NCBI GenBank assembly: GCA_034440635.1
Contig: JAOTON010001251.1
Location: forward strand, 727,001 to 791,000
Length of the DNA stretch: 64,000 nt
Direction: 5' to 3'
Source: Lepas anatifera
Taxonomy: Eukaryota; Arthropoda; Thecostraca; Lepadidae
The notes below the pieces were generated by a model. The model did not search any database. It worked only from the letters and a program-made list of their open reading frames with translations, and was not told the origin of the DNA. Positions 1-64,000 of the stretch are shown here, piece after piece; the stretch's first letter is position 1; every line of letters starts with the position of its first letter. Position numbers and translations under genes: made by a program.

Positions 1-553
1 ACATGTTCTGAAGTTAACTTTTCATGAGTCTATAACATATAGCTACGGGCTGTGTGGAATGCTTGGAATCAAAACATCAATATTGCGATTATAGGCAGAA
101 ATATGCAAAAACCCACCGCCAGCCATGACACAGGGCGTGCACCAGGGCGTTGGGTACGTATTGACTCAGCATCGGCATCGGCGACTGCAGAGCGCGGGGC
201 GGCTCCAGCCGTCGCTGACTGCTGATGGATCACCCGACGCTCACCGATCACCATCGACGATAACATACCTACAGATCAGCGGCCAGAGAAACCCTCCGCC
301 GCCGCACAATGGCCACCGAAGACCTTGAAGTGTTTTTTATTTGCAACACCGCTGCTCAGTTGATTACGTTTTCCATGCTTACAAAAGAACAATGGCGTCG
401 GGCGATGGCTGGGTCTTCCCAATGCCGTTCAACATATGAAAAACCGTAACTGTGGTTTGTGATTACGATAGTATCAATCCTGCTACTGGTACATAAGATG
501 TCATTGTGCGGGAGCATCTGATAGCATGATTTAGGATGGAATCACCTTGCCAC

Positions 554-594
<41 letters not shown>

Positions 595-3500
595 TTCGCA
601 GTTTATAACTAATACCCTATTTTTCTTAACTGCTAATTGTTTATTACTTCATATGCCCCTGTGAATCCGCGATCCATCAATAAGTCGCTTAGTTCTCCAC
701 CAATAAATGGTCCAGGGACAGCTTCGTAATCATTGTTTAAAAATACCTTTGCACAGTTGGACAAAGATGTCAACCTCCGTCGCTGAAGCCATCCTCGCAA
801 ACGCCTCGCTCCGGAGTCGCCTCGCTCCGCTCCGGAGCCTGCTGTCCCTCACGCAGGCTGAGACTGGCTGAGACGAGCCTTGGATGAGCTATAAACAGGG
901 TGGATGTCATTGGAAGAGGTCACTGGCGGTGCGTGAACCGTGCTGGGGCCGGTACCGCCGCCAGTGTCCGCTGCCAGCCATCCAGAGACCAATCACCTGT
1001 GAGAATCACTCCACCCCAGACCCGGGCCCGCTACGGTCATCAGTGGCAGTCCGCGGAGACGGCGGGGCCTGAGCCTGCTCTGGAAGTGTCTGCCCATGTC
1101 CACTCTCCTTTTCCCGGGTGTATGTAAAAGTGAGCTTCATTTTTTGCCTCGTCATGGTAAGCTGCTCTGTAGCAGCCGATTCATATCTGCCAGCTGATAA
1201 AATAAATTGTCGGCTATTTCCCCGCTCTCTGTGGCAGAGAGACCGTCCTGTGGATAGCTTCAGCAGCTCTTTCGTAAACGACAGATCTCTAAGTGGCTTC
1301 ACTCAAGGTGAAAAGAAAAGTCGCCTGACTACAGCCCGGTGGAAGGTGGCCAGCGTCTTCATTGGTGAGACGTTCACCCGCGTCGCTTCAGACGCGCCCC
1401 GTCTCGCGCCCTTTCTCCGGCGGCGGCTCGGCGTGCTGACGCCTCTGCCACACTCAGCGGCGCCGCTGAGACCCACCGGTACGCGCCAGTGACGGCGCTT
1501 CCTGTTCTCATCCGTCATCGGTCGTTTTTCGACATTGCCAGGTCCACGTTGTTACCTGGCGTTGTCCTCTGTCATTGGTACAGCTACTGTCATGTCTCCG
1601 CAGTAAGGGGATGATAAGGTGCTGCTCACTGTTAGTGTGCACGTGGATTGATTGTAAATTTTCTTCTGAAATGGTATCTGCATGTCACGATGTGGTTTTC
1701 CTCTCGGAATTCGTATTCGTACATATGCCATAAAGCCACATACAGGCGCCTACCTTAACGTCGTCTGATGGATGCTTGACCTTTCTATCCTATTTTCTCT
1801 TCTTGGAAAAAATGACCCTAGACCGTCAGCTATGTCACCTTTAAATGGCTACAAAGTGGAATGACACGTCAGACCAGAACCAGCTCGATGCTCCAGTCCG
1901 GAGCGCATCATCGCTCACCTCTCTGACCCCTGGCCACCCGTGAACTTCCCGAGAGCGCCGGCCTGCTCTGAAGCGGTCGCGCTCGGTCCTGAGCCCGCTG
2001 CCGGGCCACTGCGTCATCTCTACCCTGCCGGACGACCTGGCGTCGGCAGCGTCATCGCCTTCTGGTGGGATGCCGAGTCGGCCTTGACAGACGGAGTCAG
2101 CTTGCTGTCAGCGATCTCTGCGCCGTTCCAGAGTCCTGGCGCTGGCCTGGCTGCCGCCGCCGCCGCCGCCGCTCACCACCCCGCTCCGTTGTTTGGCCAC
2201 GGAAATATCCGTCCCGCCGCCGTGACTGGAACGAATCTTTGTGTTGGTCTGTCAGCAAAAAATGGTAGCCAACTTGAAAAGTTGCAGCGGGCGTGGGTGG
2301 GAACTTGAGGCGGATGTGGGTAAGGAGGAATGGGCGCGAGAACGAGGAAAATAGAGTGCATTCTTGTCTAGGAGAGAACAAGACAGGCCTCGGACTGTGG
2401 TGAAGTGAGAGACCAGTGTATCTACGGGTGTGAAGATACCAACGTGCATGCCACTAGAATGCTTATCAAGCAGACAATCTTCACCCAGGGCAACATATGT
2501 ATTGAAATATTAATGGGTGCTCTAAAGGAGAGCACAGGCGTTGTCTTCATAGTTTGATCTAGCCCATCTTAGCATGCAATGCTAGGCCGTCGGGGCGGCC
2601 TCATGTCGTCGCTTTGCTCACGAATAACGGGAAACCTTTTAAGGCCTGCAATAAATTCAGCCAGCCGTAATAACATGTAATCAACAACTTCACAGCAGTG
2701 AAACGGTGCACGCGCTCTGGAGGGCAAATGTGGTTCTGTTATCATGGCCATTGTGCCCGTAAGAAAATCCTTTCCGGCAAGATGTTCGCCTATAGCTGTC
2801 TGCTGATATTTGGATGTCGAGGACGTAGATGGGGAACCTTCGAGACCACTGAGTTGTTTGCTGGTTGAACATGTGGCCAACCGCAGTTTGTGTAACAAAT
2901 ACCTTCGGCTTACCACAGTCTATCGGGAACTTAACAAAACAACACGACTGAAAGAATACCTTACTGTCAAGAACTGCGCGTGGACTGTGGACACTTCTTC
3001 TGGCCGTGCTGTGTTACCAGAAACACGACACGTGCCTTCAGGTAGCTGCCTGACCTTGTAGGTGTTGTTGCAATAATCGTAATTGGAGTCAGAGCGCCCA
3101 CGGTGCGTTGACAATAATCACACAGGAAGTCCGGAGTAGCGCACCGCCTTGAGGTGTCAAAAACTGTCACCACGTAGGTGGCTGTTTTGTGCAGCCGCTT
3201 GGTTGATGCTTTTCTGTACAATGTTATTCAATGGATTTATTTCTAACTGGTGATATGTACCATTTGAAATTTAATTCGGTACATACCCGCACTCACGTCT
3301 TGATACGCCATGCTTTTTGTGATGCACAGTTTTTAGGAAGCGCCTTCGTCAGCTTACCACAGTGGAGAAGGATGGGAAGATAGGCGAACTTAATCACTCG
3401 GTCACGCTCGGGTTGCAGTGCCGCGTGCCGATCCAGGGGCTTTGGCGGGCGGCTCCCGTTGTGGTGACCGGACAACAAGTTCGCATGCATGTTGAGCCTG

Positions 3501-4004
3501 CTGTCAATTGCAGACTAGCCTTTGAGTCCGGGATCACCGAGGGCTAAGCCTGTATCCATCCATGACACCTTGCTTGAGGAGCCGGACCTAGATGTCTGTA
3601 ATCGGCCTCAATTTACATAGCAATGAACCCCATCAAGATGCTTAAAGGAAGCCTTTGTCTTGGTATTTACCTCAAAGCCCAGTGTTGAACCGGAACAGCT
3701 AACAAGGCGGTCTAATGCCTCTCCTTCCGCCATAATTGCCGTTAACATGTCCTTGACGATTTCCATCATCTAAGCTAACGGCTTCGCTGGATACATATTC
3801 CAGAAGTGTCGGTTTCGATTACCCACCTGCCGTATAGCGCGCAATATGCACACTTGAGCTCATAAATAAGCCATAAGTAGTGTGCGTGACCGATTAAACG
3901 ACTGCAGCCCGAGTGGGGCGGCCACTGCTGCCCGAGTGAGTCGATAATCGTCGATAATGAGGGCAGGGATGGTGCGGGTGCAGGGTCGCTCGCGCCACGC
4001 CTGC
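1..4004. other. anonymous non-coding DNA
   Basis: I see no convincing gene in this stretch. The short open frames lack family motifs and do not end at convincing splice sites. It holds one GA microsatellite (listed separately), a short run of GCC triplets near 2155-2172 and otherwise unique-looking sequence. A minus-strand open frame over 2569-2916 has a fairly protein-like composition, but I cannot name it and do not call it a gene. Confidence 0.6.
556..592. repeat. (GA)n microsatellite
   Basis: About 18 uninterrupted GA dinucleotides, seen directly. No function is implied. Confidence 0.97.
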
Positions 4005-4275
4005 GTGAGGTGTGGAGCGTGGCGCCATGTCTGTGTGGCATTGTGGAGCGTGCCGCCACGCCTGTGTGGAGCGTGGCGGTGCGGAGCGTGGTGTCATGTC
4101 TGTGTGGACCGTGGCGCCATGGCTGTGTGAAGCGTGGCGCCATGCCTGTGTGGAGCGTGGCGCCATGCATGTGTGGAGCATGGCGCCATGCCTGTGGAGC
4201 GTGGCGCCATGCCTGTGTGGAGCGTGGCGCCATACCTGTGTGGAGCGTGGCGCCATGCCTGAGTGGCGGTGTCGA
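4005..4275. repeat. 23-bp minisatellite
   Basis: Tandem units built on 'GTGGAGCGTGGCGCCATGCC' plus TGT. The GCGCCAT core recurs at 4161, 4184, 4205, 4228 and 4251, so the period is 23 bp with one 21-bp unit. Units at the left edge are more degenerate (GTGTCATG, GCGGTGCGG). Open frames on both strands here are by-products of the repeat. Confidence 0.93.
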
Positions 4276-5470
4276 GTGTGGCGGTCTGCTGCCCAGCTAC
4301 AAGGCGAGTACAGCTGGCCCGAGTAAAAATACTGGGGGAGGAGGGGGAGGGCAGTGGCGGCGCTGCCACAGAGGCACATCAGGCACTGCTTAGCCACTTT
4401 AATGTCGAAGTAGGTATGTACTTTTTGTGGAATAAATCTAACTTGACACGATGTTTAAGTTACCGAGAATGTTCCTTTTTCGGATCACTGGGTCAAAGAG
4501 CCGATAATTTGCATCTCTGAGAATCCACTTTCGCAGCTCTTACCGTCAACAAATGTGATAATAGGCACTTCGCGATTTCGCTGAATCTGCTAAACACCGT
4601 GGCAAACCTAACGTATGTTTTTTAACTGACATCTCTAATACTTCATTCATTCGGACGCGAGTACTGGCTCGTTCAATCAGCCTTATAGGCTTGCCTTAGA
4701 AGCTAGCACGTGCCATGCCGCGTCTTAGGACCGTGATTACAGCGGATTCCTTTCTTGACATTCTTGTATTCGCGGATGTCTAGCCTTCTCTAGTGCGGGA
4801 CAGTTTTTTGGCAATTATTAGCGAGATATTTGATTTGTGAAATCCTTATGAAGAACGTGAGTCATGGCACAAAATCTGGCTGATGAAATTTAAAAAATCC
4901 GTTCACAAATCGATCGTACAGCGAGAAATTGGACGTCATAAACAATGAAGTGCCGAAGCTGTCCTTGAAATGGGAAGCTCTCGTGAGTACCTTGTCCTTC
5001 CCGGCTTACTTACCTACCTACCTATTCTTCTTGGATTTTGCCTTGTTCCTTCATATACTGCCGCATAGCCGTTTCCACAATCCACCGACATATATTTTTA
5101 TATTGTTTTTCAATGTGTATGATGTTAAACATTTAAACATAATTTTTTCTCATCGACTTGAGCTTGTCCCTTCTTCAGCCGACCTGCTGAAATCATCCCT
5201 GTCTAATATCAGGTAAAAAGCCTGCGCGACGTCTTTACCTCTAAGCCAATCGTGCCTAGGCTGTCAGAATGTTCAAGGGCCGCCACTGTGGGGGGGGGGT
5301 CGTAAAGCGCCGTGACCAGTCCAGGCCAGGTGACCCAGAACTGACCCGGTGGATAAACGCTACACATGCAAGGATATCAGCCATCAGCGCCCGCTCTAGT
5401 CTTAGAAGAAAGAGTAAAGGCTCTGCTAATTTGACAAAGTTAGCACGAGGCGCTTATGCAATCTGTCCGT

Positions 5471-5820
5471 TCAGATCTGATCACTAACCGGATTTTTTCA
5501 GGAGACGCAGGTCATGGATTTGCAATATAACGCTTCAGATGCGATCACTAACCGGATTTTCTCAGGAGACGCAGGTCATGGATTTGCAATATAACGCTTC
5601 AGATGCGATCACTAACCGGATTTTCTCAGGAGACGCAGGTCATGGACTTGCAATATAACGCTTCAGATGCGATCACTAACCGGATTTTCTCAGGAGACGC
5701 AGGTCATGGATTTGCAATATAACGCTTCAGATGCGATCACTAACCGGATTTTCTCAGGAGACGCAGGTCATAGACTTGTAATATAACGCTTCAGATGCGA
5801 TCACTAACCGGATTTTTTAG
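5471..5820. repeat. 64-bp tandem repeat, about 5.4 copies
   Basis: The motif TCACTAACCGGATTTT recurs at 5481, 5545, 5609, 5673, 5737 and 5801, exactly 64 bp apart. Copies differ by only a few substitutions, for example GGATTTG versus GACTTG, so the array is young or recently homogenised. It lies in AT-rich DNA with no gene nearby. Confidence 0.97.
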
Positions 5821-6564
5821 GAACTGGGGCATTCATTCCTCGACAAATCGACCAAGCGAGAGCACTAAACATCTCAGATTGTGATGCAAATTTGTTACAG
5901 GGGTTGTCCAGGGCGCATATTAACACTGTATATATGCAAAACCTTGCTTTTCCAATAGCCATATCTTCGAGACAAACCATGATAACTAGATAAAGCTATA
6001 GATCCTAGAATCGTTGAGACCTAAATAAAAGTTTGGTGGCGTCAATGTTTGATATTTAAAAGAAATTACTATACTTTTACCGAGGACAAATGGTCAGGCT
6101 GTGCGATTTGATAATTATGGCATTAAAAAGTGATGTATTTCTGCTGTGCAAATTAAATTAGTGGGGTTGGCATACCGTTGTGAAAAAAATTGGAAAGGGA
6201 AACATTTTTTCTCGAAATTGTCAAATGGTATTTTAAGAATCAGTGATACAAGCGCAATGTGTCCAAGCAGTGTATCATATCCGTCCTAGCAGCCATCAAT
6301 GGTCTTGCTATAGGAATTAAATTTTCATAGATTTTTTCGAAGAATACAATAGCTCATGATAAAACTCTATCTTTCAACTTGCGTTTGTTTTAACATGCAC
6401 CTCGCTGGGGGGGGTGGTTCCTGCTCGTTTTTCCCAATTAACGCAAACACGAAAAAACGCAGAACATCACAACTTACAGTACCTTATTCCAATCGCTTTC
6501 ATGCACCTGACCCATTTCTTGGGTCTGGTCAGGTCCCAATGTCAGGTCAAGGAGTTATTCAAGG
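5821..6564. other. AT-rich non-coding DNA
   Basis: No gene or named repeat recognised. Confidence 0.6.
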
Positions 6565-6970
6565 TTAACTCTCGCCCCGGTAGGGGGTGTTTGAACACCC
6601 TCACCCTCTCGGGTTTTTCCGGCGGTACGAAAAAACGGCGACGCGAAGCGCCGCCGTACTTTGAGGCACACCTTATCCTTGATCAATTCCGCAACTTTCC
6701 TTAAAATTTTAAGTTTGGGGCATCCCAGATCAGGTCACCAGCGCAGGTCAAGTGACCTCACCTACAAAAATGTTTAAGGTGGCATAAGTAAAAAATGGGC
6801 GAGTCTATCGGATTGAAACTTATACTTCATAATGGGCCCACCTACAAAAAATATTCCGGGATTTTTCATATCGATGACCTAAGGTCAATTACGGATCATG
6901 ATTTCTATTGGAAGTACATTGTTCCATGGGGGGTGTTCAACCCCCTCTTCCCCACCGGGGTGAGGGTTAA
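6565..6970. mobile_element. 398-bp TTAA-flanked MITE (family A, deletion derivative)
   Basis: The element (6569-6966) is flanked on both sides by TTAA (6565-6568 and 6967-6970). Its ends are inverted: CTCTCGCCCCGG at the left, and CCGGGGTGAGGG at the right, which reads CCCTCACCCCGG in reverse complement. Each end is followed by a small palindrome of the GGGTGTTTGAACACCC type. A TTAA duplication is typical of piggyBac and Kolobok elements, so this is probably a non-autonomous member of one of them (inference). The interior, including the stretch around 6755-6800 (TGACCTCACC, then AAGGTGGCATA), recurs in reverse complement in the larger element at 17.8-18.9 kb. This copy is therefore an internally shortened relative. 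It has no coding capacity. Confidence 0.85.
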
Positions 6971-6974
6971 GTGA

Positions 6975-7030
6975 GGCCGACTCCAGCAGGCGTACTGGGA
7001 ACAACTTGGACAAAATTTATAAAAAAAACA
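6975..7030 (+). repeat. SINE 3' tail fragment
   Basis: The sequence around ACTCCAGCAG, GTACTGGGAACAACTTGGA and an A-rich end matches, on the opposite strand, the tail at 13,808-13,860 of the SINE ending at 14,165. Only the tail is present here, as expected of a 5'-truncated insertion. It abuts the right TTAA of the preceding element. Confidence 0.7.
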
Positions 7031-7214
7031 TGCAGTGGCCAAACTGATAGTAGCCGAGGAACATTAAGGTAGTAACACCCACAGATGGAAAGGCCTCTTT
7101 GGCCAGGGACAAGACCAAAGAAATTCGCATCACTGGTGCTGTGACCCTCTAATGTCGACGAGACTCGACTAATAATTTTCGAGATTTAACGACGCACAAC
7201 TGCCGAAATCATAT

Positions 7215-7376
7215 GACGACGGAGGTGAAGGGGTGAAGGTAGACTGAGCTAGGGCAGGGTGCCAAATCCTGCCTCTGGGTGGGCTCTAACCCGCAACGCC
7301 CTGCACATACATGTAGAATGTCATAAGCTGAACTGAGCGCGCGGGCTAACCGACTGCGCCACCTGGACGCAGGGGT
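7215..7376 (-). repeat. tRNA-derived SINE head
   Basis: On the minus strand, from about 7376, there is an A-box-like stretch GTGGCGCAGTCGGTTAGC. About 60 bases further on comes a B-box-like stretch GCGGGTTAGAGCCC. The spacing and the lack of a foldable tRNA cloverleaf argue for a SINE promoter rather than a functional tRNA gene. The downstream limit is uncertain. Confidence 0.6.
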
Positions 7377-7682
7377 CTAAAAAGTGAGCTTGTGGTCGCC
7401 GACTAAAATCCAAGCTTCTTCGATGGTTGCCGAACCTAATGCTACATGTATTACAAAATCGGTCTTAAAAGTGGTATAAATATGTCTATAGGGAAGCACT
7501 GGCGAGTGCAAGGGGGAAGGTTCCGATAAAATATAGATATAAAAAACTATAAAACATAGATTGGGTTTCTCGATATCGATGACCTAAGATCAAGTCATTA
7601 CCTAAGTGATTTCATGAGATTATAATTTAGTATTAAAGTCAAAGTTATGATCTGAAAGCAACAAAATTATACATGCTGGCCC

Positions 7683-7747
7683 TTAACCCTAGCCCCGGTG
7701 ACCAGCATGAATCACATATGAACCCCCCCTTGGTGGGAGGGGGTTAA
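7683..7747. mobile_element. 57-bp TTAA-bounded remnant of family A
   Basis: TTAA at 7683-7686 and 7744-7747 bracket a 57-bp insert. It starts CCCTAGCCCCGG and ends GGTGGGAGGGGG. These resemble the termini of the TTAA elements at 6.6 and 19.2 kb, so this looks like two ends with nearly all the interior lost. Confidence 0.55.
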
Positions 7748-10502
7748 AAATGACACCCTCGATCTCGGAAACAAAGAAAGATAGAAGCGGAAAAGCGATC
7801 AAAAGGTCGTCGGAAATACAATCGGCGTTACTCCCGGAATTTTTGTGTAAGGTCAATACTGTGGTCACCAGAGGGGACAAATTTATATACGTCAAAATGT
7901 ATCAAATGCAGTGCTCTATAAAACCTTGCTTATCTCCGTACGCAAAATAGCCGGAACCACTTTCTCAACGTTATTCGACAGAGCCCGACCAGCTCTTTTA
8001 CTAAGGCAACATCCATTTTCATATCGGGTCAAAGGCTAGGGCGCAACAGGGCACTGAATATTGGGGATGTTATCACGTAGCTTCAAGTTATGATAGGAAG
8101 AACGCTCGCTTTGGGCGTGATATGTCGGACCTAAAAGCCAAAGTGGGATAGTGATCAGTCATTTATACGCACTACGCAGTCATGAATACGTATCGATAGT
8201 GCCCACTAAGCTTAGGCTAAGTCTGTTTGGAGGTCAATCGAGGTCAAATATGATACGCTGCCCGTACACAAGGACAATTAAATGGGCGCCGAAAGCGGTG
8301 GGACGGGGTACCTACGCATTCCCCTGTTGGCCAACCAGGGGGGACGTCTCCCCAAAATTTTCGGTTCATCGTCAGTAAATGCTGTCAGGCACCAAATATG
8401 CTTACAATTCCCCTGCCCCGGTCAGCACCAGCCCGGGTCCGCTCCCCTGTAAAAATTCCGTGGCAGCGCCTCTGGGAATTAACATTTTCGCCCATCACTT
8501 CTATACCAAGCAAGATACAACCATGATTGATGCACCATTGTTGTTCTCTCATCAATAATGGTTGTATTTTGTGTCCATCCATGTGAAAAATTGTTAGGTC
8601 TTATCTTAGAGACAAATAAAAGGGTTTGCAGCACCTTAAAAAGAGCCTCGGAAACAGTTCCGATGTTTCATTTAACTAGAGAAAAAACATTTTTTATGAA
8701 CATACATGTGTCGTGAAATACTCGTGATTCTTCACCTTGAGGCGCCACAAATCAGATGAATTCCTGTAACATTTCAAATAAATAATTACAACATTATTCA
8801 TTGGCAACATTTCCTCAGAAGTGCAGTGGAAAATATCAACCATTGTTAAGATGAGGCCCAATTCTCGCTCCATTGTTGAACACATGGGTGGAGAATATGC
8901 CCCGGCCACACCGGCCATGGCCGGGGTAACTTTCAAGTTACGCCGGCGCGGCCGGGGTAACCTTTTTGGAGTCCTTTTTAATGCTGCAGAAGGTCAAAAT
9001 TTACGGTTAATATAGTCAGATTTTACAATAAATCGAAGATGCATTTACAAACAATATGTACCTACATAATACCTATTGATGGATGCATTTCATATTTTAG
9101 CTAATATAATCTTGCTTCCCTGCACCTACTTATCCGTTCCCATATTTCCACGGCTACCTGACAGAGACAAGAAGGAGTAACGAGTGTCTGGTGTTTTGAG
9201 ACGTCCTACCTATCACGAATCCATTTTTCTTTATAGGTCACATCCTTCCCCTACATTCAGTAAAGATGAAGCGGCAAAAGACTTTAGAGGCATTCCTTTT
9301 AAGCAAGCATCGATGAGAAAGGTGAGGCATTACGTTTATTAAATAATACAAATGTCGAAAACTAAACGTTCTTGGGGGGGACGTCAGTGGAAGCAAATGG
9401 ATTGCCATAAAAGGTTTGTACTGAAGATGATTTGATATAATTTATGATTACATTATTCATAATAGTCTGCACAGCTGCCTGCCAAGGACTTAGGGCAGGG
9501 GCGGTCATTTTAAGTTTGATATCACAACTCACGTACATTGTTCCATGTTTTATCAGTTTGTGTAGATGGAAAACATTTCCATTTTATTTACAACATCCAG
9601 ATGGAGTGTTTTAGTTGGCAGCCCATTTGGTCTCTTCCTTTCTATTTCATTTTCATCCGCCTTTTTCCAGTTTGTCAGTCCAGTCAACCTCCCCTACCAC
9701 CACGTCTGGAGTACATTGAAAAGTGCATACATTGAGCTGCATTGAAAACTGTGACTCATTGCCCATTTTAGATAAACTACAATAATAATTTAATGCAGGC
9801 TTTGATAGCATGATATAAACATGAAATCACGCTATATTTAATGCTTAATGTCTGATATTTACTCCGGGATTTATTTTGTGCAGAAGGCTTTTTCGCGTGT
9901 CTATAGGAAACTAAATTAAACCACGTGTTTATTTGATCTTAACTACATGTGAATGCACATCTTCAAAAGTCCATCCAGCCGTATGACCCTGGCAGTTGGT
10001 GCGTCGTTAAACCCCGACAAAAGCCCATCCAGGTTTCAGCTGAAACTAAGGCCATTGTGATATTATCCGACGCTGCCTGTTCACTTAGTAGTAAAATAAC
10101 TATCTTATCATAATTTGTTTATTCTGCAGGAAGTCTCCGATCAGCCGCGCCCTAGATGGATATCCCAGCACCAACATCAGCATCAAGTCAACATACACCC
10201 GAGGATGTCCTTCTTCCTCGTCATCGTGCCGATATTTTTTGTCCGTGCCATTTACCGTGTCCCTTTGCAGGAAAACCTTTTTGCGGCCATTCACTGTCTC
10301 AAAAGATCATACAAGTTGTTATTGAAAATAAAACGGGATTCTGTGTTTCGTCTTTACTTTTTTGATCTGTTTTGTGCCCTTTTTCTTTTCAATGGACTAA
10401 TGTGGACCTCCACAGCTGACCTTAGCAATAGGCATGACAGTTTGGGCGGGGAAACTGCCCATTTTTTTCTTCCTCTGGAGTATGTAGGTACACTGTACGC
10501 AT
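7748..10502. other. non-coding DNA with dispersed repeat fragments
   Basis: No gene seen. Short GC-rich pieces built on GGCCGGGGTAACTTT occur at about 8925 and again at 10,790, so a dispersed repeat family is likely. The inverted repeat at 8515-8567 is listed separately. The rest is AT-rich anonymous DNA. Confidence 0.5.
8515..8567. repeat. 18-bp inverted repeat, 17-nt spacer
   Basis: ATACAACCATGATTGATG at 8515-8532 pairs with 8550-8567 at 17 of 18 positions. It would form a hairpin in DNA or RNA. It may be the core of a small foldback element; there is no evidence of transcription. Confidence 0.8.
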
Positions 10503-10776
10503 GCCAGGTACGCTGGCGGATCCAGGGGCAGAATGGGCTTAGCCTTCCTCCAAAAAAATATGTGGGGGACTAACAATACAAATTAGCGCCCCCCTCTCTC
10601 CCGGTCGACGACACAAAACCCAACACCACGCCAACACCACTTCACACCCCCCCGTGGACACAATAGAGGCCACGCCAACGTAGTTTCCCACCCCATGCAC
10701 CCCCCGGTCGACGAGCCCTGGTTAATGTTTTGCCCCCCCCACAAACAGGTGCGCTGGATCCGCCACTGGCCAGGCA
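10503..10776. mobile_element. 258-bp hAT-type MITE with 8-bp target duplication
   Basis: Inverted ends CGCTGGCGGATCCAG (from 10,511) and, read from the right, CAGTGGCGGATCCAG (ending at 10,768) agree at 13 of 15 positions. The flanking octamers GCCAGGTA (10,503-10,510) and GCCAGGCA (10,769-10,776) differ by one base. An 8-bp duplication with CAGNGGCGGATC ends is the hallmark of non-autonomous hAT elements (family knowledge). The interior is C-rich on the plus strand and has no coding frame of note. Confidence 0.85.
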
Positions 10777-11039
10777 TCGGCCGCCGGCCGGGGTAACTTT
10801 GAAAACAATTCTCCACCCATGGTTGAACATGGTTCTTCTCAAAGCAATAGCAATGCTGTCTCTTGGGAATAACATTATTTTCTTTGCATGACATCATTCC
10901 CATTATAACTATTTCCAAAGCTCTTAATTGATGAATTTTAGCATTAATAATCAAGACTAAAAAAGTTTCCAGAATAGTTGCTGATGACCCATTTGGACCA
11001 GGATTGGGTACTGAGAAGAATAGTTTGCATTTCAGCTAC

Positions 11040-11119
11040 CTGTTCTTTTGTGGTGGACACAATCTCTCTTTGATATTTCTGCTGTACCTCTGTGGCAGTG
11101 CTTCCATATTTCATCCATA
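11040..11119 (-). CDS. candidate 80-bp internal exon, protein unknown
   Basis: On the minus strand a strong pyrimidine tract ending TTTTCTCTAG precedes this stretch, and it ends GAACAG before GTAGCT, a moderate donor. One frame reads WMKYGSTATEVQQKYQREIV and continues STTKEQ. It is rich in K, Q and E and helix-like, as in coiled-coil proteins. A second frame is also open, so the frame is not certain. No neighbouring exon was recognised on either side. It could be an exon of an intron-rich minus-strand gene, a fossil exon, or chance. I cannot name the protein. Confidence 0.28.
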
Positions 11120-13447
11120 CTAGAGAAAACAAAACGAGTCAACTTTCTTGTGACAAAAAAATACAAGATATTATCAGAAACTTGGATGCATATAATCAGT
11201 CAGTTAAAAAACATAGACACACACACTGATCACCTAGTGTGCATCCATCTGTGCAAAAGACACAGCTTATTCTATGTTTGGCAGACTTGGATTGGACCAT
11301 TGTCCTTGCAGTGGAGTCTTCTGGCAAATTGGAAATGGTTTATCACATCTTTGTGCTGTGCAGGAATGCACATTTATATTCCTTATGGGGTACCAATGCA
11401 CAGTGATGGATCTAGGATTTTAGTAAGGGGCAGCCCTCTGAGATTGCATGCTGTCAACCAAAAGGGCACACTTCACCCAAAAGGGTGGCTATCATCATCA
11501 ATCAGTGGGAGAAAACTGTGGATGGTGTGCCTTAAAAATGGTAACAGTGCCATAAATGGGAATGCTTGACCCATAGATGGGAACACCCATTCTCAGTTAT
11601 GGGAATGCTTGAGATCATTTTCCAGCACAATATTTTGGGCATTGAAACAAACTTTTGGTCTTTCTAGCTGGCTTATTTCTGTTCTTAAAATTTTAGAGGG
11701 CATTTATCTTTGAAGCAGAAACAGGAAATCATACTTTATACCCTGCTTCAAATATTGAAGCTCAACATGTTTATTATGATCATTCACATGTCTTGGTGAA
11801 TCTGTGTAAATAAAACACTAGTCATGTACAAAATCAATTAATAGATACCTAGTGAAACAATAAAAAAGTTTTTAAATATTTGATTTATATTGCCACTTGA
11901 GATAACAATATATACAGACCACGACATATGGCCATACAGAACATGATGCGAGCCAACCTAGCAAAACAAAACCTGTTTTCAGCACCTTTAATGCCATTTT
12001 TCACAATTTCTAAACTTCAAAGCTCCATCTGTAGCCCCATCATTTGTATTCTAGTGGTGGGGGCAGTAGCCAGGTATTTTCTGCCTCACAGACCTGGTTT
12101 AATCAGTTTTGGGGGTACACTTTTCCTTAGGCCGCGCTTAATCCTTTCAAAGTTAAGGGGCCCCTGAACTCGAGTTCAGGGACCCTTGGACCTGTCACTG
12201 CTGTGGCACCCCAAATGAAAGCTAAGTTATTTTCGGTGCCTACTAAGACTATCCTTTAATTTTCCTATTTCTCATTTCAGGGACTTTAATTTCGTTAAAT
12301 AACAGGCCTACTTGGTCACCCAGTTATATGTCAAGCTATAAGGGAAGAACATGGTGGTATCAAAAACAGTATACTTGTTATGGATAGCCTCATAATTAGG
12401 CACCCCAAAAATCGTTTAGGAAATCCACGCCCTTGGGAATGTGTGACTATAGAACAATGTTTACGATGACATTTTAGCGTGATTGTGGTTGGAAAAAGTT
12501 TAAACATGCACCACTGGTATTCAACTTTTTTCCTTCTGAGACTTTTCGCGGTAAAGCAAAACAAGGAAACATCATTGCAAGTAGACTCCAAAATCCACCT
12601 AGATTGCACGGACCATCTATGATAAACGCACATCTTGATTTAACCCCCTGGATTTAACAAATTGAACACCAGTCGTCAAAAACAGCGCCCACTGCTTCCA
12701 ACAAGAATACAAAAATATTAGCGGCAGCCCGCGCCGCGCTCGTTCCAACGGCCGCAGACACAGAAAATGTACCAGGGCGACCACCGGCGACCAGGCGACG
12801 ACGCAAGTTGGCGGTTTTGGCCGACTTGGTCGCCCATTGGTCGCCTATTGAAAAGAAATGAAAATCACCGATTTGGTACCGACTCGTGACAGATTCTAGT
12901 ACATTCTAGTTTGAACTTAAAAATAGTACATAAATACGGTACAGGGAGATGATCTAAAGTACCATCATCATCATCATCTAAAGTACCAGGTGATTTCAGT
13001 CGTTTTTCGTAAAATTGGAACCAAAAATTGTAATAAGAAGAAACATAACTAGCATAGACTAGCAGCAACTAAGGGCGGTGATGATACCAGATGTAATCGG
13101 CCAAAGATGCCCCGTTGTAGCCAAGCTGTCTTTCAGAAACGCCAAATAAGCCAGGAAACGCAGGCTAACTTGGCTCTTTGTCGAAGTAGATTCTGCCCAT
13201 TCTTGGCCAAAGGAACTGGCAGGCTTCATCCAATAGATTTTGATGGGCACTGTATGTATTACGATGACGGGTGGAGACAGCGGAGAGGGTAAGCATATTT
13301 AGAAGCAGGAGCGGATGGTGGAAGCTAAAATCATGGGAAAACAGATGGAATCAGAGTTTGAGACGGCTGCTGGGTCGCCAGCCAAAAGATAATAGGGTCG
13401 CCGACGGCGTAGGTAGATCGGCAAGTTCTTAGACCCCTGCCTGGACG
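11120..13447. other. non-coding DNA
   Basis: No gene recognised. A fragment CAGTGATGGATCTAGG at about 11,401 resembles a hAT-type MITE end, but I could not place its partner. A short ATC run lies near 12,963. Confidence 0.5.
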
Positions 13448-13655
13448 CCGCCCTGGGGGACTCTGGATGGTAACAGAACAAAATACTGCGTCTCCCAGAT
13501 GCGCCCTGGGGGACTCTAGATGGTAACGGAACACAATACTGCGTCTCCCAGATGCGCCCTGGGGGGACTCTGGGTGGTAACGGAACACAATACTACGTCT
13601 CCCAGATGCGCCCTGGGGGGACTCTGAGTGGCAACGGAACAAAATACTAGGCCAT
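13448..13655. repeat. 53-bp tandem repeat, 4 copies
   Basis: CCCTGGGGGACTCT recurs at 13,451, 13,504, 13,557 and 13,611. The 53-54-bp units also share GGTAACGGAACA and TGCGTCTCCCAGA. Minus-strand open frames over this region follow the repeat. Confidence 0.93.
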
Positions 13656-13807
13656 CATACTCCTTTTATTTCCCTAAGGGCGGTTCAAAGGTACGTACTT
13701 TTGTTCTAACTGTAAGACCTGTAAGACCGCCCTGTGCACATTTGAAGGGTCATTCCTGATTTTATATTATTTTTGCCATTCGAAATTCCTTGTTTGAATT
13801 CCTTAGA

Positions 13808-14165
13808 TTTTTTAAAATAAATTTTCTCCAAGTTGTTCCCAGTACAGCTGCTGGAGTCTGAGTGTCACTAAAGTCCTCAAGGGACTTGTCACGGAGACCC
13901 CGATCCCACCACCCGACGAGCAACTCTCACAATGAAGAGTTAATTTAGAAGCCAAAGTTTAACGTTCTACAAAGCACAGGGACGGCCACCCCGCTCAGGT
14001 CACCCTCTCATCAGTCAGTTGCCAGCCAACCTACATCGGGCAAATAATTGAGCGCCGGAGCGTCTCAGGGGAATCTATCCCAAGCCTGGACATCCACTGT
14101 CACTGCATGCTTCTGAGCAGCGGGCCGGAGCCCAACGCTCTACCAACTGAGCTACCGGGGCGGCA
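13808..14165 (-). repeat. tRNA-derived SINE, apparently near full length
   Basis: Reading the minus strand from 14,165, a clear A box GTAGCTCAGTTGGTAGAGC is followed about 60 bases later by the B-box-like GGATAGATTCC. About 200 bp further on comes a tail with ACTCCAGCAGCTGTACTGGG, then AACAACTTGG and an A-rich end near 13,808. The same tail occurs alone at 6975-7030, which shows that it belongs to a dispersed unit. The head is not a usable tRNA: the anticodon arm and B-box distance do not fit a cloverleaf. That head and tail form one element is an inference from orientation and spacing. Confidence 0.65.
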
Positions 14166-14190
14166 ATTTGATTCTCTTCGATGAATACGA

Positions 14191-14276
14191 GCGGAATGCC
14201 CATGAATGCCTTCACGTGTGAACTGCTTATTGTGCGGAATGCCCATGAATGCCTTCACGTGTGAACTGCTTATTTC
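14191..14276. repeat. 43-bp direct duplication
   Basis: The block starting GCGGAATGCCCATGAATGCC is present twice, at 14,191 and 14,234, nearly identical. Confidence 0.92.
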
Positions 14277-15439
14277 GAACAATGCAACTTTGATCGTAGA
14301 ATATGACAGTTAGTGAGTTTACCAAACAATTATTTTTCATGTCTAGATGCGTGCATAATGTGTGACATATTGGTTTGTTGTCTGTATCTTACTTTAAGCT
14401 ACCTACCATCTTTGGTATTTTTACCTCAGGCATATCTCTCAACTGTGGACGCTTCTCCCTTCATTTAAATCATTATGCATCCTTTCAGGAACAAAGATAA
14501 CATAAAGGTTTCCAAGCATCAGAAAAGCTCAAATTGGGTTTGAAATTAAGAGATATAACAATGAGTACGCAGTTCAGACCTGATAAATACCTGTTAGTCT
14601 CACACTGATGGTGTCATGCGCCCATGTCTAGCCATTTTTGTGTTTGTTTTTTTTTAGGGGAGGGCGAGTAAAGAAGTCCTGAAAGATTGCTGAAAGCCTT
14701 GGTATATCTGAAGGTTTAGTGCGAAAAAAATATTGGCCTATTTGTTGAAGTTTTGGCTGCAGCAGCACCCCTATATTCGAGAGCAAATATACGACGGAAG
14801 GTCCCTGGTAATGAGTACCAGGGACGTAGCCAGGATTTCGCTCGGGGGGGGTGGCGGCCAAAAAGGGCCCCTGAAATTCCGCCAGAAGGGCCCCACAAAA
14901 TGTCGGCAAGCAAGCAAAAAAAAAAACAAACAAACAAACAAACAAAAAACGTCACCGTGGTTTTGGCGTCAATTGATCTAAAGAAGGTCACTTTAAACCA
15001 GAGCGACCCTAAGATATCGCCATGACAAGTAGTTTGTATGCCTACCAAATTACTTCAGAGCCAATCGTGCTCGAAAAGCGAAAATGGCCGAAAGTATTTC
15101 TTCCTTTTCGGAAGAAACTTCTTTCAAAGATAGATAGATTTCGGGGTGTTCCACTGAGGAGCATAATTATGCGTAGAAAATTTGGTCATTAATGTATCTC
15201 CTTAAATCCGGGTTCATAATAAAGCAAAAGAACAAAAATTATTCTGAAATTTGGTAAAATCTGAAATTCCAGGTCTCAGCTTACATCATGATCAAGAGCT
15301 TCTCTAATCAATAAATTTCATGAAGATTCTGAGGAAGGTCTGTGTTCGAATACATTTGCACTGTTTTTGCTATTTTATGCATCCGGATTCGAGGATGCAA
15401 GCCAATTAATAACTTTAGTTCGATGCCTGGCGCCTGCTA

Positions 15440-17096
15440 CATATGGTAATTATGCAACTGAAGCGTTTTACCTACAGCGGCAGCCCATGGTTCGAAGCCC
15501 TCGCTCACGGCACTTTTCCCCTTTGCGACCTGGACCTCAGTTGAAAGGCCCTCAGGCATCCGCAGATATCTTACAGCCTTGTGTAAACCTGTAAAATTAC
15601 CGAACCTATAGTCCACAACCAACTCAGTACGTATTTCACCAGAAACCATCTGCTTTCACACACGCAACACGGCTACCGGAAGAATCATTCTACCGAAACT
15701 GCGCTCACAGTAGTTACTGACCAGGCGTACCAGGCCATGGATAAGGGGCATATTTTAATACTAGTTCTTACGGATCTTTCAAAATGCTTCGATGTAATTT
15801 GTCACGAGAAATTGCTGGAAAAATTTGAGCAGTATGGTGTTGACGACCACTGGTTCAGGGATTACCTCCGCAATCACTATCAACAAGTCAAAATTACGAA
15901 CGGTTTTAGCGGTGGCGCAACAACACAAGGGAATGGCAGTCCGAAACTCTCCAAATCACTCCAAAACTCGGTGGGCGTTTTCCAAAGCGGAAGTTTGTCC
16001 TGTATCGTGTTTTCAATCTTCGCAAACGACATGAATCTGTATATTAAGAATTCCACCATGGTTCAATTCTGTGACGACGTTCAGCTCATCATATCCGGTC
16101 CAAAATAGAACCTTGATACTGTGGTATCATTGCTTGGGCATGACATAGCTGTACTTTTAGATTGGTTTTCTCAAAACGCCCTCAAAATCAACCCAGCAAA
16201 AACCCAGTTCATCGTACTCGGAACCCGTGCAATGCTCCAAAATTTGCCAAAAATTAGTATTCGGGTGGGCAACACAGTAGTAACAGAAACAAGGGAAGTT
16301 AAAAACCTAGCCGTGCATATGGACCGGAACCTGACGTTCGAATCGCATGTTGATAGCATCACTAGGAAATGTACTGGCATTCTCATTGGACTCATGCACA
16401 TTCGGCACATCATTCCGCTGTCAGTACTGAAACTATTAATACAGTCACTCGTCATATCTCACATCAGGTACTGTATTTCAATTTATGGGACTTGTGGAAC
16501 AACTCAACTCCACCGAATTAAAAAAGTGATCAACTTCTGTGCTCGCGTCTTAACTGGGAAGAGAAAGTTTCAGCACATTTCTCGGGAAGTAGCCAGATTA
16601 CGACTGCCTGACCCCGCACATCTGCTTACCTACCACCGGTTGAGCATTGTTCATAGCGTGTTGATGACCGGTGAGCCGTGTGTGATTGGTGAAATGTTTA
16701 CCTTTACTGACCATAGCTACGGTACGCGACAGGCGGGACTTTTACGTCCCACCCGTGCTAGAAACAACGCAGGGAAGCAAAGATTATGTCATACTGCCAT
16801 TGCACAATATAATGACCTGCCACCTGATCTAAGAAGCAATACCAGAATGTCAGGTTTCCGAAACTCACTGAGAAGCTTATTGGGCCTGTAAGTGTAAGCT
16901 CGCAGTATTTTATATCATATTACGTGTGTGATTGCATTTGAGTACTTGTGCTTTTACTGCCTGTATCGCTGACTTCACTGTTACTTTTACACTATCCACG
17001 ACCCCTTCATTGAATTGACGATGGAACATGAAAAGCCCTGTATCGAGTGTAAGGATGTTCTGAAATACATTGATTGATTGATTGATAGATTGACTG
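15440..17096 (+). mobile_element. 5'-truncated non-LTR (LINE) retrotransposon, CR1/L2-like
   Basis: A truncated copy holding reverse transcriptase coding sequence (described separately), a roughly 180-bp 3' untranslated part and a terminal run of TGAT/TTGA repeats at about 17,067-17,096. Short microsatellite 3' ends instead of poly(A) are usual in the CR1/L2 group (family knowledge). The endonuclease half is missing, as expected after truncated target-primed insertion. The left limit is approximate, because the sequence before 15,555 has diverged too far to follow. Confidence 0.8.
15555..16894 (+). pseudogene. decayed reverse transcriptase of a non-LTR retrotransposon
   Basis: The reading frame of 15,737 extends upstream to about 15,587. 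It contains EPIVHNQLSTYF and then QHGYRKNHSTETAL, the conserved fingers region of CR1/L2-type reverse transcriptases. Downstream follow VLTDLSKCFD (motif A, catalytic Asp), a degenerate motif B around VGVFQSGSLS (normally GVPQGS) and FCDD (motif C, both Asp kept). A thumb-like region runs to the stop at 16,892-16,894. An in-frame TAG at 16,106-16,108 splits the protein. A frame break is needed near 15,587 to join the RPIS-like segment upstream. The enzyme would copy the element's RNA at a nicked target, but this copy is inactive. No other part of the element is intact. Confidence 0.88.
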
Positions 17097-17464
17097 TATA
17101 GAGCGGTAGTACACCATGGCAGCCCCCAGATCAGCCACTACACTGAATTCTGCTGGAACCAGTCGGAGGCTGGTTGGTGCCACACTAACGATGCCTGTGT
17201 CAAGGAAGTACCGGCCGAGGAAGTGAAGAAGGCAGCAGCGTACGTGCTTTGTCCGCCAGAAATGCTGTTTAGCTCTTGTAAAGTGCTTTTCTTTCAATTT
17301 GTCAATGGTAGAATGTGGCGATAAATTACTCAACATTTCGCAATGCAATGATGAGACTCAGGTATGGCATAATATAGGTTGGTAATAAACAATTTTTCAA
17401 GGAGCTTCTTTCACCTTCAAAGCGGTTTCTTTCGAACGAAAAAAAACACTTAAAATGGTATTTA

Positions 17465-17818
17465 GTGGCGGACAAAGGGAGCTTTGACCATTACGGGCCC
17501 AGCTGGTCAAAGAGAGCTCTGCTGGTTCTAGAGAGCCTAATGGTCACAAAGTGTTCTGCTGGTATCTGCGGGCCTTCTGTAACGAGTTACAGAGAACCAT
17601 GCTGGATGCAGAGGGCCACCAGGACGCTTCGAGTATATTTACGAAGTGTCCAGCTGACTTAGAAGGGCCCTCCTATTGATAACGGGGTATACGATCAATG
17701 TTGGGTCCAACTGGTCTCAAATAGTCCTATAGTGACATATGCTTCTTCTGATAGTCCCAGTAGGCCCTGCAGGCTACAAAGGGAGGTGAGTTATAACCAC
17801 AGTGGCGGGTGGGCCTCC
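17465..17818. repeat. satellite segment, left part of the 530-550-bp array
   Basis: Sequence rich in GGGCCC, AGCTGGTC and GAGAGCC modules, like the well-defined units at 20.2-22.2 kb, but too diverged to phase base by base. It is cut at its right by the element beginning at about 17,819. Confidence 0.6.
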
Positions 17819-18872
17819 GAACCACCTTCGTCCTGGTGGGGGGGTTTCAAATCCCCCCTTCGAACATGGATCCTAAGCAGGATAGTGAAAAAAGCGATCG
17901 CAGGTGGATGGCCCATAAAAATCCATGACGAAACTGCATTGGTCACTGTTTTGGGTCAGGCCAATATTTAAGTCCTCACAGGTCAAGAAGGTAGCATGTT
18001 AGGGAAGAGTTTCTGGGTTCTGGTGTCTGATAGAGTTCAGTTATAATAATTTTTAAGCACCATTTCGATTATGCACCTCGTTACCGCCAGTCGAATGATG
18101 TAAAATACAACCATACTAGATCAAAACATAAAAATGACCCGACTGAAGGTCAGCTCAAGGTCACCATCTAACCTAGCATAATTAATATTCACATTTTAAC
18201 CAAAACAGCAGATGTTGAAAGGTGAATACCTGTCATTTGCTGTTATACAATAGTCAATATGCATATCATTTGCTTCAAAATAACAATCCAACGTAATAAT
18301 GGCATCAAAATATTAGCTTTATCCTGATGTCCTGCACAGTTACTGACCCAAGTCTGAAACCCTGCTTAAGTAGCCCCAGATGACCTCTCATAGATCACAG
18401 ATTCAAACTTGCAACATGAACCAATAAAAGGGCCTAGGATACAATGATTTGGATAATACGAAGGTATTCCAAGCGGTATCTACAGAAATAGAGCAATTTG
18501 TCGGCCAATTTCTGTTTTTCCATGCATGTTAAGTGGAGAGGTCATGATCCGTGCCCGACCCTATGTCATCTATATGCAAATATCCGTAATATATTTTGCA
18601 AACCCCGATGGGTCCACTATGTGGATATTTTTCGATTGGATAGATTCACCCTTTTCTTCCCTATGCCACCTTAAGCATTTTTAGAGGTGAGGTCAATTAA
18701 TCTGTACTGGCGAACTGACCTGAGATGACCCAACCTTAAAATTTTGGGGAACGTTGCGGAATTGATCAAGAATAAGCTGTGGCAAGTATGGCAGCGCCTC
18801 GCGCCGCCGTTTATTCGTGCCACCGGAAAAACCCGAGGGGGTGTCCAAACACCCCCACTGGGGCGCTGGTTC
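17819..18872 (-). mobile_element. about 1.05-kb family A element, inverted relative to the 6.6-kb copy
   Basis: The left end has GGTGGGGGGGTTTCAAATCC. The right end has GGGGGTGTCCAAACACCCCC. They are inverted copies of the same terminal palindrome. Sequence at 18,600-18,870 is the reverse complement of 6569-6800 (for example TATGCCACCTTAAGCATTTT against AAAATGTTTAAGGTGGCATA). The TTAA flanks seen on other copies are not intact here, so the exact ends are uncertain. There are no coding frames. It lies inside the satellite array. Confidence 0.72.
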
Positions 18873-19170
18873 AAAGAAGGCACCAGTAAAGGCATAATAA
18901 CCACAAAACATCTTGCGGATCACAAATTGTCTGCTGTTGTAAATAAGTCTACAAGCTACACAGGTCCTCGGTGGATTTAGAGGGCCAAACGGGCCCTCGG
19001 CATAGCCTATAGAAGGCCCAGCTGACTAGAGAGGCCCTTCTGACGATATAGAGCCATACGGAGAACAGTGGATCCCACTGGTTCAAAGACTCCACTGTTA
19101 ACGAGGGTCTTGGTAGTTAGAGTGGGTCCTACAGTCTAAAAACGTCCCTGCTTGCCACATGGATTCCTAT
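18873..19170. repeat. satellite segment, middle part
   Basis: GGGCCCTCGG, AGGCCCAGCTGACTAGAGAG and related modules match the satellite on either side of the two inserted elements. Confidence 0.65.
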
Positions 19171-20201
19171 TTAACCCTCGCCCCACCGGGGGGCATCGAT
19201 GGCCCCCTAAGGTTTTTCCGGGATAACAGAAAAACGACGAGGCGCAGCACCGCGGTTGAGGGCTCTACCTCTTACTGCATCATTTTTCACCATCCCTGAA
19301 ATTTTTTTACCCCGGGTCACCCAAGGTCAGGTCACCAGGCGAGGTCAACCAAGGTCACCTCACTTCAACTTTAGAACTCTGTAAGAGCTACATTTCGAAG
19401 TCGATCGATTTGAAACTTCCTACACTTCATGAACCCTCCAGGGTCTACAAAGTGTATATCCGGGATTTTTCGACCTCGTGACCTGAGGTCATGTCACGAG
19501 GTGAACTCTCCCATTGACAAAGCATGGGGAAAAGCTGTATTATGATCTAAAAGTCACAAAAACGATTGAAAATGCTCGGCTTTGTCAGAAAAGCGTTTTT
19601 GGACACCCTTTCACGGGTTCCAGGGGCCATATTTGCCCTTTGACCTCTCCAAGGTCATCCAAGGTCACCAGGGGTCAAAAACAGTATTTTGACAATAACT
19701 TTTGACCTATATAAGCTAGAGCGCTGAATCAAACACCATCGTGTATGCCTCGTCACTGGCTTTCGTTTGATATACGGCAAGGTCACTTTCTGATCTTTCG
19801 TGACCTCAGGTCATCTTAGGTCACGAGTTGACCTCTGGAGGTCAAACCACTGGCGGGAGATCATTACGTTCAAGATAGCGGGAAAAGGTCTGACATTTTC
19901 CTATCCAATGTACTTTACCACATCTCAATAGCTCTAATGGCACAAGAGTTATGCCCAGTTTGCTTAAGCATTGCATATTTGAGTGAAAATAGCCGATCTT
20001 GACCTAATTTGACCTCTGAAGGTCAAACCATTGACCTGAGCGCTAAAACATGTGAAGTAATTTCTTACTGAAATCACACGAGCTTTCTAATGCACTTTGC
20101 AGGTTTGCACTAACGCCCATACTTTCGGAGTTAGAGGGGGGCATCAATGGCCCCCCGGTGGGGCGAAGGTGGTGCCGGACCCCCGGTGGGGAGCGGGTTA
20201 A
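19171..20201 (+). mobile_element. 1,023-bp TTAA-flanked family A element rich in AGGTCA half-sites
   Basis: TTAA at 19,171-19,174 and 20,198-20,201 flank an insert. It starts CCCTCGCCCCACCGGGGGGC and has near its right end GGGGGGCCATTGATGCC in inverted form. The terminal palindrome around GGGGGGCATCGATGGCCCCC is present at both ends. The interior holds about 20 copies of AGGTCA or its complement TGACCT between 19,315 and 20,040, several in direct repeat with 0-5-bp spacing. No transposase frame is present, so it is non-autonomous, probably piggyBac- or Kolobok-related because of the TTAA duplication (inference). It interrupts the satellite array. Confidence 0.85.
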
Positions 20202-22215
20202 AGAGGGCCCAGCTGTTCAGACAGACATGGACAGCTGCTTAGGGTCAGCTATAGCGCCGCTGGCTATTGCTGACCCTGCAAGTCGCATTGGGCCCTGGTG
20301 CCCAAAGTACCCTGCTGACCATGGTGACTTTGTCGGTTTAAGAGGACTCAGCTGACCAGAGCGGGTCCTTCTGTCAACAGGAGGACCCTGGGGGTCCTCT
20401 TTCAGAGGTTTCTGATGGTCAAAAGATCCTCATTTATCACAGAATGGAGAACTAGAGAGAGCTTGAGAGTGCCCTATCTAACATGAAGTTCCAAGACGGG
20501 ATACAGAGAATAGTGCAGCTGGGTAGTGCGTCCTCCAGGGACTGCCGCCCCAACATCCTTTCTTTGGCTATGTCTCTGTAGGACCTCCGGCTGACCAGAG
20601 AGGTCCCTGATGACGATAGAGAGTGTTGTGGAGAACAGTCGGCCTTGCTAGTTCAAAAGCCTTTGTAGCCTCCTGATAGTCAGAATGGGCGCTGTGGACC
20701 AGTGACCACAATGCCAGTGGTCAGAGTGGTTCCTGCTAGCCACAATGGCCTTCTCGCTTAAAAAGGGCCCAGCAGGCCCGACAGGGCCCTTACGGTTTTA
20801 GCTGGCGCTGAGACTCGCAGTGGCCCCCGCGGCCAAAAAAACCCTGATGGCCAAAGTGGCTTTATCGTTAAAGAGGGTCCACCAGACCAGACAGGGCCTG
20901 AATGTCGACAGATGGCCGTGGGGACAACGTGTTTCAGAGGACCCTCTTTTAAAAGAGTTTCGATGGTTCAAAGGGCCTTTCTTGTCACAGAATGTAGTGC
21001 TGTGGAGTGCTTGAGATGGCCCCGTCTGACATGAAGTTCCACGGCAGATCAGAGTACGATTGGGTAGGGGCAGCGCGTCCTTGAGGGGGCCCTCAGAGGG
21101 GGCCACCGTCCCAATCACCTCTCCTTGGCTACGCCTCTGGAGGGGCCCTGCTAGCTGTAGAGAGCCCTATGGAAAATAGTCGGCCATACTAGTTCAGAGG
21201 CTTTGCTAGATAATGAGGGTCCTCACAGTCAGAGTGGGCCTTGTGGGCTAAAACGATCCCTACAAGTCAGAGTGGCCTCCTTATTTAAAGAGGGCCCAGC
21301 TGGTTCGACAGGGCCCTGAAGGTTTTAGCTGACCCTGCGACTCGCAGTGGGCCCCGTGGCCCAAAAGCCCTGCTGGCCATAGCGGTATTATCGGTTGAAG
21401 ATGGTCTGGCTGACCAGAGATAGTCCTTCTGTCAACGAGGGCCTTGGATGGGGGGGGGCTGATAGTGGCTTAGGGGACCCTGTGGTAAAAAAAACCCTAC
21501 TTGTCACAGAAATGGAGTACTGGAGAGGACTTAAGAGGGCCCTGTTGGGCATGTAATTCCACGGCAGGTCACAGAGTATAATATAATGCGGGCGGGCCGC
21601 GCTTCGCGCTATCCTCGAAGGGACCTCCGGGCCCTCAAGGGGGCCACTGCACCAGCCGCTTCTACTTGGTTACTCCTATGTAGAGGGCCCAGCTGAGCAG
21701 AGGGCTCTGCGGAGACTAGACGGTTACACTAGCTCAAAAGCCTCTCTAGTTAAACATGGCATTGACTATCAGACTGGAACCTGCGGGCTAAAATGGTCCC
21801 TACTAGCCACACAGCCTCCTCACTGAAAGAGGACCCAGCTGGTCAGACAGGTCCCTGGCGGCTATAGACCGGGATCTGACAGCCTGCCAGTCGCATTGGG
21901 CCCTTTTGCCCAAATAGTCCCGCTAGCCATCTTGGCTTTATCGATTACACAGGGTCTATCTGACCAAAATGGGCCCTACTTTGGATAGGGGCCCTGACCA
22001 GCAGTGGTTCAAAGGGTACCTTTTACTGACGGTTTTGATGGGTAAAAACAGCCCTAATTGTCACAGAATAGAGTGCTGGAGATGGCTAAGAGGGCCCTGT
22101 CTGGTATGAAGTCCCACATTTGGCCCCAGAGCCTAGTGCGAGCGGGCCGCGCTTCGCGCGGCCGGTATCCTCAGGAGTGGGGGTGAGCGGCCTAGCCGCC
22201 CCCCCTTTGGCTACG
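20202..22215 (+). repeat. satellite of about 530-550 bp, roughly 3.7 units
   Basis: The anchor ACTCGCA/AGTCGCA recurs at 20,281, 20,813, 21,340 and 21,889, giving unit lengths of 532, 527 and 549 bp. Each unit also has, in the same order, a 'GTCACAGAATG..GTGCTGGAGA' block, a 'GAAGTTCCACGGCAG' block and a GGCTACGCCTCTG-like block near its end. Units are well diverged. The first and last base of the array are approximate. The last unit contains the palindrome GGCCGCGCTTCGCGCGGCC at about 22,144-22,162. Confidence 0.85.
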
Positions 22216-25200
22216 CCCCTGATGAGTACTGCGCCGTGCAGTGACATTGAGTGAAATGTGTGTACAGTGTACACACACTCATGCCCTCTGAAAACCGTAA
22301 CCAGGCCGTACTTTTCAGTTTGCTGAGCGCTACTGAGAAGTAGGTACAACATATCTCGTGCACGAAAACTCGCTGTGGAGAGACTACGGGACCTTTGAAC
22401 CCAACGCAACAAGTTGATGTGGAGATGTCTTGGATTATCCTGTTCGATTAATGCGAACACCATGTAAATCTGTTGTAAAACACACGTCATAGCGCCGCGA
22501 CGGGTTGGACGTGCCAGTGTTCTGCAGCTTGTGGTCTGATTTGAGACCTTCAGGCCTGCTGAAGGCCTTCAAGTGCCAGCCCTCAACTTCCTTTCGAGAT
22601 TGTATGCCGATAACGCCACTAAAACTTGATAGCTGCAAGTGGGTTGCCTCAACTAATTGTATCAATGTCACTCCGGAAAGCTAGTCAAATGTGGTTTGCT
22701 CAACATTCCAGTCATTTTTTCACCAGCAAATGTGCCCACTGAGTAGTTACTGGCGCTCGTAGAATTAAAAGAAAAAAAACTCCTACAGACTTCCTGTAAG
22801 CAGATTCAGACAGAGTAATGGTCTGGCTGTTTGGAAGTTTATAGTCGATTCAGAGCCGACTTAATCAGCATTGACACGGTTCGGCTGTAAGCTCCTTCGA
22901 ACACAGGCATACAACAGGTGATTGGCGAAGAGACATACCAAAGGTATCGCCAAGGACATCTCACCGACTGTAAAATGGAAATAAACCCTGGCATGTGGTG
23001 TGCTTTAGGAACGCCCATTTGCGACTGTAGGCTGGCTGTTGGGTGGCATTCTTTTCCAGAAACTTAAGGAAGGCCCAGGTGCGATACAGTCGATACGCCG
23101 GTGGTTTATGTTGCATGGTGGACCACCGATGCCTGCTGACAGGACGTCGGCCGTTTCACTGCCACAGGCCCGCCCACAATGTCAAAACTGCGCCGTACCA
23201 GCCCCGAATCCGCCTCCAGCTCGGGGCACATGCAGCATGCGGTTCAGTCATAAAAACAAAAATGGCCAGCATGTTACATTCCGCTGGTTCCGGCTTGTGA
23301 TAGACCCTGGTATAGAGCCATAGTGAAATAAATATATTGTTACCTGCAGCCACGATTGATCTATTTGGACAGAGATGATGTTTATGGCCGATGCCGCTGT
23401 GCCCTCTGCTCTGTGGCAGGGACAGGTGCAGAGCTGGTTGCCTGTTGGCGCATGCGCGCTGCTGACCAGCGACTGTGTGCCGGTGACCTGCGGCCGACCT
23501 GGGACTGACCCCGGATGGCCGCGGGTGACGGGCGCCGCGCCGGGCCACTTTCGTCGCCGCGGGGGCGGGGGCGGCGGCGCTGCCGTCGATTGGAGCCGCG
23601 CTGGCGGGTTGTTTGCGCGCGCTGTTGACGCGGTCTGTCGCGCAACAAATGGCCGCCCCCCGCCGCCGCCCTGTCGCGCTCGCCGCAGCCCAGTCACGCC
23701 GCTGTTCTGAAATGGTGTCAGAATGACGCCGGCTCGTGCTGCATGCCCCTTAAAAACTACTGAAGACCACTGACTTCGATAGTGAGACATCATGAACGAA
23801 AATCTAGGAGTTTTCCAATTTTCGTCCATTTTGGAGATACTTGATGTGGACCCATTCGCTTTCTCTTTCTCTTAATGCGGCAAAACACCAAATAACATCT
23901 CCGTTCTGTGCCCAAGTTGTGACTGCCGTAACTCTCAGAAGTGCGATGGGGCAGCGGCGGGTTTAGAGGGCACAGTGTTTTAGCCACCGAAATGAGGGTC
24001 GCGACCCCATCTTGTGTGTGGGTAATGCGACATCTGGCCTTTTTGCCTGTACCAACGATGCGAAAGATTGGTGAAAGCAATGCGGCATGATGATTGACAT
24101 CGTGGACCGTGCGGTTTCATAGCGCTTATTTGGTAAGGGTCAGAGACACGAAAGGCATGCTTGGCCTAATGACGTTTTCCACGCTGTCCCGCCGACCCAG
24201 TTGTGAAAATGCCCAGTCTTTTCCCGTGTCACTATTTCTTTGTTCTGCAGACGCTGGGGTGGTCTTGAGTTCTCCGGTGGAAGGAATTGTAGACTAATGC
24301 CAAAAAAACGTAGAGGGTACATGCTCGCCTGACAGTGGCTGCTGGGTTCACACTGACACCTAGACAAGGACAAGCCACCTTGGGCTGTATTTCACTCTGC
24401 CACGTATTTCCCGGAAAATTGCTCTCCACACGCAATGGTTTTGTGAAGCGCCTTCCAGCTCTTTGTCGGTGATGCGAGCTTATACTCACACGGCCAGGCC
24501 CGACCCTGCATCCAATATAAATCACCTACCTTCTGTTGTTCGCAAGATAGGGCTTCAAGTTTTACCACAGCGGGAAGGTCATCAGTCTGAACAGGATGTG
24601 TCCCTTGCTCAAATGCAAAGGACAGCTATATTTCAAACTTGTAGGTTAAGCAACCGCGATCACCTTGAAGAGGTAGATAACTTGGTGGTATAGCTCAACT
24701 TTCTATTTGTCCCGGTTCTAATTTTAGAATGATCTACATTATTTGTGATTGGGCATTCTACCTACCAACTCTTCGGACTTAAAAACAGCAACTGCAGCGG
24801 GGCGCTGTTTAGACTTCTTGGATCGAATTCTGGTAAAATGAAATTTGAGACCAACATATTTCTCCCCTTCACTTGCTGAATTCTTGCTTCTATTCCATAC
24901 GCCGAGGCAAAGCTCAGCTGATTTGAGAGATACGCGCTCTTCTCGGCACTGGAAAAAGCGCGGGAGAGTGCTTTGGGAGTGCGGCGTGGTGGCCGGTGGC
25001 CGTACCCGCCCTGTTAAGCCCCGTCGGACTGGCTCGGCGTACGGCCGGTACCCACATTGTCACAGGCGCTGCCCCTGTGGCCCAGGCGCCGAGCTGTGGA
25101 GCTTACACCGGCGCGGGCGCCAGTCGGCTGGTGGAGGGCGGCTGGTCACGGGGAAACTCCGGCACCGGCGACCACAGCCGGTGGAGGTTTGCCAGCAGGC

Positions 25201-28200
25201 ACAGTGACCCAGCACCGCGGTCAGCCGGAGACTACCGAGTCCTGAGTCCGCACTCCCAGCTGTCAGCACGCCCTACTGTCACAGCCGATCTCCTCACTGC
25301 CCCCGTTCTGAACTCCCCCGGACCAACTCCTACCACTGATACCGTGCGTGACTGAGGACATCCCTATTTCGGGGGGCCAAGTCCAAATTTCACACTTTTC
25401 GGGTCATGCCATTTAACCTATTTGTCCCAGACATGAAAGTATTCCAATGGAAAACCAAAAATGTTTGAGTTATCGTGCAACGGTGCACAGACATTTGTCC
25501 GAACCGACATCTGATATCAGCAGTGGCGGCCTGCCACGTCATGACTGTCATTATCGTCATACGTTCGGCCAGTTTTGTCCAAGGCACCGCTGGGTGTCTT
25601 AAACTGGGTTCTGAACAGATATCGTCAGCCGATGAAACTGTAAATCCGGCTAGATGTGAAAACTTGCATGACTGCACTCCACAAACTATTTATGACCCTG
25701 CCCAGATCGTTAAAGTGGAAACGTGACATAAACTTGAAAACTGTTATGAAAATTTAACAAGTTCTTATAAGCGTGGTTTTGTGGAATTGGCGACTGAGCT
25801 GGTGACAAAAGCTTGTCTGTATCTCCTAAAGACCAAGTCGTTATAACAAAGATGGAAAGCCGTTACCAACCAGGAGAACGTCAGTGTGGGTGGGAACCCA
25901 GCGGGCACGTGTTATGAAAATTTAAAGAAAAAATTTTAATGGACGGATCTTCATGCATTGACAACGCTGTAGCTGTTTCGCAGTTCCAAAAAGCTAAATT
26001 TGCAATGAAATCCGCATACAGCTCATATTTGGGGAATTATCTTGTCTACATGGAAATTAAAGTGATACTTCTGTAGCTTACGCTCTGGGCTTTCTTAATA
26101 TTGTATTTTCTATAAAGAACGAAGTCTATACTAAGGCTTAAAATTGACAAAGTCCCTTACCCCGGAAAAGCTGTTTCTGTTAATGCTGAATGCGCGTGCC
26201 CACGCGATATGGTAGCTTTTTGCTGATGCAAATCTGCTTACCTGATTTGAGTATAATCGAGCCAGTAGTTTCTGAGATATCGAAGAGGGGTGCACACGTG
26301 GCGTAGGACCTCAAATGTAACCAATATAATTTTGTTTTTTTAAATTAGCCTGGTTGTACGCTGTAAATTTCGTCAGCTTGAGATTGCTAATTTCTGACTC
26401 ACAGCGCGGGGATGAAATCTGCTCACGCCTCTGTCCTGCATCTGTGCGCGAGCGTTTTGACGTATGATGAATTATGATTTCATATCTTAACTCACAGCGT
26501 TGTTGCTCCCTGCACACCAAGCTTGGGCCTATTCAGATAAGTAAAATCCGAGATATGACGTAATTAGAGACATGAATTTGATTTGACATGTCCCTACTTT
26601 TGCACGTGTTACGAGCTTCGCCGCTAACCCACACGCACCTGATTCGTTCAGTCAGTACCGAATTGAACTGATCAGACTATACCATGGTGAAGACCCCGCC
26701 AAGGTATGTTTCTCCCTTCGGAGAAGTAGGCTTTTGGGCCACGCCGCTCATATGTGAAATTTTATCCACATGTATGGAGAGACTTGTTGCTGTTTTCCCT
26801 CCAGCCCCCTACGGAGGTGTAGCCGTCCGGCTCTGGAGCGGAGAGGGCGCTGCGCTCCCGCTCCGTAATCCTACTGTTAAGTCGTAGCGATGACTGCTCA
26901 GTGCTCATTGATCGATTTTGCACCATGAGTTTGCTGGCGTCGGGGTTTTGGCGTCAGATTTGTATGTGCTCATGCTTCACTTACCGGTGCGGGGGTTGGG
27001 GGATTTCTGAGGGATATGGCCGTACGACGCCGTTGAACGTTGATGGCATAATGATGGCACCAGGGTAGGCGCGGCTTTATAAGGATCGGTTGTAATCGGC
27101 TCCGCGAAGATGCCGTTTGACCCTGTACTGGAGGAATTTACACAAGGACGCTTCTCCCATATACGTCTTAGCTGAGAAAACATTTTCTTATTACAGTCAA
27201 CTTGCGGTCGTAACACAATTGATGCTGATCTATTAAGCGACATTTTTGGAATGCTTATGCTGTCTTCGCTAGCCCACTGCATCCGCCTGTGGCGTTTGCA
27301 TCTGGCAAGGTCGCCTCCCATGTAAATACTGCAGCTGCAACCTCGTCCGCTCCGCCTCCTCTCCTCCCCTGCTCCTCCTCCATTTGGACGCCTTGCCACT
27401 CCTGCCAATGTCCGCAACAGACGTGCGCTCAGGCAGATGTCTGTGGTGGCTCAGAGGATGTTCTGAAGCCGATATTGTAAAGTTGATTTCCATTTTGGTA
27501 GCTTCCTCGGTTGTGGTGTACGCGCTCGCCTGTTCTTTCGTCCGGGCTGTCGGCAGCGCGCCGCGCGGGCTGAGGTTTCGTCCGTGGCCGCTGGCGCTTC
27601 TGGACGGGTTAGCAGTAAAGCGGTCGCTCCTTGGGGCCAGGCTGGAACTTATTTATGATGTCGGCTTATCATGCAAGCCGGTCCGGCCTGGCCTGTCGGC
27701 CCAACTGCGGCCGGCGCGCCGGCGTCAAGAGGTCAAGACTCGGCTGGCCGGCCGGCGCGGCTCGTCCGAGCCGCCGACCTTGAAGTGACCCCTGCGGGAC
27801 GAGCTGCGCCGGTCGGCTTCGGCGACGGCGCCAGCTACAACCGGCTCTGGTCAGCTGCCAGCTGCTACAGTGATTCTTCACTGAGACGTTTCAGCATTTT
27901 ACATAGACATCAAACCGGCCGATATTGTGGGAAAAACTGTTATTCGGGAAAAAGCTGCTCCGTACGGAGTAGCTCTTGCCTCCAAGATTATGGCTGGAGG
28001 TATTTATTCCATCGAAGGATCTCGGATGATTTGGCCCTGACGTGGCAATACAACCTCTATGAAAATGAGAAATCCAGGTGGCACTTGACTCCCTTCCCTC
28101 TCCCGGAACCTCCATCATTGATTAATATCGCAGCCTTGGATTAAATCGGGCCAAAAGATTGAACGTAACATTTCCGTCGGCAGAGTGCTCAGAGAATATT

Positions 28201-28407
28201 CATACTCATCTGTACGTGCCTTTGTGGTGCTCTGTGCAGTGCTGGATATGGAATTGTAGTTTGGGAGGGGGGCAACAGGTTCTAACATTTTGAAAGGTGT
28301 AAAAAGCTGTTTTTGCAATAAAACCGGCGAAAATGGAAACAAGTTTCGAAGTTTGGGTCTTCTTATCCTCCTTATTGGATTCGCCCCTGGCTTTGTGACG
28401 GCTAGGC
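22216..28407. other. non-coding DNA with CpG-rich blocks
   Basis: No gene recognised. CpG-rich blocks lie at about 23,440-23,710, 24,960-25,340 and 27,540-27,850. They have long accidental open frames on both strands, as GC-rich DNA does, but no protein motif or consistent splice pattern. The rest is mixed anonymous sequence. Confidence 0.5.
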
Positions 28408-28722
28408 CGAGCTATTGCTCTGTGACAGTTTAGCCGCGTCAGTTCCTTGTGGTGGTTCGGCTACGTCAGTTCTCTGTGACGGGTTAGCCGCGTCAGTTCC
28501 TTGTGGCGGTTCGGCTACGTCAGTTCTCTGTGATGGTTTAGCCGCGTCAGTGCCTTGTGGCGGTTCGGCTACGTCAGTTCTCTGTGACAGTTTAGCCGCG
28601 TCAGCTCCTTGTGGCGGTTCGGCTACGTCAGTTCCCTGTGACGGTTCAGCCGCTTCAGCTCCTTGTGGCGGTTCGGCTACGTCAGTTCCCTGTGACGGTT
28701 CGGCCGCATCACTTCTCTGACG
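28408..28722. repeat. 27-bp minisatellite with 54-bp higher-order unit
   Basis: Alternating 27-bp half-units, one with GCCGCGTCAGTTCCTTGTGG and one with GGCTACGTCAGTTCTCTGTG. Because 27 is a multiple of three, one frame stays open for 101 codons as an 18-residue repeat. I take this as a by-product, not a protein gene. Confidence 0.93.
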
Positions 28723-29240
28723 CTTGGGCCCGTCAGTCCCTTGTGATACTCAGGCCTGCCAGTTCTCTGTGGCGCTCGGGCCCGTCAGTTCCCTGTGGCG
28801 CTCGGGCCCGTCAGTTCCCTGTGGCGCTCGGAGCCCGTCAGTTCCCTGTGGCGCTCGGGCCCGTCAGTTCCCTGTGACGCTCGGGCCCGTCAGTTCCCTG
28901 TGGCGCTCGGGCCCGTCAGTCCTCTGTGGCGCTCGGGCCCGTCAGTTCCCTGTGGCGCTCGGGCCCGTCAGTTCCCTGTGGCGCTCGGGCCCGTCAGTTC
29001 CCTGTGGCGCTCGGGCCCGTCAGTTCCCTGTGGCGCTCGGGCCCGTCAGTTCCCTGTGGCGCTCGGGCCCGTCAGTTCCCTGTGGCGCTCGGGCCCGTCA
29101 GTTCCCTGTGGCGCTCGGGCCCGTCAGTCCTCTGTGACGCTCGGGCCCGTCAGTTCCCTGTGGCGCTCGGGCCCGTCAGTTCCCCTGTGGCGCTCGGGCC
29201 CGTCAGTTCCCTGTGGTGCTCGGGCCCGTCAGTCCTCTGT
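28723..29240. repeat. 26-bp minisatellite, about 20 units
   Basis: Units CGGGCCCGTCAGTTCCCTGT plus GGCGCT repeat with an exact 26-bp period (for example the CCCGT triplets at 28,990 and 29,016). A 26-bp unit is read the same way in all three frames after 78 bases, which explains the overlapping open frames of up to 173 codons. Several units are identical. Confidence 0.96.
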
Positions 29241-31143
29241 GACGATTGGACGCCACCACGAGGTCGGCCTCTGGGCCGCGGACGCATGTGAAGGACGAGT
29301 TTTTGTATGGTTTTAGCGGCGCGCTGGCCGGCGCATACAGCCGGACTGATACCGCAGGCACGGCGCACGCTGGGGTCGCTACCCCCCGCCCCATTAACAT
29401 TGTCCGCATTCTAAATAATACAGTTCGATCGTTAGCAGAATATTGTCCCCTTCGATTACATTGTTTATTTGTCGGTTTTCTGTCTCAAGTATTTTGTACC
29501 CGTTTTTTGAAGTCAGAATGATTGTGACTGGACTTTATATTAGCTGGCAAAGCTAGGATTAAATTTTGTAGGTCATCCATGTACACGTTTGATGGAGGAA
29601 AACAACGATTGCGAAGGCAACATTTCTCATACAAAAATCTGAGTGTAATCTGCAATGGTCATTCATGGGCTATTTTTCATGCTTTCATTTTAGTGCCCAG
29701 GAATATCAAAGGCAACACACTCGAAACGGGCTGCCATGTAAATTTAAACCGGGGGCCCCCAGTACGTGTCATGCACAGTTCTAGGCTTCAACGGCTTTTA
29801 TATGAAATTAGTTGCCACCAGCCCCTTTTTGGGTCGGTGGTTAACTTTGATGAGGGCAAAATGTACACAGAGAAAAATTTTGACGCTGCTATTTGGTGTA
29901 ATTCTCCATTAACGCTTTAATCGCACCATGTTTAGTAAAGACTACTCCCATGGAACACGAATGAAGCACAGAAACTCTTCTGTGAAAACACGTCGATAAT
30001 TTTTCGGAGAGTTTTCTTCATATCATGAAAGCTTCACTGCCGGCTCAACTCACACCGACTTGACGCCTCCTCTAATATTGAAGGATCATGTGAGTGCCCA
30101 AGGAGTGTTAATGGAGTAAAGGTGGCGTCATCCAGTTGCAATGGCACCCTCAATACGCCTTCTTGTCTCTATCAGCATCACAGAAGCGTCAACACAGCTC
30201 GCGCGCGCTCTCTACCGGTGTTTTGTCGGTATCATCGCGGTGCACTGCGCAGGACACGCGCGCCAAAACGACGCCATTTTTTAGTCGTCAGTTGCCATTG
30301 CAAACAGCGAAGAGCGTGGCAGGAAAATTGTGGGTACCTACTGCTCATGGTAGACGAAAGGAATAAAGAGGTGAGTCAAGTGTTGATTGTTTTCAACTAA
30401 CAATTTTCTTTAAATTTGAGTAATTTGTCTTTTGACTGCCTTTGGGGATAACCATAACCGAAATTTTGCGCTACTGGTCGGCCTTTTCATATACTTACCT
30501 GTCCTTGCTAATGGTGGCAGCTTTTACTACGAAATTTTACATGCCGCTGAAACCTAAGCGTAATCCACCATCCACGTAGTAATATTTTAGACTGGAATGC
30601 TGCGTCATTTGTGATTTTCTTTACTCGATTCCTGTCAGGGAGGGGTGGGACTGACCTATCCTATACCCCTCATTATTTTCTAAACGGATTGGAATAGGCT
30701 ACTGAATCTTTTCAGCTCCCCTAGTCCGTCCAAAAGACAACCTTCTTTTATCCACCAAAAAAACACAGATTTAATTATTTACATATTGTCTGATAATGTA
30801 TGGACAGATGTTGTAATATAAAATAAGCAAGAAGTTTTTTTACTATTTATCTCAACTGAGCAACAAAACAAATTTTGGACAGCACTTTTGAAGCACCTTA
30901 TAAGAAAAGAAACAACGAATTCGGAGAAGCGGTTATCGGTTTCACGCTTTCAAAAATACATGAATGCGGAAAATACATGAATGCGGAAATAGGGGTAGCT
31001 TTTTCACAAATTTGGTAGTGGCACCAGCCTCTGGTCAACATTGTGTTGACAAATATAGGTACCAGTGCGAAAATCCATTAACTGTGAAAAGTGTCTTTTA
31101 TAACTGGCGTAGTACGTGAAATTCAGTTGTGCTACCATTTCAG
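29241..31143. other. non-coding DNA
   Basis: No gene recognised. A CpG-rich shoulder lies at 29,240-29,400, continuing from the minisatellite. A short duplicated motif CATGAATGCGGAAA occurs at about 30,959-30,990. Confidence 0.5.
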
Positions 31144-31465
31144 AAGCTGCACCGAGGACGTTGCCGTGGCTGCTGAACGAAGGGGGCCAGGTGTATGTCA
31201 AGGAAGAAGTGCCATACATCAGCATACGCGAATACGAAGAGCACTGCCCGCGTGTCATGGTCAAGGGAAACACCATCGTGAACTGTGAAACAGCAGAGAA
31301 AGCCCTTCTGTTCTGGGTTGTCGCGTTTTTTGTTTACTTTCAAAGATACGGCCTCTGCAGGGAAACGGGGCTATTCCTAGCCCGGTATGCCCTTGGCATC
31401 GAAACCCCTGTGGGAGCCCTAGGCCCAAAACAAGATCAGGCTATCGAGGAAGCTGCGCGTTATAG
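31144..31465 (+). CDS. candidate 322-bp exon, protein unknown
   Basis: The stretch begins after CTACCATTTCAG and ends at TATAG before GTGAGTCC, a near-consensus donor. The frame is open throughout (about 107 residues), entering with the last two bases of a codon and leaving after two. It reads, among others, PWLLNEGGQVYVKEEVPYIS, then KALLFWVVAFFVYFQRYGLC, then ARYALGIETP. The middle hydrophobic part could be a buried helix or a membrane segment. The composition is protein-like. The style recalls uncharacterised transposon-associated proteins that are common in invertebrate genomes, but that is an impression only. No flanking exon was recognised. Confidence 0.45.
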
Positions 31466-32328
31466 GTGAGTCCTATGGGATGACCAACTGTGTGGCGTTG
31501 TTCTGGACAGGTTTTTCAGGATGATGGAAGGGTGTTCTGAACGGTGGAAAGAACATGGACGCAGTGTTTGGTCATGTTTGGTCTCTTGAAATATTCAGTC
31601 TGCCATAGTAATATAATGCTAAGAATACTATAATAGTACTATAATAGCTAAGAATGTCAGAATGTGGTCACAAACGTTGTTTCTTAGGGTAGGGGGGGAT
31701 GGCGTCTATAAACATCAAGTGGTGTGAATACCATTTGCGATGGCAGGAAGTCATGCTTCTGGTGTCTGATGGCATAAGGGCAAGTTGGGACCATTTTTAC
31801 GGAAGCGGCTTACAAATGTTTTTCTTCAAAGCAAATAAATGTGTTATTTTCGATATATCGTGTTTTTCCGTGATGTGATGCACGGTGTGTCAAGCACGAT
31901 TATGCAGGTTTAGAAAGTTGGTAATAAGCGAGGTGTACCTGAAGAAGAAGGATGTACAAAACGTTTATTAGACGAGTCAACGGGCGTTAGAGGGGAATCA
32001 GAGCCATTCTTGAACGGAGCTGCAAAGGGGTTGCAAGGTGCTAAGAAAGGTGCCATTGCAGCGTTATCATAGCGTCACTGCAGTGCCACGCTAGAGTCGT
32101 GAAGAATTGCGACGGTTTTTAAAGGGTGTTAGCGTAGAGTCACATGGTGCTTCACCCTGACATTTCCCGCGTCAGTGGATTTTTAGCGCGCTCTGAGCAG
32201 ATCGGGCTGGCGTCATGATACGATACGCGGGGCTTTCTTGCAGAGTGTGGACGGAGTTTTGCCTGCGCCAGGGTTAAGTTAACTCCACAGAAGCTACTCA
32301 CAGCATGCGACAAACACTGAGAAATTTT
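31466..32328. other. non-coding DNA
   Basis: No gene or named repeat recognised, apart from a small local repeat of CTATAATAG units at about 31,617-31,650. Confidence 0.55.
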
Positions 32329-32552
32329 TTTACTCCCTAAAGGAGTAAAGTGGTCGTAGGTCTATTTGTCCCCCACCACAACGCTTACCCTACCCACCGA
32401 TTACTCTAACGTTATCCCTTAGTTTCACCTGAGTTACCCCTCAGTTATGTTTAAATGACACACTACTTACCCCTTTGGACACCAAAAATACACTGCACTA
32501 ACCCTAATGATACCGTCTCACTGAAATAGTTTTTACTCCCTGCAGGAGTAAA
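32329..32552. repeat. pair of related palindromes about 203 bp apart
   Basis: TTTACTCCCTAAAGGAGTAAA at 32,329 and the almost identical TTTACTCCCTGCAGGAGTAAA at 32,532 are each near-perfect palindromes preceded by a T run. They may be the ends, or a duplicated end, of a small foldback element. Confidence 0.7.
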
Positions 32553-32688
32553 CTCCTTCTTTACACCTATTTTATCCCCTGTTTACGCTCACCTTAACTT
32601 AAAAAATCCCAAAGTTACGCCAGTTCCACCTGTCCGTTATCCCAAAATGACACCATCAATACCCCATCGTTACACCTAATATATTAAC

Positions 32689-32810
32689 GCTGGCGGATCT
32701 AGGGGGCGGGGAGGGCGGGGAAATTGCCCCTTCCCTAAGGCCCCCAATTTTCCAAAAAACACATTTTTTCACGATTTTCGGCCCCTTACCCCCTCCCCTG
32801 GATACGCATG
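32689..32810. mobile_element. short hAT-type MITE fragment
   Basis: CGCTGGCGGATCTAGGGGG at the left resembles the ends of the MITE at 10.5 kb. The right limit (CCCCTGGATACGCATG) is only partly inverted to it. No clear target duplication was found. Confidence 0.45.
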
Positions 32811-33035
32811 ACTTAGCCCTATGATGTCCTCCTTATTACTGCTTAAAATGCGGTATTTCATCCTGAAATCCAATAAAGAGAAATACAACGAAATTTCTTT
32901 ATTCCACACCAACCAAGCATTGCCGGAGCCTACCGCTGCGAAGGAGCTCGTCCAACGATGACCAAAAAACAAAATGAGGACGGATATCACCGTTCTGTAT
33001 GAGTGGGCATAATACAAAACAAAACCTTACAAGCG

Positions 33036-33383
33036 CACTGATCCATTGGCGGACGCAGGGGGGGGACATTCCGGCCATGCCCCCCAAGTGTTGGAGGGGG
33101 CTCAACTATCTTTTGGCCCTCCTCAAACACCAGAGAAATTTTTGAAAAAAGGTGTTACCACTAGGTCTGTAGAGCAAAAAAATTCGCTCGCTCCCACCCC
33201 TCCCCCCTGGAGAGCGATCATGTATTTGGAGAGGTAGCTTATACTTGGTTTGTCGAGCACTGAAAAAGGTGTTTACACTAGGTCTGTAAAGCAAAAGAAT
33301 CTTCGCTCCCACCCCCCTCGGAGGAGAGGCAGATATGGGTTTGGACCCCTAAAACTCGTGCCTCGTCCGCCCCTGCACTGAGC
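33036..33383 (+). mobile_element. 332-bp hAT-type MITE (family B)
   Basis: The element (33,044-33,375) starts CATTGGCGGACGCAGGGG and ends CGTCCGCCCCTG. The flanking octamers CACTGATC (33,036-33,043) and CACTGAGC (33,376-33,383) match at 7 of 8. The interior contains two copies of a 'GGTGTTTACACTAGGTCTGTA' type block and CGCTCCCACCC runs. The whole element is the reverse complement of the one at 59,314-59,604, confirming a dispersed family. Confidence 0.88.
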
Positions 33384-34857
33384 ATGCACATACACTGATC
33401 TATTGTCCTAAGATTTCTGCTTCGTTTTATTTTCTCCTATCATGCAAATATTGATATGAGAATGCCAAAGCAGAGCATTGATACAGAGGACATACCAATG
33501 TTGCCACGCCTTCTTCTTAATTCACACTGTCTTGCCCATTCAGGAGAGGTATTTGACTTGTTTCAGCATCCAAAAGAGAACACGATTGTTTGAAAATATC
33601 TTGCATAGAATCTAAATAATAACACTCAGTAATTACAATAAACAATGACAAAGTTCACGGCACCGATGATTACTCTGCACCCTGCGTAAATAAACTGCAC
33701 AAAGATGGCGGCCGAACGCGCAATTCAACAGGGTACCGTTGGTGTAAGAACGTGGTAGCGGTGGTGTCATATCCGAGTAATATGTGCAGCAACAATAGCG
33801 TATGGACTGAATTATCCAAGGGTCTTTCTGGCGTAAAATGGTAGTAACTGTGCATTTTGATCTGTGTGAGTATCCAGAGAGTATCAGTGTGGACAAGTAC
33901 TCCCATTGAATGCCCTTCAGCTCCGCTTACACCGCAATTATTCCACCGAGGTATTGTTTATTATTGATTAGCAGGGAGTATTAGTGTGATATGGATCGAG
34001 TTGAAGTGTATGTGGAGAGTGAAAACTTTTTTCAGTGAATGGGACACTCCAGGAATGGGAGTCAATTTTTCTCTCTGTGTATAAGATAATGTGATTGGTG
34101 TGCTTGCATTTCATGGTGCTAACATGGGTTGGGTATCGGAAGGTTTGCTGAACAGGCTGCAGTTCTATCGGTGAAATTCCACCCAACAGGGGAAAAATTG
34201 AAACTGCTGCGTGACCCTGGTACCTTGTTGAACGCCGAAAGTTATTATATGTGTGGTTAACATCACTCGAAGCAACATTACCAGTGGATGTTTCTGAAAT
34301 CTGTCATGATAAATGGACCATGGCAGCTGCAACGGCTCAGAATTAGCATATGAAGCCGTTCAACACTGACTGCTGACTAGATAAGCGACGTGACACTTGC
34401 ACCAGAACAGGCCAAGTGGGGCGATGGGGACACGTTAGCGGCGGCGGCAACCCAGCATCAGCGCCAGTAGTGGATCGACATCAGGAACATTGATGTCTGA
34501 TCAGCATCAGCAGTTGCGGTGGAACGGCATCAGCGATAGCTACCGCTCAATATCAGCCGGGTGTTTGTACGGCATCGGCTACAGCAGCCGCTCGACATCA
34601 GTAGCAGGAGATGGTAGAACAAGCAGGAGGCAACCGTGCATCAGCAGCCTCGGCTGGCCCAGTAGGGACGGCTGAAAATCGGACACAGCTGCAGCAGTGT
34701 CACATCAGCTGCACTGGTGACCCCACATCACATCAGTGACGGCAGCTCAGCGTCAGCAGCGGCGATCGTGTAGCTGGCCGTCAGCTGGCTGTGACGTCAG
34801 CAGCGCTGACCGCTAGCACTGGCAGTGGGCGGGGCAGAGGTGTCGAGCTAGGCAGAC
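33384..34857. other. non-coding DNA, CAG/TCAGC-rich at the right
   Basis: No gene recognised. From about 34,440 to 34,850 the sequence is rich in imperfect CATCAGC/GCGTCAGCAG motifs and includes one TGACGTCAGCAGCGCTGAC at 34,790. It looks like a degenerate precursor of the following minisatellite. Confidence 0.55.
33702..33712 (+). promoter_or_regulatory. YY1-type AAGATGGCGGC motif
   Basis: An exact match to the core bound by YY1-type zinc-finger proteins and found at many TATA-less start sites (family knowledge). It lies in otherwise anonymous DNA. No downstream coding exon was recognised, so promoter function is speculative. Confidence 0.25.
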
Positions 34858-35250
34858 GTCAGAAGAGGGTGGAGTAGCGTTGTCGGGTCAGACGGGCGTC
34901 AGAAGAGGCTGGGGCAGCGGTGTCGGGTCAGACAGACGTCAGAAGAGGTTGGAGCAGCGGCGTCGGGTCAGACAGACGTCAGAAGAGGGTGGGGCAGCGG
35001 TGTCGGGTCAGGCAGACGTCAGAAGAGGGTGGGGCAGCGGTGTCGGGTCAGACAGACGTCAGAAGAGGGTGGGGCAGCGGTATCGGGTCAGACAGACGTC
35101 AGAAGAGGTTGGAGCAGCGGCGTCGGGTCAGACAGACGTCAGAAGAGGGTGGGGCAGCGGTGTCGGGTCAGACAGACGTCGGAAGAGGGCGGAGCAGCGG
35201 TGTCGGGTCAGACAGACGTCAGAAGAGGGTGGGGCAGCGGTATCGGGTCA
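34858..35250. repeat. 40-bp minisatellite, about 10 units
   Basis: Units of TGTCGGGTCAGACAGACGTC followed by AGAAGAGGGTGGGGCAGCGG recur every 40 bp. Variants are few: GGTT for GGGT, GGAGC for GGGGC. Open frames of about 130 codons follow the array. Confidence 0.96.
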
Positions 35251-35870
35251 GACAGACGTCAGTGACTCTCTCTGACGTCAGCAGAGGGCGGGGCAGCGGT
35301 GTCGGGTCAGACAGGTGTCAGTGACTCCCTCTGACGTCAGCAGAGGGCGGAGCAACGTTGTCGGGTCAGACAGACGTCAGTGACTCCCTCTGACGTCCGC
35401 AGAGGGCGGGGCAGCAGTGTCGGGTCAGACGGGCGTCAGTGACTCCCTCTGACGTCAGCAGAGGGCGGGGCAGCAGTGTCGGGTCAGACGGGCGTCAGTG
35501 ACTCCCTCTGACGTCAGCAGAGGGCGGGGCAGCGGTGTCGGATCAGACAGGCGTCAGTGACTCCCTCTGACATCAGCAGAGGGCGGGGCAGCGTTGTCGG
35601 GTCAGACGGGCGTCAGTGACTCCCTCTGACGTCAGCAGAGGGTGGGGCAGCGGTGTCGGATCAGACAGGCGTCAGTGACTCCCTCTGACGTCAGCAGAGG
35701 GTGGGGCAGCATTGTCGGGTCAGACGGGCATCAGTGACTCCCTCTGACGTCAGCAGAGGGCGGGGCAGCGGTGTCGGGTCAGACAGACGTCAGTGACTCC
35801 CTCTGACGTCAGTAGAGGGCGGGGCAGCGGTGTCGGGTCAGACAGGCGTCAGTGACTCCCTCTGACGTCA
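35251..35870. repeat. 59-bp minisatellite derived from the 40-bp unit, CRE in each unit
   Basis: The 40-bp unit continues with a 19-bp insert GTGACTCCCTCTGACGTCA, giving a 59-60-bp period and about 11 units. Nine units carry a perfect TGACGTCA; two are mutated (TGACGTCC and TGACATCA). Most also carry GGGCGGGGC a few bases away. TGACGTCA is the CREB/ATF site and GGGCGGGGC the Sp1-type GC box (family knowledge). Use as an enhancer is inference. Confidence 0.94.
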
Positions 35871-38267
35871 GTCGCGCTGCGCCCTCCCCGGCTGCAGGAT
35901 CGGGGAACCACCGGGCCCCGCACCCGGCCCTTCCTGGGTCGTGGCAGCTGCTCCACCCTGAGACACCAGACATCTAATGGTGGTGTGACAACGGTCAAGG
36001 GTGCGATTTCGTGATGACAAGCGCGGCGCAAACTGTGTCATCAGCCGGGGTGCAAGAACAAAACTGAGATATACTTTTTTGTCAATTATTTTCCAATAAA
36101 CTGATCAAGGACACTTTTCAGGAATTGGAATCCAAATACGGTCCTCATAATGTGTTGTTCTGAAGCATGTTTGACATCACTTTTGTGGTGAAGACTGATA
36201 CGTGGAGCTACTGTATTGCAGCGGGAAAGAGCCTCGCCACTATCAATCGACCTTGCCGAATGTCGCGGCGCGCACGTTCGTCTTGTTCCGGGTGCAGGTT
36301 TGAGACAATACCTGAGAGACAGATGGGTGTGTCGGCCGCCGGGACGGCCATCGCGGCCGCGCATCGGTGACGTGCACTATGTGAGGCGTTTAGAAACGCC
36401 TGACGGCACCCTATTGTGCTGCGCGTGTGCCAGCTGCCATCGTTAGCCGCGCGCTCCAGCAAGCCTCCGTTCGGGGGCGCGCTGGCCCCGGGCCACCCTT
36501 CTATGGGGGCGGCCGGCCCGGCAGGTGGGCCCTGCTGGCCCGGCTGGCCTGTATTTGTCGTCCGCCGGCGGCGCCAGCGCCAGGCTGCCGCATTCCTGCG
36601 CTAACGAGACGTCGGAGCCGGGGAACGGCGCGCGATATGACGCCCAGGCCACAGACGCACGTCCGGGCGGCTGACAGCTCCTCTGACGGCTTCTATGGCG
36701 AGCTGACAACGTCCTCCGACCGTCTCACTCCACTGCTGGGACGTCCTCAACACCGGGGGTGGGTCTAAAGCGGGCGACACACCGTTTTCTCTGGGCCGGC
36801 AAGAGAAAACGGCTCTTCCAGAGGTCTCGTATCCAGATGCATGATTTACGTTATGATACATGCAAAAAAGGACAAAGTCGGAGGAGGATGTATATTTTTG
36901 CTGGTTCGATTCGGTAAGACATTTTATACGCTAAAACTGAGACGAGCTTGAGAGCTGAGATATCTGTCTGGGTGGAGAGACTAGCATGACCGTCACCGTT
37001 ACCTTGTCCTTACCGCACTCACACCCCCACCCGTCCTATCTCCCGTGACGTGACGTGACGCCGACTGACGTGACTGGCGCCTTGGATGATGTCATTCGTC
37101 ACGCGTTACCCAACAGGCGGCCAGGCGGGGCGCCCTGTCATTTTGGCGCGACGCGCGCGGGACACCAGCCGTGGATGGGCTCGACTGGGTAATTTTTTAT
37201 CTGGCGTCGCACTCTCACTGGCTCTCAGCAGGCTGACGAGCCTTTTTCGTCTGATCACGTCGGCGCACCCCGCGCCTTCACACCGTCGCACACTGCCCCG
37301 CACGCTAACCAGCCGGGCCATTCTCTCCCTCTCTTTTTCTCTACACCTGTTTGATTCTGAGTTGCCGCTCTCTCGTCCGTCGCGTGAAACGGGTGGTTTC
37401 GGGGCGAGCGAGGAGAGAGGTGACGATGACCAGCCTGTCGCGATGTCAGGACTGCCGACAGTGTGGCCGCGTGGTCACGACGCCGCCGCTGGGCCGCCGC
37501 CCCGGCCGACTGCTCGGGCTGCGTCACAACCCGGCTCCCCTTCTGACGCTGCTTCTCATTGGCGCGAAACGACTTCCTTTTCCGTGTTTCTATTCAGTGG
37601 GTGCAGCGCTCCTTCTCGTTACCATTACCTTCCACGTTACCATTCACCTTTTCGGTGAATATATATTGCATGGACGCTGTGTGATGCGGTCCCGTGGTGC
37701 TGTTTTCAGCTTAGCAGCTGTCATGTCTCAAGCTTTTGTATGCGCTCTAACAATGCAAACCTCAGGCCATCGCTCACTATTCCAGACATGTTGCGCATGC
37801 TTGGTGCCCGAGTGCAGTTGCATAAACTGTCTATGCTAAGTTTGCGGTTGTGTGAATCTTGCGAAGTGTGCGGAAGTGTGGTGGTATGTCTGACATAACC
37901 AGTTGATAAAAAGCTTAATCACTTCATCCAGTGAGGAAATGGTAAGTTAGAATTGCACGGAATGTAAACTCAAGGACTTGAATTTTACATTCCACGTAAT
38001 GCTCATGCCTGCATCTCATTGAAGGATGAGCTCATCTCTTCGTATTTTGAAACGTCCTTGGCGAAGATGCCATAAAATCGCTGTACATACCTGACGCCAC
38101 CGTTGGCAGTGATCCTCTGTAGATTTTCGTTATGATCCGAGCCTTACCGTCGGAGATGAATATCAACACCGATTCCAGCACGAAGAATGCCGCAAAATCT
38201 TTCAACAGCCATCCGCAGCCGTCCGTATTTGGCGGGGGATGGCCACTTTATTCGGGGCTCATGACAG
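35871..38267. other. CpG-rich then mixed non-coding DNA
   Basis: 36,200-36,760 and 37,020-37,560 are CpG-rich with many accidental open frames on both strands. I see no protein motif. The composition could fit a promoter or first-exon region of a gene whose coding part I cannot see. Nothing is recognised after about 37,700. Confidence 0.45.
37043..37075. promoter_or_regulatory. cluster of TGACGTGA motifs
   Basis: Three or four overlapping CRE/ATF- or bHLH-Zip-like motifs (GTGACGTGACGTGACG, then TGACGTGAC) lie within about 33 bp, in a CpG-rich block. They could bind bZIP factors. There is no evidence of a start site. Confidence 0.3.
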
Positions 38268-40903
38268 CTGCAGACACGCGCTGATATTTAGACATGAAAA
38301 CACTCGCTGATATCTAGACACGAAGACATGTGCTGGTGTCCAGACACGAAGACACACGCTGGTATCCAGACAAATCGCCGGGCTGGTATCCAGACACGCA
38401 GACACTCGCTGATATCTAGACTCGAAGACACGTGCTGGTGTCCAGACACGCTCTACTATCCAGACGCGCGCTGGTGTCCAGACACGCAGACACGTGCTGG
38501 TATCCAGACACGCGCTGGTATACAGACATGTCGACACGCGCTGGTATCCAGACACCCAGACACGCACTAGATCCAGACACGCACTAGATCCAGACACGCA
38601 GACAAGCGCTGGTATTCAGACACGCGGACACGCGCTAGTATCCAGACATGTAGACAAGCGCTAGTATCCAGACACACAGATACGCACTGGTATCTAGACA
38701 CGCAGACACGCGCTAATATCCAGATACACGTTAGTATCCAGACACGCAGACAAGTACTGGTATCCAGACACGCAGACACGCGCTAGTATCCAGACACACG
38801 CTAGTATCCAGACACGCAGACACGCGCTGGTATCCAGACCCGCAGACAAGTACTGGTATCCAGACACGCAGACACGCGCTAGTATCCAGACACACGCTAG
38901 TATCCAGACACGCAGACACACGCTAGTATCCAGACACGCAGACACGCGCTGGTATCCAGACACACGCTAGTATCCAGACACGCAGACACGCGCTGGTATC
39001 CAGACACGCAGACACGCACTGGTATCCAGACACGCAGACACGCGCTGGTATCCAGACACACGCTAGTATCCAGACACGCAGATACGCGCTGCTACCCAGA
39101 CACGCAGACACGCGCTGGTATCCAGACACGCAGACACGCGCTAGTATCCAGACACACGCTAGTATCCAGACACGCAGACACGCGCTGGTATCCAGACACG
39201 CAGACACGCACTGGTATCCAGACACGCAGACACGCGCTGGTATCCAGACACACGCTAGTATCCAGACACGCAGACACGCACTGGTATCCAGACACGCAGA
39301 CACGCGCTGGTATCCAGACACACGCTAGTATCCAGACACGCAAACACGCGCTGGTATCCAGACACGCAGACACGCGCTGGTATCCAGACACACGCTAGTA
39401 TCCAGACACGCAGATACGCGCTAGTATCCAGACACGCAGACACGCGCTGGTATCCAGACACGCAGACACGCGCTGGTATCCATACACGCAGACACGCACT
39501 GGTATCCAGACACGCAGACACGCGCTGGTATCCAGACACACGCTAGTATCCAGACACGCAGACACGCGCTGATATCCAGACACACGCTAGTATCCAGACA
39601 CGCAGACACGCGCTGGTATCCAGACACGCAGACACGCACTGGTATCCAGACACACGCTAGTATCCAGACACGCAGATACGCGCTAGTATCCAGACACGCA
39701 GACACGCGCTGGTATCCAGACACGCAGACACGCGCTGGTATCCAGACACACGCTAGTATCCAGACACGCAGATACGCGCTAGTATCCAGACACGCAGACA
39801 CGCGCTGGTATCCAGACACGCAGACACGCGCTGGTATCCAGACACGCAGACACGCGCTAGTATCCAGACACACGCTAGTATCCAGACACGCAGACACGCA
39901 CTGGTATCCAGACACGCAGACACGCACTGGTATCCAGACACGCAGACACGCGCTGGTATCCAGACACACGCTAGTATCCAGACACGCAGATACGCGCTAG
40001 TATCCAGACACGCAGACACGCGCTGGTATCCAGACACGCAGACACGCGCTGGTATCCAGACTATACGCAGACACGCGCTGGTATCCAGACACACGCTAGT
40101 ATCCAGACACGCAGACACGCGCTGGTATCCAGACACGCAGACACGCGCTGGTATCCAGACACGCAGACACGCGCTAGTATCCAGACACACGCTAGTATCC
40201 AGACACGCAGACACGCGCTGGTATCCAGACACGCAGACACGCGCTGGTATCCAGACACGCAGACACGCACTGGTATCCAGACACGCGCTGGTATCCAGAC
40301 ACACGCTAGTATCCAGACACGCAGATACGCGCTGGTATCCAGACACGCAGACACGCGCTGGTATCCAGACACGCAGACACGCGCTAGTATCCAGACACAC
40401 GCTAGTATCCAGACACGCAGACACGCGCTGGTATCCAGACACGCAGACACGCACTGGTATCCAGACACGCAGACACGCGCTGGTATCCAGACACACGCTA
40501 GTATCCAGACACGCAGACACGCGCTGGTATCCAGACACACGCTAGTATCCAGACACGCAGACACGCGCTGGTATCCAGACACGCAGACACGCGCTGGTAT
40601 CCAGACACGCAGACACGCGCTGGTATCCAGACACGCAGACACGCGCTGGTATCCAGACACGCAGATACGCGCTGGTATCCAGACACGCAGACACGCGCTG
40701 GTATCCAGACACACGCTAGTATCCAGACACGCAGACACGCGCTGGTATCCAGACACGCAGACACGCGCTAGTATCCAGACACGCAGACACGCGCTGGTAT
40801 CCAGACACGCAGACACGCGCTGGTATCCAGACACACGCTAGTATCCAGACACGCAGATACGCGCTAGTATCCAGACACGCAGACACGCGCTAGTATCCAG
40901 ACG
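38268..40903. repeat. 2.6-kb minisatellite of interleaved 26-bp and 18-bp units
   Basis: The long unit GTATCCAGACACGCAGACAC plus GCGCTG has a 26-bp period (for example GTAT at 40,571 and 40,597). The short unit GTATCCAGACACACGCTA has 18 bp. They alternate irregularly, often as an 18+26 pair of 44 bp. The left edge (38,268-38,700) is degenerate and the rest highly uniform. The overlapping minus-strand open frames of up to 261 codons (ACLDTSACLRVW-type) are repeat artefacts: 26-bp units read the same in every frame. Confidence 0.97.
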
Positions 40904-41107
40904 GTTGAGTTCGGCGGTGGCTTCTGTGCACACAGCCCCCACTGGTTGTGTCTTGCAGAAGAAACTGCACCTGCTGGCAGTTCCAAGCATGAAGTCTTGA
41001 CGAAGAGTTAACGAATCGTTGAATTGCTCGTTTCTATGATAAAAAACATTATAAGTTAAATGCAACTTGGGACGGTAAACATCTGTTATTACTCGGTAAA
41101 CTCTTGG

Positions 41108-41108
<1 letters not shown>

Positions 41109-41200
<92 letters not shown>

Positions 41201-41220
41201 TATATATGTATATATGTATA
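41109..41220. repeat. (TA)n microsatellite
   Basis: About 45 or more TA dinucleotides, becoming imperfect (GTATATATG) at the right end. Confidence 0.98.
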
Positions 41221-44200
41221 GGTAGATTTATGGTTTTCATCGAAAACATTTCAGTTAGTCCTGTTATCCCTGATTCTTTTACTTCAGGTAGTCCTTCCAC
41301 TTATATTTTTCCTGGTATAGAACGGGTCGTTCTTCACGGCACGTTTTGTTCCATTCTCTCCTGGTTTATTTGGAGATGGTGCTTGAATTTTAGTGCTCGA
41401 ACTAATGTCATAATGATTTTACGGCTCATCCTTCCACTAGAACCACTGAAATGGAAGGCGTAAGCCAAAGCTCGGCTAATCTTGCATGTATCTGTCGAAG
41501 GTCGGCGAGACCTATCGGACTGGTTTTCCCAGTCTTTAAAAAGTATCGTCTGAAGTGCTTGCCGCGCCACGGCGGACTGGGTTGCCTCACTGAAAACCAC
41601 ACGACGTTATCAACGCAACGTGCGGTCGAAACTACCAGATTCTCTTTCGTTTTAACTCATAGATCCCGCCTTGAAACACGTCCTTTGCAATGCAGCACTT
41701 GTGATTTGGAGGCACTGAGCTTTGGACGTGTTGTAACGGTACGGCAGGCTCGTGTCCGCCTGTGCCGGGGCTCCTATATCGCCGAGGGTGCGTGTGCGTG
41801 TGCGTATGCGGCGCCGCAGTGTCGCGACCCTGAGCCGGCTGGAGAAAGGGGTGAGCAATGACCCGCTAGGATCGCCGTCACCGCTACTCCTTAGGCCGGC
41901 TACTGCCCCAGCCGCACAAGTCACGACGTGTTTTAGATGGCCCTGACTCCGATGAGTCAGTGGACGGGCTGGTTGGACGGTGAACCGGTTGAAATTCCGC
42001 TAGATGTATCCATTTCTTTTCGATGAGTGCACCAAGTAGATATGTGAGTTGGCTCAAGGTAAACACTTCTGCTCCGTGAAACGTTTTTTTGTCATGGGTC
42101 ATCGTGCTTTGTGATGTCGATACAACCAGAAACAATGTTGCATTACAGTGTGCAGTAATCACAAACGAAGCAGCCATGCTTTTGGGTGGGGGTTTTCTAG
42201 GTTTCAGTTTTATTAGCTTCTATATTTTCACGACCTGTGAATGGGTTTTGCTTGTCTTCCGTCTCAAATGATTACTTCTTTTTAAATAGTTTTCTTGCTG
42301 TCAGCGTGGTGTCCAAAAACGAGATATATCTTCAGCCTTGCCTGAGCCACAGCAAACTATATATCTAATTTATAGTGGTGTGTTTTGCTACCCACAGACG
42401 TCCGAGTTATCAAAGTACTTATCCGGTGTCGTTTGAGAAGAAATACGGCGCTGCATGGTCGGAGGACCGCCGATGAGGCCCCGGCTGGCCCGCGCTGATA
42501 CCATTTAGCCTGCCACGCGGAACGTGGCCCGGGGCTGCCTTTGCAAGCTGCAGTCTTGACATCAGGTTCGCAGGTGCGATGGGCGGGTGTAATGAACGCG
42601 GCTGCTGCCATGCGGCCGGGCCAGACAGAGCCGAAAACACCGCACCCGACAGCTCTCAGAACACAGTGCCTTCTCGGCTGATCGGCCTCAAAACCGTGCC
42701 TTCTCGGCTGATCGGCCTGGTCCAGTTGAGGTCGTGAAGCGGACATGGTGGAGTGGCAGGTCCGGTGGGCAGTGGTGAGGCCCTCTGCCGTGGGTGGCGG
42801 GTGAGCCGCCGCAGTTCGGCCGCCCTGTTTTCACCTCCACCGCCGCAGAATACTGTCCATGGCGGCAGGGCCGCCTGTCTGCAGAGCTTGGCCAGCATGC
42901 ATATTTATCAGCACTGCGCTTTGTCTGGGCCGCCGGAGATAACGACTGCCCGACTCGTAAGGAAGCCCGAGCTTGGGCCGGGGTGCAGCGAGAGGGTGCC
43001 GCAGTGAGATCGGAGCGGGCCACTTCAGTCCCGCTCCGGCGCCGAGCTGACAGACTCCGACGCGGAGCTGTCGGACTGGGAGACGACTGCAGGCGCACGG
43101 TCATGCACGCCGCTCTAATCGCCTTAACCAGAGCCTGACGCACGGCATGAGGCGGTGGTTTGTTGGCGTCTGAGCCGGTACAGTCGGCCGCGTCCCTGAT
43201 CTCGGGTGGCTAATGGCCCAGCTGGTGGGCGTGGTCGCCTGCGTCGGAGGGGTGCAGTGGTGCAGAGGTCGTCCGACCGGCTGACGTGCAGTCGAACCGG
43301 TGGGGGGGGGGACTGGGCGCGATGAAGTGCCCGTCGCTGACCGTTTTGTAGATGGAAAGATGCATGCAAAACGATGCGGTGTGATTCTGTGTCTTCTTGG
43401 TTTACGACCGCTGAGCTAAGCGCGAACGATCAATCGCAGTTGACATCGGTAGGTCCATGTGCTTGATGTGCCAGTTCCGTTCAGTACTTTGTATAGGATG
43501 CTAATGGATGCTAATGTATTGCTCTTGGAACTGTTCCCTTTCAGGTGAGGAAACGGCCACGTTTAGATACATTTTCGGCTTGTAATAAATACGTGTAGCC
43601 CGCCGAGGCATTACAAATGACCTTACTTCAACAGAAACCAGCACTTAGACGCGATCAACAGCTCTCCTGTGGCGACCGGCCTGCCCACCGCCTTTTTGGC
43701 CGTGCCAGCCCAGTTCACTAATGGAAAATACGAAGTGACCGTGTACACACGGAGTTCGACGTCTGGCTAGCCCCAGCCCACATTCCGATCAAGGGTGGTA
43801 CAGCCTCTGCCACAGACTCTGTACACCGCCAGCGGGGCCGTGGGCGGTGCTCGTGCAGCAAATTTAACGTATATGGTTCAAACAGCTGGCCCAGGGTGAT
43901 ATAAGCATGCTCTCCTGAACCGTTGCTCCCTCACCCAGATTCCCAGGCGTCCTCAGCTCTGGTGGCGTGGCAGACTGTTGTGGGGCGGCTCTGTCAGAGA
44001 GTGTACCTGCCGGAGGATCGGCGGCCGGCGCCGGGAGGTTCGACAATGGTGGACGGCGGTGTGTGCCGCCGGTACAGCCTCTGCGCCGCTCCGGCGCGCT
44101 GCGCGGCTCTCGCGCACTCATGCTCAGTCACAAAGAAGCGGCCGGCCGCGAGACAGGGGCCGCGGGCAGGTCCAGTCCGGGTTGGTGCCCAGAGAGGCCG

Positions 44201-47188
44201 TGGAGACTGGAAACTGGTGAACGCTGGCAGTGACACGGTACTGAAGGGGCAGAGTGACCACCCACACTGTTGGGAAGAAACAGCTGTTACCGCAGCATCA
44301 GTGTCCAGTGACAGCGGCGGTGTGTTGGACAGGGTGGGTGTGTCTGTGGGAGATACCTGGACGTCAGGCAGACTGGCGGTTTCAAGTGGCGTGTTTCAGG
44401 GCGCGGACGCGGTGGCGGTGCCTGCGCCAAAGAGCGGAACTGGGAGAGATAGCTCTCAGCACAAAGGATATCAGCTGATCACGTGAGTTGTTGAAGCGGC
44501 ACGTTTGTTTGATTCTGAGGATGACACGTTTTTTATTGGAAGGGACCCAGTATTTTGTGTCACAGAACTCTCGGGGGCACTGCATCGAAACGTCACAGCT
44601 CTTCTGGTCAGATGCTCCCGCATATACGAGCAGCAAGTCACTTAAGAATGGAGAAACATAGTTAACTGGTGAACCCAATCGATGGGATACAACATTTAAA
44701 GTCTGTCCTGACATCTGACTTACCTATTTGTGTGACAGTTTTTCACGAGATCATTTTTAAACTATTTTGCATTCAGTCGCCAATGGCGCAACACTGAGAT
44801 CACTGACTGTTCCTGTCTTAGAAAGTAAACTGAAGTACCTATTCAGCTGACTCGAATAAAACGTTGCACAAGTGGAACGGAACGTGAAGAGCGGAGGCTG
44901 ATGCACTGCACTAATTCCTATGATTTTACAAGACTGCAGGTGCTGTTGCGTTCTGTAGGCGCACGCCAATGATCACCACTTGGAATAATCCTTGGTGAAT
45001 GACTGCTCCTCAAAATCATTAATCTGAGTCCCAGATTGCATACCAGAGTATCAGGTCGGACAGTAGCTACCAGAAAGCCCAGCCTTATTTCGAGACTGTA
45101 TTCAAGTACTGTTCTGCTTCGCGCATGCGCCAACGATTGACTGCGGTGGCCATGCATAATTTATCGGGAGTCTCGCCATGGTCTGCTTTTTCTTTTTTGC
45201 GCTGTGTTTTTTTAATAATCATCCAGATTTTCATCACAATTTGTTTTTATAATGGTTTAAAGTGAACAAAAATTGTTTCTCTAAATAATTTACAAGGAAT
45301 ATTGGTGGTGCAGGTAATAGAACAACTAATCTGGATATGAGCTAGCCATACGGAACATGGGATTGGCCGATGGACTTGAACAAAGCACAGATTTGCAGCG
45401 GACCATCCCACGGCATGGCTCCAGAGAAGTAGGCGAACCAATCTACATGTATGCTCTGTTACCAATAGACGGCTTCAGCATAGCTGCCACGCCTGGACCT
45501 GTGCAAAGGAAGCTGTACTGATGACCGCAGTTGGCATACCCTCCCCGGACCCATCTCTCAGCTGAGTCGCTGACTGTATGCAAACCAGGAGACTGCCCTG
45601 CCATGCTCCGTCCCGTTTTGAACGACATTGGCTGTCGTGCCGTTGGGTGCAGTTTCGGCAGCCGTGGCCGCGTCTCCATCTATGGCCCGGTCAGCCGGCA
45701 TGGTCGGCAGCGTCGGCTACAGCATGTTCTGTCCTGCCGGACACTGGCCAGCCGGTAGTACGCAGGAGGGCGGCACCGTCTGACTGCCGGGCCACCTCCG
45801 GACCGGTTGGCCGCCGATGAATTATGCATCAGCGGCACCGTGGCAATCTGCCGCCGCAGTGTTTTGCCGCTCTCGCTGCTGCCGCTGCTGCTGCTCTGGG
45901 AGGCACAGTGTGGCGGCGCCCCCACCTCCTATCGGATGCACGGCTGAGCGTGGCGGAGGATGGTGCGCGCGCCGGTGCTCCCTGCTCCTGCTCCGCCGGC
46001 CGCCGCCGATGAACGCCCGCGGCGGCGGTGCTGGTGTCTTGTGTCACCCTGCAGTCCTGACAGGCGGCGGTCTCGGCGGCGGGCCCTGGAAGGACGGAGT
46101 AGCTCTCCCAGCCTTTCTCGTTCGATCCGCAGGTCACCGAGCAGCGTCTGGAGGAAAGCGTTTTTCATGCAACAAAACACCTTGTTATAACGCGTGGTTC
46201 TGGCATATAGTATTTCACTACTTTGTGCTGGATGGTACCTGAAGTAACTTACTCAAAATATTCATTCCGCTTGGCTATAATTCTACTAGATTTCTACTAA
46301 GCCATCAGCTGTCTTTGTTAACGAGTATTTGAAACACTAATACTTCATTTTAAGATTAAGCTCCGAACCACGTTTCATATATCCATTCTGAATATTCCAA
46401 ATGAGGCCTCACTTTCGCTGGGATGACGAAAACCCGGGGGACACAGAACGTCCCAGAGGACAGCTGAGGTGTCCGCACTGCACAGCTGTCCAGTTTTCAC
46501 GCTATCTCTGTGTGCTGGGAACCAGGAAAGTGTCAGAGTTTGCGCAACGCCTTTGCATAAGGGAGGAGATTCCGACACCCACGCTGTGGGTTTTGCCGGC
46601 CTTCCACCCCGCCTGAGTCATTGCAAGGTGACGTGTAAGTTACAGGATTATATTCTGCAGGGCTGTACCATGTCCTACCGCATTTTCTGCGGCGCAGACG
46701 AAAACGACGGCGCTCGGGAAGGTGCCTGTTGATCGTTTCGCCAATCGAGGTGATGGACGTGCCCCTGAGTCGAGCTTCAAACCCACGTGGTGGTAGTTGT
46801 TGTTGTCTGTGTCGACTCAAGGTGCTGGTGCCGCTTTCGTAAGCTTGTTTCCTCCCTTCTATTACTTGTTTTTCGTTTCTATATTTAAACTTTCTGTAGC
46901 TCGTTTAGCATAACGCAATCGCATTATTGCCTCCAACTTTGTCAGCCGTGGGCGCCTGCTAACATGGAATTGGACAGTCGGCATCCACGCCGTTCAGCCG
47001 ATGATCGAATCGTCTGCTGTGAGAGATGAGCGAGCCCCTGCCCGCCGGAGACCCGGCGGGTAGGCAGAGGCCGCAGCAACACCCATTCATCATGGCTGTC
47101 GCGGGCCGCTGCAGAAGGGTTGCGGGAGGTGCGGGCTGTCCTTCAGGCAGCCACATCCTGCGGCCTCCGCGGGCGTGCGACACCGCTG
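41221..47188. other. non-coding DNA with CpG-rich blocks
   Basis: CpG-rich blocks at about 42,430-43,330, 43,920-44,230 and 45,540-46,170 alternate with AT-rich DNA. Open frames occur on both strands in these blocks without motifs or splice consistency. I see no gene. Confidence 0.5.
42666..42719. repeat. 30-bp direct duplication
   Basis: GTGCCTTCTCGGCTGATCGG occurs at 42,666 and 42,696. Confidence 0.93.
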
Positions 47189-50045
47189 CACAGTGTTACA
47201 AGGAGGGCCCAAAATGGTACAAAAATCTATAACTTGCGTTCTGTCAAAGATATTGCCTTCAAATTTGGACCACAGTATGCTGACATCCTGAGCATTATTG
47301 TGGTTGAGTTACAGGTTTCAGTCAGGTCAGGTCTTTGACCTAGGTCAAGTTGAATTCTTATGTTCGTAAATGCGTTATCAGTTTCTCAAATATGTAAGGT
47401 AAAAGTTCATCTCAAAGATCTGATCTCACGAATGTTTTTTTCTTTGTGTTTTGATGCCCCGCAAATGCATCCTTTTCAGTTGACCTGAACCGAGGTCAAA
47501 TGTTTCACTGGAAGATTCTGCCAGTTTCGGTGGGAAAATTCAAATTACATCGGACGTCAATAAGTTGTTCATCCTACTTTCAGATGAGTAGCTGCTAGAC
47601 CTACCTTTTTGACTAAAATGGGCTTTCGCAGGATGACCTCAAATGAGGTCAGATGATTTGAATAGTGATTTGTAGGGTTTAACATCAGAAATGGAAAAAT
47701 AGACGAAATTCCAAGTAGGTATGTACAGTTCAACAGCATTCTGAGAGAAATGCTCGAATACCAAACTGAGCAAAATGTATTTTAGCTACTCTGGCACTAT
47801 CAACGAGTTGTAAACACCATATCGAATTCACCTAATTGAGCAGCTTGCGCAAGTAGAAATACACCATTTCACGAGCCGTTAGTAACAGCTCACTTGGCCC
47901 ATACTCATAAATAACAAAAATTGCATCCAGCAAGTTCACTAAATATAACTATATATAAAACTTCATCAAGATCAGAGACCTTAAAAAAGGCATCAGATGG
48001 GAACAAACAGCAAAATTAAGCGGCTTCATATGCTCCAAGACTTCTTTAGAACTATCAAGTAGGTTGGGGGAAGGACATGCACTTCAAACAGACAAATGTA
48101 ATTTATGGCCAAATCCGCTTTTTATGCATCCAAATCATCAGCTGAACTATGGGACGTATCCGAGTCTCCGGGTTGAGTGCCGGGAGCAACCAGAAGCGCG
48201 GAGATGTCATGATGCTTTCCAAAGGACGATCGGATGTCACGTCTGGGTAGTTCTAAGTCTTCTTAGATTGTTTTCAAGATCACCGGATCGCTAGACACCG
48301 TCAAGTGATGCAACTGGTCTTGGATTGTCGCTTTTCGGGAGGTTTTTCGGGCATGGTGCTCGCGTGCGCACCTTGTGTCTTTGTTCCTCCGCTCCTGGGC
48401 CTCCTCACTGAGCATACCGATTGGAGGAGAAGAGGCCGGATACACTCCTCCCCGTGCACGAGGAGTTTGTGGACTGAGGATGGCATGTAAAACCACGGAT
48501 ATAAGCGAACAAATTGCTGTGCTTTCTCTAAGGCATACAGGTCAAACTTGTCCGCGTTAATGACCTGAACAGAGGCATTCGCAGCCGGAAAGGATCGTGC
48601 CGAGTCTCCTGATAAGTTCCACATCCACACCAGTAATTTCAGACATCTCCACATCGTGCGCCTGAGCAGTTTCAGAGGCGGCCTGCTTACGCCTTTTCTG
48701 GCTTAGGTCTCTGTATCTCTTTTGGGGCCGGCCTCTTTTTCTTGCCAGGGGCTGGCTCGGACCTGGCTCTCCTGCCTCAGGTGCGGACGAAGACGTTGAT
48801 TCCGCTGAAGCTCCGGCTTGCACAGTGAAAGATATTTCCTCTGCCAAGAGGGTTGCATATTTCTTGAAAAAAACCTGTTCTTGTCTCGGGTGACCAATGA
48901 CCACTTCTGTCGGAAATTCATGCAAAACAATTCACGTTGCCGATTCAACATAGTGTCAGGTTCTTCTGTCAATTATTCTCCCTCCTTCAAGCGACTAATA
49001 AGGTATTTCTTTGTTACTTCGACACCGCGCTTAGCGTCGGATATTGTACCTTTATCTACCAGTTTTTCTACTAGGTCACTTTTTTACACAGGGTTCCATC
49101 TCGAGACCACAACCTTTCACCTCCGAGGTCACAAGCAAAGTGTTTCTTACCCCTTAGATCGCCTGCCTGTGTCCTTTCCAAGATAAATTCAGGTTTGATT
49201 CATGAAACCGTTTGCACCGAGGGATAATAATGCAAACGCACCTCATGTGTTTGCCTTTCATTATCGATCCAGTGTTGTGCCAAGCGTCGTATTCAAACAA
49301 ATCGGCACACTTTTCTGAGCGCATCTATTGACCAGGGTATGTGTTATGCCCAGCACTAGGTGGAAAAACCTCACTTTAGCTGTATTTTCATCCCACCTCT
49401 TTGTCTGCCGTCCATGGTTCCACCACGCGCCCCAACAAAGGCGGCCGGGCCGTGCCCTGACGGCGCGGCGGGCGGGGGATAGCGCGCGGGCCGCCGACAT
49501 AAGCTTACACAATTGGTCATTAATCACGAAAATGCAACTAAATGCAGCTGAAAATTTATGTACGCACTGTCAACATATGTGCAACTACGACTGTGGTGGT
49601 CTCATGTTGTGGGAAGATGTGGGATTTTTTGCCGGCTTAATCAAGTTTACCCTTCAGTGGAAATCTCTGAGTTGTAAATCATGAAAATACATAAAATGAA
49701 ATAAAATACTTTTAGAGAAATCACAACTTTGAAACGCATATAATTGGGCTGCAAGCAAGTCAAAGCTTTGGAAAAAATCACTCGGTGGGTTTTCGGAGAT
49801 ATGAAAGCATGTTCGCGAGCGCTCCAAGTTCCGGTACGTTCTGACAGTCAGAAGCAATATTTGTTGTCCTATCGGAAACATCACCTTTACCCCATCTAAA
49901 ATCGGATAAACATTTTATCGGAGATTGAGATATGATCCTGGATGGTCTGGGATGTTGCCCTTTGATATAAAGGCATCTTGATACATTCTGTGTTGGTCGA
50001 AAAATTGATTTTCGTACCATTTTAGGCCCTCCTTGTAACACAGTG
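47189..50045 (-). mobile_element. 2.84-kb DNA transposon with 32-bp inverted ends and 7-bp target duplication
   Basis: The ends start TTACAAGGAGGGCC (47,196) and, read from the right, TTACAAGGAGGGCC (50,038). They stay paired for 32 bp with two mismatches. CACAGTG at 47,189-47,195 and 50,039-50,045 is a perfect 7-bp duplication, so both ends of the insertion are intact. A decayed minus-strand ORF sits in the middle. The left interior (47,300-47,660) has seven AGGTCA/TGACCT half-sites, including TGACCTAGGTCA. Target duplications of 7-8 bp occur in P and Dada elements, among others (family knowledge). I cannot assign a superfamily. A CpG-rich patch at 49,418-49,500 is unlike the rest and may be captured DNA. 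Confidence 0.88.
48263..48925 (-). pseudogene. decayed ORF of the 2.84-kb transposon, uncharacterised family
   Basis: Three minus-strand reading frames join into one recognisable protein. The first (from 48,925) has a basic linker RKRGRPQKRYRDLSQKRRK and then ITGVDVELIRRLGTIL. After a frame break near 48,570 comes ALEKAQQFVRLYPWFYMPSS, then VHKLLVHGEE. After a second break near 48,450 comes PIGMLSEEAQERRNKD, then CAREHHARKTSR and SSDPVI. These blocks, in this order, recall uncharacterised proteins that are multicopy in arthropod and cnidarian genomes; that is recall, not a search result. Two frameshifts make it non-functional. The function is unknown and may be transposase or an accessory protein. 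Confidence 0.65.
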
Positions 50046-51635
50046 CGCTGCTGCCGGCTTCCCCTCTCCTCCCCACCGCCGCCGACAGCTACGGGGCAGA
50101 TGTCACCCGCGCGGAGAGGGGCCATGTGAGCCTTCTCAGAGTGTGCGAGCAGGTAAACGGACAGCGTCAGGCCGAAGGTGCTCTTTCGTTTGTTTTGCAC
50201 GCATGTTGAAGGAGCTCCAGGTTTTTTTCTTCTTGTTATGGGGAATGTTTAAACCTGAAGTGTAACGATGGGCATTGCTTTGCAGGAGCAGAATCGTGAG
50301 CTTGCTCGTGCAAACTGGCTACATTGGTAAATATAATCAGAAATATAGCTTACAAGCTTTTCTCTTGCCATCAGATAGCTTTTACAGAATTATCCGTCAT
50401 GCTTGACAGTTCGTTGACCGTTATAATTGTCTGTGCACTTAATGGCACGCCGGGAAAATCAGACGTCGTTTCTCCGTCGTGACTAGTCATGAACAGCTCA
50501 AGCTCTGCACCTTCTCTCCGCATCGTGTCTGTCGCATTGGGGCCAGATGTTGGTGTCGGGATGACGGGCAGTTCAGATGTTCTCCAGATGCGGCTCCCCG
50601 AGTAGTGGGGCGGCCTGCCGTGCGCCATGTGTTTCAGATTGGCCAGACTAAGCTCTGTTTACGTCAAGACACTGGTGATGCGCCAGATGAGGCAGTCCGT
50701 CTCTGACATAGATGCCGGCCGCCGGTCCAGATACGGGTCAAGTTCTGCACACGTCCAGACGCGCCGCAGATTATACTTATCGCCGCTCCGTAAAAACCGC
50801 CCTCTGTTTAGTGTACACAGGGCCCGGTTCTCGCTGCCGTTGCGGAGGGACCACTCCCGCCGACGCGGCTGCGGCGTCGGAAGGCAAACCGGATCGGCGT
50901 TCCCGAGGGTAATACCTGGTGCCGAACTGTACCACTCTGGGCGGCAATGGAGGTCACCGGAAAGGCTGTGGGTGGGTTCAGGGTGTGGCGGCCTTCCGGT
51001 ACTTCTCGTCACGTACCGAGGTTGCACCGCCTCACCTCCTCCAGGCGATGGGTGGCGTCACCTGGTGTCTGCTCGCCCAACATTATGTTGATGCACAATT
51101 TGTTAGGACAGTTTTTTTATTTTATCCAGGTTGGAACAGATTGCGTGTTAACGATTAACTACTTTGCCCGTTTAAGCACTAAAGTACTGATCACACGATT
51201 GAAGTAAGCTAACAATTTTAACGCCTTTTGGCCCTCATTTGCACGTTTATCAAACCATGTATATACACCAGCGTTTAGTACGACGAAATCTTCCCGAGCT
51301 CCCCTGACATGGTTTGTTTGTAGCTTGTTTCTCTCAAGTTCAGTCAGGAAATCATGCAGCTTTGACGCTGTATTGTCGGAATGACTGCAAACCCCGTGAG
51401 AAAAAATAAGAGCAAAAACATTTGGGAATCTGACGAGCGCTGGGAACGCGGCGCGAAGTTGGCGGGGCTGCTGAGCTCTGGTCAGCGGTCCATTCTTTAC
51501 TGGCAGTGTCCGGCCTTTGTCGTCCGTCCGCTCAGAACGGTGCCTGTTTTCCGCTACATCTGGGGTTTGCCGATTGGCCAGAACGGCACCGATTCCTGCT
51601 GACTCCATTCTCAGCTATTCTGGAGCGCAGACAAG

Positions 51636-51636
<1 letters not shown>

Positions 51637-51695
<59 letters not shown>
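51637..51695. repeat. (TA)n microsatellite
   Basis: About 29 TA dinucleotides ending in TACATACATG. Confidence 0.97.
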
Positions 51696-51700
<5 letters not shown>

Positions 51701-54024
51701 CATGTATTGACATTTGCGGGATTTTGATGAAATTTTATGTTTGCACCATAAAAGAGGACTTAACACGTTGACTATCATAAACTCTCTTTCCCATTTTACT
51801 CTTTCACTCAGAAGCTATCCCCCCAGTACATAATACACAGAAGCCTTTTCAATTCCGGCGGCCACCCACAGACCCCGTGTGAAGCTAGCTGTCTCCCCTA
51901 GCAGGACCGCCTGGGCGCGAGACTAATTGTGAGTTGTCGCACACGGAAGGGTCAAGCCCGGAATCGATAAAAAACCGACAGCAAGTTATGGGCCGTGCTG
52001 CTCCAAGTTTCTTTTGATGTACCACATCTACTGGCATGGTATGAAGGATTCCTTTGTTAGTTTCCAGTTAAAGAAGTGGTATCTTATTTTGTAGCACTCG
52101 CGTTTTTGTCTATATCATATCCTGTGGTTTTACGTCCTCATTCTAGTACCTAATTATTCAGCGTCAGAAAACATTGGGTCCACGTAACGGGACGACTCAA
52201 ACAGTGGCGTTTTCTGGACATTGCCGTGGAGTGGACGGCTTTCAAGCTAGATCGTGTCCGATTTGACAGTCTGACGTGCCATTGTTGCACAATCTGGCGT
52301 GGGACCGGGGCGGCGGGACTGGGGCTATGCCGGCCCGCGGCCGACCCGTTCCCGGCGACCCCGGGCCCCCTCCAGGGCTGCCGAGTCTGTTGCGGTGGCG
52401 CCGGGGTTGGCGTGTCTCTCGGCGGCCCAGGCGCAGCCCGAGGGTGTTCTCAGCTCGGTGGCGGGAGCGGTGAGGTCGCGCTGGGAGCGGGGAGGTGGGA
52501 GTGCTGCTGGGGCCGTGGGAGGCTGCACCTCGGCCGCGGGTCTAGGTCATCTCTGCCGTCCTCTGTACAGCCGCCCAGGGCCACGGCCGCTGGCACCGCC
52601 AACACCCAGGTCGACGCTGTTGTGTGGATGGATGCAGGTCCGGCACACTGCCGGCCCCACCGGCCCGGGGGTCGAGGTGTTTGTCTCGCCACGGTCAACG
52701 CACCCCGACCGAGCCAGAGCCAATCAGCTCACGTTTTACGGACCACGCTTCTGTACCCGATTGAAAAGACTCATGGTTAATTGAATCTGCCTGCCACTAG
52801 ATTGAATCGGTGCTCGAGTGCAAGGTCCCCGTAAATCAAACTGGTGGTGCCAGATTCTAGCTCACATGACGATATAATTAAATCATTTCTTTGCATGAGA
52901 GTAGATTTGAAAGGCGTAGTATTTCGTGACTAGCGGATCAAAGAATTGCAATGGGCACATTTGAAGAAATGAGATAGGTTGAGTCGGTAACGGACGTGGA
53001 AGCGGACTTTCCCAAGAATGTTTGAGATCACTATCAATAGCAGTCGGACGCTGACCCACTCGCTAAGTCACGGAACCAGTTTCGTTGCCGAGTGCACTGA
53101 TACGCGGCAGCGCGCACGAAATGGAAGCGTGGGAGCATTACTGACGCTGCATAAAAACAGGCCGCCCTTATGAGCTCGTGGTCCAGCCGTGTTCAGCGGC
53201 ACAGAACGGCGGTGGTAGTCGGACGGAGGCCGGCGCCCGCATCTGTAGCAATCTCGTCCAGGGTGTTCGCGGGCGTCCATGTGGGCCGTTTTGCGCGTGG
53301 GCTCAATGTCTTTGGTTTTTGTTAGTTGCTAGGTGTTGTTTTTGTTGTCGGATATCCATTTTGGAGACTGGGTGTGTGGGCGACGGATGCGTCACCGGGT
53401 GTGACCGTGTGAGGGAGAGTGTGCGTCAACTCACTAGGCCACCAGGCTAAAAGGCTGACAGAAGGGCGAGAGTGCAGCGTAAGGCACGACCCTTTCTTTC
53501 GTCGCATTCATTGCGGGCGCAGTCGAGTGCTCGGCCTCGAAGCTGGCAGAGGACTTGTCGGCTGGAGTGCACTACACACAGGGAGGGGGTGAGAGCGTGT
53601 TGTAAGTTACGCCTGAATGTGTCGGACATATCGGGGGAGTGATGCCCACTATCTCGACACCTGAGATGGCACTGCAGCGGAGTGGAGACCAGCAGGTGAC
53701 TGGGCTCCGGCTGCAGCCAAGTGTCGGCGTTTGCACGCGTGGGTGCTGATTCCGACCACACTGCGGTGCCTCCACGCCAATCAGCTTCACCGCTACATTC
53801 CGGTGGGAGGCAGGGCCACATTCCAGCCGGGGACGGCGGCTCCCCGCCGCGTGGCGCCCTGCACAGCCTGCTCAGCGGCGCCGGCTGCAGCCGATGGATG
53901 CATTAGGCCCTGACAGGTATGGACCGGACCCGGGCCCGGCTCCCTCTGAAGAATGACACTGCAAGGCCGTCCGACCCGCCCCGGCCGGTCCGGGCCGGTC
54001 CTTGACGTGGCGCCACGCTCATTA

Positions 54025-54121
54025 CTCTCTCTCTCTCCCTCTCTCCCTCTCTTCTCTCTTCTCGCTCTCTCTCTCTCTCCCCTCTCTCTCCCCTCTCTCT
54101 CTCTCTCTCTCTCTCTCTCCT
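54025..54121. repeat. CT-rich simple repeat
   Basis: Nearly pure CT/CCT run on the plus strand, with CTCTCT and CTCCCT blocks. Confidence 0.95.
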
Positions 54122-54660
54122 GTCTGGTTTACTAACAACAAGTCTCAAATATAGCATGTATTTGGTTGATATGGAGGAGTCGCTGCACACACGCCCGGTG
54201 AACTGCAATACTGGGAGTTTTCCGTCCGTCACCTCTGATACTCTCCAGTTTAGTGTCTTTGTCCAGTGCGTACTCAATACATGTGAGCGTGGGCGCTGCC
54301 GTCGCTCACCGCGCCTAACCGTGTGCTGGGACGGCTGCGGCCAAAATTCCAGTGAAAGGGACAACCGAAATGGATGCGGCGCGGCCGGACACCCGTGCTG
54401 GCAAACAGTGCGTGCGCGGCGCCGACCCAGCGCTCAGATCCATTAGGCCGGCCGTCAGGCGGCCATAGGACACTGAAATATGTGTCAGCCGCACCATTTG
54501 CATGTGCGGTGGGTTTCTCCTGGCCGGGAGGTGGGGTAGCCGGTACACCCTGCCCCCGTCAAGGCCCTGTTGTCGCGCACTCGATCTCGTCAACCTGGCT
54601 TGTCCATGGTCATCAGTGACGGCTCGCCGAAGAGCTCGTCCTATGAATAGTCGACACCGG

Positions 54661-54762
54661 GACTGGGACCTGGTTTGAGAACCATACCTTGCTGGTTTTC
54701 GGACCGTCCGGGTTTGGAACTTGATTTGAGGGCCATGCCTTGCTGGTTTTCGGACCGTCCGG
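54661..54762. repeat. 51-bp direct duplication
   Basis: CCTTGCTGGTTTTCGGACCG occurs twice with a 51-bp offset, within diverged longer copies. Confidence 0.9.
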
Positions 54763-57060
54763 TCGCGTGAAACTGCAAACTGTCGGTTGCACTTCGCAAA
54801 CGATACTAGCGCAAAAATGTGGCGGACAGCTGCAATGCGACTTGTAGCGACTTTTCCAAACCCCCCTGTTCAGAGCTGTAACATTGTTTTAGGTGCACTG
54901 CTAAACTTTTGCAGTCCCGTGGTTGACCTCGGGCGCTCCTTGTATGAGGGGAATGTACAGATGCACGTGCATGCGCCGTGTATCCGGTGGAATTCCTGCC
55001 ATCTCCGTTCTGTACCGCTACTTGCATTCTTCTGCAGGACGTTCTGCTTTGTGCCTGCCCTGCGTATCATGATAATCCTACTCCGTGTGCATTTCTGGAG
55101 ACTTGCGTGCTTGGAGGTCACATGATCAAAGTTTCTCACGAGGCACTCACCACTGAAATCGATATCACTGAGTGACTAAAATCTACAGCGGAGGGCCCAT
55201 GCACTCCCGCCCAACAAATACGGGCTTTTGAGCGATGGCGGCGGCTGGCCTCTGTGTGGCGTGACGGTGAATACCAGGGCTGTAGCCTCAGAGCCGGCAC
55301 GTCGCTGGCGACGGCCGCGCGGCTCAATGTGCGCTGCTGTGCTCCGGACGACGGTCTGTGACCTCCACGGGAGGTTACTCGGCCTGGAATGCGCCGGCTC
55401 AATGCAGCCACATACCAGCCGGCCGGATTGTTGACTTTCCACCTCATGCCTCACCGTTTTTGTGGCGGACGGCCCACCCATAACTCTCACTGTGTTCATT
55501 ATTTCCTTTTGTTGTCCGGGAGAGTATCAGTTAATCCCTAAACAGGTGGGTCGAGGAGTGCCACAATTAGTGGGAGGTTCGCTCGACGTCCGGCTCGATC
55601 TCGAGTTTGGTTCGGGTCAATGAGATCCTCGTCTGTAATACAGACTCCTCCCTTTGAAAACTCATTTCGACGCCTTTCTGGAGCTGTGTTGCTTTTGGAG
55701 AAAGCCAAGCTTCATTCGCACAAAGGCAAGGTGTGCCCAAGAATCCGGCTGCTCTGCTAAAAAGGGGGCTAATCACATAGAAACGAGCTTATTCGCATCG
55801 TCGGATTATGACGCGTTCAATTTGCTAGCCATTTCGAGTGGCGGGGTGTTCTCTTGCATCAGCAGTTGCGTGTTGAATGTGCTTAGAGGAGTATCGTTTG
55901 CTCAGCGTTAGTAGATAAAGGCTCACGCGAGTAAATAGGAACCCGCAGCCAATCGCCGCCTAATACGGGCGGCTGAATGGAAGATTGAGGGGCCTAGTTC
56001 CACCCAGGTGTGCATTAGCTGGAATATATTAATGGAAGAATTTGGCGCCTTCTTTGCTGCAGTCAGGAAAAAGTACAAACAGCTAAATGTAAACACGTCA
56101 AACAGGGTCAGCTCCCGTTATCGTCGCTATCATTGTCCACCTCCACGTGCGAAATTGGACACCATGCTTTTTGTGTAACCATAAAAGGTCCCACTATACT
56201 TTGATGGTTTGACATGGCTTTGTCTCAGCCACTGGCTCCGGTTAATTACTTCAGACTGAATTCCGACTCATCGGACCGACCTGTCTGAACTCCAGTGCAC
56301 TGTTCGGCAAGGCCTCAATCAGCCTCCAGCGCCTTTCGACTATAATTCGCTAAAACAACCTTTGACACCGGGATTTCTTCCGTGTGAGTGAGGCATGGCG
56401 GATGGTCCCGCCCGAGGGCAGAGGTACAGCCGTCGTCCCGCCGGGTGGTACGATTTATCGCTGCCCTACGGAGAAGTCGCGCGGAGGCGGACTCCGCGCC
56501 AGCTGAGCTGCCGCCTGGCGACGCGGCGCGGCGGCGAGCATGCTGCACCGCCGCCTGCGCAGTCCCTGATGGTACCGAACAGACACGACGCGTGTCGTGA
56601 GTCCCGTCCAGCGGGTACCTCTGATACAGAAGGATAAGCCTCTCGATTCGGCGAATGTGCGTGATCGTGGCCCTGGCCTAACTGGTACTGCGACTGCCGG
56701 ACCGGTGGCGGGTTGTCCGCTCCCTCACTCGTCAGCAACCGCACCGGCGACACGCAGCTGCTGCGGCTCGTGACGCGGCGGTCGGCGGCGCCAAATAGGC
56801 CTCAGCTGGGCGGCGTGCACGGGATCTTGTTGGCGGATTCCCGGAGTCCCCCCGCGGCCCTGCTCCAGCGGCTCGGATCAGGAAATACCAGCCTTAATGT
56901 ATGCAGCCCGCGGATAAGTCAATCCCAGAGAGAGCTTAAGCTATATTAGGCTTCGTAAGATGGACTTTGCATGACTTGTGTTCATAGAGCGTGGGATCTA
57001 ACGTTGATAAGTTTTGAAGTGCTGCGGCGAGGAGCATGATGATGAGTTGCTAAGATGTTA

Positions 57061-57097
57061 CCTGGCCTCTCCCCTCGAATCCGGGGGAGAGGCCAGG
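57061..57097. repeat. perfect 14-bp hairpin
   Basis: CCTGGCCTCTCCCC and its exact complement are separated by nine bases. This is a stable GC-rich stem in DNA or RNA. It is not followed by a T run and is in no recognised gene. Confidence 0.85.
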
Positions 57098-58442
57098 GAA
57101 CATCTGAGCGTGGGATATACTTTGCAATGTATTCCTTGTCGGCATAACTCCAAATATCTGCAGTATCACCCTGTTTTTCGTCGTCGGAACTTGTACTTAA
57201 AACAGACGGGATTCCTTCTTGTCAAATTTTAACATAAGTATATCACGATATTATTGTTCAAGAGAAAGCAGTGTTTACTCGCAGGCAATGCGTGTGTCAA
57301 GTTCCTTCATTGCGTACGTGTCAGAAGGGCCTTTCCTTTGTTGGCAGCTCACACACTGTGAGGGGATTAGGTAATGAGTTGGTGTGCTGTGTTTCATTAG
57401 CGTTTCGCTTCCATTGTTGTGCTGTTCCTCGTCCTGGAACGGCTTTATTCATCAAGCGAACCATCAGTCGCACGCAAGCGCGCACTGTTGCGGAGGGATT
57501 AGGTCAGTTCCGAAAATACCATCATATTACTTTCGGGTCGTCTGATCGACACCTGGCGTGTTATACGCTCGCTGCTGTGACCATCGGGCGCGGTGAGTGC
57601 CCCAATATGGCGCCCCTGAGACCGCCTCTGCGCCGTCGGTCCGTCTCTTGACAAGGAGCTGCGACCCGCCGCCCGCACAGGGGCCGGGTTGCGCCACTCA
57701 CCTCCGGAACAGCATCCTTAACTGTGCCATCTCCTCACAGCCTTGCACGGCCTGATGGCGTGTGTTCTGGTCGGAGATAGGGCCGGTGTCGCCAAGCCGT
57801 GCCAAATCTGATGGCTGCGACTCTGAAATCGCCGTGGGACCCAAACTGATCCGACTCTGTTCCTGTTGGAGCCTCAAACCACCTGAAGTGAGCTGTTGAA
57901 TTTGACTTGAAGCAAAGGGCAGTATAACTAAATAACTGTCTTCGACTACAATAGATGTGCGATTGGGTTGCGGTATGTTTTACTGGTGGGTGGAAAAGTA
58001 GCCCATTTGTTTGAACAGGGTGTATCGATTCCTGCATCTCCGTACATCGCCTAGGCGTTGTTTTGCATCCTAATGTTAAAAGGCGTTGTTTTGCACTCCG
58101 TCCTTTCTGGAGAATATTGGCATGACTTGTTGGAAATAAGATGATCACAACCTGCCCTAACGGTTCTCATCCTGAACCCGGAGACTTACGTCCGTGTCTG
58201 AGGTATCTGAACGCTTCCAATTATCATGTGCACAAATTTACAGACATTGCAAACGCGCTGAATAAAATGGGCATGGGTGTGTTCTGATTTGTGTTCCTCC
58301 TAGTGTCTTCTTATCTTTGTGGGTTTAACTTATCTTTTCATATTTAATCATTATGTATTTAGGTAGTTATGCATCAGTACGTATGCTTCATAATTTTGCA
58401 TTAATGTCTTTAATGTCTCTAGATTCAGTCAGGTTCCATTAC

Positions 58443-58751
58443 TTGGCCCTAAACGCGGCCAGTGGGCTCCAGCGTTCCTGGACAGGCTTTACTCTGAGGC
58501 CAGCCGGAGGGCTACTAGTAATGAGCGCACTGGTCGACCGCACCTTCGCCAAGTCACGCCAGAGGGTCAGAGTGCCATCAATTACCGCTCTGAGTAGGCG
58601 GACCCCGAGTTGGATTAACTCTGCCTCATGCCGGCGTGTTTGGTCATTGGATTCTTCTGAATCAAAATGTATTATTTCTGCATCCCCTCGGGCTGAAATC
58701 ATCCAGCGCTTTAGCAAACGCCGTTCACAGTTGTAAACAACATTTGTGATC
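58443..58751 (-). CDS. candidate 309-bp exon, protein unknown
   Basis: On the minus strand the stretch starts after TTACGTCAG and ends before GTAATG. It is open for about 103 codons. It reads ITNVVYNCERRLLKRWMI, then RGDAEIIHFDSEESNDQ, then RRHEAELIQLGVRLLRAVID and LTLWRDLAKV. The regular amphipathic helical pattern and balanced composition look like a conserved protein domain. If the ends are wrong, the frame still runs from 58,807 to a TAA at 58,439-58,441. I could not identify the family or find neighbouring exons. It may be an exon of an antisense gene, or a fossil gene or transposon fragment. Confidence 0.5.
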
Positions 58752-59305
58752 CTGACGTAAGTACTTTGAATACTTTGGCCTTGTCGAAGAGGGTTGCTGT
58801 GCCTCATTGCAAAGCCCCGGCTGGTACGCTTCTTTCATGTCGACCCCGGCAGGGCTGCTCAGTTTCACAAAAAACGTGTTGTTTGACCGCGCTGCACACA
58901 ACACGTGAACAATGACCATATGCTACCACGCGTGCTTGACCTAATTGGGCCAGCGTTCTTACTCGGCGCCGCTTGATTGGAAGAAGGTGTTGCACCACTG
59001 TGGGCACATTGCCAGGCTGCACGATGTCTGTTAAATCGTGACCGGACTGCTCAATTTAGCTCCACATGTCGCATGTACCGATGTACCGGACTGCTCCCAA
59101 ATTGATGGTACATAATGAAAATGATTTATTGCACTATTTGCATTTATGTATTTTTATACTGTCGGAGCTTCAACAAAGTATTTAACCAGCTGGACATGTA
59201 GACACATGGTGAACACACGCAACGATAAGTGCAGTCATCAGGTATGACTTCTACACACAAATCATGTCGGTTTTTAGGAATTAATTGTGCCTGCATGTTT
59301 GCCTG
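58752..59305. other. non-coding DNA
   Basis: No gene or named repeat recognised between the candidate minus-strand exon and the family B MITE. Confidence 0.55.
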
Positions 59306-59612
59306 CATATGTCCAGGGGCGGACGCAGACTCGAGTTTTGGGGGGCCAAGCCCATGTCTGCCTCTCCTGGGTGGGGGGGGGGACGTGCAATCTGGGTGCT
59401 CGACAGCAGACCTAGTATAAGCTACCTCTCCAAGTACATGATCGCTCTCCTTGGGGGGAGCGAATATTTTCTTGCTGTACAGACCTAGTGTAAACACTTT
59501 TAAAAAATCCGGCGTTTGGGGGAGGGGCAAAAGATAGTTTGGCCCCCTCTAGCGCTTTGGGGGGGCGTGGCCGGAATGCCTCCCCCCACCTGTGTCCGCC
59601 AATGTTTATGTC
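59306..59612 (-). mobile_element. 291-bp hAT-type MITE (family B) next to an exon
   Basis: The element (59,314-59,604) starts CAGGGGCGGACGCA and ends TGTCCGCCAATG. The flanking octamers CATATGTC and TTTATGTC match at 6 of 8. It is the reverse complement of the 33.0-33.4-kb element, sharing TACAGACCTAGTGTAAACAC and the G-rich ends. It ends 57 bp before the first base of the large exon, so it lies in the intron just upstream of the branch-point region. Confidence 0.87.
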
Positions 59613-59661
59613 TAGCTTTGGAGTTGATCGGGTGTTGACAGTTATTTTTCTTGCGTTTCAG

Positions 59662-60435
59662 TGGTGGCAGCCGAGTTCGTTCCCCTGTGGCGACGGCCGA
59701 GCAGCCTCTGTCTTCAGCTCTTCATCGAGTGAGTGACGTGCAGTCATCGTCATCTTCTCTTCATCGAAGTGAACTGCCCACCCCGTCCACTCTTCTTCGG
59801 GGAGCCGACCTCTCTTCCTCTTCACTCCATCGAGTCAGTGAGCAGGCATCGACATCGTCTCTTCACCGGGGCGAGCTACCACGCGCATACTCACAGTCCA
59901 CGCCGTCCCTCCCCGCTCAGCTCTCTCCTCCTCCTCTGCAGCAGCAGCAGCATGGCCTGAACTCAAACATGGTCTACAACTACGCGGCGGCGGCGGCGCC
60001 GGCGGCTGCCTCCAACGTGCTCTGGGATGAAGAGCGGGAGAGGCAGGCTTACGCTGCGCACCTCAGGTCGTCGTCCTATCAGCTGCACTCGCGGCAGAGA
60101 TCGGCGCTGGGGTCTTCGCACTCCGGAGTGGTGGCGGAAGCTCCATCGAGTAGCCACGGCAGACAGGGCTCGGGCGTCTCTTCTGAGGATGACACGCTCT
60201 CGCACGCCTCCTTCCCGGGTCTCTTCTACACCGGGGACGCCCCGCCGCCAGCACGCTCCAACAGCGGCGGCTCCGGTGACTGTCGGAGTGCAGGAGCTGG
60301 GTACTCGGGTATACCGGAGTTCCGGAAGATGCCGTCGCACGACTCCCTTCCCAGTGACGTGCCTCCTCCTCCGCCGCCACCTATGACGGCGATCTGTGAC
60401 GCAGTGTCAGACAACACCAGCCTGCAGGGGAGACG
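59662..60435 (+). CDS. large exon, part 1: Ser/Pro-rich adaptor-like protein (partial)
   Basis: A pyrimidine-rich acceptor TTATTTTTCTTGCGTTTCAG precedes the exon, which is entered after two bases of a codon. About 258 residues follow. They include repeated SSSSLHR/SSLHR-type motifs (59,745-59,880), SQSTPSLPAQLSPPP, a short Gln run (CAG triplets at about 59,938-59,950), an Ala run at 59,980-60,015 and a proline run PPPPPPP at about 60,360-60,382. There are no folded-domain or membrane signatures; this is disordered, phosphosite-like sequence typical of cortical scaffold and cytoskeletal adaptors. The frame ends at TGA (60,437-60,439), exactly at a consensus-like donor ACG|GTGAGT (60,435/60,436). 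Coding character nevertheless continues at once in another frame (see part 2). 5' exons are not seen in the window. Confidence 0.85.
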
Positions 60436-60436
60436 G

Positions 60437-62327
60437 TGAGTCGCTGACGTACGACCTGGACGACATCGACCGTGCCCTAGCAAGCGATGTCCCTGAAAGA
60501 GATCCTGCTAGCCTTACGCACATACGGTATGGTCCGGGTCATGAGAAGTACCCTTCATGGCCAGTTCCTGCCGCTGCTGAGCCAGAGTCTGGTCCACTTT
60601 CTGGTGGAAGCTACCGCTCCAAGTCGTGGACGGACGCCACCGATTACCCCAAAGACAGACCAGCGGGCTACACTCGGCCGCATGCCAAGAAGTCCCTGAG
60701 TGCTACGTTTCAGCAGCAGCTCAATACTGTGATGGAGAAGTGCGAAAAGATAGGACCGGAGTCGTTCCTGACCCCAGAACAGCGTGCCAAGTCTGAGTCG
60801 CCTCGTGACGATGCCAGTATGTTCCCTTGTATGGACAGAGATGGCCGTGAGTTGGGCGACAAGGACTACAACATCCCCAGTCCTCCAGAGAGGGACTACG
60901 ATGAGAGAATAGAGCGGCGACCGTCAGCCTTTACGGAGGACGTGGTGGGCCCGCGTAGTCTCTGCACGCCCTTTCTGGACCAGCTGCGGAGGGACATCGA
61001 GCTGTCTCCGGTGGAAGACGGAGAGGGAAATGATCCTTCGTGGGCGGCAGGAGACCGTGCCGACGTCGACCAACAGCCGCGATCTGGCAGGGACAGCGTC
61101 GCCACCGTCGTCACCTACAGCAGCAGCAACAGCTCCAACGAGACGATGCGGCTGTACGGCTCCTTCAGCGACATCAGCGTGATGAGCTCGTCCACCAGCA
61201 GATCTGATCCTCATCCAGACCATCAGATTGCGCACAGCTCGCGTGTCCGACCGCCGCAGAGGTTGCTGTCTGAGAACGTACTGGGCGGTCAGCAGCAGGC
61301 ACAGCACCAGCAAAGACAGAGACCAGAGTTCAAACTTGCCAAGAGTGTTGATGAATCAATTCTGAATGGCGCTGGGGGAGCCCCTCAGGACATGACCGAT
61401 TCGCGGATCTCTCCAAAGTCTCCCAGGTCGCCAGCGATCGATTACAGCAAACCTCCTTCTGTAACGGACCGCATCAAGGCTTTAGAGAGTCAGTCTCGGG
61501 AGTCGCGCCGGGACCTGCACTCCAAGTCGGTGCCGAACCTGCTGGCCGACAAGTGGTCATGGAAGGGTTCTTCAAGACTGGACAGCGAAGGGGCCCGTGT
61601 CTCGGATGCTGACATCACCTCCAATCCATCAGTGAGTCGATCCTACCGGTCCGGTCGAAGTCTGGACCAGACGGCTTCCGACCGCGACCGCGATATGGTG
61701 CTGAAGGAGATGGATGGCGACGGAGCCAGGAGGAGGATAGCGTCTCGATCTGTCAGCTCCGAACGGAGTCGTGTTGCTCCCATGACGGACACTGAAACGC
61801 GCAGAAAGTCTTTCCAGGTGGGCAGTCAGGATGCCTCAACTCTGAAGGCGATACAGAAGCAGGCGGTAATGTCGTACTACGAGCGTCAGATGAGTCGCAC
61901 TGCTACGTCTCCGTCACATTCTACTTCAGCGTCATCCAGTCTTCCAGCGTCTCAACCCAGCGCTCACTCTATCTCGCTCAGTCACTCCCGGTCACAGAAT
62001 CAGTCATCAGCGGACTGTCCGACATCGGCTCAGTCTCACACCTCCCCAACTGCCGACCCCAAGGTGCCTGAGAAGCACGAGCGCGGCTACCGCGCCGGTC
62101 CCACCTTGTGGCGGGTGCCGGAGTCTCTGCAGCCGGACTCGGCCAGACCTCGCATGACGTCTGGGATGGCCCTGCGGAGTCGCGGCCCCACCCGGCGCTC
62201 CTCCTCGGCGTCTGATAGGACCAACATCAGCACCAGCACCAGCGGTAGCAGCAGCAGCAGCAGTAGCCACAGCAGCGGCAGCCGAAGCGGTGCGGAGACC
62301 ACGGAGCCGCCCGGCGCCAGCAGAATC
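60437..62327 (+). CDS. large exon, part 2: same adaptor-like protein, shifted by one base
   Basis: About 630 open codons from 60,438 to a near-consensus donor AATC|GTGAGT at 62,327/62,328. Without splicing the frame would stop at 62,372. Likely conserved blocks are SLTYDLDDIDRALASDV (60,441 on), KYPSWPVP (about 60,550), SKSWTDATDYPKD (about 60,620), FQQQLNTVMEKCEKIGPE (about 60,708), PSPPERDYDERIERR (about 60,880), FLDQLRRDIE (about 60,970), DRIKALESQSRES (about 61,468), LHSKSVPNLLADKW (about 61,518) and STLKAIQKQAVMSYYERQ (about 61,836). A serine run lies at about 62,240-62,270. The block order reminds me of C-terminal tails of insect polarity and cytoskeleton scaffolds such as Scribble/LAP4 or Shroom. 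I cannot confirm either and give no symbol. A single extra base near 60,436 would join the two parts; an assembly error is the simplest explanation. Confidence 0.92.
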
Positions 62328-62699
62328 GTGAGTACACGATCTGGTTCTGTGCAGGCTGGTATGTCTTGGTAATGACGTCGGAATGTATCGCTGTTTAATA
62401 CCCTCTCCGCGTCGGATGAATGCGCAGACGCATTTTGTTTGCTTTTTGTGAGGGCCTGTTCAACCATAAAATTTGACTGATGCCAATCTTCAGGATGCTA
62501 ATATGTGACCTTAGCATGCCAGTCAATAGTCAGCCCGTTCTCTGGCCGAGCACGCCCCGCCCGTCTGTCCTTGGCCGTGCTTTTTACCTGGCCGCCTTGG
62601 TCGGTGTGCGTGTGGCGTGTCCACCCATCCCGCCGACTTGCCTCACCCTGGACTTCTTTGGCAAGTTACGCAGTCTGGGAATTGAGACGTCGTAGTCAG

Positions 62700-62954
62700 C
62701 CATCCTCGTCTTCAGGTAGCATCGTCCGCTGGGCAGCCCCGGCTAATGAGTCTCCTGTGTCGAAACCGGCCGCGTCTCCTCCCTCAGCTGCTCATCTCGG
62801 CAGCAGCGCCGCGCGGCGTAAACAGGCGCGCGCCGCCGCGCCGACAAAAACGGCGCACGTCTTTATAGCGGCGCGGCGGCCGGTGGCCCACATCAGGGCC
62901 GGCCGACCGCCGCTAAGCAGATGCGCCCGTCACCAAACACGCCGGCCCATTTAG
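62700..62954 (+). CDS. candidate next (possibly last) exon of the adaptor-like gene
   Basis: The exon before ends exactly on a codon. A CAG at 62,697-62,699 would resume in phase with PSSSSGSIVRWAAPANESPV and then SKPAASPPSAAHLGSSAARR, which continues the Ser/Pro-rich style. The frame stops at 62,952-62,954. The pyrimidine tract before this acceptor is weak. An alternative AG at 62,714-62,715 gives a less protein-like frame. From about 62,820 the sequence is CpG-rich and may already be non-coding. Confidence 0.35.
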   Translation, partial: PSSSSGSIVRWAAPANESPVSKPAASPPSAAHLGSSAARRKQARAAAPTKTAHVFIAARRPVAHIRAGRPPLSRCARHQTRRPI

Positions 62955-63373
62955 TCTGCAGCAGTCGCCGTTACGGACCCAAATTCCGCCGGGTGAAACT
63001 GGAGGAACGTGTCGGAGAGTTCCCGGCATTCTGGCCGTTACATCCGTTATTCTCACCTCATAGATAGTGGTTAGCAACTGAGTCTTCTATGAACAGGTTC
63101 GTCGACCAAGTCGAGCGTAGGCGGCGCTACCGGTCACGGCCGCAGACCTTTCCCCCAAAAATCCCAGTCGTGTAAGAAATTTCCTTCTTTAAACTGGATC
63201 GGGAGAAAAAAGAGTACTATCGGAAGCTTGATCCAAAGGCAACAATGCAACCCGAATTGGAAGAGAAGAGTTGGTAGTTTCCTGACAATGCCAATGTAAG
63301 GCGGCAAGTTCGCTACCTCTCATCCCACCTTTTATCCGCCTCGAGGCAGCTGACCTCAACAACCGGGACTGCC
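62955..63373. other. intron or 3' flank
   Basis: No coding signal seen after the candidate exon. The sequence is mixed up to the tetranucleotide repeat. Confidence 0.5.
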
Positions 63374-63775
<402 letters not shown>

Positions 63776-64000
63776 CTGACTGTGTTGTTAATCTTTCCGT
63801 CGCTGCTTGCTAGTTGGCTTTCTTTCTCTTTAGGCTACTACTTGTCCATTTTCATAGCGTAACTTCCGTGATATTTCCTTTCGTCGTTTACTTTTGACTG
63901 GATGGTTTGCTCACCCTTATCAAGGGTGATTGAACTCACACTTTTCCTTGGACACTAATCATCGGTAGCCATTGAGCACTGTCACTTCACACACAGTGAG
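63776..64000. other. non-coding DNA at window end
   Basis: Nothing recognised. Confidence 0.5.

What the first reader, a model, noticed from the sequence alone, without database searches (positions are those of the whole stretch)
47189..50045. Complete 2.84-kb transposon copy with 7-bp target duplication and an unclassified ORF family
Both 32-bp inverted ends (two mismatches) and a perfect CACAGTG duplication are visible, so the element boundaries are exact. The ORF inside is not a transposase type I recognise, yet its block order (LYPWFYMPSSVHKLL, SEEAQERRNKD, HARKTSR, SSDPVI) recalls multicopy proteins annotated as uncharacterised in invertebrates. If so, this copy ties that orphan protein family to defined DNA-transposon ends.
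Basis: partly seen in the sequence, partly recalled or inferred. Interest (0 to 1): 0.75.

Follow-up and report, generated by a model that had tools for sequence, protein, structure and literature searches.

The report
Internally deleted Transib transposon family
This is a crippled copy of a known kind of jumping gene (Transib, a relative of the enzyme that shuffles antibody genes), in what is probably an arthropod genome; the supposed 7-base duplication is really part of the element's own ends.

Summary
The transposon is real, but its boundaries, duplication and classification change. CACAGTG, or a one-base variant, stands outside both reported ends in the copies examined, so it is the element's terminal heptamer, not a target duplication. 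The element is 47189-50045, flanked by a 5-bp duplication CGCTG. Of 23 copies with both ends, 19 have a perfect 5-bp duplication, 15 of these CRNYG. Each end reads heptamer, 23 bp, A-rich nonamer, like a 23-RSS. The "orphan" ORF is a Transib transposase: the family ORF matches HzTransib (PDB 6pqn) at E 5.8e-20. It joins positions 1-136 to 517-606 of a 686-position Transib profile; about 380 positions, with both catalytic aspartates, are gone. The window copy is also broken by frameshifts. The family is non-autonomous: three sibling copies keep the second aspartate and no intact parent was found among the scored candidates; another Transib family in the genome has intact 781-782-aa ORFs, though its ends lack the nonamer. 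The few substitutions between subfamilies give no clear sign of selection. The host is probably an arthropod. New member of a known kind.

The parts
47184..47188 (.). left target-site duplication CGCTG (5 bp)
   Evidence: identical to 50046-50050; 5-bp repeat perfect in 19 of 23 copies with both ends
47189..47195 (+). left terminal heptamer CACAGTG
   Evidence: 29 of 31 distinct left ends have exactly this
47219..47227 (+). left nonamer-like ACAAAAATC, 23 bp after the heptamer
   Evidence: 26 of 31 distinct left ends; 8 of 9 bases as in the vertebrate RSS nonamer ACAAAAACC (RSS consensus recalled)
48377..48409 (-). SEEAQERRNKD: Transib stretch that holds the catalytic glutamate (which E is catalytic was not settled here)
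   Evidence: coordinates worked out from the frame 48263-48496(-); corresponds to HzTransib LSEEASEARNKD; S-E-E invariant in the 8 proteins of alignment A1, which does not hold the window copy
48301..48654 (-). C-terminal transposase remnant in its main frame (LYPWFYMPSSVHKLL)
   Evidence: matches 6pqn at E 2.7e-9 on its own
48557..48925 (-). N-terminal transposase remnant (GRPQKRYRDLSQKRRK) running across the deletion junction into ITGVDVELIRR
   Evidence: frame; the family ORF, not this frame itself, aligns to positions 1-136 of a Transib profile, 42.6 bits
48635..48650 (-). approximate internal deletion junction
   Evidence: homology to copies that keep the middle (L059, L061, L062) starts at position 509 of the 1005-nt ORF stretch; window position derived, about +-10 bp
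50007..50015 (-). right nonamer-like ACGAAAATC, 23 bp inside the heptamer
   Evidence: 22 of 24 distinct right ends; 7 of 9 bases as in the RSS nonamer
50039..50045 (-). right terminal heptamer, CACTGTG reading inward (CACAGTG on +)
   Evidence: 23 of 24 distinct right ends
50046..50050 (.). right target-site duplication CGCTG (5 bp)

Best explanation
The element is a non-autonomous, internally deleted member of the Transib superfamily of cut-and-paste DNA transposons. A full-length parent encoded a RAG1-like DDE transposase. An internal deletion of about 380 codons removed the part with both catalytic aspartates and left an N-terminal piece joined in frame to the C-terminal piece with the glutamate. 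Shown here: ends, 5-bp duplications, the join, many copies. Inferred: such copies kept both RSS-like ends and were moved in trans by a transposase made elsewhere, most likely a parent of the same family that is lost or was not found, less likely a related Transib that is still intact in this genome. The transposase would cut at the heptamer, excise the element and insert it at a site of the form CRNYG, leaving a 5-bp duplication. The remaining ORF is most likely passenger sequence in decay.
For: Family ORF against PDB: HzTransib 6pqn E 5.8e-20, next hit E 2.5; the window's own frame E 2.7e-9. Profile of 12 Transib-like proteins (11 database proteins and L060): two domains, positions 1-136 and 517-606 of 686. 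5-bp duplication perfect in 18 of 22 pairs against a shuffled mean of 1.7, maximum 8 in 10,000; without one pair whose ends lie about 16 kb apart 17 of 21, with two more copies 19 of 23. Heptamer-23-nonamer ends. Sibling copies that keep the second aspartate (TMIDG) and the glutamate, about 90% identical to the window over the left 1.45 kb and, in L059 and L061, 85% over a further 0.5 kb. Transib ORFs of 781-782 aa at four loci and 753 aa at one; one, L060, matches 6pqn at E 6.4e-102 and has D, D and E, with ends that also begin CACAGTG. Hztransib has a 5-bp duplication (PMC1852546, passages); 5-bp duplications are typical of Transib (PMC4411706, passages).
Against: 4 of 23 copies lack a perfect 5-bp duplication (one, two, three and four mismatches). 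The duplication of L060 is off by one base, and L060's ends have no nonamer at 23 bp (3 and 5 of 9 bases), which speaks against L060-type transposase as the mover of this family. The full-length parent was not found, so movement in trans is inference. Pfam gave no family for the window's frames.
Confidence: 0.96

Rival explanations
2. A RAG-like (ProtoRAG/TransibSU) element with RAG1L and RAG2L rather than a plain Transib.
For: An RSS-like heptamer and 5-bp duplications are shared by both groups (PMC7204232, passages).
Against: The ORF matches HzTransib and no RAG1 chain up to E 10. The genome's intact member L060 hits RAG1 chains at best E 0.005 against 6.4e-102 for HzTransib. No RAG2 search was run; RAG1 family searches of the genome did not complete.
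Confidence: 0.02
3. The fused N+C protein is a kept product, such as a repressor that binds the ends without cutting, like KP of the P element (comparison recalled).
For: An open frame of 304 aa in 3 rows and of 303 aa in one of the 150 rows; the join keeps the frame. dN/dS is below 1 in three of four comparisons (0.73, 0.51, 0.84).
Against: Between the A and B consensuses dN/dS is 0.73 over the N part (8.5 synonymous, 21.5 nonsynonymous changes) and 3.0 over the C part (1.5 and 14.5); A-C and B-C, C part only, give 0.51 and 0.84, but group C once carried a longer ORF. The A consensus (4 copies) has an in-frame stop. The B consensus is frameshifted after the glutamate motif compared with L059 and L062.
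Confidence: 0.04

Closest known systems
Transib superfamily (member with a structure: HzTransib, Helicoverpa zea, PDB 6pqn)
   Same: Transposase sequence, 5-bp duplication, ends beginning CAC with RSS-like layout
   Different: This family lacks the stretch with both catalytic aspartates; 2857 bp against 3518 bp for Hztransib (size from PMC1852546, passages); spacer 23 bp at both ends, where PMC8355894 (section 3) lists symmetric Transib ends with 20-22 bp and some with 12/23
RAG1 / ProtoRAG / TransibSU
   Same: RSS-like heptamer, 5-bp duplication, glutamate stretch (resemblance to RAG1 recalled)
   Different: The ORF gave no match to RAG1 chains; no RAG2 partner known here (not searched)
Internal-deletion derivatives such as Ds or KP (recalled)
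   Same: Ends kept, coding core lost, many copies
   Different: Different transposase superfamily

Membership tests
Transib superfamily | Transposase homologous to Transib TPases | tested here: met
   6pqn E 5.8e-20 for the family ORF, E 2.7e-9 for the window frame; 19 database proteins at E <= 0.01 among 153 candidates
Transib superfamily | 5-bp target duplication | tested here: met
   19 of 23 copies perfect
Transib superfamily | Ends beginning with an RSS-like heptamer (CAC...) | tested here: met
   29 of 31 left ends CACAGTG, 23 of 24 right ends CACTGTG
Transib superfamily | D-D-E triad (needed only of autonomous members) | tested here: not met
   Only the glutamate stretch is left in the window family; both D lost with the deletion. 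Present in L060 of another family. So the window element can only be a non-autonomous member.
Transib superfamily | Nick-hairpin excision by the transposase | not testable with these tools
   needs biochemistry
RAG-like transposon | RAG1L with RAG2L in the same element | tested here: inconclusive
   No RAG1 match for the ORF; RAG1 family search of the genome did not complete; RAG2 not searched
Superfamily with 6-7-bp duplications (e.g. Dada, recalled) | 6-7-bp target duplication | tested here: not met
   the repeat outside the heptamer is 5 bp

The most novel reading that the evidence does not exclude
The truncated N+C protein of subfamily B, which has no cutting core, is made and binds Transib ends, acting as a natural brake on intact Transib transposases in the same genome.
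Probability: 0.05. Interest if true: 0.45.

Novelty: new member of a known kind. Interest (0 to 1): 0.2.

Why it matters
It removes an apparent orphan superfamily. It also shows a genome with many Transib remnants: 150 scored match rows of 501 candidates, some loci giving two rows, next to five loci with ORFs of 753-782 aa. A paper says autonomous Transibs usually occur in one or at most a few copies per animal genome (PMC4411706, passages); five is not far from that, and the excess is in defective copies. Intact transposases and deletion families with different RSS-like ends side by side would suit tests of how the RAG1 lineage recognises its ends.

Tried and rejected
Vertebrate (lamprey) host: considered because of the genome size of 1.04 Gb and the window's G+C of 0.51, and because one paper says Transib is absent from vertebrates (PMC8355894, passages). 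Rejected: Chitin_bind_4 gives 150 scored matches of 715 candidates, each listed row over the cut-off, which points to an arthropod; the species was not determined. The 14 control genomes had none, but I do not know whether any is an animal.

Pfam on five window frames gave nothing; on L060 it gave only a RAG1 hit below the cut-off (E 0.0052). Rfam gave nothing in the window. The bacterial promoter/terminator scan is not informative here. The first paper search gave 0. A search for Transib in crustaceans matched 123 papers on at least 3 of 5 terms; 14 of the 15 listed do not hold the word Transib. That this family is unnamed in print was not shown; Repbase could not be searched.

Dropped rows: one duplication pair (L042 with L007) left out of the final count because its ends lie about 16 kb apart (its 5-mers do match); L044 not counted apart from L045, with which it shares flank and insert; copies L013 and L015 left out of both subfamilies; copies L045, L049 and L054 left out of the consensus for length. 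C283/C1319 and C1595/C1609 share flanks and look like duplicates in the assembly.

Full report
What was claimed.

Ends and duplication. The inverted repeat is real: 47188-47230 against 50004-50046, 43 nt, 91% complementary. The genome that holds the window has 1.04 Gb in 2126 contigs; 40 of 132 first-look candidates for the left end were scored and listed, at 89-100% identity. When the ends of fetched copies were read, CACAGTG or a one-base variant stood outside TTACAAGG and CCTTGTAA, whereas the five bases beyond it differed from copy to copy but mostly agreed within a copy. Of 22 pairs of ends, 18 have a perfect 5-bp repeat; shuffled right flanks give a mean of 1.7 and at most 8 in 10,000 trials. 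I drop one pair, though it matches, because its ends lie about 16 kb apart, giving 17 of 21; two more copies fetched later both have the repeat (L063 CGCCG, L064 CAGTG), so 19 of 23, of which 15 fit CRNYG. The four exceptions are L010/L039 (two mismatches), L051 (three), L052 (four) and L034 (one). The order 5-mer, 7-mer, element, 7-mer, 5-mer excludes a 12-bp duplication. CACAGTG looked like a duplication because of its near-palindromic form: the right end reads CACTGTG inward, so both ends show CACAGTG on the plus strand.

RSS-like layout. Of 31 distinct left ends, 29 begin CACAGTG and 26 have ACAAAAATC exactly 23 bp further in; of 24 distinct right ends, 23 begin CACTGTG and 22 have ACGAAAATC at the same place. 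The pattern that found these ends fixes the last base of the heptamer, and a few ends come from loci that look duplicated (L059/L061, L032/L035). The nonamers share 8 and 7 of 9 bases with the RSS nonamer (consensus recalled). Transib ends with RSS-like heptamers and nonamers are described in PMC8355894 (section 3 read).

The ORF. The family ORF (majority of 12 copies) matches HzTransib, PDB 6pqn, at E 5.8e-20 over residues 170-262 of the 279-aa query; the window's own frame 48301-48654(-) matches at E 2.7e-9. One relative was found with the short query (E <= 0.001) and 19 with a query padded to Transib length (E <= 0.01 among 153 candidates), among them a beetle and an ant protein. A profile of 11 database proteins and L060 matches the family ORF in two pieces, model positions 1-136 (42.6 bits) and 517-606 (127 bits) of 686. 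The missing 380 positions hold both catalytic aspartates; the glutamate stretch SEEAQERRNKD stays. Three copies, L059, L061 (same flanks as L059, probably one locus twice) and L062, keep the middle with TMIDG and the glutamate but lack the N-terminus and first aspartate. Among 150 scored rows of 641 candidates they are the only ones above 90% identity for that middle; partial matches at 71-76% exist (for example C1006, C2117), and full-length ones start at 56% and below. So the family exists as at least two kinds of deletion derivative, and no intact parent was found in what was scored.

Autonomous relatives. The C-terminal search gave 150 scored rows of 501 candidates, some loci giving two rows. 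Four loci have open frames of 781-782 aa and one of 753 aa, 57% identical to this family in that stretch. One, L060, matches 6pqn over residues 223-695 at E 6.4e-102, has WGFDGA, TMVDGK and SEEAQE in alignment A1, and is 3870 bp long with ends that begin CACAGTG on both sides. Its ends have no nonamer-like sequence at 23 bp (3 and 5 of 9 bases), and its flanks share CAGT, one base short of five. This makes it a poor candidate for moving the window's family.

Age and selection. Over the ORF stretch, the 4 copies of the window's subfamily A differ by 1.5-1.9% from their own consensus, the 21 of subfamily B by 0.6-1.9%, and A from B by 6.4%; L013 and L015 were left out of both. dN/dS between A and B is 0.73 (N part) and 3.0 (C part, only 1.5 synonymous changes); against the longer group C it is 0.51 and 0.84 over the C part. 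A carries an in-frame stop. This gives no clear sign of selection on the fused ORF, but the numbers are too small to exclude weak selection.

Host. Chitin_bind_4 gives 150 scored matches of 715 candidates, each listed row above the cut-off, which fits an arthropod. Transib is at home there: Hztransib is from a moth and has a 5-bp duplication GCTCG (PMC1852546, passages).

Verdict. A non-autonomous, internally deleted Transib family. It is a new member of a known kind; whether it already has a name in Repbase could not be checked.

Noticed in passing
L049 3649-4100, L054 3649-4093, L055 3692-4136: A 445-452-bp nested insert with inverted ends (AGGGAATGTGGCACC...) sits at the same place (about base 200) in three copies with different flanks, so an element carrying another insert was probably mobilised again.
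   Followed up: partly
own genome, rows with 163-aa open frames: Many loci share a 163-aa open frame 50-52% identical to the first half of the Transib middle: probably another high-copy deletion family.
   Followed up: no
window 15587-16888 (+): Reverse transcriptase remnant (RVT_1, E 1.4e-16 for 15587-16105), perhaps of a LINE.
   Followed up: no
window 60387-62369 (+): 661-aa open frame, serine-rich, no Pfam family at E 0.1; recalls Shroom-type proteins (recalled, not tested).
   Followed up: no
window about 38900-40840 and 63300-63800: Long tandem arrays visible as repeated peptides in the frames.
   Followed up: no
G000 C1181/C1959, C283/C1319, C1595/C1609; C1650: Copies with the same flanks on two contigs (likely duplicate haplotypes) and a local duplication on C1650.
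   Followed up: partly
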